Assembly: GCF_002897035.1 (NCBI RefSeq)
Contig: NZ_BAUX01000005.1
Location: 1 to 64,000 of the forward strand
Reading direction: 5' to 3'
Source: Methylopila sp. Yamaguchi
Lineage (GTDB): Bacteria > Pseudomonadota > Alphaproteobacteria > Rhizobiales > Methylopilaceae
DNA length: 64,000 nt
Positions 1 to 64,000 of the stretch are shown here, piece by piece. Position 1 is the first letter of the stretch, and each line of letters opens with the position of its first letter. Made by a program: the position numbers and the translations under genes. The notes beneath the pieces were generated by a model. It had not been told where the DNA came from. It saw only the letters and a program-made list of their open reading frames with translations, and ran no database searches.

Positions 1-2
1 CC

Positions 3-842
3 GAAATCGCCAAGGACTGGCCGATCTTCATCGGCGGCATCGTGTCGACCACGATCGCAAGCAACGCGCTCGGCTACCTGCTCGCCCGGCGGCAGGTGCT
101 GCCGGGCACGACCGCGATCTGGGGGTCGTCCCCCGGCGCGGCCTCCGCGATGACCTTTCTGGCGGAGGCCTACGGCGCGGACGTGCGTCTTGTCGCGGTG
201 ATGCAGTACCTACGGGTCGTGCTCGTCGCCGTCTCCGCCTCGATCGTGGCGCTGATCTGGGTTTCGCCGGACCGCGGCGCGGCGAGCGTCGACTGGTTTC
301 CGCCCGTGGACTGGCCGAGCCTTGCCGCCACGCTTGCCCTCGCCGCGGCGGGCGCCTGGGCCGGTCGGCGTTCGCGGCTGCCCGCCGGGCAACTCCTGCT
401 GCCGCTGGCGCTCGGCGTGCTGCTGCACGACTTCGGGCTGCTGAAGATCGAGCTTCCGCCGTGGCTGCTGGCCGCGAGCTATGCGCTGGTCGGCTGGAGC
501 ATCGGCCTGCGCTTCACCCGCCCGATCATCCTGCACGCCGCCCGGGCGCTGCCGATTCTCGCGGTCTCGGTGCTGACGCTGATCGCGCTCTGCGGCGGCT
601 TCGCCGCGGCGCTGGTGCATTTCGCAGGCCTCGACCCGCTGACGGCCTTCCTCGCCACCAGCCCCGGCGGCGCCGACTCGGTCGCGATCATCGCCGCGTC
701 GAGCGACGTCGACCTGCAGTTCGTCATGACCATGCAGACCGCGCGGCTGGTGATCGTGCTGCTGACCGGCCCAAGCGTGGCGCGGTTCATCGCCCGGCGG
801 ATCGAGCGCCGGCGAGCGGCCGAGACCCCGCCTAGCTCTTGA
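3..842 (+). CDS. AbrB-family membrane protein, C-terminal part (5' end outside window)
   Basis: The frame is open from the first bases of the window, so this gene begins upstream and about 280 residues are visible. The protein is almost entirely hydrophobic, with some eight membrane segments. It carries the internal duplication typical of the AbrB/AmoA-like membrane family (PF05145): a first copy near visible residues 20-60 (PGTTAIWGSSPGAASAM) and a second near 205-250 (ATSPGGADSVAIIAASS). Despite the family name it is an integral membrane protein of unknown substrate and not the DNA-binding AbrB. Its end overlaps the end of the convergent DUF72 gene by 11 bp. Confidence 0.75.
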   Translation, partial: EIAKDWPIFIGGIVSTTIASNALGYLLARRQVLPGTTAIWGSSPGAASAMTFLAEAYGADVRLVAVMQYLRVVLVAVSASIVALIWVSPDRGAASVDWFPPVDWPSLAATLALAAAGAWAGRRSRLPAGQLLLPLALGVLLHDFGLLKIELPPWLLAASYALVGWSIGLRFTRPIILHAARALPILAVSVLTLIALCGGFAAALVHFAGLDPLTAFLATSPGGADSVAIIAASSDVDLQFVMTMQTARLVIVLLTGPSVARFIARRIERRRAAETPPSS

Positions 843-1632
843 GGCGCGCGATCATCGCCTGCGCGGCCGCCGGATTGCGGACCTTTGCGCCCGAGATGAA
901 GAACGCGAACACCTCGCGCGGCGTCTTCGGCGCCGGCGCGCGCCCAAGCGTCGGCAGGTCCTTCGGCGTCTCGCCCTTGGCGTAGGCCGCGAACCGCTTC
1001 GCCCAGACGTCGAGCTCGTCCTCGGCGTAACCGGTTTCGATCTCCTCCTGCGCGCGCTCCAGCCGCAGATAGACGAAGTCCGCGGTCGGATCGGCGATCA
1101 TCGGGTGGTCGGGGTCGTCGAGGATCACCTGCGCGACGTTCGCCTCCCGCAGCATCTCCACGAACCGCGGGTCGGCGAAGCTCTCGTGCCGCGCTTCGAT
1201 GACGTGGCGCAGAGCCAGGCCCTTGTGCTTCGCCGGCAACAGCTTGAGGAAACCCGCGAGATCGTCCGGCTCGAACCGCTTAGTCGCCGCGAGCTGCCAC
1301 AGGATGGGACCGAGCTTGACCCCAAGCTCCGTCACGCCGCTGTCCAGGAAGCGCGTCACCGACTCCGCGCCCTCGATGAGCACCTTGCGGTTGGTGGCGA
1401 AGCGCGGGCCCTTGACAGAGAACAGGAAGCCGTCCGGCGTCTCCGAGGCCCATTTTCGGAAGCTCTCCGGCTTCTGGGAGCCGTAGAACGTCGCGTTGAT
1501 CTCGATCGCGGTGAGACGCTCGGCGGCGTAGGCCAGCTCGCGCTTCTGCGTCAGATCCTCGGGATAAAACGTCCCGCGCCAGGGCTCGAAGGTCCAGCCG
1601 CCGACGCCGACCCGGATCGCCCCGGCCGCCAT
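832..1632 (-). CDS. DUF72 domain-containing protein
   Basis: The 266-residue protein matches the DUF72 family (YecE-like, TIM-barrel fold). Seen are the N-terminal RVGVGGWTFEPWRGTFYP and the internal FSVKGPRFATN, in the places expected for the family. The function is unknown. I chose the ATG at 1632 because it shares its A with the purQ stop (TGATG on the minus strand), which indicates translational coupling. An upstream GTG one codon earlier is less likely. It is the last gene of the leftward purine block, although nothing in its sequence ties it to purine synthesis. Confidence 0.85.
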   Translation of the reverse strand: MAAGAIRVGVGGWTFEPWRGTFYPEDLTQKRELAYAAERLTAIEINATFYGSQKPESFRKWASETPDGFLFSVKGPRFATNRKVLIEGAESVTRFLDSGVTELGVKLGPILWQLAATKRFEPDDLAGFLKLLPAKHKGLALRHVIEARHESFADPRFVEMLREANVAQVILDDPDHPMIADPTADFVYLRLERAQEEIETGYAEDELDVWAKRFAAYAKGETPKDLPTLGRAPAPKTPREVFAFFISGAKVRNPAAAQAMIARLKS

Positions 1633-2321
1633 CACGCGGCTTTCGCAAGCCCCGCGAACAGCGCAAGGCCGTCCGTACCGCCGACCGCGCCGTCGATCAG
1701 GTTCTCGGGGTGCGGCATCATGCCGAGCACGTTGAGGTTTTCGGAGTAGATCCCGGCGATGTCGTTGATCGACCCGTTGGCGTTGGCGAGGCCGCCGACG
1801 ACCCCCGCCGCATCGGCGTAGCGGAACGCGACGCGGCCGTCGCCTTCGAGCCGCTCGATGGTCTCGGCGTCGGCGAAGTAGTTGCCCTCGCCATGGGCGC
1901 AGGCGACCTCGATCAGCTGTCCGGGCTGGTAGCCGCTCGTGAACCGGGTGTCGACGCGCTCGATCTTCAGGTGCTGCGTCTTGCAGATGAAGCGCAGGTT
2001 CTTGTTGCGGGTGAGGATCCCGGGCAGCAGGCCGCTCTCGACCAGGATCTGGAAGCCGTTGCAGATGCCAAGCACCAGCCCGCCGCGTGCGGCGTGGGCG
2101 CGCACCGCGTCCATGATCGGCGCCCGCGCGGCGATCGCGCCGCAGCGGAGGTAGTCGCCGTAGGAGAAGCCGCCGGGCAGCACGACGAGGTCCGTGCCGG
2201 CCGGAAGTTCGGTGTCGGCGTGCCAGACCATGGCGGGCGCCGAGCCCGTCCCGGCCCGCAACGCCGCCGCGACGTCGCGCTCGCGGTTGGACCCGGGAAA
2301 GACGATGACGGCGGCGTTCAT
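1632..2321 (-). CDS. purQ: Phosphoribosylformylglycinamidine synthase, glutaminase subunit PurQ
   Basis: PurQ supplies ammonia from glutamine for step 4 of purine synthesis (FGAR to FGAM), working with PurS and PurL. The 229-residue protein is a class I glutamine amidotransferase. The nucleophile is near Cys87 in [11 protein letters not shown], and the His/Glu pair is in MMPHPENL near residue 205. The start is set by the conserved [12 protein letters not shown]. The same frame stays open far upstream, but that part reads as shadow sequence. purL is not beside it: the next gene is DUF72. Confidence 0.95.
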
Positions 2322-2341
2322 GGGTCTCGGTCCTCGGAGCG

Positions 2342-2908
2342 TTACTGCTCGATCTTCAGCGAGGCGAGCAAGGCCTCGATCTTCGGCTGGTGGGTCGCCC
2401 AGCTCTCGGACGGCGTCACGCAGTTGAAGGCCACGTCGTAGCCTTTCGCGGCGACGAGGAACAGTCCGAAGCGCAGCTTGCCGGGCTCGCCTTCCGCCTT
2501 CAACTCCGCCCAGTGCCCGAGGTTCGGCCCGAAACGCTTCGGCGCGAAGGGCGCCACGTAGGAGGTCGCGAAGTCCTTTGGGGCGTTGGCGATGACGCCG
2601 TCGCCGAACTTCGTGGCGGTCTGGTCGGCCAGGGCGACGCCGGGGCGCGCCTGTTCGTCCGCGCGGGTCTGGATGGTGCAGAACACGCGCTCCCCGCCGC
2701 AGGCCTTGTCGGTGCAGCGAACGCCGATCTGCCGCACGGTCTGGAACTTGGACCAGTTGGCCCCGTCCGGCAGCAGCGAGAACACGCCGTCGGGGCCGCG
2801 AATGTCCGGAATGACCGCGGGCTTGGGCGCGCCCTGCGCGACCGCGGCCCCCGCGGCGATCACGAAGACCGCGGTGCTGAGCGCAGCTGTGGGCAGACGG
2901 GTCGTCAT
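2342..2908 (-). CDS. Secreted protein with C-x4-CGG motif, paralogue of the gene at 3187
   Basis: The 188-residue protein starts at an ATG followed by an N-terminal hydrophobic stretch ([19 protein letters not shown]), a classical signal peptide with cleavage after AVAQ or nearby. The mature part contains GANWSKF then C-TDKA-CGG, and a later YDVAFNC that could pair in disulfides. The function is unknown. The general look (small, periplasmic, Cys-rich, tryptophan motif) resembles IalB-like invasion-associated proteins, but I would not assign that. It sits 8 bp after purS and 20 bp before purQ, so it is inserted inside the purS-purQ unit. It shares motif order with the protein at 3187-3762. Confidence 0.8.
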
Positions 2909-2916
2909 AGTCGGGG

Positions 2917-3159
2917 TCACCCCGCGATGTCGTAGCGATAGCTCTCGATGACGGTGTTCGCGAGCAGCTTTTCGCACATGGCTTTGAGGGTCGCCTCCGC
3001 CTCGGCGCGATCTTCGGTGGCGAGCTCGACGTCGAACAGCTTGCCCTGGCGGACGCTTTCAACGCCGGGCACGCCGAGAGAGCCGAGCGCTCCCTCGATC
3101 GCCTTGCCCTGCGGATCGAGGACGCCGTTCTTGAGGGTGACGGTGACGCGCGCCTTCAT
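2917..3159 (-). CDS. purS: Phosphoribosylformylglycinamidine synthase subunit PurS
   Basis: PurS is the small structural subunit that bridges PurQ and PurL in the FGAM synthase complex. The 80-residue length is normal, and the opening [18 protein letters not shown] together with [14 protein letters not shown] is family-typical. A purine-rich ribosome site (AGAGGA) lies just upstream of the ATG. It lies between two related secreted-protein genes, an unusual separation from purC and purQ, which usually adjoin it. Confidence 0.95.
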
Positions 3160-3186
3160 GATCGGAATCCTCTCGAGCGACGGTGG

Positions 3187-3762
3187 CTACAGGGTGGCGT
3201 CGAGCGCCTTGTTGATCTTCGCGGCGCTGTCGTCCCGCAGCTTAAGAGCCGCGCTCTCGCCCTTCGTCAACACCTGAACCGCCATCAGCCGCTCGGACCT
3301 GGCGTCGAAGATGGTGGACATCACCGCCGAAGATCCGTCCGGGCAGCCGCCGGCGCTGTCGATCTGCACGCGGGCGTCGTTGATCTTCTTGATGTCGTAG
3401 CTCCTGAAGGCGCAGCCCGTCGCCTTCATCGATTCCTCGTTGCCGTATTTGAAGGCGGTCAGCGCGCCCTGCGGATCGGCGACGACTTTTTTCAGATACT
3501 CGCCGCTCGGCTTCGCTGCGCTGATCCCCAGCACGCCGCGGCCGCCGCAGCTGTCCTTGTCGCAGACGTAGGTGACGCTCTCGCCGGTTGCGTTCTGTTT
3601 CGTCCAGCCGGCGCCGACCTCGCCGAGCGTCTTCTCGATGTCGAGCTGGGGCGCGTCTTCGGCGGCGGTCGCAACAGCGGGCGGGGCCACGGTCTGGGCG
3701 GCGGCCGGGACAACCGCGAGGCACGTCGCGACGGCGATCAAAGCCCTGATGTTTATGGGCAT
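3187..3762 (-). CDS. Secreted protein with C-x4-CGG motif
   Basis: The 191-residue protein has a signal peptide (IRALIAVATCLAVVPAAAQT). In the mature part it shows GAGWTKQ, then VC-DKDS-CGG-RGVLG, and further cysteines near residues 116 and 139. The order G-A-x-W-S/T-K then C-x4-CGG is the same as in the protein at 2342-2908, so the two look like diverged tandem copies. The function is unknown. A GGAGG ribosome site precedes the ATG. A hairpin terminator separates it from purC upstream, so it may have its own promoter. Confidence 0.8.
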   Translation of the reverse strand: MPINIRALIAVATCLAVVPAAAQTVAPPAVATAAEDAPQLDIEKTLGEVGAGWTKQNATGESVTYVCDKDSCGGRGVLGISAAKPSGEYLKKVVADPQGALTAFKYGNEESMKATGCAFRSYDIKKINDARVQIDSAGGCPDGSSAVMSTIFDARSERLMAVQVLTKGESAALKLRDDSAAKINKALDATL

Positions 3763-3787
3763 TTTATTATCCTCCCTTCCGAAACGA

Positions 3788-3819
3788 CGACGCCCCGCTC
3801 GGGTGGGAGCGGGGCGTCG
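3788..3819 (-). terminator. Hairpin terminator after purC
   Basis: A perfect 13-bp inverted repeat (CGACGCCCCGCTC and its complement) with a 6-nt loop lies 31 bases beyond the purC stop, in the gap before the next leftward gene. It is followed on the minus strand by a short T-containing run (TCGTTTC), so it is a moderately good intrinsic terminator. Confidence 0.7.
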
Positions 3820-3850
3820 GCAGTCTTATGAACCGTGAGGTTGAGGCGCG

Positions 3851-4657
3851 CTATGCGTCCTTCGACGTCACCAGCACCGGGCCGCGGCCGTTCGGGACCT
3901 CCGACTCGGGCAGGATGCCGAGCCGGCGCGCGACCTCGGAATAGGCCTCCACCAGGCCGCCCATGTCGCGGCGGAAGCGGTCCTTGTCGAGCTTGTCGTT
4001 CGACTTGATGTCCCACAGACGGCACGAATCCGGGGAGATCTCGTCGGCGACGACGATGCGGACCGTGTCGTTCTCCCAGAGGCGGCCGGTCTCCATCTTG
4101 AAGTCGACAAGGCGGATGCCGACGCCGAGGAACAGGCCGGACAGGAAGTCGTTGACGCGGATCGCCAGCGCCATGATGTCGTCGATCTCCTGCGGGCTCG
4201 CCCAGCCAAAGGCCGTGACGTGCTCCTCGGAGACCATCGGATCGTTCAGGGCGTCGTTCTTGTAATAGAACTCGATGATCGAACGGGGCAGCTGGGTGCC
4301 CTCCTCGATGCCGAGCTTGGTCGCGAGCGAGCCTGCGGCGACGTTGCGCACCACGACCTCGAGCGGGATGATCTCGACTTCGCGGATTAGCTGCTCGCGC
4401 ATGTTCAGCCGACGGATGAAATGCGTCGGCACCCCGATGTCGTTGAGGTGCTGGAAGACGAACTCCGAGATCCGGTTGTTCAGGACGCCCTTGCCGTCAA
4501 TCACCTCGTGCTTCTTGGCGTTGAAGGCGGTTGCGTCGTCCTTGAAATGCTGGATCAGCGTGCCGGGCTCAGGTCCTTCATAGAGGACTTTCGCCTTGCC
4601 TTCATAGATGCGGCGACGGCGGTTCATCGGCGTATACCGTGGCTTGAGGAAATCCAT
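3851..4657 (-). CDS. purC: Phosphoribosylaminoimidazole-succinocarboxamide synthase (SAICAR synthetase)
   Basis: PurC condenses CAIR with aspartate, using ATP, in de novo purine synthesis. Visible signatures are [15 protein letters not shown] near the start, [18 protein letters not shown], and [12 protein letters not shown] use the ATG at 4657 ([10 protein letters not shown]..., 268 residues) because AGGTGTT lies just before it. The ATG at 4627 (MNRRRR, 258 residues) matches the length of most relatives but has no visible ribosome site. The enzyme core is certain; only the first ten residues are open. Confidence 0.93.
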
Positions 4658-4907
4658 AACACCTGCCGGTTTGTCGTGTCTGACCGGATGGTCGTCGGTC
4701 CGGCGGCGCGCAAGAATCGGTCGCCTCCGGTGGAACGGAGACGCCATGCGCGCGGCCGGACCCTAGCCGATCAGGCCGTCCAGCACAACGAGGGCGACCG
4801 CGCGAGCCGCCGCCACATTCCAGCCATGCAACTCCCGAAATCGTAATCCGCCGCGTCGCCTCAGCGCGATGCCCGCGCTGCTCCCATGGTTCCAAGGACG
4901 CTCCCAC

Positions 4908-5312
4908 ATGAAGCGCACAGCCGCCGCCCTCGCCTTCGTTCTCGGCTTCCTCGCCGCCTCGGGTTCGGCCCGAGCCGCGGCCTCGTGCCCGGGCGTCACG
5001 CTTCAGGACGGCCCGCAGCCGCCCGCCGTCATGGCGGCGGTCGGACGGCAGATCAGCGATGGGGCGCTGCCGATCGACCGCACGCTGACCTCGGGCTCAT
5101 GGCGCATCTACCATGTACGGCCAAAGACGGCGGACCCGCTGTACATGTTCTTCCATGGCGACCCTGCGCGGACGAGCCGGATCTACCTGTCGCCAGGCCT
5201 CGGCCGGCCCGACGAGTACGCCGACATCAAAATGGAGGTGGAGCAGAATGCGACTGGCATCCCGCCCGCTCTCTCCGCCTGCTTCGCCAGACTTGTGACC
5301 GGCGCTAAGTGA
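4908..5312 (+). CDS. Small secreted protein of unknown function
   Basis: The 134-residue protein has a clear signal peptide (AAALAFVLGFLAASGSARAAA), two cysteines in the mature part (near residues 27 and 124), and no domain I recognise. I chose the inner ATG because the signal peptide begins there; the frame is open 13 codons further upstream. AAGGA lies about 8 bases before the ATG. The gene is convergent with glgX and ends before a strong inverted repeat shared by both. Confidence 0.65.
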   Translation: MKRTAAALAFVLGFLAASGSARAAASCPGVTLQDGPQPPAVMAAVGRQISDGALPIDRTLTSGSWRIYHVRPKTADPLYMFFHGDPARTSRIYLSPGLGRPDEYADIKMEVEQNATGIPPALSACFARLVTGAK

Positions 5313-5333
5313 GGGGTGGTGTTCGAGCCTACA

Positions 5334-5372
5334 CGAGCGGGCTCCAACGCGGCCGGCGTCGGAGCCCGCTCG
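5334..5372. terminator. Bidirectional hairpin between convergent genes
   Basis: A perfect 12-bp inverted repeat (CGAGCGGGCTCC and its complement) with a 15-nt loop lies between the stop at 5312 and the glgX stop at 5377. There is no T-run on either strand, so it is probably a transcription-attenuating or mRNA-end hairpin and not a classical intrinsic terminator. Confidence 0.5.
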
Positions 5373-5376
5373 ACGA

Positions 5377-7455
5377 TCAACGCATCAGCAGGATGAGCGA
5401 GCGCGGGGCGACCTCCAACGGTTCGCCGCCCCCCTGGAGAGCGCGCTCCTCGACCTCGTCGGGTGTCTCGGTATCGATCACGACCCGCCAAGCGGCTTCG
5501 CCCTCGGCGGCGGGCAGCATGAACGGCACGACGCCGTCATGGCTGTTGAAGATCAGGATCGCCTGTTCGTCCTCGGTCGTGAGCTGCAGGCCGATGCAGT
5601 CGGCGCCGGCGTCCGCCCACTGCTCCGGCGTCTGCTCGCCGCCGCCGGGGTTGAGCCAGGTGACGCCCATCCCGTCGCGGAAGCTCGCCCGGCGCAGGAT
5701 CGGATGCTCCGCGCGGAGCTGCACCAGCCGCTTGGTAAAGGCGAGGAGCTTCTGGTTGTTCTCGTTGAGGTCCCAGTGGACCCACGAGATCTCGCTGTCC
5801 TGACAGTAGCCGTTGTTGTTGCCGCCCTGGGTGCGGCCGAACTCGTCGCCCGCGAGGATCATCGGCGTCCCATGGCTGAACAGCAGCGTCGCCAGGAAGT
5901 TGCGCTTCTGACGCTCGCGCACAGCGACGATGCCTTCGTCGTCAGTCTCGCCTTCGACGCCGTAGTTGTAGCTGCGGTTGTCGCCGTGGCCGTCGTTCCC
6001 GCCCTCGCCGTTCGCCTCGTTGTGCTTCTCGTTGTAGGTGACGACGTCGTGCAGGGTGAAGCCGTCATGGGCGGTGATGAAGTTGACGCCGGCCCACGGG
6101 CGCCGCCCCTGACGGTCGTAGATGTCGCCGGAGCCCGTGATACGTGCGGCGAAGTCGCCGAGATGGCCGGCGCCCTGCTTCCAGTAGTCTCGGACGTTGT
6201 CGCGGTACTTGTCGTTCCATTCGGCCCAGCCGGGAGGGAACCCACCGACCTGATAGCCGCCGGGACCGATGTCCCATGGCTCGCCGATCAGCTTCACCTG
6301 CCGCAGCACCGGATCCTGCCCGATCGCGTCAAAGAAGCCGGAGCGGGCGTCGAAGCCGTAGGTCTCTCGACCGAGGATGGTGCCAAGGTCGAAGCGGAAG
6401 CCGTCGACGTGCATCTCCTCCACCCAGTACCGGAGGCTGTCCATCACCATCTGCAGCACGCGCGGATGTCTAAGATTGACGGTGTTACCGGTGCCGGTGT
6501 CGTTGATGTAGTAGCGGTGATTGTCCGGCATCGTCCGGTAGTAGCTCAGATTGTCGATGCCCTTGAACGACAGGGTCGGCCCGAGCTCGTTGCCCTCCGC
6601 CGTGTGGTTGTAGACGACGTCGAGGATCACCTCGAGGCCGGCGTTGTGGAACGCCCGGACCATGTTCTTGAAGCTCGCGAGCCGCGCGCGGCCGGACTTG
6701 TTGGGTCCGCCGGCGTAGCGGCCCATCGGCGCGAAGAAGCCGATGGTGTTGTAGCCCCAGAAGTTGCGCAGCCCCTTGTCGATCAGGTGCTGGTCGTCGA
6801 GGAAGGCGTGCACGGGGAGCAGCTCGACCGAGGTGACGCCAAGCGCCTTGATGTGGTCGATCACGGCCTTCTGGCTCAGCCCGTCGAAGGTTCCGCGAAG
6901 ATCCTCCGGCACGTCCGGATGGAGCATGGTGTAGCCGCGGACGTGGGTCTCGTAGAACACGGTCTTGTCCCACGGCACGTCCGGCTTGACGTCGCGCGTC
7001 CAGTCAAACGCGGTGTCAGCGACTTCGCACTTCGGCATGAACGGCGCGCTGTCCCGCTCGTCGAAGGTGAGGTCCTTGTCTTCGGCGTTCAGATCGTAGG
7101 CGAAATGGGCCTCGTTCCAGTCGATGGAGCCGACGAGGCTCTTGGCGTAGGGGTCGAGGAGGAGCTTGTTCGGGTTGAAGCGATGGCCTTCCTCGGGCCG
7201 GAAGGGGCCGTGGACGCGGTAGCCGTAGATCTGCCCTGGGGAGATCCCAGGAAGATAGCCGTGCCAGATCTCGTCCGTGTATTCCGGAAGGGTGACCCGC
7301 TCGATTTCGTTCTGATTGTCGTCAAAGAGGCAGAGTTCCACGCGCTCGGCGTAGGCCGAAAAAATCGCAAAGTTCGTCCCCTGACCGTCGAAGGTCGCGC
7401 CGAGCGGTTGCGGCCGCCCAGCCTCGGCCCGACGGTCGGTCTTGATATCGCCCAT
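5377..7455 (-). CDS. glgX: Glycogen debranching enzyme GlgX (first copy)
   Basis: GlgX hydrolyses alpha-1,6 branches of glycogen, preferring short outer chains left by phosphorylase. The 692-residue protein has an N-terminal CBM48 region (about 10-110) and a GH13 catalytic barrel. The nucleophile is Asp356 in VDGFRFDLGT, the acid/base is Glu392 in IGEPWDIGPGG, and the third acidic residue is in NFITAHDGFTLHD. The length is normal. It is transcribed away from the main glucan operon, probably together with the DUF2934 gene 126 bp upstream. A second copy lies at 15981. Confidence 0.95.
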   Translation of the reverse strand: MGDIKTDRRAEAGRPQPLGATFDGQGTNFAIFSAYAERVELCLFDDNQNEIERVTLPEYTDEIWHGYLPGISPGQIYGYRVHGPFRPEEGHRFNPNKLLLDPYAKSLVGSIDWNEAHFAYDLNAEDKDLTFDERDSAPFMPKCEVADTAFDWTRDVKPDVPWDKTVFYETHVRGYTMLHPDVPEDLRGTFDGLSQKAVIDHIKALGVTSVELLPVHAFLDDQHLIDKGLRNFWGYNTIGFFAPMGRYAGGPNKSGRARLASFKNMVRAFHNAGLEVILDVVYNHTAEGNELGPTLSFKGIDNLSYYRTMPDNHRYYINDTGTGNTVNLRHPRVLQMVMDSLRYWVEEMHVDGFRFDLGTILGRETYGFDARSGFFDAIGQDPVLRQVKLIGEPWDIGPGGYQVGGFPPGWAEWNDKYRDNVRDYWKQGAGHLGDFAARITGSGDIYDRQGRRPWAGVNFITAHDGFTLHDVVTYNEKHNEANGEGGNDGHGDNRSYNYGVEGETDDEGIVAVRERQKRNFLATLLFSHGTPMILAGDEFGRTQGGNNNGYCQDSEISWVHWDLNENNQKLLAFTKRLVQLRAEHPILRRASFRDGMGVTWLNPGGGEQTPEQWADAGADCIGLQLTTEDEQAILIFNSHDGVVPFMLPAAEGEAAWRVVIDTETPDEVEERALQGGGEPLEVAPRSLILLMR

Positions 7456-7581
7456 GGAAGATGTCGCCTCGCCTCGAGCGGGCCGAAGCGGCCCGCGATC
7501 CCGTCACCGCATCACAACGAACGCACCCACTCGACGTTCCGAGCGATCGGGCGCTAACTTCACCCAAATTCTCCGGGCCCT

Positions 7582-7965
7582 TCAGCCCTTCGTCTTTTTC
7601 GACGGCTTCGCCCCGGCGGCCTTCGCGGCCTGGGGCGCGTCGGCCGCGCGCTTGCCGTCCGAGGATTTGCCGCCGCCGGCTTTCGCCGCCTTCGATTCGG
7701 GCGCGGGAGGAGCGGGCTTTGCCGGCTTGCCCCCGGCCTTCGGAGGCGTGCCCGCAGCTGTAGCGGCGGCCTTCGCTTTCGGGGCCTTTACCCCTTTTCC
7801 GTTGGCGCCGGAGCCCTCGCCGCCGCCCGCCGTCGCCGAGGCGAGCTCTGCGGCATAGCGTCTTTCAGCCTCGCTCCAGTGGCGCGCTTCCGCGCCTTCC
7901 GGTCGGCCGTCTTCTTCCCAGATCTGGTAGGCGAGATCGCGCACCCGTCGCTCGCGATTGGTCAT
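7582..7965 (-). CDS. DUF2934 protein with Ala/Lys/Pro-rich tail
   Basis: Residues 1-40 (RRVRDLAYQIWEEDGRPEG, HWSEAERRY) are a DUF2934 domain, a short helical module of unknown function common in rhizobia and often near glycogen or stress genes. Residues 45-127 are a low-complexity basic tail rich in Ala, Lys, Pro and Gly, of a type that can bind nucleic acid or polyanions. A strong ribosome site (AAAGGAG) precedes the ATG. It is divergent from glgE across a 142-bp gap and probably co-transcribed with glgX. Confidence 0.8.
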   Translation of the reverse strand: MTNRERRVRDLAYQIWEEDGRPEGAEARHWSEAERRYAAELASATAGGGEGSGANGKGVKAPKAKAAATAAGTPPKAGGKPAKPAPPAPESKAAKAGGGKSSDGKRAADAPQAAKAAGAKPSKKTKG

Positions 7966-8107
7966 GTCCTGGCTCCTTTCACGTCGGGCAAGGGGTTGTC
8001 GGAGTGAACCGCTGACCGATCTGTGGAGTTCCGCACGACCTCCCGCTGGACGTCGCGTCCCACGCCGATTCGATCGCCGTAGCCTTCAATTTAAGGGAGA
8101 CCGCCGC

Positions 8108-10101
8108 ATGACCCTCGCCTCAATCGACGCCATCGAGGGCGCCAAACGCCCGCGCATCGCGATCGAGGCGGTCACGCCCACGGTGGACGGTGGTCGGTTC
8201 CCCATAAAGACCGTCGTCGGCCGCGACCTGACGGTCGAGGCCGACGTCTTTGCGGACGGCCACGAGGTGCTGAAGGCCGACGTTCTCTGGCGTCCGTTGG
8301 GGGGAGAGTGGCGGCGCAGCCCGATGGCCTACGTCATAAACGATCGCTGGCGCGGGACGTTCACGCCGGACGCGATCGGGCGCCACGAGTTCGTCGTCGA
8401 GGCGTGGTGGGACGATTTCGGGACCTTCCGGCGCGACCTGACCAAGAAGCGCGAGGCGGGGCTGGACGTTCGGCTGGAGACGGACGAGGGCCTGCTGCTG
8501 CTCGAGGACGTCGCGGCGCAGGCCCCCGCCGAGGCCGCCCGAACGCTCGCCGACTTCATCCTCGCGGCCCGCGCGGCCGACGTGCCGACGCGCGTCGCCG
8601 AGCTGCTTTCGCCGGAGGCGCACGCCGCAGCCGTGGCCGCCGACCCGCGCGCCTTCGCGTCACGCTCCGAGATCTTCGGCGTGGAGGTTGAGCGGGTCCA
8701 GGCCGAGTTCGCGAGTTGGTACGAGTTGTTCCCGCGCTCCGAGAGCGGCGACCCGACCCGGCACGGCACCTTCCGCGACGTCGTCAAGCGGCTGCCGATG
8801 ATCCGGGACATGGGCTTCGACGTGCTTTACTTCCCGCCGATCCACCCGATCGGCACGAGCAACCGCAAGGGCCCGAACAACACGCTGACCCCCGGCCCGA
8901 CTGACGTTGGCAGCCCTTACGCCATCGGCGCGCCGGAAGGGGGCCACGACGCCCTGCATCCCGAACTCGGCACGATCGAGGATTTCCGCGCTCTGGTGCA
9001 GGCGGCGAAGGAGCATGGGCTCGAGATCGCGCTCGACTTCGCGATCCAGTGCTCTCCGGACCACCCGTGGCTGAAGGAGCATCCCGGCTGGTTCAACTGG
9101 CGGCCGGACGGCTCCATGAAATACGCGGAGAACCCGCCGAAGAAGTATCAGGACATCGTCAACGTCGACTTCTACGGGCCGGACGCCGTGCCGGGCCTGT
9201 GGATCGCGCTGCGCGACGTGGTGCTGTTCTGGGCGTCCGAGGGCGTCAAGACTTTCCGCGTCGACAACCCGCACACAAAGCCGTTTCCGTTCTGGGAGTG
9301 GATGATCGCCGAGGTCAAGGCGAAGCATCCCGACGCGATCTTCCTTTCGGAAGCCTTCACACGCCCGAAGGTGATGTACCGCCTCGCGAAGGTCGGCTAC
9401 TCGCAGTCGTACACCTACTTCACCTGGCGCAACACCAAGCACGAGATGGCGGAGTACCTGACGGAGCTGACGACGACGGCGCCGAAGAACTTCTTCCGCC
9501 CCCACTTCTTCGTCAACACTCCGGACATCAATCCCTATTTCCTGCAGACGTCAGGCCGCCCCGGCTTCCTGATCCGCGCGGCGCTCGCGACCACGCTGTC
9601 GGGACTTTGGGGCATGTACAACGGCTTCGAGATCTGCGAGAGCGCGCCGCTGCCCGGCAAGGAAGAGTATCTCGACAGCGAGAAGTACGAGATCCGGATC
9701 CGGAACTGGAACCAGCCCGGCAACATCATCTCCGAGATCACCCGGCTGAACCGTATCCGCAAGCAGAACCCCGCGCTGCAGACCCATCTCGGCGTCACGT
9801 TCTACAACTGCTTCGACGACCAGATTCTGCTTTACGGCAAGTCGCGGCCCAGGTCGGACGGCGCGGGCGTCGAGGACATGATCCTCACCTTCGTCAGCCT
9901 GGATCCGCACGCGGAGAAGCATGCGGCCTACGAGCTTCCGCTGTGGGAGTTCGGTTTGCCCGACGGCGGGACGGTCGCGGTAGAGGACCTCATGCGCGGC
10001 AACCGCTTCACCCTGACCGGCAAATCCCAGTGGGTCTACGTGAACCCGGCTGAAATGCCGTTTCACGTCTGGCGCCTCACGAACGTAGCTGGAGCATCGG
10101 C

Positions 10102-10105
<4 letters not shown>
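8108..10105 (+). CDS. glgE: Alpha-1,4-glucan:maltose-1-phosphate maltosyltransferase GlgE
   Basis: GlgE adds maltose units from maltose-1-phosphate to linear alpha-1,4-glucan. The 665-residue protein has the GlgE N-terminal domain (about 1-200) followed by a GH13_3 barrel. The nucleophile is Asp386 in FRVDNPHTKP and the acid/base Glu415 in LSEAFTRPK, 29 residues apart as in characterised GlgE enzymes. The start at 8108 follows AAGGGAGA; the frame is open earlier but without coding character. It opens a tightly coupled operon: its TGA overlaps the ATG of treS, whose maltokinase domain should make its substrate. Confidence 0.95.
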
Positions 10106-13412
<3,307 letters not shown>

Positions 13413-13416
<4 letters not shown>

Positions 13417-15596
13417 CGGCGACCACCACTTCCCTCGACCGGAGCGCGCTCGACGCCCTCGCCCAGGGCCGTCACGGCGATCCCTTCGCCGTGCTTGGCC
13501 GCCATGACGACGGCGACGGACCCTATGTCCGCGCCGTTCTGCCGGGGGCCCTCGAGGTCGAGATCGTCGACCGTGCGAGCGGGGCGACGGTCGGCGAACT
13601 TACGGACGTCGGCGGCGGGGTCTGGGAAGGCCGCGTCCGCGGCGTCGACCCCTATCTCTTCCAGATCAGCTGGCCCGGCGCGGGCCAGGAGATCGAAGAC
13701 CCCTACAGCTTCGGCCTGCTCCTGGGCGACCTCGATCTGCACCTGATCGCGGAAGCGCGTCACTTCCAGCTGGCGTCGGCGCTCGGCGCCAACGCCATGA
13801 CCGTGGACGGGGTCCCGGGGGTTCGTTTCGCAGTGTGGGCGCCGAACGCGCGCTCGGTCGCCGTCATCGGCGACTTCAACTCCTGGGATTCACGCCGCCA
13901 CCCGATGCGGCTTCGCCAGCCGGCCGGCGTCTGGGAACTGTTCGTGCCCCGCGTCGGCCCGGGCGAGCGCTACAAGTTCGCCATTCACGGGCCGGACGGC
14001 GCGCGGCTGCCCGACAAGGCGGACCCGGTCGCCCGCGCTTACGAAGCCGCGCCCGCGACAGGCGCCGTGGTGGCCTCGCCCGAGCCCTACGTCTGGACCG
14101 ACGCCGACTGGATCGAGCGCCGCACCAAAGCGCAGGAGCCCGATCAGCCGCTGTCGTTCTACGAAGTGCACCTCGGCTCCTGGATGAAGGCGGACGGGCG
14201 CGAGGTCGACTGGACCTTCGCGACCGAAAAGCTGATCCCCTACGCCGTCGACATGGGGTTCACCCACATTGAGCTGCTGCCGATCACCGAACACCCGTTC
14301 GGCGGCTCGTGGGGCTATCAGCCGCTCGGCCTGTTTGCGCCGACCGCGCGCTACGGCGCGCCGGAGGACTTCGCGCGCTTCGTCGACGCGGCCCACGCCG
14401 CGGGCGTCGGCGTGGTGCTGGACTGGGTTCCCGCCCATTTCCCGACCGACGCGCATGGCCTCGGCCGGTTCGACGGCACCGCGCTCTATGAGCACGCCGA
14501 CCCGCGCGAGGGGTTCCACATCGATTGGAACACCGCGATCTACAACTTCGGACGGCGCGAGGTTCAGGGCTTCCTGATCGCAAGCGCGCTGCACTGGCTC
14601 GAGACCTTCCACGTCGACGGGCTGCGCGTCGACGCCGTCGCCTCGATGCTCTACCGCGACTACAGCCGCAAGGCCGGCGAATGGGTGCCGAACCAGTATG
14701 GCGGCCGCGAGAACCTGGAAGCGGTCGGGTTCATCCAGCACCTGAACGCGGTGGTGCGCGAACGCGCGCCCGGCGCGATCATGATCGCCGAGGAGTCGAC
14801 CGCCTGGCCCGGCGTCACGCGACCGACGACGGAGGGCGGCCTCGGCTTCCACTACAAATGGAACATGGGCTGGATGCACGACACGCTCCATTACATGGAG
14901 CAGGACCCCGTCTACCGGCAGTACAACCACAACGGCATAACCTTCGGGCTCGTCTACGCCTTCTCGGAAAAGTTCGTCCTGCCGCTCAGCCACGACGAGG
15001 TCGTGCACGGCAAGGGCTCGCTGATCCAGAAGATGCCGGGCGACCTCTGGCAGAAGTTTGCGAACCTGCGCGCTCTCTACGGGATGATGTGGAGTCATCC
15101 CGGCAAGAAGCTGGTGTTCATGGGCGCCGACACCGCGCAATGGCGCGAGTGGAATCATGACGACCAGGTCGACTGGCCGGCGCTGGACGATCCGAACCAC
15201 GCCGGGATCCAGCGGCTGATGCGGGACCTCAACCATCTGTACCGCGCCAATCCCGCGCTTCACCGCCGCGACGCGGATCCCGCCGGCTTCCGCTGGATCG
15301 TCGGCGACGACACCGCGAACTCCGTCTTCGCCTTCCTGCGGCTCGGCGACGACGGCGACGCACCTGTCCTCGTGGTGGCGAACATGACGCCGGTCCCGCG
15401 GCATGGATATCGCATCGGCGTTCCGAAAGCCGGACGGTGGAGCGAGATCATGAACACGGACGCGGGGATCTACGGTGGTTCGAACGTCGGCAACGGCGGC
15501 GGACTTCCGACGACCGACGTCGAAAGCCATGGGGAGCAGCAGGCGCTGGATCTGACGTTGCCGCCGCTCGGCGTCGTCTTCCTGCGCGCGGAATGA
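13413..15596 (+). CDS. glgB: 1,4-alpha-glucan branching enzyme GlgB
   Basis: GlgB makes alpha-1,6 branches in glycogen. At 727 residues it is the long form, with an N1 module (about 10-110), a CBM48 (about 125-225), and the GH13 barrel. Asp407 lies in [14 protein letters not shown], Glu460 in [11 protein letters not shown], and the third acidic residue in [12 protein letters not shown] near residue 525. The ATG overlaps the treS stop by 4 bp. A 384-bp gap separates it from the next gene of the cluster. Confidence 0.96.
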
Positions 15597-15980
15597 CCAT
15601 GGCGTGACGGCTGACGGGTCACGGCGCCGCCCTCGATGGCGCGCGCTCCCGGCCGCTTCGTCTCCTGCTTCCGACGGCGCGACCTTCTCCCGTGACGTCG
15701 GACGGCGCCCGCTTTGTCGCCGCGGAGGCCGAGGCGCGCGCCGTCCTTTGACCGCATCGTTTCCCCGGAGGAGCGATCTAGGTTCAGATCAGCGATCCTG
15801 CGCAAAGGCCGTTACACTCCGTCTCGCGGGCCTCTCCAAGCGCATAAGAGGAGTCTCCGCGCCGGGCGATAGACGCTCGCCGACCACGCCGTTTCGGGAC
15901 GAACCATTGCACCACGCTCGACACCCTGCAGGCCCGCCCTCCATGCCCACCCGCGGGCGCCTTAGAGCGGCGGAGCGCCC
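15597..15980 (+). other. Intergenic gap inside the glucan cluster
   Basis: This is the only large gap in the rightward cluster between glgE and treY. I see no convincing gene here: the open frames lack a ribosome site and family-like sequence. I also see no clear intrinsic terminator. It could hold a second promoter for glgX-treZ-malQ-treY, but I cannot identify -35/-10 elements with confidence. Confidence 0.5.
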
Positions 15981-18113
15981 GTGAGCCAGACCTTGGAACC
16001 TGGCTCGCCCTACCCGCTCGGCGCGACGTGGGACGGGCTCGGCGTGAACTTCGCGGTTTTCTCCGCCAACGCCGACCAGATCGACCTCTGTCTGTTCGAC
16101 CCGTCCGGTCGCCGGGAGATCGGCCGCCTGCCGTTGCCCGAGAAGACGGACGAGGTGTTCCACGGGTATCTGCCGGAGGCGCGCGCCGGCTTGCTCTACG
16201 GCTTCCGCGCCCACGGCGTGTACGAGCCGCAGCACGGCCACCGCTTCAATCCCAACAAGCTGCTGCTCGACCCCTACGCCAAGCAGGTCGCCGGAGAGGT
16301 GCGTTGGTCCGACGCGCTCTATGGCTACCGCCTGCACAGTCCGCGCGGTGATCTCTCCTACGACCGGCGCGACAGCGCGCCGGGCATGCCGAAGGGGGTC
16401 GTGGTCGACGACGCGTTCAACTGGGGCGACGACCGCCCCCCCAACACGCCGTGGCAGGAGACGGTGATCTACGAGGCGCACGTGCGCGGCCTCACGATGC
16501 AGCGGGAGGACCTGCGGCCGCACGAGCGCGGCACCTTCGCGGCGCTCGCAAGCCCCCCGATGATCGAGCACTACAAGAGGCTCGGGATCACCGCGGTCGA
16601 GCTGCTGCCGATCCACGCCTTCGTGCAGGACCGCAGGCTCATCGAGCTCGGCCTCCGCAACTACTGGGGCTACAACACCCTCGCCTTCTTCGCGCCCGAG
16701 CAGCGCTACCTCTCGGACGGTTCGCTGAACGAGATCAAGGTCGCGGTGCGCCGGCTGCACGCCGCCGGCATCGAGGTCTTCCTCGACGTCGTCTACAACC
16801 ACACCGCCGAAGGCAGCGAGGAAGGGCCGACGCTGTCTTTTCGGGGGCTCGACAACGCCAGCTACTACCGCCACGTCCGCGACAACTGGCGGCTCTGCGT
16901 CAACGACACCGGCACCGGGAACACCGTGAACCTCAGCCACCCGCGGGTGCTGCAGATGGTCATGGACAGTCTGCGCTACTGGGTCGAGGCCTACCACATC
17001 GACGGCTTCCGCTTCGACCTCGGCGTCACGCTGGGCCGCGAGGAGCATGGATTCGACCCTGGCTCGGGCTTCTTCGACGCGATCCGCCAGGACCCGGTCC
17101 TGCAGCGGGTGAAACTGATCGCAGAGCCCTGGGACATCGGGCCCGGCGGATATCAGCTCGGCCATTTCCCGCCAGGCTTCGCGGAGTGGAACGACAAGTA
17201 CCGCGACAGCATGCGACGGCTGTGGCGCGGCGACCCCGGCCAACGCCCCGAAGTCGCAGCGCGGCTCGCGGGCTCGAGCGACCTGTTCGACCGGCGCTCA
17301 CGCAAGCCCTGGGCCTCGGTGAACTTCGTCGCGAGCCACGACGGCTACACCCTCGCCGACGCCGTCGCTTACGTGGAGAAGCACAACCACGCCAACGGCG
17401 AGGACAATCGGGACGGCCATGGCGAGAACTACACCTCGAACTGGGGCGTCGAGGGACCGACCGACGATCCCGACATCCTCGAGACCCGGGCGCGGGTCGC
17501 GCGGGCGCTGCTCGCCAGCGTCTTCTTCGCCCATGGCACTCCCATGCTGTTGGCCGGCGAGGAGTTCGGCCGGACGCAGGGCGGCAACAACAACGCCTAC
17601 GCGCAGGACAACGGCGTCTCCTGGGTCGACTGGCGGCTGGCGGAAGGCGACGAAGGCCGGGCGCTGACCGCCTTCGTCGGCCGCCTCGCGCGGCTGCGGG
17701 CGGAGCACCCGATCCTGCGATGCAAACACTTTCTCCACGGCCGGGAAGAACCCGCGCCCGGCGTGCTCGACATCGCCTGGTTCGACGAGGCCGGCGAGGC
17801 GATCAGTTCCGACGCCTGGAACAACCCCGATGAAAGGACGTTATCGCTGCGACGCGCCGCCCGGCGGGAGGACGGCGCCGTTCCCATCCTGACCTTGATG
17901 CTCAACCCGACGTCCGAAGACCGGTCGTTCAAGCTGCCGCCTCCGGCGCTGCCGACGACCCTGCTGGTCGACACCGCCGCCCCCGAGGCGCCGGAGCGGA
18001 CGCTTGAGGGCGACGTCGTCATCGTCGCCGCCCGCAGCGCCGTCCTCGTGATGGCGGTGCGCCCAGCCCCAGCGCGTCCTTCCGGGCGCCACGCGAACGG
18101 AACCAAACGGTGA
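15981..18113 (+). CDS. glgX: Glycogen debranching enzyme GlgX/TreX (second copy)
   Basis: The 710-residue GH13_11 enzyme starts at GTG with GGAGC five bases upstream. It has a CBM48 (about 10-100), Asp346 in IDGFRFDLGVT, Glu382 in IAEPWDIGPGG and VNFVASHDGYTLAD. It clearly resembles the copy at 5377 but differs throughout. Because its TGA overlaps the treZ GTG by 4 bp, it is the better candidate for the TreX role, debranching glycogen so that TreY and TreZ can turn the linear chains into trehalose. The division of labour between the copies is inference. Confidence 0.93.
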   Translation: MSQTLEPGSPYPLGATWDGLGVNFAVFSANADQIDLCLFDPSGRREIGRLPLPEKTDEVFHGYLPEARAGLLYGFRAHGVYEPQHGHRFNPNKLLLDPYAKQVAGEVRWSDALYGYRLHSPRGDLSYDRRDSAPGMPKGVVVDDAFNWGDDRPPNTPWQETVIYEAHVRGLTMQREDLRPHERGTFAALASPPMIEHYKRLGITAVELLPIHAFVQDRRLIELGLRNYWGYNTLAFFAPEQRYLSDGSLNEIKVAVRRLHAAGIEVFLDVVYNHTAEGSEEGPTLSFRGLDNASYYRHVRDNWRLCVNDTGTGNTVNLSHPRVLQMVMDSLRYWVEAYHIDGFRFDLGVTLGREEHGFDPGSGFFDAIRQDPVLQRVKLIAEPWDIGPGGYQLGHFPPGFAEWNDKYRDSMRRLWRGDPGQRPEVAARLAGSSDLFDRRSRKPWASVNFVASHDGYTLADAVAYVEKHNHANGEDNRDGHGENYTSNWGVEGPTDDPDILETRARVARALLASVFFAHGTPMLLAGEEFGRTQGGNNNAYAQDNGVSWVDWRLAEGDEGRALTAFVGRLARLRAEHPILRCKHFLHGREEPAPGVLDIAWFDEAGEAISSDAWNNPDERTLSLRRAARREDGAVPILTLMLNPTSEDRSFKLPPPALPTTLLVDTAAPEAPERTLEGDVVIVAARSAVLVMAVRPAPARPSGRHANGTKR

Positions 18114-19864
18114 GCGACGCCTTCGGCATGGACCTGACCTTCGGCGCGGCCCGCGGCGAGGGGGCGACGACGTTTCGGTTCTGGGCGCCCGCCCATCAGG
18201 AGGTGCGGCTCGAGATCCGCGACGGCGAGACGATCGCGATGGAGCGCTCCGACGACGGCTGGTTCGCGGCGACGCTGCCCGCGCCCGCCGGCGCTCGCTA
18301 CCGGTTCGCGCTTCCCGACGGGCTGACCGTGCCCGACCCCGCCTCCCGCTTCCAGGACGGCGACATCCATGGCTGGAGCGTCGTGGTCGACTCCAGGTCC
18401 TATCGCTGGCGCACGGCCGGATGGACGGGCCGGCCCTGGCACGAGGCCGTGGTCTACGAGCTCCACGTCGGCGCCTTCGGCGGCTTCAAGGGCGTGGCGG
18501 AGGCGCTGCCTCGCCTGGCTGAGCTTGGGATCACCGCCGTTCAGCTGATGCCGATCAACGACGTTCCCGGCGCCCGCAACTGGGGCTACGACGGCGTGCT
18601 GCCCTACGCTCCCGACGAGGCCTTCGGGACGCCCGAGGATCTCAAAGCGCTCATCGACCGGGCGCACGAGCTCGGCCTGATGATGATGCTGGACGTGGTC
18701 TACAACCACTTCGGGCCGGACGGGAACTACATCGGCTCCTACGCTCCGACCTTCTTCCGCGAGGACCTGCACACGCCGTGGGGCGGAGCGATCGACTTCC
18801 GGCTGCCGGAGGTGCGGGCGTTTTTCACCGAGAACGCACTGTACTGGCTGATGGAGTACCGCTTCGACGGCCTGCGCTTCGACGCGGTGCACGCGATCTC
18901 CGAAAGCGACTGGATCGACGAGATGGCGGCGACGGTTCACGCGACGGTCGAGCCGGGACGCCATGTCCATCTCGTGCTGGAGAATGAGCACAACGAGCAG
19001 AGCCACCTCGCCGGCGACGTCGATGCGCAGTGGAACGACGATTTCCACCACGTCATCCATGTGCTCCTCACGGGCGAGCGCGAGGGCTACTACGAGGACT
19101 ACGCCGAGGACACCGCGGGCAAGCTCGCACGCACCCTATCCGAAGGCTTCGTCTACCAAGGTGAGCCGTCCCCCCATCTCGACGGCAAGCGCCGCGGGAC
19201 CCCGAGCGGCCACTTGGCCCCGACCTCCTTCGTAAGCTTCCTCCAGAATCACGACCAGATCGGCAACCGCGCCTTCGGCGACCGGCTGTCGACGCTCGCG
19301 CCGGCCAAGGGCGTCGAAGCGGCCACCGCTGCGCTGCTGCTGATCCCGCACGTGCCGATGATTTTCATGGGCGAGGAGGTCGCAAGCGAGACGCCGTTCC
19401 TGTTCTTCACCGACCATCAGGGCGAACTGGCCGATGCGGTGCGCGAAGGCCGCCGGAAGGAGTTCTCGAAGTTCGCCGCCTTCGCCGGCGCCGAGGTGCC
19501 GGACCCGAACGCTGCGAAGACCTTCGAGGACTCGATCCCGCAGCCGCATCCGGAGCGCGCCGAGGCGCGCTCAGCGCTGTTCAAAACGCTTCTGACGCTG
19601 CGGGCCGCCGAGATCGCGCCGCGCATTCCCGGCGCGCGCTCCGAGGGCGCCGAGGCCGTCGGCCCAAAGGCCGCCGTCGCCCGCTGGACGCTCGGCGACG
19701 GCGCGAAGCTGACGCTCGCGCTCAATCTCGACGACAAGGCGACGAAGATCGCGGGCCTGGCCGGCCCGTTGCTGTTCGAGAGCGACGTCGGGGCGTCCGA
19801 CTCCGTCCGCGCCGGCGAACTGCCAGCCTTCACGACCATAGCCCTGCTGGAGACCCCCGCGTGA
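18110..19864 (+). CDS. treZ: Malto-oligosyltrehalose trehalohydrolase TreZ
   Basis: TreZ cleaves free trehalose from malto-oligosyltrehalose made by TreY. The 584-residue protein starts with GTG and has an N-terminal CBM48-like domain (about 8-95) and a GH13_10 barrel: Asp258 in FDGLRFDAVHAI, Glu291 in LVLENEHNEQ, and the late motif FLQNHDQIGNRAFGDR that marks this family. GTGA overlaps couple it to glgX upstream and malQ downstream. Confidence 0.95.
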   Translation: MSDAFGMDLTFGAARGEGATTFRFWAPAHQEVRLEIRDGETIAMERSDDGWFAATLPAPAGARYRFALPDGLTVPDPASRFQDGDIHGWSVVVDSRSYRWRTAGWTGRPWHEAVVYELHVGAFGGFKGVAEALPRLAELGITAVQLMPINDVPGARNWGYDGVLPYAPDEAFGTPEDLKALIDRAHELGLMMMLDVVYNHFGPDGNYIGSYAPTFFREDLHTPWGGAIDFRLPEVRAFFTENALYWLMEYRFDGLRFDAVHAISESDWIDEMAATVHATVEPGRHVHLVLENEHNEQSHLAGDVDAQWNDDFHHVIHVLLTGEREGYYEDYAEDTAGKLARTLSEGFVYQGEPSPHLDGKRRGTPSGHLAPTSFVSFLQNHDQIGNRAFGDRLSTLAPAKGVEAATAALLLIPHVPMIFMGEEVASETPFLFFTDHQGELADAVREGRRKEFSKFAAFAGAEVPDPNAAKTFEDSIPQPHPERAEARSALFKTLLTLRAAEIAPRIPGARSEGAEAVGPKAAVARWTLGDGAKLTLALNLDDKATKIAGLAGPLLFESDVGASDSVRAGELPAFTTIALLETPA

Positions 19865-21948
19865 GCGCTGACGACGACGTTCGCGACCTCGCCGAACGGG
19901 CGGGCTTCTCGGTCAAGTGGACCGATCAGTCCGGCAAGGCCCAGACGGTGCGGCCCGATACGCTGCGGCGGCTCTTGAACGCGATCGGCCTGCCGGCGGA
20001 GTCCGAGGGCGACGTCCGCGCCTCCCGCGAGACGCTCGACTCCCTCGCGCGCGCGCCTTCGGACTTCGTGACGGCGCGGATTGGCGAACCCTTCGCCGTC
20101 GACGCCCGGCCGATGAGCCCGGCCCTCTTCGTCCGCGAGGACGGCGAGCGCTTCGACGTGTCGCTCGGGGTGGGCGACGACGGCCGCGCGCAGATGCGCC
20201 CGATCCTCGAGCCCGGCTATCATCGGCTGGAGGTCGGAGACCGCGTGATCACCGTCGCCGTCGCGCCCCGGCGAGGCGTCAGCATCGTCGACGTCGCGGG
20301 CGCCCGGCGGATGTGGGGCCTTGCAGCTCAGGTCTACGGCCTGACGCGATCGGGCGACGGCGGCGTCGGCGACATGGGCGGCGTCGCGGCGCTCGCACTG
20401 GCCGCCGCGCACTCGGGCGCGGACGCGGTGGCGCTCTCGCCGCTGCACGCCGGCTTTTCCGCTGACCCGCACCATTTCGGGCCCTACTCGCCTTCGAGTC
20501 GCCTGTTCCTTAACCCGCTGCACGCCGACCCCGACTTCCTGTTCGGCGAAGAGCGCGTGCGCGAGGCGATCCGCGTCTCCGGCGCCGAGGACGCGCGCGC
20601 CGAGGCGGAGCGCGCCGCCCTCATCGACTGGCCCGCCGCCGCGCGCGCCAAGTTGTCCAGCCTGCGGATGCTGTACGACAGCTTCCGGGCTGTCGAGCTT
20701 CAAGAGCCCTCGCCGGGGCGCCTCGCCGCCGACTTTGCGGCTTTCCGCGCGGATGGCGGGGCGCTGCTCGAGGAGCACGCGCGGTTCGAGACGCTGCATG
20801 GCGCCCGCTTCCGCGCCGACCCCCGGCAATGGAGCTGGCGCAGCTGGCCGGAGCCGCTCAGGGATCCGAACAGCGCCGAGGTCGCCGCCTTCGCCGCGGA
20901 GCACGCCGACGAGGTCGGCTTCCACGTGTTCCTCCAGTGGCTCGCGGACCGCTCCTTTGGCGCGGCGCAGAAGCTCGCGCGCGACGCCGGCATGGCGATC
21001 GGCCTGATCTCGGACCTCGCGGTCGGCATGGACGCCGGCGGCAGCCACGCCTGGAGCCGGCAGGAGGACGTTCTGGTCGGCCTCTCGGTGGGCTCGCCGC
21101 CCGATCTGTTCAACCCGAGCGGCCAGGCCTGGGGTCTCGCGACCTTCTCGCCGATGGCGCTCAAGGCCCGCGCCTACGCGCCGTTCCTGGCGACGCTGCG
21201 CGCCTGCATGAAGAACGCGGGCGGCGTCCGCATCGACCATGCGATGGGCCTCGCCCGGCTTTGGATGGTGCCCGAGGGCGCGGGCGCCGGGGAAGGCGCC
21301 TACCTCTCCTACCCCGTCGACGACATGCTGCGGCTGATCGCGCTGGAGTCGCTGCGCAACAACGCCGTCGTCGTGGGCGAGGACCTCGGCACCGTGCCCG
21401 ACGGGTTCCGTGAGCGGCTGGCCGACGCCGGCGTGGCCGGCATGCGCGTCCTCCAGTTCGAGAAGGACGAGGCCCACTTCTTCCCGCCCTACTATTATCC
21501 CTCCGACGCGCTCGCGATGACGACCACGCACGACCTGCCGACCATGGCGGGCTGGTGGTCGGGCGCCGATATCGCGCTGCGGGCGGAAATCGCCGGCGAG
21601 CAATCCGGGGAGACCGCGGAGAACGACCTCGCCACGCGGGCGCAGGACCGGATCGATCTCTGGCGCGCCTTCACCGAGGCCGGCGCGGCCGACGGCGAGC
21701 CGCCGGCGCCCGATCGCCCCGCCCTGGCGGTCGACGCCGCCGTGCGCTTCCTCAGCGAGACGCCGTCGAAGCTTGTGCTGCTGCCGCTTGAAGACGCGCT
21801 GGGCGTCACCGACCAGCCGAACCTGCCGGGCACGCTCGACGAACATCCCAATTGGCGTCGACGCCTGCCGGCGCCCGCCCCAGATCTGCTGAACGACGAG
21901 GCCGCCGTCGGGCGGCTCCGCAGCCTCAACCGGAGACGCCACACGTGA
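19861..21948 (+). CDS. malQ: 4-alpha-glucanotransferase (amylomaltase) MalQ
   Basis: MalQ (GH77) disproportionates malto-oligosaccharides, lengthening short glucans so they can be used by GlgP or TreY. The 695-residue length fits the longer bacterial MalQ form. The nucleophile is Asp459 in GVRIDHAMGLARLW and the acid/base Glu507 in VVGEDLGTVPDGF; TTTHDLPTMAGWW is also typical. The GTG start overlaps the treZ stop, and the stop overlaps the treY GTG start. Confidence 0.94.
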   Translation: MSADDDVRDLAERAGFSVKWTDQSGKAQTVRPDTLRRLLNAIGLPAESEGDVRASRETLDSLARAPSDFVTARIGEPFAVDARPMSPALFVREDGERFDVSLGVGDDGRAQMRPILEPGYHRLEVGDRVITVAVAPRRGVSIVDVAGARRMWGLAAQVYGLTRSGDGGVGDMGGVAALALAAAHSGADAVALSPLHAGFSADPHHFGPYSPSSRLFLNPLHADPDFLFGEERVREAIRVSGAEDARAEAERAALIDWPAAARAKLSSLRMLYDSFRAVELQEPSPGRLAADFAAFRADGGALLEEHARFETLHGARFRADPRQWSWRSWPEPLRDPNSAEVAAFAAEHADEVGFHVFLQWLADRSFGAAQKLARDAGMAIGLISDLAVGMDAGGSHAWSRQEDVLVGLSVGSPPDLFNPSGQAWGLATFSPMALKARAYAPFLATLRACMKNAGGVRIDHAMGLARLWMVPEGAGAGEGAYLSYPVDDMLRLIALESLRNNAVVVGEDLGTVPDGFRERLADAGVAGMRVLQFEKDEAHFFPPYYYPSDALAMTTTHDLPTMAGWWSGADIALRAEIAGEQSGETAENDLATRAQDRIDLWRAFTEAGAADGEPPAPDRPALAVDAAVRFLSETPSKLVLLPLEDALGVTDQPNLPGTLDEHPNWRRRLPAPAPDLLNDEAAVGRLRSLNRRRHT

Positions 21949-24587
21949 CCGACCCGCAGACGCCCGCCGCTCCGCCCCGCGCGACGATGCGCCTGCAATT
22001 CCACAAGGATTTCCCGTTCGAGAAGGCGATTCCGCTCGCGCCCTATCTCCGCAAGCTCGGGATCAGCCATCTCTACTCCTCGCCCATCCTCACGGCGCGC
22101 GCGGGCTCGATGCACGGCTACGACGTGGTCGACCCGACGACGGTCAACCCTGAGCTCGGCGGAGAGGACGGACTGCGCGCGCTGGTCGCCGCGCTGCGCG
22201 CCGAAGGCCTTGGCCTGATCGTCGACATCGTTCCCAACCACATGGCGGTCGGCAAGGACGACAACGCCTGGTGGCTCGACGTGCTGACCTACGGGCGCGG
22301 CAGTCGCTTCGCGCATTTCTTCGACATCGACTGGGAGCCGACGGACCCGGCGCTCAACGGCAAGATCCTGCTGCCGACGCTCGGATCGACCTATGGCGAG
22401 ACGCTCCGCAACGGCGACCTGCAGATCACCCGCGAAGGCAAGCGCGGCGGACTGGTGGTGCGCTACGCCGATCACATGTTCCCGCTCAGGCCCGAGGACC
22501 GCTACGAGATCGAGGCGGCCGGGCTCGAGGCCTACGATCCCTCGACGGAAGAGGGCCTAGCGCGCTTCCACGCCTTGCTCGAGAAGCAGAACTGGCGGCT
22601 CGCGCACTGGATGGTGGCGGGCGACGAGATCAACTGGCGCCGCTTCTTCGACGTCAACGAACTTGCGGGCCTGCGCATCGCCGATCCCGCGGTGTTCGAC
22701 GCCACCCACGAGCTGCTTCTCAACCTTTACGCCGAAGGCCTGATCGACGGTTTCCGTGTCGACCACATTGACGGGCTGATGGATCCCGGCGGCTACGCCC
22801 GTCGGCTTCGGGCGCACCTCGACGCCGCCCAGAGCAGCCGTCCCGGCGCTCTCGCGGAGCAGAAGGCCTATCTGGTCGTGGAGAAGATCCTCGGACCGGG
22901 CGAGGAGTTGCCCAAAGACTGGGGCGTGGACGGGGCGAGCGGCTACGACTTCATGGACGAGGTCAGCCTGTTGCTCCACGACGCGAGCGGCGAGGAGAAG
23001 CTTTCCGCCTTCTGGGCCGAGATCAGCGGCCGTCCCGCGGACTTCCACGCAGAGGAGGAGACCGCGCGCCGCGAAATCCTGGACCGCTCGTTCTCGTCGC
23101 AGCTCGATCAGGCGACGGACGCTCTGCACCGGGTTGCGCGGCTCGACTTCGACACCCGCGACACCGCGCGAGCGGCCATCCGGCGCGCCCTCGTGGAGCT
23201 GCTGGCGCATTTCCCGGCGTACCGCACCTACGCCAACGCCGCGGAGGGGCGGACGGAGGCGGACAAGCCGATCTTCGAGCGCGCCATGGAGAAGGCGCGG
23301 CAATCGATTCTGCCGGCGGACCTGCCCGTGCTGGAGCTTCTCGACGGGTGGCTCGGCGGCAAGCCGGCGGCCGACGACCTTCTGCTGCGCGACAAGGCCA
23401 TCCGGCGATTCCAGCAGCTTTCGGCGCCTGTGGCCGCGAAGGCGGTCGAAGACACCGCGTTCTACCGCCATGGCAAGCTGCTCTCGCGCACGGACGTCGG
23501 CTTCGACGTCGCGACCTTCGCGATCGACGTGCCGACCTTCCATGAAAAGGCCGCCGCCCGCGCCCGCACCTTCCCGAACGCGATGCTCACCGGCGCGACC
23601 CACGACCACAAGCGCGGCGAGGATGTGCGCGCGCGGCTCGCGGTGCTGAGCGAGATCCCCGACGAGTGGATCGCCGCCGTGAGGCGCTGGCGCGAAGCGG
23701 CCGCGCCGTTGCGTACGGAAACCGCGCCTTCGGCCGGAGACGAGCAGATTCTCTACCAGACGCTGGTCGGAGCCTGGCCGCACGATCTCGACCCCGGCGA
23801 CGCCGAGGGCTGCCGCACCTTCGCGAACCGTATCGCCGGCTGGCAGGAGAAGGCGCTCCGCGAAGCGAAGCTTGCAACCGACTGGACGACGCCGAACGAA
23901 GCCTACGAGACGGCGGCTCGCGAGCTGCTGATGGGGATTCTGACGGGCCCCGACGCCGGGCTGCGCACCGACATCGCAAGCTTCGCGGACCGAATCGGCC
24001 CGGCGGGCGCGGCCAACGGTCTCGTCCAAACCCTTCTCAAGCTGACCACGCCGGGCGTGCCAGACACCTACCAGGGCACGGAGTTCTGGGACCTCACGCT
24101 CGTCGATCCGGACAACCGCCGCCCGGTGGATTACGACGCGCGGGCGGCCGCTCTCGCCAAGGCGGAAACGGCGGAAGCCGCGGCCGGCCATTGGAGGGAC
24201 GGGGCGACGAAGCAGGCGTTGATCGCCGCGGTGCTCGGGGAGCGCGCGCGCCGCCCCAACCTCTTCTCAAAGGGCGCCTACGAGCCGCTGCAGGTCGAAG
24301 GCCCGCTCGCCGCCGACGTGGTCGCCTTCGCTCGACGGCTGGAGGACGAGTGGGCGATCGTGGTCGCCCTGCGTCACACGGCCAGGCTGCTTGGCGCTGG
24401 GGGCCAGTTGGGCCTCACGGCGCAAGATGTCGCAGGCACACGCGTGACCTTGCCGTCACACTTCTCCACGATCGACATGATCGATCGATTGTCAGGACGC
24501 CGCATCAACCCGGCCTCGACGTTCGAACTCTCTGATTTTCTACGGCTTCCCGTCGCTTTCCTGGCGCCGTCCTCAACCGGAAGCTAG
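21945..24587 (+). CDS. treY: Malto-oligosyltrehalose synthase TreY
   Basis: TreY isomerises the reducing end of maltodextrin into a trehalosyl unit. The 880-residue GH13_26 protein opens with TMRLQFHKDFPFEKA and shows SPILTARAGSMHGYDVVD, which is specific for the family. Asp273 lies in GFRVDHIDGLMDP and Glu313 in LVVEKILGPGEELP. The GTG start at 21945 forms a GTGA overlap with malQ; the upstream extension of the frame is shadow sequence. It ends the tightly coupled operon that began with glgE. Confidence 0.95.
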   Translation: MTDPQTPAAPPRATMRLQFHKDFPFEKAIPLAPYLRKLGISHLYSSPILTARAGSMHGYDVVDPTTVNPELGGEDGLRALVAALRAEGLGLIVDIVPNHMAVGKDDNAWWLDVLTYGRGSRFAHFFDIDWEPTDPALNGKILLPTLGSTYGETLRNGDLQITREGKRGGLVVRYADHMFPLRPEDRYEIEAAGLEAYDPSTEEGLARFHALLEKQNWRLAHWMVAGDEINWRRFFDVNELAGLRIADPAVFDATHELLLNLYAEGLIDGFRVDHIDGLMDPGGYARRLRAHLDAAQSSRPGALAEQKAYLVVEKILGPGEELPKDWGVDGASGYDFMDEVSLLLHDASGEEKLSAFWAEISGRPADFHAEEETARREILDRSFSSQLDQATDALHRVARLDFDTRDTARAAIRRALVELLAHFPAYRTYANAAEGRTEADKPIFERAMEKARQSILPADLPVLELLDGWLGGKPAADDLLLRDKAIRRFQQLSAPVAAKAVEDTAFYRHGKLLSRTDVGFDVATFAIDVPTFHEKAAARARTFPNAMLTGATHDHKRGEDVRARLAVLSEIPDEWIAAVRRWREAAAPLRTETAPSAGDEQILYQTLVGAWPHDLDPGDAEGCRTFANRIAGWQEKALREAKLATDWTTPNEAYETAARELLMGILTGPDAGLRTDIASFADRIGPAGAANGLVQTLLKLTTPGVPDTYQGTEFWDLTLVDPDNRRPVDYDARAAALAKAETAEAAAGHWRDGATKQALIAAVLGERARRPNLFSKGAYEPLQVEGPLAADVVAFARRLEDEWAIVVALRHTARLLGAGGQLGLTAQDVAGTRVTLPSHFSTIDMIDRLSGRRINPASTFELSDFLRLPVAFLAPSSTGS

Positions 24588-24736
24588 TCTTAGGGATCGA
24601 TTTCAATCTCTCAGCTTCGTGGTTCAATTGGCGACCGGCGCAACAAGACGCCGGCGGCCCGGGGGGGCCGCGCCTTGTTTCGCGCGCTTTCGGATGCGAG
24701 GGCCCTGCGGAACGTCGCTGATTGGGGTGAAGCGAA

Positions 24737-24967
24737 ATGGACGCCGTCAAGTTCACCATGTCCCGCCAGGAGGCGGATCTGACGATTCAAGCGCTCGACG
24801 TCTATGCGACGACGCTGATGTGCGCGCCGCTTGGCCTCGGCATGGATCTGCTGGTCTCGGTCCGCGATCTCCGAGCGAGGCTCGAAGACATCCTTGCGCA
24901 GGACGACGCCGTCCGCGACGCCGCGGGCGCACAGGACGGCAACGTGCTGCGCTTCGCGCGCGGCTGA
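24737..24967 (+). CDS. Small protein of unknown function between treY and glgP
   Basis: The 76-residue protein (MDAVKFTMSRQEADLTIQAL...) is mostly helical in character, acidic, and without membrane segment or recognised domain. GGGGTGA lies 6 bases before the ATG and the codon use looks coding. It lies in the same direction as treY, 149 bp downstream, and 129 bp before glgP, so it may be part of the glucan regulon. Confidence 0.55.
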   Translation: MDAVKFTMSRQEADLTIQALDVYATTLMCAPLGLGMDLLVSVRDLRARLEDILAQDDAVRDAAGAQDGNVLRFARG

Positions 24968-25096
24968 GCCCTAACGCGACGGTTACGCTCAGTTTTTTTG
25001 CTGTCTTCGCGATGCAGCAATCGCCATCGCGCGGCGTGCGTGTTTGACTGCGGCTCCCAGCGTCGTCACCGACGCGCCATCTGAGGGAGCCCGATC

Positions 25097-27601
<2,505 letters not shown>

Positions 27602-27700
27602 CGCGCGTTCCGGCCTTCCCCCTTTGAACGGCCGCCCGTCGCGCCGCCCCGGCGCGGCGAGGACGGCCGACGCAACGACATACCCGGAGACACGCCCGCC

Positions 27701-28963
27701 ATGCCGCCCAAATCGCCGCTCGGCCCGCCCTACGCTCGCGGAGCCATGGCCTACGTCCTCGCCGGCGGGCGGGGATCGCGGCTGATGGAGCTCACGGACC
27801 GGAGGGCTAAGCCCGCGGTCTACTTCGGGGGCAAGACCCGCATCATCGACTTCGCGCTGTCGAACGCGCTGAACTCCGGCATCCGCCGCATCGGCGTCGC
27901 CACACAGTACAAAGCGCACAGCCTGATCCGCCACCTGCAGCGGGGGTGGAACTTCTTCCGCACCGAGCGCAACGAAAGCTTCGACGTTCTGCCGGCGAGC
28001 CAGCGCGTTTCCGAAGAGGCCTGGTATCTCGGCACGGCGGACGCCGTCTATCAGAACATCGACATCATCGAAGACTACGCCCCGCGGCACATGGTGATCC
28101 TTGCGGGCGACCACATCTACAAGATGGACTACGAGCTCATGCTCGCCCAGCACGTCGAGAGCGGCGCCGACGTCACCGTCGGTTGCCTCGAGGTGGCGCG
28201 CGCGGAGGCCTCCGGCTTCGGCGTGATGCACGTCGACGCGAGCGACCGCATCGTCGACTTCCTGGAGAAGCCCAGCGACCCGCCGGCGATGCCCGGCAAG
28301 CCGGACGTCTCGCTCGCCAGCATGGGCATCTACGTCTTCGACACGCCCTTCCTGTTCGACCTGCTGCGCAAGGACGCCGCCGATCCGAACTCTGCCCACG
28401 ACTTCGGCAAGGACATCATCCCGCAGATCGTGAAGGGCGGCAAAGCCGTCGCCCACCACTTCGCGCGCTCCTGCGTGCGCTCCGCCACCGAACAGGAGCC
28501 CTACTGGCGCGACGTCGGCACGGTGGACGCCTATTTCGAAGCGAACATCGACCTCACCGACTTCGTGCCCGCGCTTGATCTCTACGACCACGACTGGCCG
28601 ATCTGGACCTTCTCCGAGATCACGCCGCCCGCGAAGTTCATCCACGACAGCGACGAGCGCCGCGGCCGCGCGGTCTCGTCGCTCGTGTCCGGCGGCTGCA
28701 TCGTCTCGGGCGCCGGGGTGCGGGAGTCGCTGCTGTTCACGGGCGTGCGCGCCAACTCCTTTTCGGAGATCGAGCGCGCGGTGGTGCTGCCCTACGTCGA
28801 CATCGGACGGCACGCGCGCCTGAAGAACGTCGTCATCGACCGCGGCGTGAAGATCCCGGAGAGGCTCGTGGTGGGCGAGGACCCCGAACTCGACGCCGAG
28901 CGCTTCCGCCGCACGAGCAAGGGCGTGTGCCTGATCACGCAGTCGATGATCGACCGGCTGTAG
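27701..28963 (+). CDS. glgC: Glucose-1-phosphate adenylyltransferase GlgC
   Basis: GlgC makes ADP-glucose, the donor for GlgA, and is usually the allosterically controlled step. The 420-residue protein has the nucleotide-binding [20 protein letters not shown] near residues 18-37, the sugar-phosphate site around EKPSDPP, and a C-terminal left-handed beta-helix ([17 protein letters not shown] onward). The N-terminal [19 protein letters not shown] contains residues linked to effector binding in relatives. Confidence 0.97.
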
Positions 28964-28965
28964 AC

Positions 28966-29655
28966 GTGGGCTTTCGGTATCGCACGTGGGCGGCGGTCCT
29001 GATCGGGAGCCTGGCTCTCGGCGGCGCCGCCCGCGCGTTGATCGACCGCGAGCCGCAGGACCGGATCAGCGCGGAGTGGCGCGATCTCGCGGAGCGCTGC
29101 ATAGCGTCCGTAGAGCGCAGCGCACCGTTTGACGCCTCGGACCTCGAGGCGTTCACGCCTCCGCCCGCCCTGCGAGCGGATATCAAATTTAGGCGTGACC
29201 ATCAGCGGGCCTGGATCCGAAACGGTAGCCGCTTCGCTGTCGTCGAGACCGACCTCGCCAAGCGCCCGGCGGCGGCGCGGAGCTGCTCGATCGTGCTTGC
29301 GACGACGTACGACTCTCTGAACGAGGTCGAGCAGGGCGCGCTGATCCGCACCTTCTTGCTGCTGCGGCGCGACCTGCTGAGTTCGTCGCGCTATGAGACC
29401 CCTGATCTGGCGCAGATCCATCCGCTCATCATGCTGTTCGCACGGTCTATCGGTCGGAACGCCAGAAGCTGCCAAACCGTCATCCTGCTGACGTTAGACC
29501 CCGAGAATCGCGCGGTCCGCCTTATAATCGGCGAGCGTCAAGACGCCCCCTGCAGGAGGCCCGGCACGGGCGCGCATCTGGATGAGCCAAACCCGGCCCT
29601 CCGAGACTCGCTTGCTCGCACTGCAGCCTTCGACTGGATAAAGCCTACGTCGTAG
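28966..29655 (+). CDS. Secreted protein of unknown function between glgC and glgA
   Basis: The GTG start at 28966 is 2 bp after the glgC stop; the frame is open into glgC but the signal peptide (TWAAVLIGSLALGGAARAL) starts here. The mature 200 residues contain no domain I know. Two cysteines near residues 45 and 110 could pair. The last 45 residues are Pro/Arg-rich and less convincing, and a frameshift near 29510 cannot be excluded. It ends 24 bp before glgA, so glgC, this gene and glgA look like one transcript. Confidence 0.6.
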   Translation: MGFRYRTWAAVLIGSLALGGAARALIDREPQDRISAEWRDLAERCIASVERSAPFDASDLEAFTPPPALRADIKFRRDHQRAWIRNGSRFAVVETDLAKRPAAARSCSIVLATTYDSLNEVEQGALIRTFLLLRRDLLSSSRYETPDLAQIHPLIMLFARSIGRNARSCQTVILLTLDPENRAVRLIIGERQDAPCRRPGTGAHLDEPNPALRDSLARTAAFDWIKPTS

Positions 29656-29679
29656 CCACACCTGTCTCGTCGAGTCGCC

Positions 29680-31116
29680 ATGACCGCCGTTCTCGCCGTC
29701 GCGTCGGAAGCCTTTCCGCTGATCAAGACCGGCGGGCTCGCCGACGTCGTGGGCGCGCTGCCGGCGGCGCTCGCGCGGCAGGGCGTCGCCGTGCGCACGC
29801 TGTTGCCGGGCTATCCCGCCGTTATGGCGGCGCTTCAGGACGGCGAAGCGTTCTTCCGCTTCGATGATCTCTTCGGCGGTCCCGCCGCCTTGATCGCGGG
29901 CGAAGCGAAGGGGCTCGACGTCATCGCGATCGACGCGCCGCACCTCTACGCCCGGGCGGGCAACCCTTATGTCGGCCCGGACGGGCGGGACTGGCCCGAC
30001 AACGCCTTCCGCTTCGCAGCGCTTGGAAAGGTCGCGGCGGAGATCGGACGCGGCGCGGCAGGACTGCCGGCGCCCGACGTCGTGCATCTGCACGACTGGC
30101 AGGCGGGACTCGCGCCGGCCTATCTCGCCTACGGCGCTGGGCCGCGGCCGCAGACGGTTGCGACCATCCACAACATCGCCTTCCAGGGCTGGTTCCCGCC
30201 CACGCTGCTCAGCGCCCTCGGCCTGCCGGATCACGCGCTGACGATCCACGGCGTGGAGTATTACGGCGGGATCGGCTTCCTGAAGGCCGCACTGAAGTTC
30301 GCGAACCGCATCACGACGGTGTCCCCGACCTACGCGGCCGAGATCCTCGAGCCGGACGGCGGCGTCGGGCTGGAGGGATTGCTGCGCGACCGCGCGGCGG
30401 ACGTCGTCGGGATCCTCAACGGCATCGACGTGGAGGTCTGGAATCCCGAGACCGACGTCGACCTGCCCGCGCCCTTCTCCGCCCGCGACCGCGGCGGCCG
30501 CGCCGCGAGCCGCGCCGCGTTGCTGGCGCGCTTCGGCCTGGCGCCGGCCGCCGGGCCGATCTTCGGGGTCATCAGCCGGCTGTCGAGCCAGAAGGGCCTC
30601 GACCTGCTGGCCGACGCGATTCCCGCCCTGCTCGATCTCGGCGGGGCGCTTGCGCTGGTGGGTTCCGGCGAACCCGAGCTTGAAGCCCGGTTCCGCGATC
30701 TCGCCGACCGGCACGCCGGACGCATCGGCGTCTTCATCGGCTACGACGAGCGCCTCGCCCATCTCGTGCAGGCGGGCTCCGACGCGATCCTGGTGCCGTC
30801 GCGGTTCGAGCCTTGCGGCCTGACCCAGCTCTGCGCGCTGCGCTACGGCGCGCTGCCCGTCGTGTCACGCGTGGGCGGCCTCGCCGACACGGTGATCGAC
30901 GCCAACCCGATGGCGCTGGCGGCGGGCGTCGCGACCGGCGTCCAGTTCAACCCGGTCAACCGGAGCGCGCTGGAGACGGCGCTGCGCCGCACCGCGCAGC
31001 TCTACGCAGACGGCCAAGCCTGGGCGCAGTGTCAGGCCAACGCCATGCGCGCCGACGTCTCGTGGGACGCCTCGGCCAAGGCCTATGCGGAGCTTTACGC
31101 CTCGCTCGCCCGCTAG
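29680..31116 (+). CDS. glgA: Glycogen synthase GlgA (ADP-glucose type)
   Basis: GlgA extends alpha-1,4-glucan from ADP-glucose. The 478-residue GT5 protein has the ADP-glucose binding KTGGLADVVGALP at residues 16-28, HLHDWQAGLAPAYL, SRLSSQKGLDLL and the C-terminal PSRFEPCGLTQLCALRYG with the catalytic glutamate. It closes the glucan cluster. With GlgC it gives a second route into glycogen beside GlgE. Confidence 0.97.
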   Translation: MTAVLAVASEAFPLIKTGGLADVVGALPAALARQGVAVRTLLPGYPAVMAALQDGEAFFRFDDLFGGPAALIAGEAKGLDVIAIDAPHLYARAGNPYVGPDGRDWPDNAFRFAALGKVAAEIGRGAAGLPAPDVVHLHDWQAGLAPAYLAYGAGPRPQTVATIHNIAFQGWFPPTLLSALGLPDHALTIHGVEYYGGIGFLKAALKFANRITTVSPTYAAEILEPDGGVGLEGLLRDRAADVVGILNGIDVEVWNPETDVDLPAPFSARDRGGRAASRAALLARFGLAPAAGPIFGVISRLSSQKGLDLLADAIPALLDLGGALALVGSGEPELEARFRDLADRHAGRIGVFIGYDERLAHLVQAGSDAILVPSRFEPCGLTQLCALRYGALPVVSRVGGLADTVIDANPMALAAGVATGVQFNPVNRSALETALRRTAQLYADGQAWAQCQANAMRADVSWDASAKAYAELYASLAR

Positions 31117-31261
31117 GCGCGACTGTGGCGTCCGGGCGACATCGCACTGCGGAATCCACGCGGCGCTCCCAAGGTCGCTCTCCTGCTGACCGCGGGGCGC
31201 TCTATTCTTGCGTCTAGTCCGACGGCGCGACCCGCACGCCGCGGTGGCGTCGGGGAACATC

Positions 31262-31873
31262 ATGACGTTGCGTTGGGTTCGCTCTCAGGCCTTTTCGACG
31301 CTCGCCGTCTGTCTGGCGGCCGGCGCGCTCGCAGGGTGCGGCGGCGCCGCTGGAACGGGAACGTCCTCCTCCGGCTATGTCGCGGCCGCCATGGCCACGA
31401 GCTACCCCGACACGCTGCCCGTGCAGTTTCGCCGGCAGCAGGTGACGGACCCGACAGGCGAGGCCCCCGGCACCATCGTCATCAACACCAGCGACAAGTT
31501 CCTCTACCTCGTCGAGCCCGACGGCAAGGCGATGCGCTACGGCGTCGGCGTCGGCCGCGAAGGATTTGGCTGGACGGGCGAGGCCAAGGTCGGCGCGAAG
31601 CAGGAGTGGCCGGACTGGGTGCCGCCGGCCGAGATGCTGCAGCGCCGCCCGGACCTGCCGCTGCGCATGGCCGGAGGGCCGGAGAATCCGCTGGGCGCCC
31701 GCGCGCTTTATCTCCACCGCGACGGCAAGGACACCCTGTTCCGCATCCACGGCACCAATGAGCCGAAGACCATCGGCCAGGCCATGTCGTCCGGCTGCAT
31801 CCGCATGGTCAATTTCGACGTCGAGGACCTGTATCAGAGGGTGCCGCTCGGCGCGAAGGTCGTGGTGCGGTAG
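31262..31873 (+). CDS. L,D-transpeptidase (YkuD) lipoprotein
   Basis: The 203-residue protein has a signal peptide ending in a lipobox (ALAGC, Cys near residue 28), so it is probably anchored to the membrane. Residues 65-203 form a YkuD catalytic domain with IHGTNEPKTIGQAMSSGCIRM, catalytic Cys179. Such enzymes form 3-3 peptidoglycan crosslinks or attach proteins to the wall. The ATG at 31262 was preferred over the upstream start because the signal peptide begins there. Confidence 0.9.
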   Translation: MTLRWVRSQAFSTLAVCLAAGALAGCGGAAGTGTSSSGYVAAAMATSYPDTLPVQFRRQQVTDPTGEAPGTIVINTSDKFLYLVEPDGKAMRYGVGVGREGFGWTGEAKVGAKQEWPDWVPPAEMLQRRPDLPLRMAGGPENPLGARALYLHRDGKDTLFRIHGTNEPKTIGQAMSSGCIRMVNFDVEDLYQRVPLGAKVVVR

Positions 31874-31901
31874 GTCTCGACGTTCAAGCAAGCCTGCCGG
31901 C

Positions 31902-31923
31902 GTCCCGGGCCTTGAGCCGGGAC
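31902..31923. repeat. GTCCCGG palindrome between convergent genes
   Basis: GTCCCGG and its complement CCGGGAC flank an 8-nt loop between the ends of two convergent genes. It resembles the GC-rich palindromic intergenic units common in rhizobial genomes. There is no T-run. Confidence 0.4.
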
Positions 31924-31958
31924 CCGCGCGCCGGACCTCCAGCGGAAACGGACTGGCT

Positions 31959-32969
31959 TTAGCGCGCCAGCGCCTGACGCACGACGGCGACCACGTCGAG
32001 GTGCGCCGGCAGGTCGGTGTTGGTGTGGTGCCAAGCGCCCGGCGCGACGATGCCGGCCGGACCGCCGGGCCGCGAGTTGAGCCGGCCGAACCAGTCCCAT
32101 TCGCCCATGACGTCGACCACGTTCTGAAACGCCGGCGGCAGGGCGACGCGCGCGCTGATCGTGACGACCTTGGCGGAGGCGGCGAGCCGCCGAAGACGCG
32201 CTTCGTCCTTGCGGCGCAGCGCGTTCAGCGCCTCCGAGATCACCAGATTGCCCTTGGAATGCCCGACCAGCAGGTCGAAGGCGATGTCCTTCCGCTCGAG
32301 GAGGGCGAGCACGGTCTGGGTGTCGAGGCTTCGGCGGATGAGCACGTCCTCGCCCCCGGCGCCGCCGGGCTCACGCGCGGGCGCCGGGCGGCTCGCGGCG
32401 TCGAACGCTTCGAACATGCCCCGCAGGCCGCTGAGGCCGCCGAACCAGAAGAAGCCGCCAAAAGCCTCCGTCGCGAGATCCGCGAGCCCATAGCCCGAGA
32501 CCACCGCCGCGACCGGCGCGCCGACCGCCGCCGCGACGTTGCGGGCGAAGGCGGCGGAGCCCAGCGCGCAGCTTCCGACGCCCGCCACCGTCAGCGTGGT
32601 GACGCCCTTGCCTCCTGACCGGATGAAATGCTCGGGCCCCGGACACAGCGTGATGTCGCCGGCGCCGGGCGGCGGCACGATCAGGATCGCGCCCTCGCCG
32701 GCGAGCCCGGGACTGATCGCCTGCGCCTCGGCTTCGCTCACGACCTTGATGTCGTAGAACAGCGCGTCGAGCACCGCGTTGCGCTGTTGGACCCCTTCCA
32801 GAATGGCGGTCCGCACCGGCGCGGCGCCCGCGCGCTCGGGGAGCGACGCGGCGCGCGCCAGTTGCGCCGCGTGCAGGATGTCGGTCGTGATCTTCACGGC
32901 GGCCCCGGGGGTGGCGTCTGTATCGCAGTGCAGCATGTCGCAGAAGCGCCCCCGGCGCAATTGCGCCAT
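31959..32969 (-). CDS. Unknown protein with GHSKG nucleophile elbow (alpha/beta-hydrolase-like)
   Basis: The 336-residue protein carries LLVGHSKGNLVISEALNAL near residues 238-256, a G-x-S-x-G elbow as in lipases and esterases, and HTNTDLPAHLDV near the end, which could supply the catalytic histidine. There is no signal peptide. The ATG at 32969 lies 6 bp after the ABC-transporter stop, which suggests coupling, but a GTG at 32897 (VKITTD) is also possible. The substrate is unknown. Confidence 0.65.
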   Translation of the reverse strand: MAQLRRGRFCDMLHCDTDATPGAAVKITTDILHAAQLARAASLPERAGAAPVRTAILEGVQQRNAVLDALFYDIKVVSEAEAQAISPGLAGEGAILIVPPPGAGDITLCPGPEHFIRSGGKGVTTLTVAGVGSCALGSAAFARNVAAAVGAPVAAVVSGYGLADLATEAFGGFFWFGGLSGLRGMFEAFDAASRPAPAREPGGAGGEDVLIRRSLDTQTVLALLERKDIAFDLLVGHSKGNLVISEALNALRRKDEARLRRLAASAKVVTISARVALPPAFQNVVDVMGEWDWFGRLNSRPGGPAGIVAPGAWHHTNTDLPAHLDVVAVVRQALAR

Positions 32970-32975
32970 AATCGT

Positions 32976-34775
32976 TTACGCAACCGCGCCGTCCACGAGA
33001 TCCGACGACTGCCGCTCGAACAGCCGGCGGTAGACGCCGTCCTGCCGCGCCAGGAGAGCCGCGTGGTCGCCCTGCTCCACCACTCGCCCACGCTCGAACA
33101 CCAGGATGCGGTCCATGGCGCGGACCGTGGACAGGCGGTGCGCGACCACGATCGTGGTGCGGCCGATCATCAGCCGTTCGATCGCTTCCTGGATCGCAGC
33201 CTCCGACTCGGAGTCGAGGCTCGAGGTGGCCTCGTCGAGGATCAACACCGGCGCGTCCGCGAGGAAGGCGCGCGCGAGCGCGATGCGCTGGCGCTCGCCG
33301 CCGGAGAGCTTCACGCCGCGCTCGCCGACGAGAGTGGCGTAGCCCTTCGGCAGGCGGGCGATGAAGCCGTCGGCGTTGGCGAGCGCTGCGGCGCGCTCGA
33401 TCTCGGCCAGACTCGCGCTTGGCCGGGCGTAGGCGATGTTTTCAGCAAGCGAGCGGTGGAACAGCACAGGCTCCTGGGGAACGATCGCAATCTGCGCGCG
33501 GAGCGAGGTCTGGGTGGCGTGCGTCACGTCCTGGCCGTCGATCGTCACCCGGCCGCCGGTCGCGTCGTAGAGGCGCTGCACCAACTTGACGAAGGTGGTC
33601 TTACCCGAACCCGAACGCCCCACGAGACCGACGCGCTCGCCGCCGCGGATCACCACCGAGAAGTCGCGGTAGAGCGGCGTGTCGTGGCCGGCGTAATGGA
33701 AGTCGACGTTCTCGAACGCGATGCGCCCTTCGCCGATGACGATCGGCCGGGCGTCCGGCAGGTCCTCGACGCCGATCGGGACGTCGTGCAGTTCGACGAG
33801 CTCCTGCAGGTCGTTGACCGACCGTTGAAGGTCGGCGACGTGCATGCCGACGTCCCGCAGATAGCCGTGGATGACCGCGAACATGGTGAGCACGAAGGCG
33901 GCGTCACCGGCGGTCGCCCGCCCGCTCCACCACAGCCACACCGCAACGCCGAGCGTGGCGGCGCGCAGGGCCATCAGGATGAGGTTCTGCAGCACGCCGT
34001 TCCAGGTGCCGCGCCGCCAGGTGCGGGTGGTGCGCCGGCTCCACTTCTCCATCACCTGGGCGAGCCGTCCCTCCTCCCGCGCCTCCGCGCCGAAGGCCTT
34101 GACGACGCCGTTGCAGGTGACGGCGTCAGCCAGCACGCCGCCGAGCCGGGTGTCCCAAGCGTTGGACAGGCGCGCGGCGGGCGCGACCCACAGCAGAGAG
34201 ATCGCGACGGTCGTCGCCACATAGGCGACCGCGCCGATGAAGGTGACGAGGCCCATGAGCGGCCAGTGCGCGGCGAGGATCGCGGTCGCGCCCACCAGCA
34301 CGAGCAGCGACGGCGTCAGGGCGATCAAGACGAGATCGTCGAACTGATCGACGGCCCAAATGCCGCGCGTGATCTTGCGCACGGTCGAGCCTGCGAAGCT
34401 GTTCGCGTGCCAGTCGGTCGACAGCCGCTGCACCCGCGCGAAGGCCTCGGCCGCGGCGTCCTTCATGATCATCTGGGTCATGGGGATCACGGTCATGAAG
34501 GCGACGCAGCGCGCGAGCGCGATCGCCCCCGACAGGCCGACGATAGCCGCGAAGGCCCACAGCGCGCCCGGCAGGGCGGCGTCACGATCCGCGGCTGCGA
34601 AGGCGTCCACCAGTTGGCCGGCGAACACTGGGATCGCGACGTCGGCGAGGGTCGCCGCCGCCATGGCGCCCGCGACCAGCCCGACCCGCGCGGGCTGACG
34701 CGCCCAATGGCTGAAGACGAAGCGGACGACCTTCGCGAAGGGCGCGTCGCGAAGCGAAGTGCGGGGATGAGACAT
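32976..34775 (-). CDS. ABC transporter, fused permease/ATPase (exporter type)
   Basis: The 599-residue half-transporter has six membrane segments in residues about 20-310 and a nucleotide-binding domain in about 345-590: Walker A GRSGSGKTT, signature LSGGERQRIALARAFL, Walker B VLILDEATSSLDS. This is the MsbA/McjD-like exporter layout; the substrate cannot be read from sequence. The ATG at 34775 has GGAAG upstream and starts MSHPRTSL. It is probably co-transcribed with the hydrolase-like gene that follows. Confidence 0.9.
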   Translation of the reverse strand: MSHPRTSLRDAPFAKVVRFVFSHWARQPARVGLVAGAMAAATLADVAIPVFAGQLVDAFAAADRDAALPGALWAFAAIVGLSGAIALARCVAFMTVIPMTQMIMKDAAAEAFARVQRLSTDWHANSFAGSTVRKITRGIWAVDQFDDLVLIALTPSLLVLVGATAILAAHWPLMGLVTFIGAVAYVATTVAISLLWVAPAARLSNAWDTRLGGVLADAVTCNGVVKAFGAEAREEGRLAQVMEKWSRRTTRTWRRGTWNGVLQNLILMALRAATLGVAVWLWWSGRATAGDAAFVLTMFAVIHGYLRDVGMHVADLQRSVNDLQELVELHDVPIGVEDLPDARPIVIGEGRIAFENVDFHYAGHDTPLYRDFSVVIRGGERVGLVGRSGSGKTTFVKLVQRLYDATGGRVTIDGQDVTHATQTSLRAQIAIVPQEPVLFHRSLAENIAYARPSASLAEIERAAALANADGFIARLPKGYATLVGERGVKLSGGERQRIALARAFLADAPVLILDEATSSLDSESEAAIQEAIERLMIGRTTIVVAHRLSTVRAMDRILVFERGRVVEQGDHAALLARQDGVYRRLFERQSSDLVDGAVA

Positions 34776-35113
34776 GACGGCTTCCAGCCGCGCGCAGGCG
34801 ACGGCCGGCTCCACATAGGCGACGCGAGGCGAGCCGCGGGGGTCGCAGGACGACCTCGCGAGCGCGCCGGCGCGCGGAACGAAGGATTAACGACGAGGGA
34901 GACTTGTCGGCGGACGCGGGCGGCGGACCGCGCGCGGGTCGGGCCTAGCGGCGGCGCGACCGGCCGGAGGACACGAATGCGATGATCTCTGTCATGCAGG
35001 CTCCTCCCGTCTGGCGGCCAAATTCAGAGCCTATCCGTGTACCCGCAGGCGATTCGCCCCGCAAGTGGGCCCGCCGCGACGCCCGCGCCTCTGTGGCCGG
35101 AATGCCTCACATA
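34776..35113. other. Gene-free gap upstream of the ABC transporter
   Basis: This stretch of about 340 bases holds no convincing gene on either strand. It should contain the leftward promoter of the ABC transporter, but I cannot point to clear promoter boxes. Confidence 0.4.
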
Positions 35114-35147
35114 TAAAAACGCCGCCGACCTTTTTTGATCGACGGCG
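35114..35147 (-). terminator. Intrinsic terminator after the leftward DUF465 gene
   Basis: On the minus strand a 9-bp stem (CGCCGTCGA / TCGGCGGCG, one G-U pair) with a loop of ten bases is followed by TTTTTAT. It lies 33 bp beyond the DUF465 stop. Confidence 0.8.
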
Positions 35148-35180
35148 CTTCAACGGAACTACAAAAGAGCTTCGACGGCC

Positions 35181-35363
35181 TCAGTGCAGCGTAAGCTGCG
35201 GACCAGTCAGCTTGATCATCTCGTCCTTAATCCGGAGTTTTTTGCGCTTCAGCGCGGAGACCTTGACCTCATCCATGTTCGGATGGGTCAGCTCGAGTTC
35301 GATTTCACGCTCGATAGCGCGATGCTTCTTCTCAAGCTGGACCAGATGCGACTCGATGGACAT
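35181..35363 (-). CDS. DUF465 (YdcH-like) small protein
   Basis: The 60-residue helical protein (MSIESHLVQLEKKHRAIERE..., LKRKKLRIKDEMIKL) is a full-length DUF465 member, a short coiled-coil family of unknown role that is abundant in alphaproteobacteria. I chose the inner ATG because GGGAGA precedes it; the frame is open 13 codons upstream. It is head-to-head with a second DUF465 gene at 35562. Confidence 0.9.
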   Translation of the reverse strand: MSIESHLVQLEKKHRAIEREIELELTHPNMDEVKVSALKRKKLRIKDEMIKLTGPQLTLH

Positions 35364-35561
35364 TAAGAACGTCTCCCTCGTCTGGTTTGACGTCATCAGC
35401 ATGTCACGAGACTTTTCGTCTGTCGAACGGTCAGAAGGGCTGTCGGGCCATCACAGATGCGCGACCGGCTGCGCCTCCTGGTGGGCTCGCGCCCTTGCCG
35501 CCCGCAAGGGCCGCGGCGATACTCCGCCGCGCATGCGTGGCGTCGAGGCGGACAGGATGAC

Positions 35562-35786
35562 ATGGCGAGACGGGACGACGAGGAGCGGGCCGAGGAGCAG
35601 GCGGCCCGGGAGGAACTCGCCCGCCTCCGCGAAGAGCATCGCGACCTCGACTCCGCGATCGAGGCGCTGGAGCGCGTCGGGGCGGGCGATCGGCTGCAGA
35701 TCCAGCGCCTGAAGAAGCGCAAGCTGGGCCTGAAGGACCGCATGTCCTTCCTGCACGATCAGTTGACCCCCGACATCATCGCCTGA
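35562..35786 (+). CDS. Second DUF465-like small protein
   Basis: The 74-residue protein has a charged N-terminal half ([19 protein letters not shown]) and the DUF465 hairpin [15 protein letters not shown]...[23 protein letters not shown] precedes the ATG. It lies 70 bp upstream of purE in the same direction, as DUF465 genes often do in rhizobia. It is a diverged relative of the divergent gene at 35181. Confidence 0.85.
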
Positions 35787-35856
35787 CGGCGCGCTTGCGC
35801 GCGTCACGGCCGGCGCCTATCGTCGCCGTTCCTCCCACTGTCCTGGAGCCTTTGAG

Positions 35857-36366
35857 ATGGTCGCGGAACGCCGCGCCGAGCCCGCGCCTGTCGCGATCGT
35901 CATGGGCAGCCAGTCCGACTGGACGACGCTGGTCCATACCGCCAACACGTTGACCCAGCTCGGCGTCGCCCATGTCGCGCGGATCGTCTCGGCGCACCGC
36001 ACGCCGGACCGGCTTGTCGCTTTCGCAAAGGCGGCGCGCGAGGATGGTTTCAAGGTGGTGATCGCAGGCGCCGGCGGCGCAGCCCACCTCCCCGGCATGG
36101 TGGCGTCCATGACGCCGCTGCCGGTGTTCGGCGTGCCGGTCCAATCGCACACCCTGTCCGGCCTCGACAGCCTTCTGTCGATCGTCCAGATGCCGGCCGG
36201 CATTCCCGTCGGCACGGTGGCGATCGGCCGCGCGGGCGCGATCAACGCGGCCCTGCTGGCCGTCTCCGTGCTCGCGCTGACCGATCCCGAACTGGCGCAG
36301 CGGCTGGACGCCTGGCGCGCCGCCCAGACGGACAACGTCGCAGAGATCCCCGTCGGAGACAGCTGA
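35857..36366 (+). CDS. purE: N5-carboxyaminoimidazole ribonucleotide mutase PurE
   Basis: PurE converts N5-CAIR to CAIR in purine synthesis. The 169-residue protein is a class I Pur[10 protein letters not shown] at residues 14-22, SAHRTPDR with the catalytic His47, and [12 protein letters not shown]. purK follows 2 bp after the stop, so the pair is one operon. Confidence 0.97.
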
Positions 36367-36368
36367 CC

Positions 36369-37448
36369 ATGACGAGCGCGCCCCTCAGCCCCGGCGGAAC
36401 GATCGGCATCCTCGGCGGCGGCCAGCTCGGCCGCATGCTCGCGCTCGCCGCGGCCCCGCTCGGCCTCAAGGTCCACGTCTACGCGCCCGATCCGCAAAGC
36501 CCGGCGTTCGACGTCGCGGCCGAGCGCACGATCGCGGCCTATGACGACGAGACCGCGCTCGCGCTGTTCGCGGAGAGCGTCGACGTCGTCACCTACGAGT
36601 TCGAGAACGTGCCGGCCGAGACCGCGCGGCTCGTCTCCGCCCATCGCCCGCTGTTTCCCGACGCCCACGCGCTGGCGACCACCCAGGACCGGCTGAGCGA
36701 GAAGAGCTTCCTGCGTGACCTCGGCTTGCCGACGCCGGCCTTCGCGGCTGTCGACGACCGCGCGAGCCTCGCGGCGGCGGTCGGCGCGATCAGCCGCCCG
36801 GCGGTGCTGAAGACCCGCCGCTTCGGCTACGACGGCAAGGGCCAGGTGCTGGTGCGGGAGGGGCTCGGCCTCGACGCCGCGCTCGGCATGATGAACGGCC
36901 AGCCCGCCATCCTCGAGGCCTTCGTGCCGTTCCGCGCCGAGGTTTCCGTGGTCGCCGCCCGCGGGCGCGACGGCGCGTTCGCCGCCTACGACGTGGTCGA
37001 GAACCGGCACGAGAACCACATCCTGCGCACCTCGCACGTGCCGGCCGCGATCAAGCCGGAGACGGCCGCGGCGGCGGTCGCGATCGCCCGCAAGATCGCC
37101 GACGCCTTCGCCTATGTCGGCGTGTTCGCGGTTGAGATGTTCCTGGTCGACGGACCGACCGGCGAGAAGGTGGTCGTCAACGAGATCGCCCCGCGCGTGC
37201 ACAACTCCGGCCACTGGACGATCGAGGGCGCCGAGACGAGCCAGTTCGAGCAGCACGTGCGCGCCATCGCGGGTTGGCCGCTGGGCTCGACCCGCACCCG
37301 CGGCGCGGTGGTCATGACGAACCTGCTCGGCGCGGAGGCGAACGGCTGGCGCGACCTGCTCGCCGAGCCAGGCGCCGCCGTGCACCTCTACGGCAAGGGC
37401 GAGCCCAAACCGGGCCGCAAGATGGGCCATGTCACCCGGGTCACCTGA
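36369..37448 (+). CDS. purK: N5-carboxyaminoimidazole ribonucleotide synthetase PurK
   Basis: PurK makes N5-CAIR from AIR, bicarbonate and ATP. The 359-residue ATP-grasp protein has the N-terminal IGILGGGQLGRMLALAA, the ATP site LKTRRFGYDGKGQ, and VVNEIAPRVHNSGHWT near residue 270. It follows purE with almost no gap and ends before a good intrinsic terminator. Confidence 0.97.
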   Translation: MTSAPLSPGGTIGILGGGQLGRMLALAAAPLGLKVHVYAPDPQSPAFDVAAERTIAAYDDETALALFAESVDVVTYEFENVPAETARLVSAHRPLFPDAHALATTQDRLSEKSFLRDLGLPTPAFAAVDDRASLAAAVGAISRPAVLKTRRFGYDGKGQVLVREGLGLDAALGMMNGQPAILEAFVPFRAEVSVVAARGRDGAFAAYDVVENRHENHILRTSHVPAAIKPETAAAAVAIARKIADAFAYVGVFAVEMFLVDGPTGEKVVVNEIAPRVHNSGHWTIEGAETSQFEQHVRAIAGWPLGSTRTRGAVVMTNLLGAEANGWRDLLAEPGAAVHLYGKGEPKPGRKMGHVTRVT

Positions 37449-37530
37449 GGCCGCCGAAACCCCGCGCGCGTAGGGACTTCGCCCGCATGGACAAGGGCCA
37501 AGCCCTCTGCTAAGCATCTTTCGGTGATGA

Positions 37531-37571
37531 GACGCGTGCGCTGAAGGCGTGCGACGTCTTTTTGTTTTTTA
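37531..37571 (+). terminator. Intrinsic terminator after purEK
   Basis: A stem GACGCGTGCGC / GCGTGCG(A)CGTC with two G-U pairs, one bulged A and a 5-nt loop runs straight into TTTTTGTTTTTT. It ends purEK transcription about 80 bp after purK and isolates rpsU. Confidence 0.85.
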
Positions 37572-37632
37572 GTTCACGCTCTGTCGCTGGCAGGGCGATC
37601 CGCCCTGAGACAAACGCTACCCGAGGCACGAC

Positions 37633-37854
37633 GTGCAGGTTCTCGTTCGCGACAACAATGTCGACCAGGCCCTCAAGGCCCTGAAGAAGAAGATGCAGCG
37701 CGAAGGCATCTTCCGTGAAATGAAGCTCCGCGGACATTATGAGAAGCCTTCCGAGAAGAAGGCGCGCGAAAAGGCCGAGGCGGTGCGCCGTGGTCGCAAG
37801 CTGGCTCGCAAGCGCGCTCAGCGCGAAGGCCTGCTGCCGATGAAGAAGAAGTGA
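37633..37854 (+). CDS. rpsU: 30S ribosomal protein S21
   Basis: The 73-residue protein with GTG start ([20 protein letters not shown]..., C-terminal [19 protein letters not shown]) is bS21, which helps 30S subunits bind mRNA. Length and basic tail are typical of alphaproteobacteria. It stands alone between two intrinsic terminators, so its promoter must lie in the 60 bases between the upstream terminator and the start codon. Confidence 0.97.
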
Positions 37855-37907
37855 TTCGGTGATCCCGGGCGCCCGCTGAGGGCGCGCTGATCAACGAAAC
37901 GAGCGTG

Positions 37908-37943
37908 AAACGCCCGCGGGATCCAAGACCGGCGGGCGTTTTT
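37908..37943 (+). terminator. Intrinsic terminator after rpsU
   Basis: A perfect 10-bp stem (AAACGCCCGC / GCGGGCGTTT) with a 14-nt loop ends in a run of five T, 54 bp beyond the rpsU stop. Confidence 0.88.
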
Positions 37944-38063
37944 GCGCTTTGGCCGCAACACATCGGCGATAAGCGGCGGCACTGCGGCGTCGGATCCGCA
38001 ATCTCGCCGCAATCCGCCTGTGATTGGCGAGCCTTGGGCGTCCAGCGGTAAGGTGGTGGGGAC

Positions 38064-38921
38064 ATGCGGCTTAGAGTCGACTCGAGCTTTCTTCTTCGCG
38101 CGGGGGCGGCGAGCCTGCTCGCTCTTTCGCTCGCCGCCTGCGACACGGTGGGCTCGGGCGCGTCGCTCGATCCGGACGCCTATGCGGCCCGCCAGTCCGA
38201 CCTCGGCTCCCTCAGCCAGGTCGTTCAGCAGAACCCGAGCGACCCTGAAGCCTGGAACATGCGCGGCTCGGCCTACGCCCGGCTCGGCCAGTACGACAAC
38301 GCCATCGCCGACTTCAGCCAGGCCGTCCGCATCAACGGCGGTTTCGCCAAGGCCTACGCCAACCGCGCGCTGGCCTACCGTTCGCTGAACAAGACCGGCG
38401 AGGCCTTGGCCGACTACGACCGCGCGATCCAGGCCGATCCGAGCTACAGCCCGGCCTATGTGGGCCGCGGCAATCTCTACCGCTCCTCCGGCCGCATGGA
38501 GCAGGCGCTCGGCGATTTTCAGCGCGCGATCGAGCTCGATCCGAACAACGCCCAAGCCTGGCACAACCGAGGCCTGATCCATCAGGCGCAGGGCAACCAC
38601 GACGGCGCGATCGACGACTTCACCAAGGCGACGGCCATCGCGGTGACGGCGGCCGAGCCCTACGTCGGCCGCGGCATGAGCTATCTCGCGACCAACGACC
38701 CGGACGCGGGGCTCGACGATTTTGACACCGCCCGCACGCTGAACCCCAAGTACATCGACGCCTGGATCGGCCGCGCGCTGGCCTTCGAGCGCAAGAACGA
38801 CCTGCCGCGCGCCCGCGCGTCGTTCGCTCAGGCGCTGCAGATCGACCGCAACGACAAGCGCGCCACCGAGGGCTTCCGCCGCGTCGGCGGCAAGGCCGGC
38901 GTAACCTACTCCGAAGGCTGA
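38064..38921 (+). CDS. TPR-repeat lipoprotein
   Basis: The 285-residue protein has a signal peptide with lipobox LSLAAC (Cys26), then about six tetratricopeptide repeats from residue 50 to 270, for example PEAWNMRGSAYARLGQYDNA and AQAWHNRGLIHQAQGNHDGA. It resembles the NlpI-type TPR lipoproteins that act as scaffolds at the outer membrane. The partner is unknown. It is convergent with cfa, with stops 7 bp apart. Confidence 0.9.
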   Translation: MRLRVDSSFLLRAGAASLLALSLAACDTVGSGASLDPDAYAARQSDLGSLSQVVQQNPSDPEAWNMRGSAYARLGQYDNAIADFSQAVRINGGFAKAYANRALAYRSLNKTGEALADYDRAIQADPSYSPAYVGRGNLYRSSGRMEQALGDFQRAIELDPNNAQAWHNRGLIHQAQGNHDGAIDDFTKATAIAVTAAEPYVGRGMSYLATNDPDAGLDDFDTARTLNPKYIDAWIGRALAFERKNDLPRARASFAQALQIDRNDKRATEGFRRVGGKAGVTYSEG

Positions 38922-38928
38922 ACGCGGC

Positions 38929-40182
38929 TCACTCCGCGGCGGCCGCGAGGCCGCCGCAGCGCTCCTTCCGTTCGAGCGCGGCTTCCGTCATCTCGATGTA
39001 ACCGCGCGTCAGCGGAACCGCCTCCTGCCTGCGCGCGAGCTGCAGCTGGAACACCACCGCGCCTTGGTGGCGGAACGCCGCCTCGCAGGCCGCGAGATAG
39101 AATTCCCACATCCGGCAGAAGCGCTCGTCGTAGAGCCGCGCCGCCTCCTCGCGCCGGGCCAGGAACCGCGCGCGCCAGTCGCGCAGCGTGAAGGCGTAGT
39201 GCAGGCGCAGCACCTCGACGTCGGTGACCACCAGCCCGGCCTTTTCGATCAACGGCAGCATCTCCGACAGCGCCGGCAAGGCGCCGCCGGGGAAGATGTA
39301 CTTGTCGATCCAGGGGTTGGTGAACCAGGGGCCGTCCGAGAGCCCGATGGTGTGAAGCAGCATCACGCCGTCAGGCGCGAGCAGGTCGCGCGCCTTCTCA
39401 AAGAAGGTCCGGTACTGCGTCACGCCGACATGCTCGAACATGCCGACCGAGACGATGCGGTCGAAGGCGCCTTCCAGGGTGCGGTAATCGCGCAGCTCGA
39501 AACGCACCCGGTCGGACAGCCCGCCCTCCTCCGCGCGCCGACGGGCGCCCGCGAGCTGCTCCTCCGACAGTGTGACGCCCAGCACCTCGCGGGCCCCGGC
39601 GACGCCGGCGAGATAGAGCCCGAGCCCGCCCCAGCCCGAGCCGATGTCCAGCACGCGCTCCCCGCCGCGGATCACGAGCTTCGCCGCGATGTGGCGGCGC
39701 TTGGCCGCCTGCGCCTCGTCCAGCGTCAGGCCGTCCCGGTCGTAGTAGGCGCAGGAGTACTGGCGGTCGTCGTCGAGGAAGAGGTCGTAGAGCCGACCGT
39801 CGAGGTCGTAGTGGTGCGCCACGTTCTGACGGGAGCGGGTCAGGCCGTTGCGTTGCGCGAAGCGCCGAAGCGCGAACCGCACCTTGTGCAACAGCCGTAC
39901 CGGGAGCGGCTCGGGCTTGCCCTTGAGTTCGCCCAGCAGCAGATCCAGCGCCTGATAGATGTCGCCCTCTTCGACGAGCAGCCGGCCGTCCATGAACAGC
40001 TCGCCCACCTTCAGATGGGGGTCGAGCGCGAAGGCCCACTGCGCGCCGCGATCGGCGAAGCGGAGGGCGACCGGCGGCCCTGAGCCGTCGCCGAAGACGT
40101 GACGCGCGCCGGAGGCCATGACGACCGACAGTCGGCCGCGGCTCACGATGCGTCTCAAGATGCCTGCAAGCAACGACTCCAT
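38929..40182 (-). CDS. cfa: Cyclopropane-fatty-acyl-phospholipid synthase
   Basis: The enzyme methylenates unsaturated acyl chains of membrane phospholipids with S-adenosylmethionine. The 417-residue protein has an N-terminal lipid-binding part (about 1-120), the start of the catalytic domain at NVAHHYDLDGRLYDLFLDDD, the SAM site VLDIGSGWGGLGLYLA near residue 178, and SVGMFEHVGVTQY. GGGAG lies 7 bases before the chosen ATG (MESLLAG); another ATG two codons upstream is too close to it. Confidence 0.94.
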   Translation of the reverse strand: MESLLAGILRRIVSRGRLSVVMASGARHVFGDGSGPPVALRFADRGAQWAFALDPHLKVGELFMDGRLLVEEGDIYQALDLLLGELKGKPEPLPVRLLHKVRFALRRFAQRNGLTRSRQNVAHHYDLDGRLYDLFLDDDRQYSCAYYDRDGLTLDEAQAAKRRHIAAKLVIRGGERVLDIGSGWGGLGLYLAGVAGAREVLGVTLSEEQLAGARRRAEEGGLSDRVRFELRDYRTLEGAFDRIVSVGMFEHVGVTQYRTFFEKARDLLAPDGVMLLHTIGLSDGPWFTNPWIDKYIFPGGALPALSEMLPLIEKAGLVVTDVEVLRLHYAFTLRDWRARFLARREEAARLYDERFCRMWEFYLAACEAAFRHQGAVVFQLQLARRQEAVPLTRGYIEMTEAALERKERCGGLAAAAE

Positions 40183-40368
40183 AAGCATGCTCCCGCACAC
40201 GCAAGACGACGGCCTTCGGAGAGCAAACACCGGGCCAGACGTCCGGAAACGCTCGGGAAAACCATGGTCTCATCGTGCAGGACGGCGGCGTCCGCGCGCC
40301 AGAGGGCGAGCCCCTCGATGCGCGGGCGCCGGCTATGCGTCAGGCGAAAAGCTTTCCTGCCAAGAAAC

Positions 40369-43001
<2,633 letters not shown>

Positions 43002-43050
43002 GGTCGACGAACGCGGTGAGACGCGCGACGTCGCTCGTCCCCCGAGGCGC

Positions 43051-43704
43051 TCAGCGGGCCCCGGAAAGCTCCGTCGCCTTCACCAGCCGCTCGCCGTCCT
43101 CGGCCAGCGTGTAGACGAGGATCTGCGCCGTCCCGATGTTCACGTCCTCGATCGCCTCCGGATCGATGCCGTCGAGCCGCATGAGCATCGAGCGCAGCGC
43201 GTTGCCGTGTCCCACCAGCAGCACGCAGCCTCCAGCGCGCACGGCCGGGGCGATGGCGCGCGCGTAGAATGGCCAGACGCGCGCGGCCGTCATGGCCAGG
43301 CTCTCCCCGCCTTGCGGAACCGCGTCGTAGGACTTGCGCCAGATCCTGACCCGCTCAGGCCCGAAACGCTCGCGCGCCTGCGTCTTGTTGAGGCCCGCGA
43401 GCGCTCCGTAGTCGCGCTCGTTGAGCGCGGAATTCCGAACCACCGGCAGGTCGGACTGGCCGAGCTCCGCCAGGATCAGCTCCATCGTCCGGCCGGCCCG
43501 CGTCAGCACGCTGGTGAAGGCGTGCGTGAAGCGGAACCCCAGCCGCGCGAGTTCGCGCCCTGCGGCCCGCGCCTCCTCCTCGCCGCGAACGGTAAGCGCG
43601 GGGTCGCGGAGACCCGAAAACAGGTCCTGTTCGTTGTCCTCGCTCTGTCCGTGCCGGATGAGGACGAGACTGCGGGAGAGGTCAGTGATCATCGGAAGCG
43701 TCAT
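43051..43704 (-). CDS. gpmA: 2,3-bisphosphoglycerate-dependent phosphoglycerate mutase
   Basis: GpmA interconverts 3- and 2-phosphoglycerate in glycolysis. The protein has the phosphohistidine motif LVLIRHGQSEDNEQDLFSG, NERDYGALAGLNK with the catalytic glutamate, and VLLVGHGNALRSMLM near residue 175. The start is uncertain: ATG at 43704 or 43692, neither with a clear ribosome site. It is convergent with the DUF4239-like gene. Confidence 0.92.
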   Translation of the reverse strand: MTLPMITDLSRSLVLIRHGQSEDNEQDLFSGLRDPALTVRGEEEARAAGRELARLGFRFTHAFTSVLTRAGRTMELILAELGQSDLPVVRNSALNERDYGALAGLNKTQARERFGPERVRIWRKSYDAVPQGGESLAMTAARVWPFYARAIAPAVRAGGCVLLVGHGNALRSMLMRLDGIDPEAIEDVNIGTAQILVYTLAEDGERLVKATELSGAR

Positions 43705-43740
43705 GCCGTTTCGGAGGTGTCGGCGCAGCATCGCACGAAC

Positions 43741-43768
43741 GAAAAGGCCGGGCGCATGGCCCGGCCTT
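43741..43768 (-). terminator. Intrinsic terminator of the transhydrogenase operon
   Basis: On the minus strand a perfect 9-bp stem (AAGGCCGGG / CCCGGCCTT) with a 7-nt loop is followed by TTCGTTCG, 27 bp past the pntB stop. Confidence 0.8.
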
Positions 43769-43795
43769 CACGCATGGTCGCATCGTCGTTGCGGC

Positions 43796-45196
43796 TCAAA
43801 GGCTCTTGACGATGCTCTCGGTCATCTTCTTCGCGTCGCCGAACAGCATCATGGTGTTGTCGCGGAAGAACAGCTCGTTCTCCACGCCGGCGTAGCCCGC
43901 CGCCATGCCGCGCTTGATGAAGAGCACGGTGCCGGCCTTTTCGACGTCGAGGATCGGCATGCCGTAGATCGCCGAGGTCTTGTCGGTCTTGGCCGCCGGA
44001 TTGGTGACGTCGTTGGCGCCGATGACGAAGGCGACGTCCGCCCCCGAGAACTCCGAGTTGATCTCGTCGAGCTCGAACACCTCGTCGTAGGGCACCTGCG
44101 CTTCCGCGAGCAGCACGTTCATGTGGCCCGGCATGCGGCCCGCGACCGGATGGATGGCGTATTTGACCTCGACGCCCTCCTCCTTGAGCTTGTCGCACAT
44201 CTCGCGCAGCGCGTGCTGGGCCTGCGCCACCGCCATGCCGTAGCCCGGCACGATGATGACCTTGGACGCGTTCTTCATGATGTAGGCCGCGTCCTCGGCA
44301 GCGCCCTGCTTCACCGGGCGCTGCTCAGCCGCGCCCGCCGCTCCGCCGGCCGCCGCGGCGTCGCCGCCGAAGCCGCCGAGGATGACGGAGATAAAGCTCC
44401 GGTTCATGCCCTTGCACATGATGTAGGACAGGATCGCGCCCGACGAGCCGACCAGCGCGCCGGTGATGATCAGCGCGAGGTTGCCGAGCGTGAAGCCGAT
44501 GCCGGCCGCGGCCCAGCCAGAGTAGCTGTTGAGCATCGAGACGACGACCGGCATGTCCGCGCCGCCGATCGGGATGATGATCAGGAAGCCGAAGGCGAGC
44601 GAGGCCAGCACGATGAGCCAGAACACGAAATGGCTCTCGGTCAGGACGAAGATGATCGCCAACACGATGATCAGGGCCGCGAGGCCGGCGTTGATCAGGT
44701 GCCGCATGGGCAGCATGATCGGCGCGCCGGACATGCGTCCGTCGAGCTTGGCGAAGGCGATCAGCGAGCCGGTGAAGGTGATCGCGCCGATCGCCACGCC
44801 AAGCGCCATCTCCACGAGCGACTGGCCGTGGATCGCGCCCGGGATCCCGATGCCGAAGGCGTCGGGCGCATAGAGCGCCGCGGCGGCCACCAGAACGGCG
44901 GCGAGGCCGACGAGCGAGTGGAACGCGGCGACGAGCTGCGGCATCGCGGTCATGGCGATGCGCTTCGCGGTCACCGCGCCGACCGCGCCGCCGACGCCGA
45001 GGCCGGCGATCACGAGGACCCAGCCGCCGACGCCGTGAGGCGGAGAGACGAACAGGGTGGTCAGGATCGCGAGCGTCATGCCCGCGATGCCCATGGCGTT
45101 GCCGCGGCGCGAGGTCGCCGGGCTCGAAAGCCCCTGCAGCGACAGGATGAAGAGGACGCCGGCGATGAGGTAGAGGATCTGGACGAGGTCGGTCAT
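43796..45196 (-). CDS. pntB: NAD(P) transhydrogenase subunit beta PntB
   Basis: PntB is the NADP(H)-binding subunit of the proton-translocating transhydrogenase, which makes NADPH from NADH at the expense of the proton gradient. The 466-residue protein has about nine N-terminal membrane segments (1-255) and a C-terminal Rossmann domain with IIVPGYGMAVAQAQHALREM and NDVTNPAAKTD. The ATG at 45196 lies 8 bp after the pntAB stop. Confidence 0.97.
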   Translation of the reverse strand: MTDLVQILYLIAGVLFILSLQGLSSPATSRRGNAMGIAGMTLAILTTLFVSPPHGVGGWVLVIAGLGVGGAVGAVTAKRIAMTAMPQLVAAFHSLVGLAAVLVAAAALYAPDAFGIGIPGAIHGQSLVEMALGVAIGAITFTGSLIAFAKLDGRMSGAPIMLPMRHLINAGLAALIIVLAIIFVLTESHFVFWLIVLASLAFGFLIIIPIGGADMPVVVSMLNSYSGWAAAGIGFTLGNLALIITGALVGSSGAILSYIMCKGMNRSFISVILGGFGGDAAAAGGAAGAAEQRPVKQGAAEDAAYIMKNASKVIIVPGYGMAVAQAQHALREMCDKLKEEGVEVKYAIHPVAGRMPGHMNVLLAEAQVPYDEVFELDEINSEFSGADVAFVIGANDVTNPAAKTDKTSAIYGMPILDVEKAGTVLFIKRGMAAGYAGVENELFFRDNTMMLFGDAKKMTESIVKSL

Positions 45197-45204
45197 CGGT
45201 CCCG

Positions 45205-45648
45205 TCAGCCCTTCTTCTTGTACATGCCGAGCATGCGCTGGGTGACGAGGAACCCGCCGAAGATGTTGATCGAGGCGAGCACGAGGGCGACGAAGCCGAA
45301 GCCGCGAGCCCACCACGGGCCGGAGCCGCCGGCGAGATCGACGCCGACCGCGAGCAGCGCGCCGACGACGATCACGGACGAAATGGCGTTGGTGACCGCC
45401 ATCAGCGGCGTGTGCAGCGCGGGCGTCACGCTCCACACCACGTAGTAGCCGACGAACACCGCGAGCACGAAGATCGCGAGCCGGAAGACGAAGGGGTCGA
45501 TCACCCCGCCGGAGGCGCCGTGGAGCGCCGCGCCGGCGGCGTCGGCGATCTGGTCGGCGTAGCCCTGGGCGGCGGCCGCCGCGTCACGGGCGGCGTCGGC
45601 CGCGGCCTGCGCGCGGTCCGCGGCCTCTTCAGGAGACAGGACGGCCAT
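45205..45648 (-). CDS. pntAB: NAD(P) transhydrogenase membrane subunit PntAB (alpha2)
   Basis: The 147-residue protein has an Ala/Asp-rich N-terminal part (about 1-50) and four membrane segments beginning at [24 protein letters not shown]. It forms the proton channel with PntB. The split alpha subunit is the usual form in alphaproteobacteria. Its ATG shares a base with the pntAA stop (TGATG). Confidence 0.95.
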
Positions 45649-46790
45649 CAGTTCGCCTCCGCCGGTTTTGCAATCGGATGGATGACGGCGCCGTCGCGGG
45701 TCAGAGCGGTCGCCTTGACGAGTTCGTCGTCCCAGTTGACGGCGAGCTCCTTGGTCTCCTTGGAGATCAGGGTCTCCAGGAAGGACGACAGGTTCTTGGC
45801 GTAGAGCGCCGAGGACGAGGCGGCGAGACGGCCGGGAACGTTGAGATGCCCGACGATCTTGACGCCGTCGATCTCGACGACCTGCCCGGGGACCGCGCCT
45901 TCGACGTTGCCGCCGCGCTCGACCGCGAGGTCCACGATCACCGAGCCGGGCTTCATCGACTTGACCATCGCCGCCGTCACCAGCCGCGGGGCCGAACGAC
46001 CCGGGATGAGCGCGGTGGTGATGACGATGTCCTGCTTGGCGATGTGCGCGGCCACGAGCTCGGCCTGCTTGGCCTGGTACTCGGCCGACATCGGCTTGGC
46101 GTAGCCGGCCGCGGTCTCGGCCTGCTTGAACTCGTCGTCCTCGACCGCGATGAACTTGGCGCCGAGCGAGGCGACCTGCTCCTTGGCCGCCGGACGGACG
46201 TCGGTCGCCGAGACCACGGCGCCGAGGCGGCGGGCGGTGGCGATGGCCTGCAGGCCCGCGACGCCCGCGCCCATGACGAAGGCCCGGGCCGGCGGAACCG
46301 TGCCGGCGGCGGTCATCATCTGCGGCATGGCGCGGCCGAACTCCGCCGCGGCGTCGATCACCGCGCGGTAGCCCGCGAGGTTCGCCTGGCTGGACAGCAC
46401 GTCCATCACCTGCGCGCGGGTGATGCGGGGCATCAGCTCCATGGCGAAGGCGGAGACGTTGGCGGTGGCGAGCGCCGCGATGGCGTCGGCCTGGCCGTAG
46501 GGGTCCATCGTGCCGATGACGAGCGCGCCGGGCTTCAGCCCCGCGAGACTCTCAGGGGACGGCCGGCGGACGGTGAGCAACACGTCGGCGCCGCTCAGGG
46601 CGTCGGCGCGCGAGGCGGCGATCTGCGCGCCCGCCTCTTCATAGGCGGCGTCGGTGACGCCGGACGCCACGCCCGCGCCCGTCTCGATGCTGATGTCGGC
46701 CCCGAGGCCCTTCAGCTTCTTGACGACGTCAGGCGTCAGCGCGACCCGCGGCTCCGCCGCGTCGGTTTCTTTCGCGACTGCGATTTTCAT
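45648..46790 (-). CDS. pntAA: NAD(P) transhydrogenase NAD-binding subunit PntAA (alpha1)
   Basis: The 380-residue soluble subunit binds NAD(H). It begins [20 protein letters not shown] and has the dinucleotide site [20 protein letters not shown] near residue 170, as in the alanine dehydrogenase/PNT family. It starts 4 bp after the upstream small gene and overlaps pntAB by one base at TGATG, so all four genes are probably one operon. Confidence 0.97.
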
Positions 46791-46794
46791 GGGG

Positions 46795-47079
46795 TCAGAC
46801 GACGTACCAGAGCGCCACGACCACAAGCGCCGCGACGGCGATCGGGATGATGGTGCCCTTCTGGGACACGGCGCCGATCACGCCGCCGACGATCGAGAGC
46901 ACGATGCCGAGGCCGCACAGCCACCACGGGCCGGTGACGCCGCCGATCGCCAGCGAGATCACGACCAGCACGACCATCGCCGTGCCGACCTTGGACATCT
47001 TCATGACCGCGGCGTAGGTCCGCTCGTGCTCCGCGTAGTCGTTGCCTGTCGCGGTCGCGTATTCCGTGGTTCCGGCCAT
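46795..47079 (-). CDS. aa3-type cytochrome oxidase subunit IV-like small membrane protein
   Basis: The 94-residue protein has the short N-terminal motif EYATATGNDYAEHERTYAAV of alphaproteobacterial aa3 oxidase subunit IV, then three membrane segments instead of the single one of true subunit IV. Genes of this type stand directly before pntAA in many rhizobia, so a role with transhydrogenase is at least as likely as one in the oxidase. AAGGGAC-like sequence precedes the ATG. Confidence 0.8.
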   Translation of the reverse strand: MAGTTEYATATGNDYAEHERTYAAVMKMSKVGTAMVVLVVISLAIGGVTGPWWLCGLGIVLSIVGGVIGAVSQKGTIIPIAVAALVVVALWYVV

Positions 47080-47337
47080 GATAAAGTCCCTTTGTGCGTT
47101 CTAATCGGCGCTTGAAGCTTCGGCTTAGCGGAAACGCGGGGGGGAGGCAATTCCCTTTCAGCGCCTGGCATGCCAAATACCAACAGCTTTTAGCCCTGCT
47201 GAACCCTTGATAACCCAGGCGGTCTAGCGCGCGCCCGCCTCCCGGCTCGGCTCGCGTGAGCCGAAACGCAGGCCTCGCGCGGCGGCTGCGTCCGAGCGGC
47301 GAAAGTAAGGCTGTCGGAGCTCTGGGTCGTCGCCGCG

Positions 47338-48183
47338 TCAGCGCCCTGCGGCGGCGGGCTGGACGAGGCGGACGATTTCGGCGGTGAGCCCCGCGCGCCG
47401 TGCGACATACGGCGCCGAGGTCGCCTTCGACTCCAGAAACACGGCCGCCCAGGCGCGCACCTCGTCGAGCGACCGGCCGGTCTCCGCGCAATAGGCCGCC
47501 ATGTACTCGGTCGCGAGCAGCCGGCGGTAGGCGCGCCCCAGCGGCGCCGGCGCCGGCGTGCCGATCCGCCGCGACGAGAAGATGATCGCGGCGGTGCGGC
47601 CGGCGTCCGCGGTCAGGGCCCCGAAGCCGGACCGGGCCCAGTCGAGCACGAGCAGCCGCTGGCCGTCCCACAGCACGTTCGAGGGCGAAAGATCGCCGTG
47701 GCAGAAACCGCGCTCGGACGCCCCGATCAGCTGCGGCACGCGGTCGAAGTCGGCCTCCGGCGCGAGCCGGCGCAGCCTCCTCAGGGCCCCCTCGGCCGAC
47801 ACGCTCTTCTTGTCGAACCTGGCGTCCGGTGGCGTGGCATGGATCTGCGCGTGCAGACGCGCCATGCGGCGGATGAGCGGCAAGGCGCGGTGGGGCCGCC
47901 ACCGCAGGGTGCTGGAAAGCGGCCGCCCAGCTTCGAACGACCCGACAACCGAGCGCCCGGCTGACGGGCCGGCCGGCTCGTCGACGCGCCAGGTCGGGAC
48001 GCCTGCCTCATACGCCAGCCGCGCGTTGCGGCGCTCGCGCTCGATCAGGTCGTCGGGCACGTCGTCGTGAAACGCCTTCTCGATCCGCCCGTCCGGCAGC
48101 CGATAAATGACGGCCTGGGTGCCGCGCCCGATCTCCAGACGGGTCTGGCCTCCGCGCCGCCCGAACCACTCAGACAGATCCAA
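47338..48183 (-). CDS. Aminoglycoside/choline-kinase-fold phosphotransferase
   Basis: The protein has a nucleotide-binding start (RLEIGRGTQAVIYRLPDG), the catalytic loop GFCHGDLSPSNVLWDGQRL and the metal site LLVLDWARSG, all in the order of the APH/RIO kinase fold. The substrate is unknown. No ATG fits: the frame is open upstream into non-coding-looking sequence, and I place the start at a TTG (48183) preceded by CCGGGAGA. It follows the ABC1-family kinase by about 120 bp. The start is weak and the family call is good. Confidence 0.7.
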   Translation of the reverse strand: MDLSEWFGRRGGQTRLEIGRGTQAVIYRLPDGRIEKAFHDDVPDDLIERERRNARLAYEAGVPTWRVDEPAGPSAGRSVVGSFEAGRPLSSTLRWRPHRALPLIRRMARLHAQIHATPPDARFDKKSVSAEGALRRLRRLAPEADFDRVPQLIGASERGFCHGDLSPSNVLWDGQRLLVLDWARSGFGALTADAGRTAAIIFSSRRIGTPAPAPLGRAYRRLLATEYMAAYCAETGRSLDEVRAWAAVFLESKATSAPYVARRAGLTAEIVRLVQPAAAGR

Positions 48184-48304
48184 ATCTCCCGGTTGTCGCC
48201 GAGCCTCCCGCCGGCGCGCCTCCTGAGACGCGCCGGGGCCGTGTGGCAGAGGCGCGGACGATAGCCTCTCGGGCCGAAGCGCGACAGCGCGGAGTAGAGA
48301 CCCC

Positions 48305-49672
48305 TCAGCCCAAAAGGCCAGCGGCCGCTTTGGCTTCGGCCTGCCGGGCCTCGACCCGCTCGACCGTGAAGTCCGCGATCGTCTCCTCGAACAGGCGGCG
48401 GAAGTTGAGTTCGGCCTGGAGGTGCAGGAACACGCCGCCGAGCCCGATTGCCGCACGATCCATGAAGACGAACTCGCGCGGGATGCGGATCGGGCCCTTG
48501 CGCTTCAGCTCCTGGTGCACGCGGGAGGCTTCGGCGCGGCCATAGGCGCCAGGCGACACGCCGTCGGCGATGGTCCGCACGCGGTCGTCGAGCAGGGGGC
48601 CGTAGATGAAGCGCGCCCAGATGTTGAGAACCTCGATCAGCTCCTGCTTCAGGCCGCGGAACCCCCAGGTCTCGTAGGCGTGAACCACCCGCGCGTCGTC
48701 GCCGTCGCGCAGGCCCTCGTAAAGGTCCACGACGCCGCCGACGAAGGCGGGCGGGAAGATGCGGATGCAGCCATAGTCCAGCAGGTTCACGCCCTGCGGC
48801 TCGCCACCCTCGTCGAAGGCCGCGTAATTGCCGAGGTGCGGGTCGCCGTGGATCACGCCATAGCGCGAGAACGGACGCCACCACGCCCTGAACATGGCGA
48901 CGGCGAGCCGGTTGCGGATCTCGAGCGGGGCCTCCTTGTGGACCAGCAGGCGCCGTCCCTCCAGCCAGTCGAGCGTCAGGAGACGGCCGGTCGAGAGCTC
49001 GTTCCAGACGCCCGGCACGCGCACCTCCGGCGTGTCCTGCAGCATGACGCCGTAGAGCGCGGCGTGCTTGGCCTCGCGGCGGTAGTCCAGCTCCTCGCGA
49101 ATCCGGGCGCCGATCTCCTCGACGATCTCGGAGGTGTCGATCGCGCTGTCGAAGCGCCGGCGCAGGTCGAACAGCAGCGACAGCTGACCGAGGTCCGCCT
49201 CGACCGCCGACGCCATGTCCGGGTACTGCAGCTTCACCGCCAGCCGTTCTCCGCCCTGAGAGGTCGCGCGGTGAACCTGCCCGAGCGACGCCGCAGCCGC
49301 GGGCTCCTTCTCGAACGATCCGAACTTCGCCTGCCAGTCCGGCCCGAGCTCCGCCGCCATCCGGCGCTTCACGAAGGCGTAGCCCATCGGCGGGGCGTCG
49401 GACTGGAGCTGCGACAGCTCCTCGGCGTACTCCGGCGGGAGGGCGTCGGGAATGGTGGCGAGCAGCTGCGCCACCTTCATGATCGGCCCCTTCAGGCCGC
49501 CGAGCGCCGCGCGCAGGTCCGCCGCCCGGTCGGCCCGCCCCGTCGCGCGGCCGAGAAGCTGCGAGCCCGCGATCCGCGCCGCCACCCCGCCGACGTTGAC
49601 GCCGACCCGCGCATAGCGCGAGGCGCGGGCGGCGAAGCGGTTGCGTTCGAGATCGCGATCGGATGGCGGCAT
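48305..49672 (-). CDS. ABC1/UbiB-family atypical kinase
   Basis: The 455-residue protein has the family's KxGQ-like motif as LKGPIMKVAQLLATIPDALP, the Ala-rich loop EPAAAASLGQVHRA, LAVKLQYPDM, the catalytic YGVIHGDPHLGNYAAF and LLDYGCIRIF. UbiB/ADCK members are ATPases that support ubiquinone and other lipid metabolism. There is no membrane segment at the C-terminus such as UbiB has, so it is a soluble paralogue and not UbiB itself. Confidence 0.88.
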   Translation of the reverse strand: MPPSDRDLERNRFAARASRYARVGVNVGGVAARIAGSQLLGRATGRADRAADLRAALGGLKGPIMKVAQLLATIPDALPPEYAEELSQLQSDAPPMGYAFVKRRMAAELGPDWQAKFGSFEKEPAAAASLGQVHRATSQGGERLAVKLQYPDMASAVEADLGQLSLLFDLRRRFDSAIDTSEIVEEIGARIREELDYRREAKHAALYGVMLQDTPEVRVPGVWNELSTGRLLTLDWLEGRRLLVHKEAPLEIRNRLAVAMFRAWWRPFSRYGVIHGDPHLGNYAAFDEGGEPQGVNLLDYGCIRIFPPAFVGGVVDLYEGLRDGDDARVVHAYETWGFRGLKQELIEVLNIWARFIYGPLLDDRVRTIADGVSPGAYGRAEASRVHQELKRKGPIRIPREFVFMDRAAIGLGGVFLHLQAELNFRRLFEETIADFTVERVEARQAEAKAAAGLLG

Positions 49673-49782
49673 AAGGGGACTTTCGGTTCGGCGGGGTGTC
49701 GAAGCTTACGTGGGCCCGCCACCCGGGGTTCCCAAGCCGAACGACGAAAATGCCGCGCGGCTTTCGCGCTCTTCCGCCGAAA

Positions 49783-50424
49783 TTACCCCGCCCGCTTGAT
49801 CCGGATCATCTTGAAGAACGGCGCGGGGAAGATCGACGTCACCTCGACGACGCTCATGTCGGGCGTGGTCGCGGCCCAAGCGTCGAGGCGCGAGACCTTG
49901 AAGTCGGTGGACCAGCCGACCGTCTTGACAATCGGGGCGAGCGCCGCCTCGATCTTCATGAGCGGGCCGTCCTCGGCGCCCATCTTGGAGGCGACGATGA
50001 TCTCGCCTCCGGGCTTCAGCACGCGCCGCATCTCCGAGAGCGCGGCCTCGGGGTTCGGCACCAGCGTGATGACGAAAGGCACGGTGACGGCGTCGAAGAC
50101 GGCGTCGGGCAGGCCGAGGTTGCAGGCGTCCATGACGGAGAGCCCGCGGACCTGGGTGAGGCCCTGCGCCACGACCTTCTCGCGCGCCTTGGCGAGCATG
50201 TGCTCGGAGAGGTCCACGCCGACCACGCGCGAGCTCGCGGGGTAATAGCGCAGCACGAGGCCGGTGCCGACGCCGACCTCGAGGATGTCGGGACCGCAGG
50301 CCGCGGCGGCGGCGGCGGCCTTCTTCTGGCCGTCGGCCAGAAACCGCACATAAACCTTGTCGTAGAACTTGGCCCAGATCTCGTAGGCCTTCTTCTGTCC
50401 TTCCAGATCGTACTGGACGCTCAC
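49783..50424 (-). CDS. pmtA: Class I SAM methyltransferase, PmtA-like phospholipid N-methyltransferase
   Basis: The 213-residue protein has [16 protein letters not shown], the SAM site [30 protein letters not shown], and [15 protein letters not shown]. This layout fits Rhodobacter-type PmtA, which methylates phosphatidylethanolamine towards phosphatidylcholine; UbiE-like methyltransferases are the alternative. The GTG start overlaps the mnmA stop by 4 bp (GTGA). Confidence 0.78.
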
Positions 50425-51608
50425 CGCATCGCCTCGCTCGCCGCTTCGTTCGGCGCGGGAACGCGCGGCTGGGGCCGAACGATCCCGCCGCCGAGCACCC
50501 GCTCGCCGGTCGCCTCGTCGTAGAACACGCAGGCCTGCCCCGGCGCGACGCCGCTCTCGCCGTCGAGCAGCTCCACCTCGGCCTCGCCCGGCCCAAGCGC
50601 CGTGAGCCGCGCGGGGACCGCGGGCCGCGTCGAGCGCACGCGGGCGCGGACGGCAAGGCCCGCGACGTCCTCGAAGGCGCCGTCGCCGAGCCAGTTCAGG
50701 CTGCGCAGGCGGATCGTCCGCGTCTCCAGCGCCTCGCGCGGGCCGACGACCAAGGTCTTCGCCGCGGCGTCGATGCGCACCACGTAGAGCGGCTCGCCGA
50801 CCGAAAGATTCAGGCCGCGCCGCTGGCCGACCGTGTAGCGGAGCACGCCCTCGTGGGTCCCCAGCCGGCGGCCGTCGATGTGCACCACCGGACCGGGCTC
50901 GGCGGCGCCGGGCTTCAGCTTCTCGATCATGTCGGCATAGCGGCCGCTCGGCACGAAGCAGATGTCCTGGCTGTCGGGCTTGTCGGCCACGATCAGCCCG
51001 AGTTCACGCGCGACCTCGCGCACCGCGGGCTTTGGCAGGCCGCCGAGCGGGAAGCGCAGCAGCGACAGCTGTTCCGGCGTCGTGCCGTAAAGGAAGTAGG
51101 TCTGGTCGCGGTCGGCGTCGGCGGGGCGATAGAGCCCGCGGCCGCCGCCCGGCAGAGCGCGCGAGGCGACGTAGTGTCCGGTGGCGAGGGCTGCGGCGCC
51201 GAGATCCTTCGCGGTCTGCAGCAGGTCGACGAACTTGACGGTCTGGTTGCAGGCGACGCAGGGGATAGGCGTCTCGCCGGCAAGGTAGCTCGCGGCGAAG
51301 GGGTCGATCACCGCCTCGCGAAACCGCTGCTCGTAGTCGAGCACGTAATGGGGGATGCCGAGCGTCTCCGCGACGCGGCGAGCGTCGTGGATGTCCTGGC
51401 CCGCGCAGCAGGCGCCCTTGCGGGCGGTCGCGGCGCCGTGGTCGTAGAGCTGCAGCGTGACGCCTACGACGTCGTAGCCGCTGCGCGCCAGCAGCCCCGC
51501 CACGACGGAGGAGTCGACGCCGCCGGACATGGCGACCACGACGCGCGTGTCGGCGGGCGCGCCGGGCAGATCGAGATCGATGGTCGGGGTCAAGGCGTGT
51601 CCAGCCAT
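50421..51608 (-). CDS. mnmA: tRNA 2-thiouridylase MnmA
   Basis: MnmA thiolates U34 of Lys, Glu and Gln tRNAs. The 395-residue protein has the PP-loop [18 protein letters not shown] near residue 22, the catalytic first cysteine in [12 protein letters not shown], and the second in [12 protein letters not shown]. The chosen ATG (MAGHALTPT) gives the usual length; the frame is open a further 48 codons of shadow sequence. It overlaps the methyltransferase gene by 4 bp. Confidence 0.96.
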
Positions 51609-51666
51609 GATGCGTTGCGGCAGGTCTTTACTCCGCGCGGCGCTGTCGCGAAAGCGCAGCGTCGGC

Positions 51667-52590
51667 TCAACTGTCCGGCGCCGGCGCGAGGATGAGGCGG
51701 ATCGGCTCGAAGCCAGCCCGTTTCTTCCATGTAAGGAGCCCTTCCCCGCCATGCTCGGCCGCGCCGTAAAGCACGACGCGCACGCCCTCCACGAGCGGCT
51801 CCTCGCTCTCGATCAGCCAGCGGATAATGGCGTCGTGCAGCAGGTTCATGACGCCGTGGCCGAGGTGCTCGCCGTGGCCCATCAGGTCGGTGTAGTGCAG
51901 CACGTCGCCGATGCGCATCAGCTTCATGTAGGCGACGAGCCTGCGGTCGACCTGCACCCTGCCCTGAACGTGCCCCGGCTCGGGCAGGAACACGCCCCAC
52001 CACAACGTCCAGTGCCGTGAGCATTTCGGCATGCGCCAGGTCGCGGGCCGGGCGGCCGGCTTCGCGACGTCCTCGGGCTTCAGGAACCAGTAGTCGAGCA
52101 CAGGACCGGCGGCGCGGGTGCGCAGCGAGGTGCGCACGGCGTGAATGTCGTAGACGTGGGCGTGGACGGAGAAGCGCTCGGCCGCGTAGCCCATCTTGCC
52201 GGCCTTGCGGATCTTCGGCAGCGTCCGCGACGAGCGGCGCTTCACCACGGCCTCATAGTCCGCGACGCTGGCGAACCGCGCGAGATCGATCGCCATCGGC
52301 GTCAGCGACAGGCGGCGGGCGGCGCGCCCGAGCGTCCGGTCCAGGGGGCCCTCCCCCCGCGGCTTGAGCGCGTAGCGCGCGACCACGCGCCGGCGCTCGC
52401 CGGAATCGAAGCCGCAGGCCGGGCCGCAGCCGGCGACGCGATGGGGATGGATCATGATTTCGGGCGGCCCGCCCGCTGCGGCGCACTCAAAGCCGACGAT
52501 GCGCCGCCGACCGAGCGCGAGCGCAAGCGCCGGCTCGTAGGTCGAGTGGTAGACGGCGAGCGCCGCAGCCTTGAGCCTGTTCGCCATCAT
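51667..52590 (-). CDS. Unknown protein, possibly GNAT/FemAB-like acyltransferase
   Basis: The 307-residue protein has no signal peptide. The middle and end ([65 protein letters not shown]) follow the strand-helix pattern of GNAT or FemAB-type transferases, and the final KKRAGF resembles the last GNAT motif. I do not recognise a named family. Two adjacent ATGs (52590 and 52587) are possible starts. It ends 58 bp before mnmA on the same strand. Confidence 0.6.
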
Positions 52591-52780
52591 CCGGCTTCTA
52601 TCAGACGTTCCCCATCCTGATCGAGCCTGTTGAGCGCGCAAGCTCATCGTCTTGCCGAGGTCGTCCGAGGCGAGACGCGAGCCTTGATCGCAAACTGACC
52701 TCATGGCGCGGAGCCGGGCGCAGGTCAGCGGAGCGCGCGCTTCGCTCCTACAGCCGCTTTGCCTGCTCTCGAACGGCCGC

Positions 52781-53455
52781 TCAGGAGTTCGTGGCGGTCG
52801 TCGCCTTTACCTTGGTGACCGAGCTCAGCGGAACCGAAAGGCTGCCGATCAGCAGGACCGGGATGTCGCCGCTGAAGTCGACGCCGTCGACGACGCCCGT
52901 CACCTCGGTGCTGACGCTCGCGCCGTTGCCGGAGCTGTCCACGCTGCTGACGGTGACGGTGTAGTCGCCGGCCGGGGCGGCGGAGCCGTCGGTCTGCTTG
53001 CCGTCCCAGGTGAAGGTCGCCGTGCCCTTGTCGAGCGCCACCGTCTTCGTGGCGACGAGGTCGCCGTCGGCATTGCGGATCTTCACCGTCGCCGTGACGT
53101 CGTCCTCGGCCGAGGTCAGGCTCCAGCTCGCCTTGTTGTTCGTCAGCTTGGCGGTGTCGCCCGCGGCCGTCACGGTCTTGCCGACGAGGCCCACGGCGGT
53201 GTCGGAGCCGGCCGTCTGCGTCGCGTTGAGGATCGCGCTCAGGGTCGTATTGGACTGCAGCTGCTGCTCGACGCCGGCGAATTGGACGAGTTGCTGGGTG
53301 AACTGGTTGGTGTCCAGCGGGTCCAGCGGGTTCTGGTTCTGCAGCTGCGTGGTCAACAGCGTCAGGAAGGTGTCGAAGTTGCTCGCGAGCGTGGAACTCG
53401 CGACGGACGTGTTCGCGGAGCCGGAGGTCGAGGTGGAGGTCGCGGTGATCGACAT
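52781..53455 (-). CDS. flgD: Flagellar hook assembly scaffold FlgD
   Basis: FlgD caps the growing hook. The 224-residue protein has the conserved N-terminal block FLTLLTTQLQNQNPLDPLDT and QLVQFAGVEQQLQ (about 28-70), then a FlgD Ig-like domain with VKIRNADGDLV and TFTWDGKQTDGSAAPAGDY. It starts 16 bp after the fliK stop, so the two are one unit. The rest of the hook genes are not in the window. Confidence 0.94.
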   Translation of the reverse strand: MSITATSTSTSGSANTSVASSTLASNFDTFLTLLTTQLQNQNPLDPLDTNQFTQQLVQFAGVEQQLQSNTTLSAILNATQTAGSDTAVGLVGKTVTAAGDTAKLTNNKASWSLTSAEDDVTATVKIRNADGDLVATKTVALDKGTATFTWDGKQTDGSAAPAGDYTVTVSSVDSSGNGASVSTEVTGVVDGVDFSGDIPVLLIGSLSVPLSSVTKVKATTATNS

Positions 53456-53471
53456 CAGAAGATCCTTCGGC

Positions 53472-54869
53472 TCAGACGCGGACGTCCAGCGCCGACGCCG
53501 CGGCGCGGAGCGGGCGATAGGCGATGGGGGCGGCGTCGCGCCCGATGGGAAGGTCGGTCTCGTTCGCGTCGAGGGAGCCGCCGGCCGGCTCGCGCCGCGC
53601 CTGCGGGTCGCCGGCGTTCGCGCCGCCCGAGCGCACTTCGACGGTGAAGCCTCCCTCGGGCAGCCTGAAGCCGGCCTGCTCGAGCGTGCGCTGGAGCGCG
53701 CGGGCGTCGTTCTGCAGAAGGTCGCGCGCTTCGGCGCTGTCGACGGTCAGCTTCGCGCCGACCCGGCCGCCGCGGCCGATGTCGAGCCGGACGTCGATGC
53801 GGCCGAGGTCGGAGCCGTCGAGCTGCGCCTCGAAGCGGGTGCGTTTCAGGCCGGCGGTCGCGGCCGCGATCGCGTTCGACACGACGGCCGAGGCCAAGGC
53901 GGCCGTCGCCTGCGGCGTGGTCGGGGCGGCCGTCGCGGCGCTGGGCGCGGGCCGCGCCGCCGCGGCGTCGATCAATAGGACGGCGGAGGAGGAGGAGGAC
54001 GAGGACGCTGCCGCGCCGCTGTTCTGGAGCGTCGCAGGGGTGTCAGCCTCGGCCGCCTCGGAGCCGTGGGTCTGGCCGCCCGCGCCCTTTTGCTCCTCGC
54101 CTCCCCCTGCATCCGCCGACGCGCCGTCGCTGGCGGTCGCCGCGGCCGGATCAGCGGTCGCGACGGGGGTTTCGGGGGCCGTCGGGGCGAGCGGGTCCGG
54201 GACGACCCCCTGCGTCGCCGGGGCCGCGGCGGCGACGGCCACGGCCGCAGCCTGATGCGCGCTCGTCCCCGACGGGCTGGCGGACGGCTTGGCCGCCGCG
54301 GCGCCGGCGTCGGGCGCGGTCTTGGACGGATTGGAGACGCCAGGCTCGGTCTCGAAGTCCGGATCGGCCGTCCCGACCAGCGACGCAACGCCCTCGATCG
54401 TCGCGTTGGGTTCGCTTGAAGTATTCGCGGCGGGATTGGTCGCCGGGCTCGCGACGATCGGCTGTTGCACGCGAGCGAGCGCTTGCGGGTCCGCAACGAT
54501 CGTCGCCGGAGCGCCGGCGGTCGAGGCGGCCACGCCCTCAGCCTTCGCCTCGCCCTCCGCCGGCGTCACGGGGACCGCGAGAGGCGCGAGCGCCAGGGCG
54601 AGCACGACGTCCGGCAATGTCTGGCCGCGGCGGGCCGCGGGCCGTTCGGTCTCGTCCTGCTTCGCCGTCTCTTCGTCGGCGGCTTGCGAGCGCGGTTCGA
54701 CCGGCGCTCGCGTCGGAGAAGAATCGGTGGCGGCGACATCGTCCGCGGCGGCGAAATTCGCCGCGTCGAGCGCTTGGGCGAAGTCGCCGTCGGCCTGCGC
54801 GGCGCGCGCCGACGCGGCCGGCGGGACCGGCGCCTGGAGGCTTGAGCTGGACGAGACGGGATGCGGCAT
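53472..54869 (-). CDS. fliK: Flagellar hook-length control protein FliK
   Basis: FliK is the secreted ruler that stops hook growth. The 465-residue protein is Ala/Pro/Ser/Thr-rich and low-complexity from 1 to about 350, as is normal for this role. It ends in an Flg_hook domain (FEAQLDGSDLGRIDVRLDI, LTVDSAEARDLLQND, ALQRTLEQAGFRLPEGGF). The ATG at 54869 is chosen because a near-consensus sigma-54 promoter lies 34-48 bp upstream. The frame stays open beyond that promoter, and that part is probably not translated. Confidence 0.88.
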   Translation of the reverse strand: MPHPVSSSSSLQAPVPPAASARAAQADGDFAQALDAANFAAADDVAATDSSPTRAPVEPRSQAADEETAKQDETERPAARRGQTLPDVVLALALAPLAVPVTPAEGEAKAEGVAASTAGAPATIVADPQALARVQQPIVASPATNPAANTSSEPNATIEGVASLVGTADPDFETEPGVSNPSKTAPDAGAAAAKPSASPSGTSAHQAAAVAVAAAAPATQGVVPDPLAPTAPETPVATADPAAATASDGASADAGGGEEQKGAGGQTHGSEAAEADTPATLQNSGAAASSSSSSSAVLLIDAAAARPAPSAATAAPTTPQATAALASAVVSNAIAAATAGLKRTRFEAQLDGSDLGRIDVRLDIGRGGRVGAKLTVDSAEARDLLQNDARALQRTLEQAGFRLPEGGFTVEVRSGGANAGDPQARREPAGGSLDANETDLPIGRDAAPIAYRPLRAAASALDVRV

Positions 54870-54902
54870 GAGCGGGACCAGGACGCGGACGCTCCACGGG
54901 TC

Positions 54903-54917
54903 GCAATCGGCATGCCA
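54903..54917 (-). promoter_or_regulatory. Sigma-54 promoter of fliK-flgD
   Basis: The minus strand reads TGGCATGCCGATTGC. The -24 GG and -12 GC are exactly 10 bases apart, and the flanking TGGCA and TTGC match the RpoN consensus. Transcription would start near 54891, leaving a leader of about 22 nt before the fliK ATG. Confidence 0.8.
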
Positions 54918-54960
54918 TCCAAAGCGCTTGGAAAATGAGGGGTTTGGCCGCCCTAAAGCC

Positions 54961-54975
54961 CGGCGATTTCTGCCG
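54961..54975. promoter_or_regulatory. Probable FlbD-binding inverted repeat upstream of fliK
   Basis: CGGCG-ATTTC-TGCCG is an almost perfect inverted repeat of the form GGCR-N5-TGCC, centred about 77 bp upstream of the predicted sigma-54 start. Two elements of the same form lie in the fliF and flhA promoters. The position suits an enhancer for a sigma-54 activator such as FlbD. Confidence 0.6.
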
Positions 54976-55035
54976 GGGTGGGAAGATTTTGCCCTCGCTG
55001 CACGGCGACTAGCAGAACGCAAAGATCATAATTCG

Positions 55036-55062
55036 TTAAAGTTTGAATTACTAGTTTTTAAC
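55036..55062. promoter_or_regulatory. CtrA-like half-site array upstream of sciP
   Basis: TTAA at 55036, ATTA at 55047 and TTAAC at 55058 lie exactly 11 bp apart, the spacing of the two halves of a CtrA box (TTAA-N7-TTAA). The middle half-site is degenerate. The surrounding DNA is unusually AT-rich for this genome. Confidence 0.5.
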
Positions 55063-55094
55063 CTTTGTAGATCGCTCGAAGTCGGCTTTTCCGC

Positions 55095-55109
55095 TTAGGT
55101 AAATGTTAA
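55095..55109 (+). promoter_or_regulatory. CtrA-like box close to sciP
   Basis: TTAG-N7-TTAA matches the CtrA consensus at 7 of 8 positions and lies about 53 bp upstream of the sciP ATG, in the same AT-rich patch. Confidence 0.55.
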
Positions 55110-55161
55110 ATCCACCGACGTAACGTCATCGAAGACGGGAAAGTCGCGTGTGAGAGTACCG

Positions 55162-55437
55162 ATGACGGAATTGCATCGCGGGCGGACCAAATATGTGATC
55201 GGACCGGACGGTAGTCCGCTGACGATCGCCGATTTGCCCCCTTCCGACACGAAACGCTGGGTCATCCGCCGGAAGGCCGAAGTCGTCGCCGCAGTGCGTG
55301 GCGGGCTTCTCAGCCTGGAGGAGGCCTGCCAGCGCTACACCCTCACGGTCGAGGAGTTCCTGTCGTGGCAGGCCTCGATCGACCGGCATGGCCTCGCCGG
55401 TCTGCGCACCACGCGGATCCAGCAGTATCGGGCCTGA
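55162..55437 (+). CDS. sciP: CtrA inhibitor SciP (DUF1153)
   Basis: SciP binds the cell-cycle regulator CtrA and blocks its activation of target promoters. The protein (91 residues from the ATG) contains YVIGPDGSPLTIADLPP, RWVIRRKAEVVAAVRGGLLS and YTLTVEEFLSWQ, which are nearly invariant in alphaproteobacteria. A GTG four codons earlier (55150) is an alternative start; the ATG matches known relatives better. It lies between the fliK and fliF promoters and ends before a strong terminator. Confidence 0.95.
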   Translation: MTELHRGRTKYVIGPDGSPLTIADLPPSDTKRWVIRRKAEVVAAVRGGLLSLEEACQRYTLTVEEFLSWQASIDRHGLAGLRTTRIQQYRA

Positions 55438-55460
55438 TCTGCCCAAGATCAGAACGTAGC

Positions 55461-55492
55461 AAACGCCGGCGCCTCGCGCCGGCGTTTTCGTT
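55461..55492 (+). terminator. Intrinsic terminator after sciP
   Basis: A perfect 12-bp stem (AAACGCCGGCGC / GCGCCGGCGTTT) with a CTC loop is followed by TTCGTTT, 23 bp past the sciP stop. It isolates sciP from the fliF operon. Confidence 0.9.
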
Positions 55493-55516
55493 TGCGCTTC
55501 CCCCCGCGGGCGCCCG

Positions 55517-55555
55517 TTAACGACCCGTTTACCATACGGCAGGCAAATCTTGCCG
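55517..55555 (+). promoter_or_regulatory. fliF promoter: CtrA-like box plus GGCA-N5-TGCC repeat
   Basis: TTAA-N7-TTTACC (55517-55533) is a CtrA-type box. After ATACGGC follows GGCAAATCTTGCC, an inverted repeat of form GGCA-N5-TGCC (55542-55554). The block ends about 42 bp before the fliF GTG. The flhA upstream region has the same parts at the same spacing. Confidence 0.7.
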
Positions 55556-55596
55556 GGTGGCGCGCGACCGACCAGCGGCGGCGCCGGGAGACGGCA

Positions 55597-57288
55597 GTGA
55601 ACGGGTTCGTCGGATTCTTGCGTTCCTTTGGGGCCGGCCGCATCGCCGCGATGCTCGCCGTCGTCCTCGCGCTCGTCGGCTTCTTCGCCTTCACGATCGT
55701 GCGCTTCTCCCAGCCGCAGATGGTGGCGCTGTTCACCGATCTGTCGATGACCGACTCCGCGGCCATCATCAAAGAGCTCGAGCAGCAGAACGTGCCCTAC
55801 GAGCTCCGCAACGAGGGCGCGGGCATCCTGGTGCCCAAAGAGAACGCGGCGAAGCTCCGGATGGGCCTCGCCGAAAAGCGCCTGCCCTCCGGCGGCGGCG
55901 TCGGATGGGAGATCTTCGACAAGGGCGACGGCTTCTCCGCGACGAGCTTCGTCCAGAACGTCAATCACCTGCGCGCGCTCGAAGGCGAGCTCGCCCGCTC
56001 CATCAGCTCGCTCAACCGAGTGGAGGCCGCGCGCGTCCATCTGGTGATCCCCGAAAAGCCGCTGTTCACGCGCGACGCGCCGCAGCCCTCCGCCTCCATC
56101 GTGGTGCGGGTCCGCGGCGACCTCGACGGCGGCGAGATCCGCGCCATCCGCCACCTGGTCGCCTCGGCCGTGCAGGGCCTGAAGCCGGACAAGGTCTCGC
56201 TGGTCGACGAAGGCGGGCGTCTGCTCGCCGACGGCGCCGAGGGCGAGGACGGCGGGACCGCCGCGGCGGAGGAGCGCACCGTGACGCTGGAGCGGCGGCT
56301 CCGGGAGAGGGCGGAGGCCATCCTCGGCCGCATCGTCGGCCCGGACCGCGCCCGCGTCGAGGTGCGGGCGGAGATGGACAACACCAAGTCCACCGTCACC
56401 GCCGACACCTTCGATCCGGAAGGCCGCGTGGTGCGCTCGACGCAGACGCGCGAGGAGAGCTCGCAGTCGAGCCAGCCCGTCGACCAGACCGTGTCGGTCG
56501 GAAACCAGATCCCGAACGGCGCGGCAGCCCAGGCTCAGGCTCAGGCCGCGACCGGGCCGAAGGACGCCTCCAACAAGACCGAAGAGGTCGTGAACTACGA
56601 GATCTCGCGCACCACGCGGACCGAAGTGAAGGACGGCGGCCGGCTGAAGCGGATCTCGGTCGCGGTCCTCGTCGATGGGGTCTACACGCAAGGGCCGAAC
56701 GGCGACGCCGCCTACGCCCCCCGCAGCCAGGAGGAGCTCGACCGCATCGGCGCGCTGGTGCGCTCCGCGGTCGGCTTCGACCAGGCCCGCGGCGACGCGA
56801 TCGAGGTGGTCAATCTCCGCTTCGCCACCATGCCCGCCTCGCAGAGCGCGGGCGACGCGCCGGGACTGTTCGACTTCACCCGGGACGACATGATGCGCTG
56901 GGCCGAGCTCGGGGTGCTCGCGCTGCTCACCATTCTGGTCCTGCTCGTCGTGGTCCGCCCGCTGGTGCGCAAGGCGCTGTCGCCCGACCGGGTCATGCTC
57001 GTCGCCAACGGCGCCGGCGGCGTCAGCATCGTCGGGGCGGGCGAGGCAGGCGGCGCGGGGGGCGTGGTCCAGCTGACGGGCGGCGGGACCCCCGCCCTGG
57101 CCTCGCCCGACGGTTCGGTCGCGGGGCTTCCCGTTGGGACGGACGCGGAGGCCGCCCAGCGGATCGCGATCGCCGAGCTGTCCGGCCGCGTCCAGTCGCA
57201 GTCGGTCCAGCGCATCGGCGAGCTGGTGCAGAACAACCCGAACGAGACGGTCGCCATCATCCGCCAGTGGCTGCAGGAGCCCGCCTGA
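55597..57288 (+). CDS. fliF: Flagellar MS-ring protein FliF
   Basis: FliF forms the membrane ring and export-gate housing of the flagellar motor. The 563-residue protein has a first membrane segment at about residues 17-38 ([17 protein letters not shown]), the secretin-like ring domains with [16 protein letters not shown] and [15 protein letters not shown], a second membrane segment near 440-465, and a C-terminal FliG-binding tail ([20 protein letters not shown]). The GTG start has GGGAGA just upstream. It is first in the fliF-fliG-fliH-fliN-flbD operon. Confidence 0.97.
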
Positions 57289-57289
57289 G

Positions 57290-58330
57290 ATGGCCCGCGC
57301 TCCCGTCCGCTCCACCGCCGTCGCCACCACCGACCGCTCGCTGACGGGCGTCGAGCGCGCGGCGGTGCTGATGCTCGCGCTCGGCGACGAGCACGGCGCG
57401 CCGATCTGGAAGCTGCTCGAGGACGATGAGATCCGCGAGGTCTCCTCGGCCATGGCGAGCCTCGGGTCGATCGAGATGTCGAAGGTCGAGACCCTGCTGG
57501 TGGACTTCGTCGGCCAGCTCTCGGCCGCGGGCGCGCTGATGGGCAACTTCGACTCGACCGAGCGTCTGCTCGCGCGCTTCCTGCCGAAGGACCGCGTCGG
57601 CACCATCATGGAGGAGATCCGGGGTCCCGCCGGCCGCACCATGTGGGAGAAGCTCTCCAACATGCAGGAGGCGGTGCTCGCGAACTACCTCAAGAACGAG
57701 TATCCGCAGACCGTCGCCGTGGTGCTGTCGAAGATCCGCGCCGAACAGGCCGGCCGCGTGCTGTCGATCCTGCCGGAAGACTTTGCGCTCGACGTGGTCA
57801 AGCGCATGCTCGCCATGGAGAACGTGCAGAAGGACATCCTCGAGCGCGTCGAGCAGACGCTCCGCGCCGAGCTGATGTCGAACCTGTCCCAGACCTCGCG
57901 GCGCGACCCGCACGAGCAGGTCGCCGAGATCTTCAACTCCTTCGACCGGCAGACCGAGACGCGCTTCCTGACGAAGCTCGACGAGGAGGCGAAGGAGAGC
58001 GCCGACCGCATCAAGCAGCTGATGTTCACCTTCGACGACCTCGCAAAGCTGAACGCCGCCGGCGTCCAGACCCTGCTGCGCGACGCCCCCCGGGACAAGC
58101 TCGCCGTCGCGCTCAAGGGCGCGAGCCAGACCATGCGCGACTTTTTCATGGGGAACATGTCGAGCCGGGCCGCGAAGATGATGTCGGACGACATGGAGGC
58201 GCTCGGCCCCGTGCGCCTGAAGGACGTCGACGAGGCCCAGGCGATCCTGGTCGGCGTCGCCAAGGATCTGGCGGCCTCGGGCGAGATCGTGATCTCGAAG
58301 AACAAGGAGGAGGACGACTTTGTCTACTGA
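57290..58330 (+). CDS. fliG: Flagellar motor switch protein FliG
   Basis: FliG couples the rotor to the stators. The 346-residue protein has the N-terminal FliF-binding domain ([15 protein letters not shown]), a middle domain with [14 protein letters not shown], and the C-terminal torque domain with charged residues in [21 protein letters not shown]. It starts 1 bp after the fliF stop and overlaps fliH by 11 bp. Confidence 0.97.
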
Positions 58331-59021
58331 CCTCCCCTCCCCGCGCGAGGACGGGCGCCCGCGACCCGCGCGCTTCCTGTTCGACCAGGACTTCGGCGCG
58401 CCGGCGGTCCCGAAAGCGCCGGCCGCCCCCCAAGGACCTGCGATGGTCTCCCTGGAGGACCACGAAGCCGCGCTCAAGAAGGCCGAGACGTCGGCGTTCC
58501 GCCGCGGCGAGGCCGAGGGCCGCAAGGCCGCCCGCGACGCCGACTCCGCCCGCCTGACGGCCGCCGTGGAGAGTCTCGGCGCGCGGCTTGCGGAAGCCCT
58601 GGCTCAAGCGGACTCGCGCGCCGCCGCCGCCGAGCGCGACGGCGTCGCGCTCGCGCTCGCCCTCGCCCGGAAGATCGCGGGCGCCGCCGTGGCCCGCGCG
58701 CCGATGGCCGAGATCGAAGCCGCCGCCGAGGCATGCTTCCTCGAGTTGCGCCAGGCGCCCCACGTCGCCGTGCGCGTCACGCCCGACGTCGTCGAGCCGG
58801 TGCGCGAGCAGCTTGCGTCCATGGCCCATGAGCGCGGCTTCGCCGGCCGCTTGATCGTTCTCGGCGACCCCGACGTCGCCAAGGGCGACGTGCGTCTGGA
58901 GTGGGCGGACGGCGGCGTCGTGCGCGACTCCGAGGCGGTCGCCCGAGCGATCGACGACGCGATCGCGCAGCACTTCGCCGCCGAAGGCGGCGCCGACGAC
59001 ATCGAAGGAGCGACGCCATGA
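58320..59021 (+). CDS. fliH: Flagellar assembly protein FliH/FlbE-like
   Basis: The 233-residue protein lies where FliH (FlbE in Caulobacter) is expected and has its character: Ala/Glu-rich helices at 45-125 ([20 protein letters not shown]) and a C-terminal globular part ([30 protein letters not shown]). FliH holds the export ATPase FliI. I take the TTG at 58320 as start because AAGGAGGAGG lies about 7 bases before it, inside the end of fliG. The next ATG would remove 41 residues. Confidence 0.82.
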
Positions 59022-59365
59022 GCGCCGGCAAGGACATCCCGCTGCCCGAGCTCGACAACGACGTCGACTTCTCGACGCCGGCCAAGCGCAAGGACGACGA
59101 GTCGCACGAGACCCGGGGCGCCGCAGATCTCGAGGCGGTGTTCGACGTCCCGGTGTCGGTCTCGGCGGTGCTCGGGCGTGCGCGGATCGACGTCGGCTCG
59201 ATGCTGCGGCTGAAGCCCGGCGCCGTGCTGGAGCTCGACCGCAAGGTCGGCGAGGCGATCGACATCTTCGTCAACGACCGCCTGGTCGCCCGCGGCGAGG
59301 TCGTGCTCGTCGACGAGCGGCTCGGCGTGACCATGACCGAAATCATCAAGCCCGACCGGACCTGA
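59018..59365 (+). CDS. fliN: Flagellar motor switch protein FliN
   Basis: FliN forms the C-ring with FliG and FliM. The 115-residue protein ends in a surface-presentation (SpoA) domain: VFDVPVSVSAVLGRARI, LRLKPGAVLELDRKVGEAID, FVNDRLVARGEVVLVDERLG. AAGGAG precedes the ATG, which overlaps the fliH stop (ATGA). Confidence 0.96.
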   Translation: MSAGKDIPLPELDNDVDFSTPAKRKDDESHETRGAADLEAVFDVPVSVSAVLGRARIDVGSMLRLKPGAVLELDRKVGEAIDIFVNDRLVARGEVVLVDERLGVTMTEIIKPDRT

Positions 59366-59379
59366 GCGGAGGACACGCC

Positions 59380-60741
59380 ATGCGCCTCACCATCGTCGGC
59401 CACCTGAAGGGCCAGCTCACCGCCGCCACGCGGATCGCCATGAACCGCGGCGCCGCCGTCACCCACGCCGAGAGCGTGGACCAGGCGATGCGGACGCTGC
59501 GCGCCGGCCGCGGCGCCGACCTGATCATGGTCGACGTCGCGCTCGACGTGCGCGACCTGATGACCCAGCTCGAGGCCGAGCGCTTCCACGTGCCGGTGGT
59601 GGCCTGCGGCGTCGACAACGACGCCGGCGCCGCCGTCGCCGCGATCCGGGCAGGCGCGAAGGAGTACATCCCCCTCCCCCCCGATCCGGAACTGATCGCG
59701 GCGGTGCTCGCGGCGGTCTCGGACGACAGCCGCGACTTCGTGTTCCGCGACCCTGCGATGATCGCGGTCGTCCAGCTCGCGACCCAGATCGCCGCCTCCT
59801 CGGCGAGCGTGCTGATCGCCGGCGAAAGCGGATCGGGCAAGGAGATGCTCGCCCGCCACCTTCACCAGAAGTCGCCCCGCGCCGGCAAGGCCTTCGTCTC
59901 GGTCAACTGCGCCGCGATCCCGGAGCAGCTGCTCGAGAGCGAGCTGTTCGGCCACGAGAAGGGGGCCTTCACCGGCGCCACCGCGCGCCGCATCGGCAAG
60001 TTCGAGGAGGCTTCGGGCGGGACGCTGCTGCTGGACGAGATCTCCGAGATGGACATCCGGCTCCAGGCCAAGCTCCTTCGCGCGCTGCAGGAGCGGGTGA
60101 TCGATCGCGTCGGCGGCTCGAAGCCGGTGCCGGTCGACATCCGCGTCATCGCGACCTCGAACCGCAACCTCGCCGACGAGGTGCGCCGGGGAACGTTCCG
60201 CGAGGACCTGCTTTACCGCCTGAACGTCGTCACGCTCAAAATTCCGCCGCTGCGGGAGCGTCCGGCGGACGTCGCGGCGCTCGCGACGCACTTCGCCAAG
60301 AAATACGCCGCGGCGAACGGCTTGCCGCTGCGGCCGATCTCGACGGACGCGCGGGCGAGCCTGATGCGCTCGCGCTTCCCCGGCAACGTGCGCGAGCTCG
60401 AGAACACCATCCACCGCGCGGTGCTGCTCGCGACCGGGCCGGAGATCGGCGCCGAAGCGATCTTGAGCCCCGACGGCGCGCCGGCGCCCGGCCGCGAGAC
60501 CGGCCTCGCCGCGCGCGCGCTGGAGACGGCGGAGAGCGTGACCCGCGGCTTCGTCGGCCGCACCGTGGCGGACGTGGAGCGCGAGCTCATCATCGACACG
60601 CTCGGCCACACCCAGGGCAACCGCACCCACGCCGCCAACATCCTCGGCATCTCGATCCGGACCCTGCGCAACAAGCTGAACCAGTACGACGACGAGGGCT
60701 TCGCCATCCCGCCGCCCCAGGGCGGCGTCGCGGCGGCGTAA
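59380..60741 (+). CDS. flbD: Sigma-54-dependent flagellar regulator FlbD
   Basis: FlbD activates sigma-54 flagellar promoters and represses early ones such as fliF. The 453-residue protein has an N-terminal receiver-like region (1-115), an AAA+ domain with Walker A GESGSGKE (148-155), the sigma-54 loop GAFTGA (195-200), GGTLLLDEISEMDIRLQAKL, and a Fis-type helix-turn-helix near 415-440 (THAANILGISIRTLRNKL). The receiver lacks the N-terminal acidic pair, starting IVGHLKG, so phosphorylation is unlikely. It is last in the fliF operon. Confidence 0.95.
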   Translation: MRLTIVGHLKGQLTAATRIAMNRGAAVTHAESVDQAMRTLRAGRGADLIMVDVALDVRDLMTQLEAERFHVPVVACGVDNDAGAAVAAIRAGAKEYIPLPPDPELIAAVLAAVSDDSRDFVFRDPAMIAVVQLATQIAASSASVLIAGESGSGKEMLARHLHQKSPRAGKAFVSVNCAAIPEQLLESELFGHEKGAFTGATARRIGKFEEASGGTLLLDEISEMDIRLQAKLLRALQERVIDRVGGSKPVPVDIRVIATSNRNLADEVRRGTFREDLLYRLNVVTLKIPPLRERPADVAALATHFAKKYAAANGLPLRPISTDARASLMRSRFPGNVRELENTIHRAVLLATGPEIGAEAILSPDGAPAPGRETGLAARALETAESVTRGFVGRTVADVERELIIDTLGHTQGNRTHAANILGISIRTLRNKLNQYDDEGFAIPPPQGGVAAA

Positions 60742-60864
60742 GAGGCTCGGACAAGGCGCCGGCGACCCGCGCCACATCCCGGCCTGGGGTCCAGCGGCGA
60801 CTAGCGACATCCGGCCCGCCCGCGCCATCTTGGCCCTTGAGCGACGCGGGCGGAGACGGCGGAC

Positions 60865-61485
60865 ATGACAGGCTGGCGCGGACACGGACTGCGGATAGGG
60901 ACGGCCACCGCGGTCGGGCTCGTCGTCGGCCTGCCCGCGGCGCTGTTCGCGCCGCCGACGATCGCGACCGCGCTTGGCTGGGACGCGGGCGCGCTCGCCT
61001 ACGCCGTCGGCGCCTGGCTGCGGCTTCGGGCGGTTCCCGCGGAGACCTTCAAGGCCTGGTCCGCCGAGGAGGACGAGGGCCGGGCCACGATCACGCTGAT
61101 CCTGACCGCGGCGTCAGCCGTCAGCGTACTCTCGATCTTCGCCATGGTGACCGACAAGAGCTCGGCCGCGGTGCTGGCCCTCGCCGCCGTCACCATCCTC
61201 TGCTCGTGGGGACTGGTGCACACCGTCTTCGCCGTTCACTACGCCCACGCCTGCTACGCCGCCGGACCCGACGCGCCGGCGATCGACTTCCCCGGCGACG
61301 AGCCTCCTGTGTTCGACGACTTCGCCTATTACGCCTTCGTCGTCGGCATGACCTTTCAGGTCTCGGACTGCGCGACCCGCTCGACCGCGATGCGACGGCT
61401 GACTCTGGTCCACGGGGTCGTGTCCTTCGTCTTCAACACCGTCATCATCGCGATCAGCGTCGGGGTCGCGTCAGGGATGCTCTGA
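60865..61485 (+). CDS. DUF1345 membrane protein
   Basis: The 206-residue protein has five or so membrane segments and the DUF1345 signatures ALAYAVGAWLRLR, WGLVHTVFAVHYAHACY and FAYYAFVVGMTFQVSD. The function is unknown. It lies 123 bp after flbD on the same strand and converges with the chemoreceptor gene, stops 3 bp apart. Confidence 0.88.
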   Translation: MTGWRGHGLRIGTATAVGLVVGLPAALFAPPTIATALGWDAGALAYAVGAWLRLRAVPAETFKAWSAEEDEGRATITLILTAASAVSVLSIFAMVTDKSSAAVLALAAVTILCSWGLVHTVFAVHYAHACYAAGPDAPAIDFPGDEPPVFDDFAYYAFVVGMTFQVSDCATRSTAMRRLTLVHGVVSFVFNTVIIAISVGVASGML

Positions 61486-61488
61486 GCC

Positions 61489-62835
61489 TCAGGCGGCGCG
61501 CACCTGCGCGAAGAACCGCTTCACGGTGCCGTCGATCTCCTCGACCTTCAGCTTCAGGTCGCCAGACAGCCCGTAGACGTCGGTCGAGGCGGCGGCGGTC
61601 TCCCCGTTCGCCTGCTTCACCACGGCGATGGCGCCCACCACCTCGTCGGAGTTGCCGGCCGCGCGCTGGGCGCTCATGGCGATCTCCTGGGTCGCCGCTT
61701 CCTGCTGCTGCACGGCCGCGGAGATCGAGCCCGCGATCGTCGCGACCTCGGCGATCGTCGCGAGGATCGAGGCGATGTCGTCGACCGAGGTGCGGGTCGA
61801 GGCCTGCACGGCCGCGATCTGCGTGGTGATCTCGTCGGTCGCTTCGGCGGTCTGGCGGGCGAGCTCCTTGACCTCCGATGCGACCACCGCGAAGCCGCGC
61901 CCCGCCTCGCCCGCGCGCGCCGCCTCGATGGTGGCGTTCAACGCGAGCAGATTGGTCTGGGCTGCGATGCTGGAAATCATCCCGACGACCGAGCCGATGC
62001 GCTCCGTGGTGTCGGCCAGGCTCGAGATCGTGCGGTTCGTGCGCTCAACCTCGGTCGACGCCTGCTGCGCGGTGAGGAAGGAGCGCTTGGCCTGCTCGCC
62101 GATGTCGCGGATCGAGGTCGCAAGCTCCTCGGTGGCGGCGGCGGAGGCGCGCACCACCTCGGAGGTGCCGGTCGCGGCCGCCGCCATCGCGTCGGCGCGG
62201 TCGTCTGTCGCGGCCGCCGCGGCCTCGAGCGTGGAGGCGGTCTCGCTCATCCGGGTCGAGGCCTGCCCCATGCTGTCGAGCGACGCCGCCATGACCGCGT
62301 CGAAGCCGTTGATCGCGGTCTCGATGGCGGCGTTCTTCGCCGCGAGATCGCCCATGATTTTGTCCTGGTAGACCGAGATCGCGAGCTCCATGTCGAGCAT
62401 CACCGCCTTCGAGACGGCGCGCGCGAGCCGCATCGCCTTCGGCCCCGAAAACCGGTGGGTTTCGCCGAGGATCTGGAACAGACGGTCCTGCACGAAGGCG
62501 TAGCCGCCGATGTACCAGCGCGGCTCCAGCCCGATGCGGACGTGCGCCATGCCGATCCGGCGGACGCTGTCGAAGTAGCCGGCGTCGAAGGCGCCCGAGA
62601 ACAGGCGCTCCCAGTGCCCGCCCTGCGCCGACTTCAGCCGGGGCTCGTTGCCCCGGACCCGCGCCGCGAGCTCCGGCTGGCTGGAGAGATGGGCGTAAAA
62701 CCCGTCCAGGATCGATCCGAGGTGCGGCTGGACCACCGTCCAGGCGGCGCGCAGCCGCTGCTTCGCCTCCTCGTCGATCTGGAGAAATAAAAGATGCGAG
62801 GACGCGTCGCCCGACGCGCCGGCGTGATTGGTCAT
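61489..62835 (-). CDS. Globin-coupled soluble chemoreceptor
   Basis: The 448-residue protein joins a sensor globin (about 15-165) to a chemotaxis signalling domain (about 200-448). The globin has the proximal haem ligand candidate His98 in [20 protein letters not shown]. The signalling tip is the hairpin [20 protein letters not shown] followed by [14 protein letters not shown]. No membrane segment is present, so it should be a cytoplasmic oxygen or redox sensor of the HemAT type feeding CheA. It is divergent from flhA. Confidence 0.92.
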
Positions 62836-62877
62836 GATCTTCCCCCGAAGTCTGAAGGCGATGCTCCGGGAACTGCG

Positions 62878-62892
62878 TTAACCACGGGTTAC
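62878..62892. promoter_or_regulatory. CtrA-like box between the chemoreceptor and flhA
   Basis: TTAA-N7-TTAC followed by CC matches the CtrA consensus at 7 of 8 positions. On the minus strand it lies 43 bp upstream of the chemoreceptor ATG, so it could put that gene under CtrA control. It is separate from the flhA box 52 bp further on. Confidence 0.5.
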
Positions 62893-62929
62893 CCCGGGGC
62901 ATGCTCGCCGGGGCATGCGCACCCCCGCG

Positions 62930-62968
62930 TTAACCTCTCGTCAACCATACGGCCGGCATTTTCTGCCG
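62930..62968 (+). promoter_or_regulatory. flhA promoter: CtrA-like box plus GGCA-N5-TGCC repeat
   Basis: TTAA-N7-TCAACC (62930-62946) is followed by ATACGGC and then by GGCATTTTCTGCC (62955-62967). The distance from the first TTAA to GGCA is 25 bp, exactly as in the fliF promoter. The block ends about 30 bp before the flhA ATG. Confidence 0.7.
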
Positions 62969-62997
62969 AGCGGAATGCGAGAGTTGCGGGGCGAGGC

Positions 62998-64000
62998 ATG
63001 TCGGACGTGACGGTGTCGGCGGATCGGGGAACACCCCCGGCCGCCGTCGGAAACGGCTTCGCCCTGCCCCCAAGCCTTTCGAAAGCTTGGGGATTCCTGC
63101 GCACTGGAGACATGGGGCTCGCCCTCGGCGTCCTGGTCATCCTGTGCGTGCTGATCGTCCCGCTGCCGCCGCTGATCCTCGACCTGCTCCTCGCGGTCTC
63201 GATCATCCTGTCCGTATTGATCCTGATGACAGCGCTGTTCATCGAGAAACCGCTCGAATTCTCGGCGTTTCCAACGATTCTCCTGGTCGCCACCATGCTT
63301 CGGCTGGCGCTCAACCTCGCCTCGACGCGGCTGATCCTCGGACACGGCCACGAGGGCACGGACGCCGCCGGCCACGTCATCGAAGCCTTCGGCAACTTCG
63401 TGATGGGCGGCAACTTCGTCATCGGGATCATCGTGTTCGCGATCCTGATCATCGTGAATTTCGTCGTCATCACAAAGGGTTCGGGCCGTATCGCCGAGGT
63501 CGCCGCGCGCTTCACCCTCGACGCCATGCCCGGCAAGCAGATGGCGATCGACGCGGATCTGTCCGCCGGCCTGATCGACGAGGCGACCGCGAAGGTCCGC
63601 CGCAAGGAGCTCGAAGACGAATCGACCTTCTTCGGCGCCATGGACGGCGCATCGAAGTTCGTGCGCGGCGACGCGATCGCGGCCCTGCTGATCACCTTCA
63701 TCAACGTCATCGGCGGCATCATCATCGGCGTCGGCCAGAACGGCCTTGGGTTCGCGGACGCCGCGCACTCCTACACGCTGCTGTCGGTCGGCGACGGCCT
63801 CGTCAGCCAGATCCCCGCGCTCATCGTCTCGACCGCGGCCGGCATGCTCGTCTCCAAGGCCGGCGTCTCGGGCTCCGCCGACCGCGCGCTAGTGAAGCAG
63901 CTCTCCGGCTATCCGAAGGCGCTCGGCATCGCCGCAGCGGTCATGGCGGTCATGGCGCTGCTGCCGGGCATTCCGCTGATCCCCTTCATGGCCCTCGCCG
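62998..64000 (+). CDS. flhA: Flagellar export gate protein FlhA, N-terminal part (cut by window end)
   Basis: FlhA is the main gate protein of flagellar type III export. The visible 334 residues cover the membrane half: several hydrophobic segments ([36 protein letters not shown]) and the conserved cytoplasmic loop [38 protein letters not shown] and [18 protein letters not shown]. The ATG at 62998 begins [11 protein letters not shown]. The C-terminal cytoplasmic half lies beyond the window. Confidence 0.95.

Follow-up and report, generated by a model that had tools for sequence, protein, structure and literature searches.

A conserved CtrA box and palindrome composite at early flagellar operons of Methylopila and its order, a candidate promoter unit for CtrA and FlbD

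The window analysed here, 64,000 nucleotides of contig NZ_BAUX01000005.1 from Methylopila sp. Yamaguchi (positions 1 to 64,000), carries the flagellar genes fliF and flhA, whose upstream regions look alike. This raises the question of whether the two share one promoter unit and which proteins would act on it. An earlier note on this DNA had proposed a composite of a CtrA box, the heptamer ATACGGC, and a GGCA-N5-TGCC repeat serving as the operator of FlbD. The unit is real, well conserved, and functionally coherent, and we consider that it is probably a promoter through which CtrA activates and FlbD represses early flagellar operons (probability about 0.83). The scheme is already known from Caulobacter fliF; what is new is its breadth, the set of operons, the predicted geometry of the starts, and a lead to minC.

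The element upstream of fliF and flhA

The genes fliF, fliG, fliH-like, fliN, and flbD all lie in the same direction on the plus strand. The first, fliF (55597..57288, GTG start; TIGR00206 over cut-off), is followed by fliG (57134..58330 as a whole open frame, with the true start further in; TIGR00207 over cut-off), a fliH-like gene (58320..59021; NF004691, E 1.5e-43, below cut-off), fliN (58901..59365, again the whole open frame with the true start further in; TIGR02480 over cut-off) and, as the last gene of the run, flbD (59380..60741; NF050807, 820.5 bits with a cut-off of 750). The FlbD of the window has an equivalog score above cut-off and contains both the GAFTGA loop, the sigma54 contact, and an HTH. 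The flhA gene (62998..64000, plus strand; TIGR01398, E 1.2e-147, a fragment below cut-off) runs off the window. Between flbD and flhA there is a DUF1345 gene and then, on the other strand, a gene for a protoglobin-MCP fusion, a globin-coupled chemotaxis sensor (61489-62835, minus strand). Upstream of fliF is a gene for a DUF1153 protein (55150..55437, plus strand; PF06627), a family that we take to be that of Caulobacter SciP, the CtrA antagonist.

Read directly in the window, the fliF block starts at 55517 as TTAACGACCCGTTTACC-ATACGGCA-GGCAAATCTTGCC, that is, a CtrA-type box (55517..55533), an 8-bp spacer (55534..55541), and a palindrome regarded here as a putative FlbD-type operator (55542..55554), all on the plus strand. 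The flhA block starts at 62930 and reads TTAACCTCTCGTCAACC-ATACGGCC-GGCATTTTCTGCC, with the CtrA-type box at 62930..62946 and the putative operator at 62955..62967, also on the plus strand. The distance from TTAA to GGCA is 25 bp at both genes, so that the two-block layout, coordinates, and identical spacing given in the earlier note are exact. The full pattern TTAA-N7-TNNACC-N8-GGCA-N5-TGCC was found twice in the window compared to 0.01 times expected, and both copies were exact although up to two mismatches were allowed. None of 100 shuffles of the window matched this count of 2. By contrast, the palindrome GGCA-N5-TGCC by itself occurred 4 times versus 1.37 expected, a count reached in 6 of 100 shuffles and not significant.

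The genome-wide search that the note had suggested gave a similar picture. The palindrome in the form CGGCA-N5-TGCCG occurred at 23 places in the genome versus 57 for the reversed control, whereas TTAA-N17..25-GGCA-N5-TGCC occurred at 5 sites versus 1 for its reversed control. The signal is carried by the pairing of the palindrome with the CtrA box, not by the palindrome alone. Three of the five sites have the 25-bp spacing, and these are at fliF, flhA, and flgB. The flgB composite is located outside the window at C1:461758 on the minus strand, where FlgB is the best NCBIfam family for the gene at a score below its cut-off. The fourth site, in the fliX-flgI intergenic region, has a spacing of 21 bp, and the fifth, between minC and a CHASE4-GGDEF-EAL gene, has a spacing of 22 bp. 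At the fourth site the CtrA box and palindrome lie between divergent fliX and flgI (L122:8418-8452; G000:C17:68417-68451).

Target operons and conservation in relatives

We searched 150 genomes of the order and found 145 composite sites, 58 of which are within 450 bp upstream of a fliF match. From the other 87 sites we fetched 60, and 58 of these precede flgB (33, comprising 29 assigned by best FlgB match and 4 first recognised by the FlgC frame that follows and then verified as FlgB, with 44-66% identity), flhA (21), or fliO (4, namely L261, L265, L278, and L279, one of which rests on weak matches and a reading of the sequence). Of the remaining two, one precedes a gene in the stretch that separates flbD from flhA in G409. 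The other is an exact composite at G481:C1:983024 (L307) before a 478-aa frame without assignment, in a genome with neither FlbD nor an over-cut-off fliF. From this sample, the composite appears to mark early flagellar operons almost exclusively. The description of an early-flagellar control unit of this lineage holds as regards the early operons, but the unit is wider than the lineage and has flgB as its third member. At flhA, the composite was present in 14 of 21 loci with flhA apart from flbD compared to 1 of 20 where flhA directly follows flbD; L045, L046, L053, and L055-L058 are examples of the latter arrangement with the separate composite missing.

Near fliF, the exact palindrome was present in 61 of 79 loci (78 related loci and the window). 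In the 18 loci without it, GGCA is replaced by GGTA or GGAA in 17, and the last is truncated at a contig end. We added 29 further fliF regions that were picked because no exact match to the pattern had been listed there. Among 108 fliF regions, 96 contained the CtrA box and palindrome as a pair at a nearly fixed distance of 24-27 bp (72 at 25, 13 at 24, 8 at 26, and 3 at 27). The 12 without the pair are L039 and L108, which are cut by contig ends, L214, which is a short stretch, L220-L223, in which FlbD is below cut-off, and L114, L209, L215, L227, and L229. Alignment of 49 non-redundant 25-bp promoters showed that the conserved positions are the two boxes, the AT that follows the CtrA box, and roughly 6 bases past the palindrome. 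The heptamer ATACGGC fared differently from the rest of the proposed unit: it is not kept in relatives, where most spacers share only their length and the leading AT. We therefore dropped it as a functional element and, judging from these relatives, its sharing by fliF and flhA is a local coincidence.

Five fliF operators (L209, L215, L221, L227, and L229) with a right half off TGCC are also off on the left, and three of these are still symmetric (GGTA..TACC twice and GGAA..TTCC once). These symmetric departures look as if the operator drifted together with its protein. In 16 of the 96 fliF regions there is a second palindrome 52-53, 62-65, or 105-111 bp upstream of the first. Looping is a possible role for these second sites, yet a distance of 109-111 bp does not correspond to an integral number of helical turns. 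The window itself has a one-mismatch palindrome at 55431-55443; it overlaps the DUF1153 stop and precedes the fliF operator by 111 bp.

FlbD as the candidate binding protein and the predicted starts

FlbD was counted as present in a genome when over cut-off, which was the case in 82 of the 150 genomes. The composite was found in 73 of the 150 and the reversed pattern in none (0/150). It was present in 71 of 82 FlbD-positive versus 2 of 68 FlbD-negative genomes, counts that are not independent events given shared descent; with the first genome drawn per family, the composite was found in 21 of 28 with FlbD versus 0 of 20 without (p 8e-8). The two FlbD-negative exceptions are G505, whose FlbD is divided between two contigs, and G481, which lacks FlbD. 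To exclude a missing flagellum as a trivial cause, we sought fliF in the same genomes and found it over cut-off in 113. Besides every one of the 82 FlbD-positive genomes, these include 31 more: G505, four whose FlbD scores below cut-off, and 26 lacking FlbD. Within a 700-bp stretch at fliF, none of these 26 contained a palindrome with at least two A/T in its centre (0/26), and none contained a CtrA box defined as TTAA-N7 followed by TTAA, TTTA, or TNNACC (0/26). Dropping the A/T-centre filter yielded a palindrome in 1 of the 26. The same type of CtrA box was present in 22 of 25 FlbD-positive fliF regions selected because they lack the exact composite. In genomes with two systems, a CtrA box or palindrome was present at none of four second fliF genes (0/4). 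The four genomes with FlbD below cut-off have a CtrA box at fliF but no standard palindrome beside it.

Across the whole class, the exact composite was found in 11 of 387 genomes, all of them among the 110 with FlbD over cut-off, compared to 6 of 387 for the reversed control. Seven class-level composites are outside the order. Five of these are 3.7-3.8 kb upstream of flbD and on its strand; the other two are on contigs other than that of flbD and are probably chance. Named loci with the composite outside the order include relatives of Caulobacter, Brevundimonas, and Asticcacaulis. Since just 11 of the 110 FlbD genomes of the class have the composite, FlbD does not require this layout, and outside the order most FlbD genomes use another layout than the exact composite.

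The palindrome was also found at a distance from sigma54-like sites. Flagellar loci totalling 1.58 Mb contained 76 sigma54-like sites (score of at least 7 of 8, many of them Bradyrhizobium near-duplicates); 38 of these had an exact palindrome within 170 bp upstream, with about 1 expected by density, and 37 of 39 such palindromes were 87-124 bp upstream of the sigma54-like site. In the two loci that we checked, L049 and L117, the sigma54-like site is before a frame without assignment that is followed by flgD. In the genome of the window, the palindrome is upstream of a sigma54-like site at flgF (104 bp, score 7) and flgE (86 bp, score 6). A position about 100 bp upstream of sigma54 sites is where an enhancer-binding protein should sit, which supports the palindrome being an FlbD operator. 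The recognition region of FlbD, GNRTHAA-ILGISIRTLRNKL, hardly varies among 81 sequences that include Caulobacter relatives and the window. The way in which the palindrome follows FlbD across genomes and its enhancer distance from sigma54-like sites support the assignment made in the earlier note, and we conclude that the palindrome is, with high probability, the operator of FlbD. Within the window, a one-mismatch FlbD-type palindrome (54962..54974, minus strand; GGCGATTTCTGCC on the plus strand) and a sigma54-like -24/-12 element (TGGCATGCCGATTGCG, 54902..54917, minus strand) lie ahead of a fliK-like/flgD run. Both are suggestive only, and together (54902-54974) they form a possible hook-stage target of FlbD.

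Co-occurrence with FlbD does not show binding, and the palindrome could be bound by another protein, such as another NtrC-type regulator, MucR, or SciP, that travels with FlbD through the shared flagellar gene set. The FlbD model also matches other NtrC-type proteins, with 9 matches in the genome of the window. However, among the 31 fliF-positive genomes without over-cut-off FlbD the sole exact composite is that of G505 with its split FlbD, and the distance to sigma54-like sites calls for an enhancer-binding protein. The SciP motif, given in the available text of PMC4287350 as GCGNC-N5-GNCGC mostly at -60 to -90, is another sequence in another place. We regard binding by one of these other proteins as unlikely and prefer FlbD.

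The position of the operator relative to transcription can be predicted from mapped CtrA promoters. The full CtrA box of Caulobacter mostly has its 5' nucleotide near -35, with two named examples at -39, whereas the full box of podJ P1 is at -49 (PMC4287350, available text). In CtrA promoters of R. sphaeroides, -11 is an A, -4 is a G, and the start, a purine, follows the box by 23-24 nt (as described in the accessible part of PMC6180460). Taking position 39 of the composite as +1 places the 5' end of the box at -39, A28 at -11, G35 at -4, and the palindrome at -14 to -2. The search pattern itself fixes A28 and G35 in the 25-bp alignment, whereas no pattern fixes position 39, which is a purine in 49 of 49 fliF, 18 of 18 flhA, and 29 of 31 flgB non-redundant promoters. 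A freer search that tolerated any two mismatches covered 69 non-redundant fliF regions, of which all 69 retain A28 and 64 retain G35. Because the published geometry sets the starts at about 55556 for fliF and 62969 for flhA (both plus strand, both predicted), the operator would cover the -10 region. The predicted -10 sequences, CAAATC within the fliF operator (55544..55549, plus strand, placed from the mapped geometry) and CATTTT, match TATAAT poorly. The ftr4 site of C. crescentus is reportedly placed at about -8, which is the operator centre here.

In the model that we favour, active CtrA would bind TTAA-N7-TNNACC (-39 to -23) and recruit the housekeeping polymerase, and transcription would start at about 55556 for fliF-fliG-fliH-fliN-flbD, at 62969 for flhA, and at flgB. 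FlbD, as a product of the fliF transcript, would then bind GGCA-N5-TGCC (-14 to -2), cover the -10 region, and shut the early promoters off. From sites of the same type some 100 bp ahead of sigma54 promoters, FlbD would switch hook-stage genes on. The direction of the effect at early promoters is carried over from Caulobacter, where, as far as the available text goes, FlbD binds ftr4 at fliF and fliF is repressed (PMC3930126) and fliF-lacZ rises without FliX (PMC3096577).

The left half-site has lost its C in 38 of 69 non-redundant fliF regions compared to 3 of 54 sites at flhA and flgB. We considered and rejected decay of this half-site as a general effect of -10 overlap; flhA and flgB should share it and do not. 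Among sigma54-distal sites there was one case of decay at that position, and the mirrored pattern gave 8 sites in 150 genomes versus 5 for its reversed control. Since flhA and flgB keep the C, its loss appears to be a trait of fliF only, which argues against -10 overlap alone shaping the operator.

FlbD might, alternatively, aid early transcription or merely tune it. The frequent departure of the left half-site at fliF, with the C kept at flhA and flgB, would fit weak repression of fliF. Set against this are the predicted cover of the -10 region by the operator and the repression of fliF by FlbD in Caulobacter. We consider an aiding or tuning role improbable and retain repression as our reading.

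The palindrome resembles TGGCA...TTGC and could therefore be taken for a sigma54 -24/-12 promoter itself. Its spacing is GG-N8-GC at both fliF and flhA, whereas a sigma54 -24/-12 promoter has GG-N10-GC and the Caulobacter RpoN motif, GGCNC-N4-CTTGC, has 10 from GG to GC (PMC4287350, available text). Properly spaced sigma54-like sites are elsewhere, with the palindrome upstream of them, and we rejected the sigma54 promoter on spacing as highly improbable. That two intergenic stretches are alike by chance has a negligible probability: the palindrome alone is not rare, but the composite is expected 0.01 times in the window and is conserved across the order.

Comparison with known systems and a lead to minC

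The closest known system is that of C. crescentus fliF (class II). As described in the available text of PMC3930126 and PMC3096577, early genes there are under CtrA control, as proposed here, and FlbD binds ftr4, represses fliF, and activates middle genes, a scheme that we apply here by analogy. Our sequence comparison with Caulobacter rests on relatives rather than C. crescentus itself; four of these (L106, L111, L113, and L115) have the pair at fliF with GGTA, whereas the window has GGCA. Unlike the Caulobacter fliF system, flhA and flgB here carry the same composite. A second difference is that flhA, being split from flbD, appears to have a separate promoter. The fla2 CtrA promoters of Rhodobacter sphaeroides share the box-to-start distance, A at -11, and G at -4 with those predicted here. 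In contrast to our system, FlbD is absent from the Rhodobacteraceae examined in PMC6180460, and the accessible part of that paper describes no FlbD operator at fla2.

In Methylosinus sporium 5, a flagellar motif termed novel, Motif 3, lies within 40 nt upstream of mapped starts at flgB, motA, flgF, fliF, and flgE (PMC12403871, available text). The composite would just fill these 40 nt. The likeness is one of position and genes, and that Motif 3 is the composite is a guess, offered as a candidate reading for this unexplained motif. More generally, what was a promoter rule in Caulobacter becomes a signature that can be searched for: a single 38-bp pattern locates early flagellar operons in most of the FlbD-bearing genomes that we sampled within the order and predicts their starts. 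The comparative data also provide a concrete candidate sequence for the FlbD operator.

All 13 of the congeneric genomes have an exact CGGCA-N5-TGCC palindrome upstream of minC, with its start 18-20 bp ahead of a CtrA box (MinC 77-100% identical, with three genomes near-identical). The CtrA box is an exact TTAA-N7-TTAA in 12 of the 13 and has TTTA in one. The region is otherwise diverged, with 40 of 265 aligned columns invariant. In the genome of the window, the palindrome and CtrA box are at L121:8096-8193 (G000:C12:23095-23192), and MinC is over its NCBIfam cut-off. These patterns lead us to suggest, at slightly less than even odds, that in this genus FlbD may also control the division-site inhibitor minC, with the state of flagellar assembly feeding through FlbD into the choice of division plane by Min. 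Titles and abstract openings from a literature search that joined FlbD, minC, and flagella showed no such link. In Caulobacter, FliX/FlbD is tied to cytokinesis (a title cited in PMC3930126) and fliX cells are filamentous (available text of PMC3096577). If true, control of minC would be a counterpart of this FliX/FlbD-cytokinesis link and would constitute a testable connection between flagellum assembly and Min. In the genome of the window, the CHASE4-GGDEF-EAL gene is divergent from minC.
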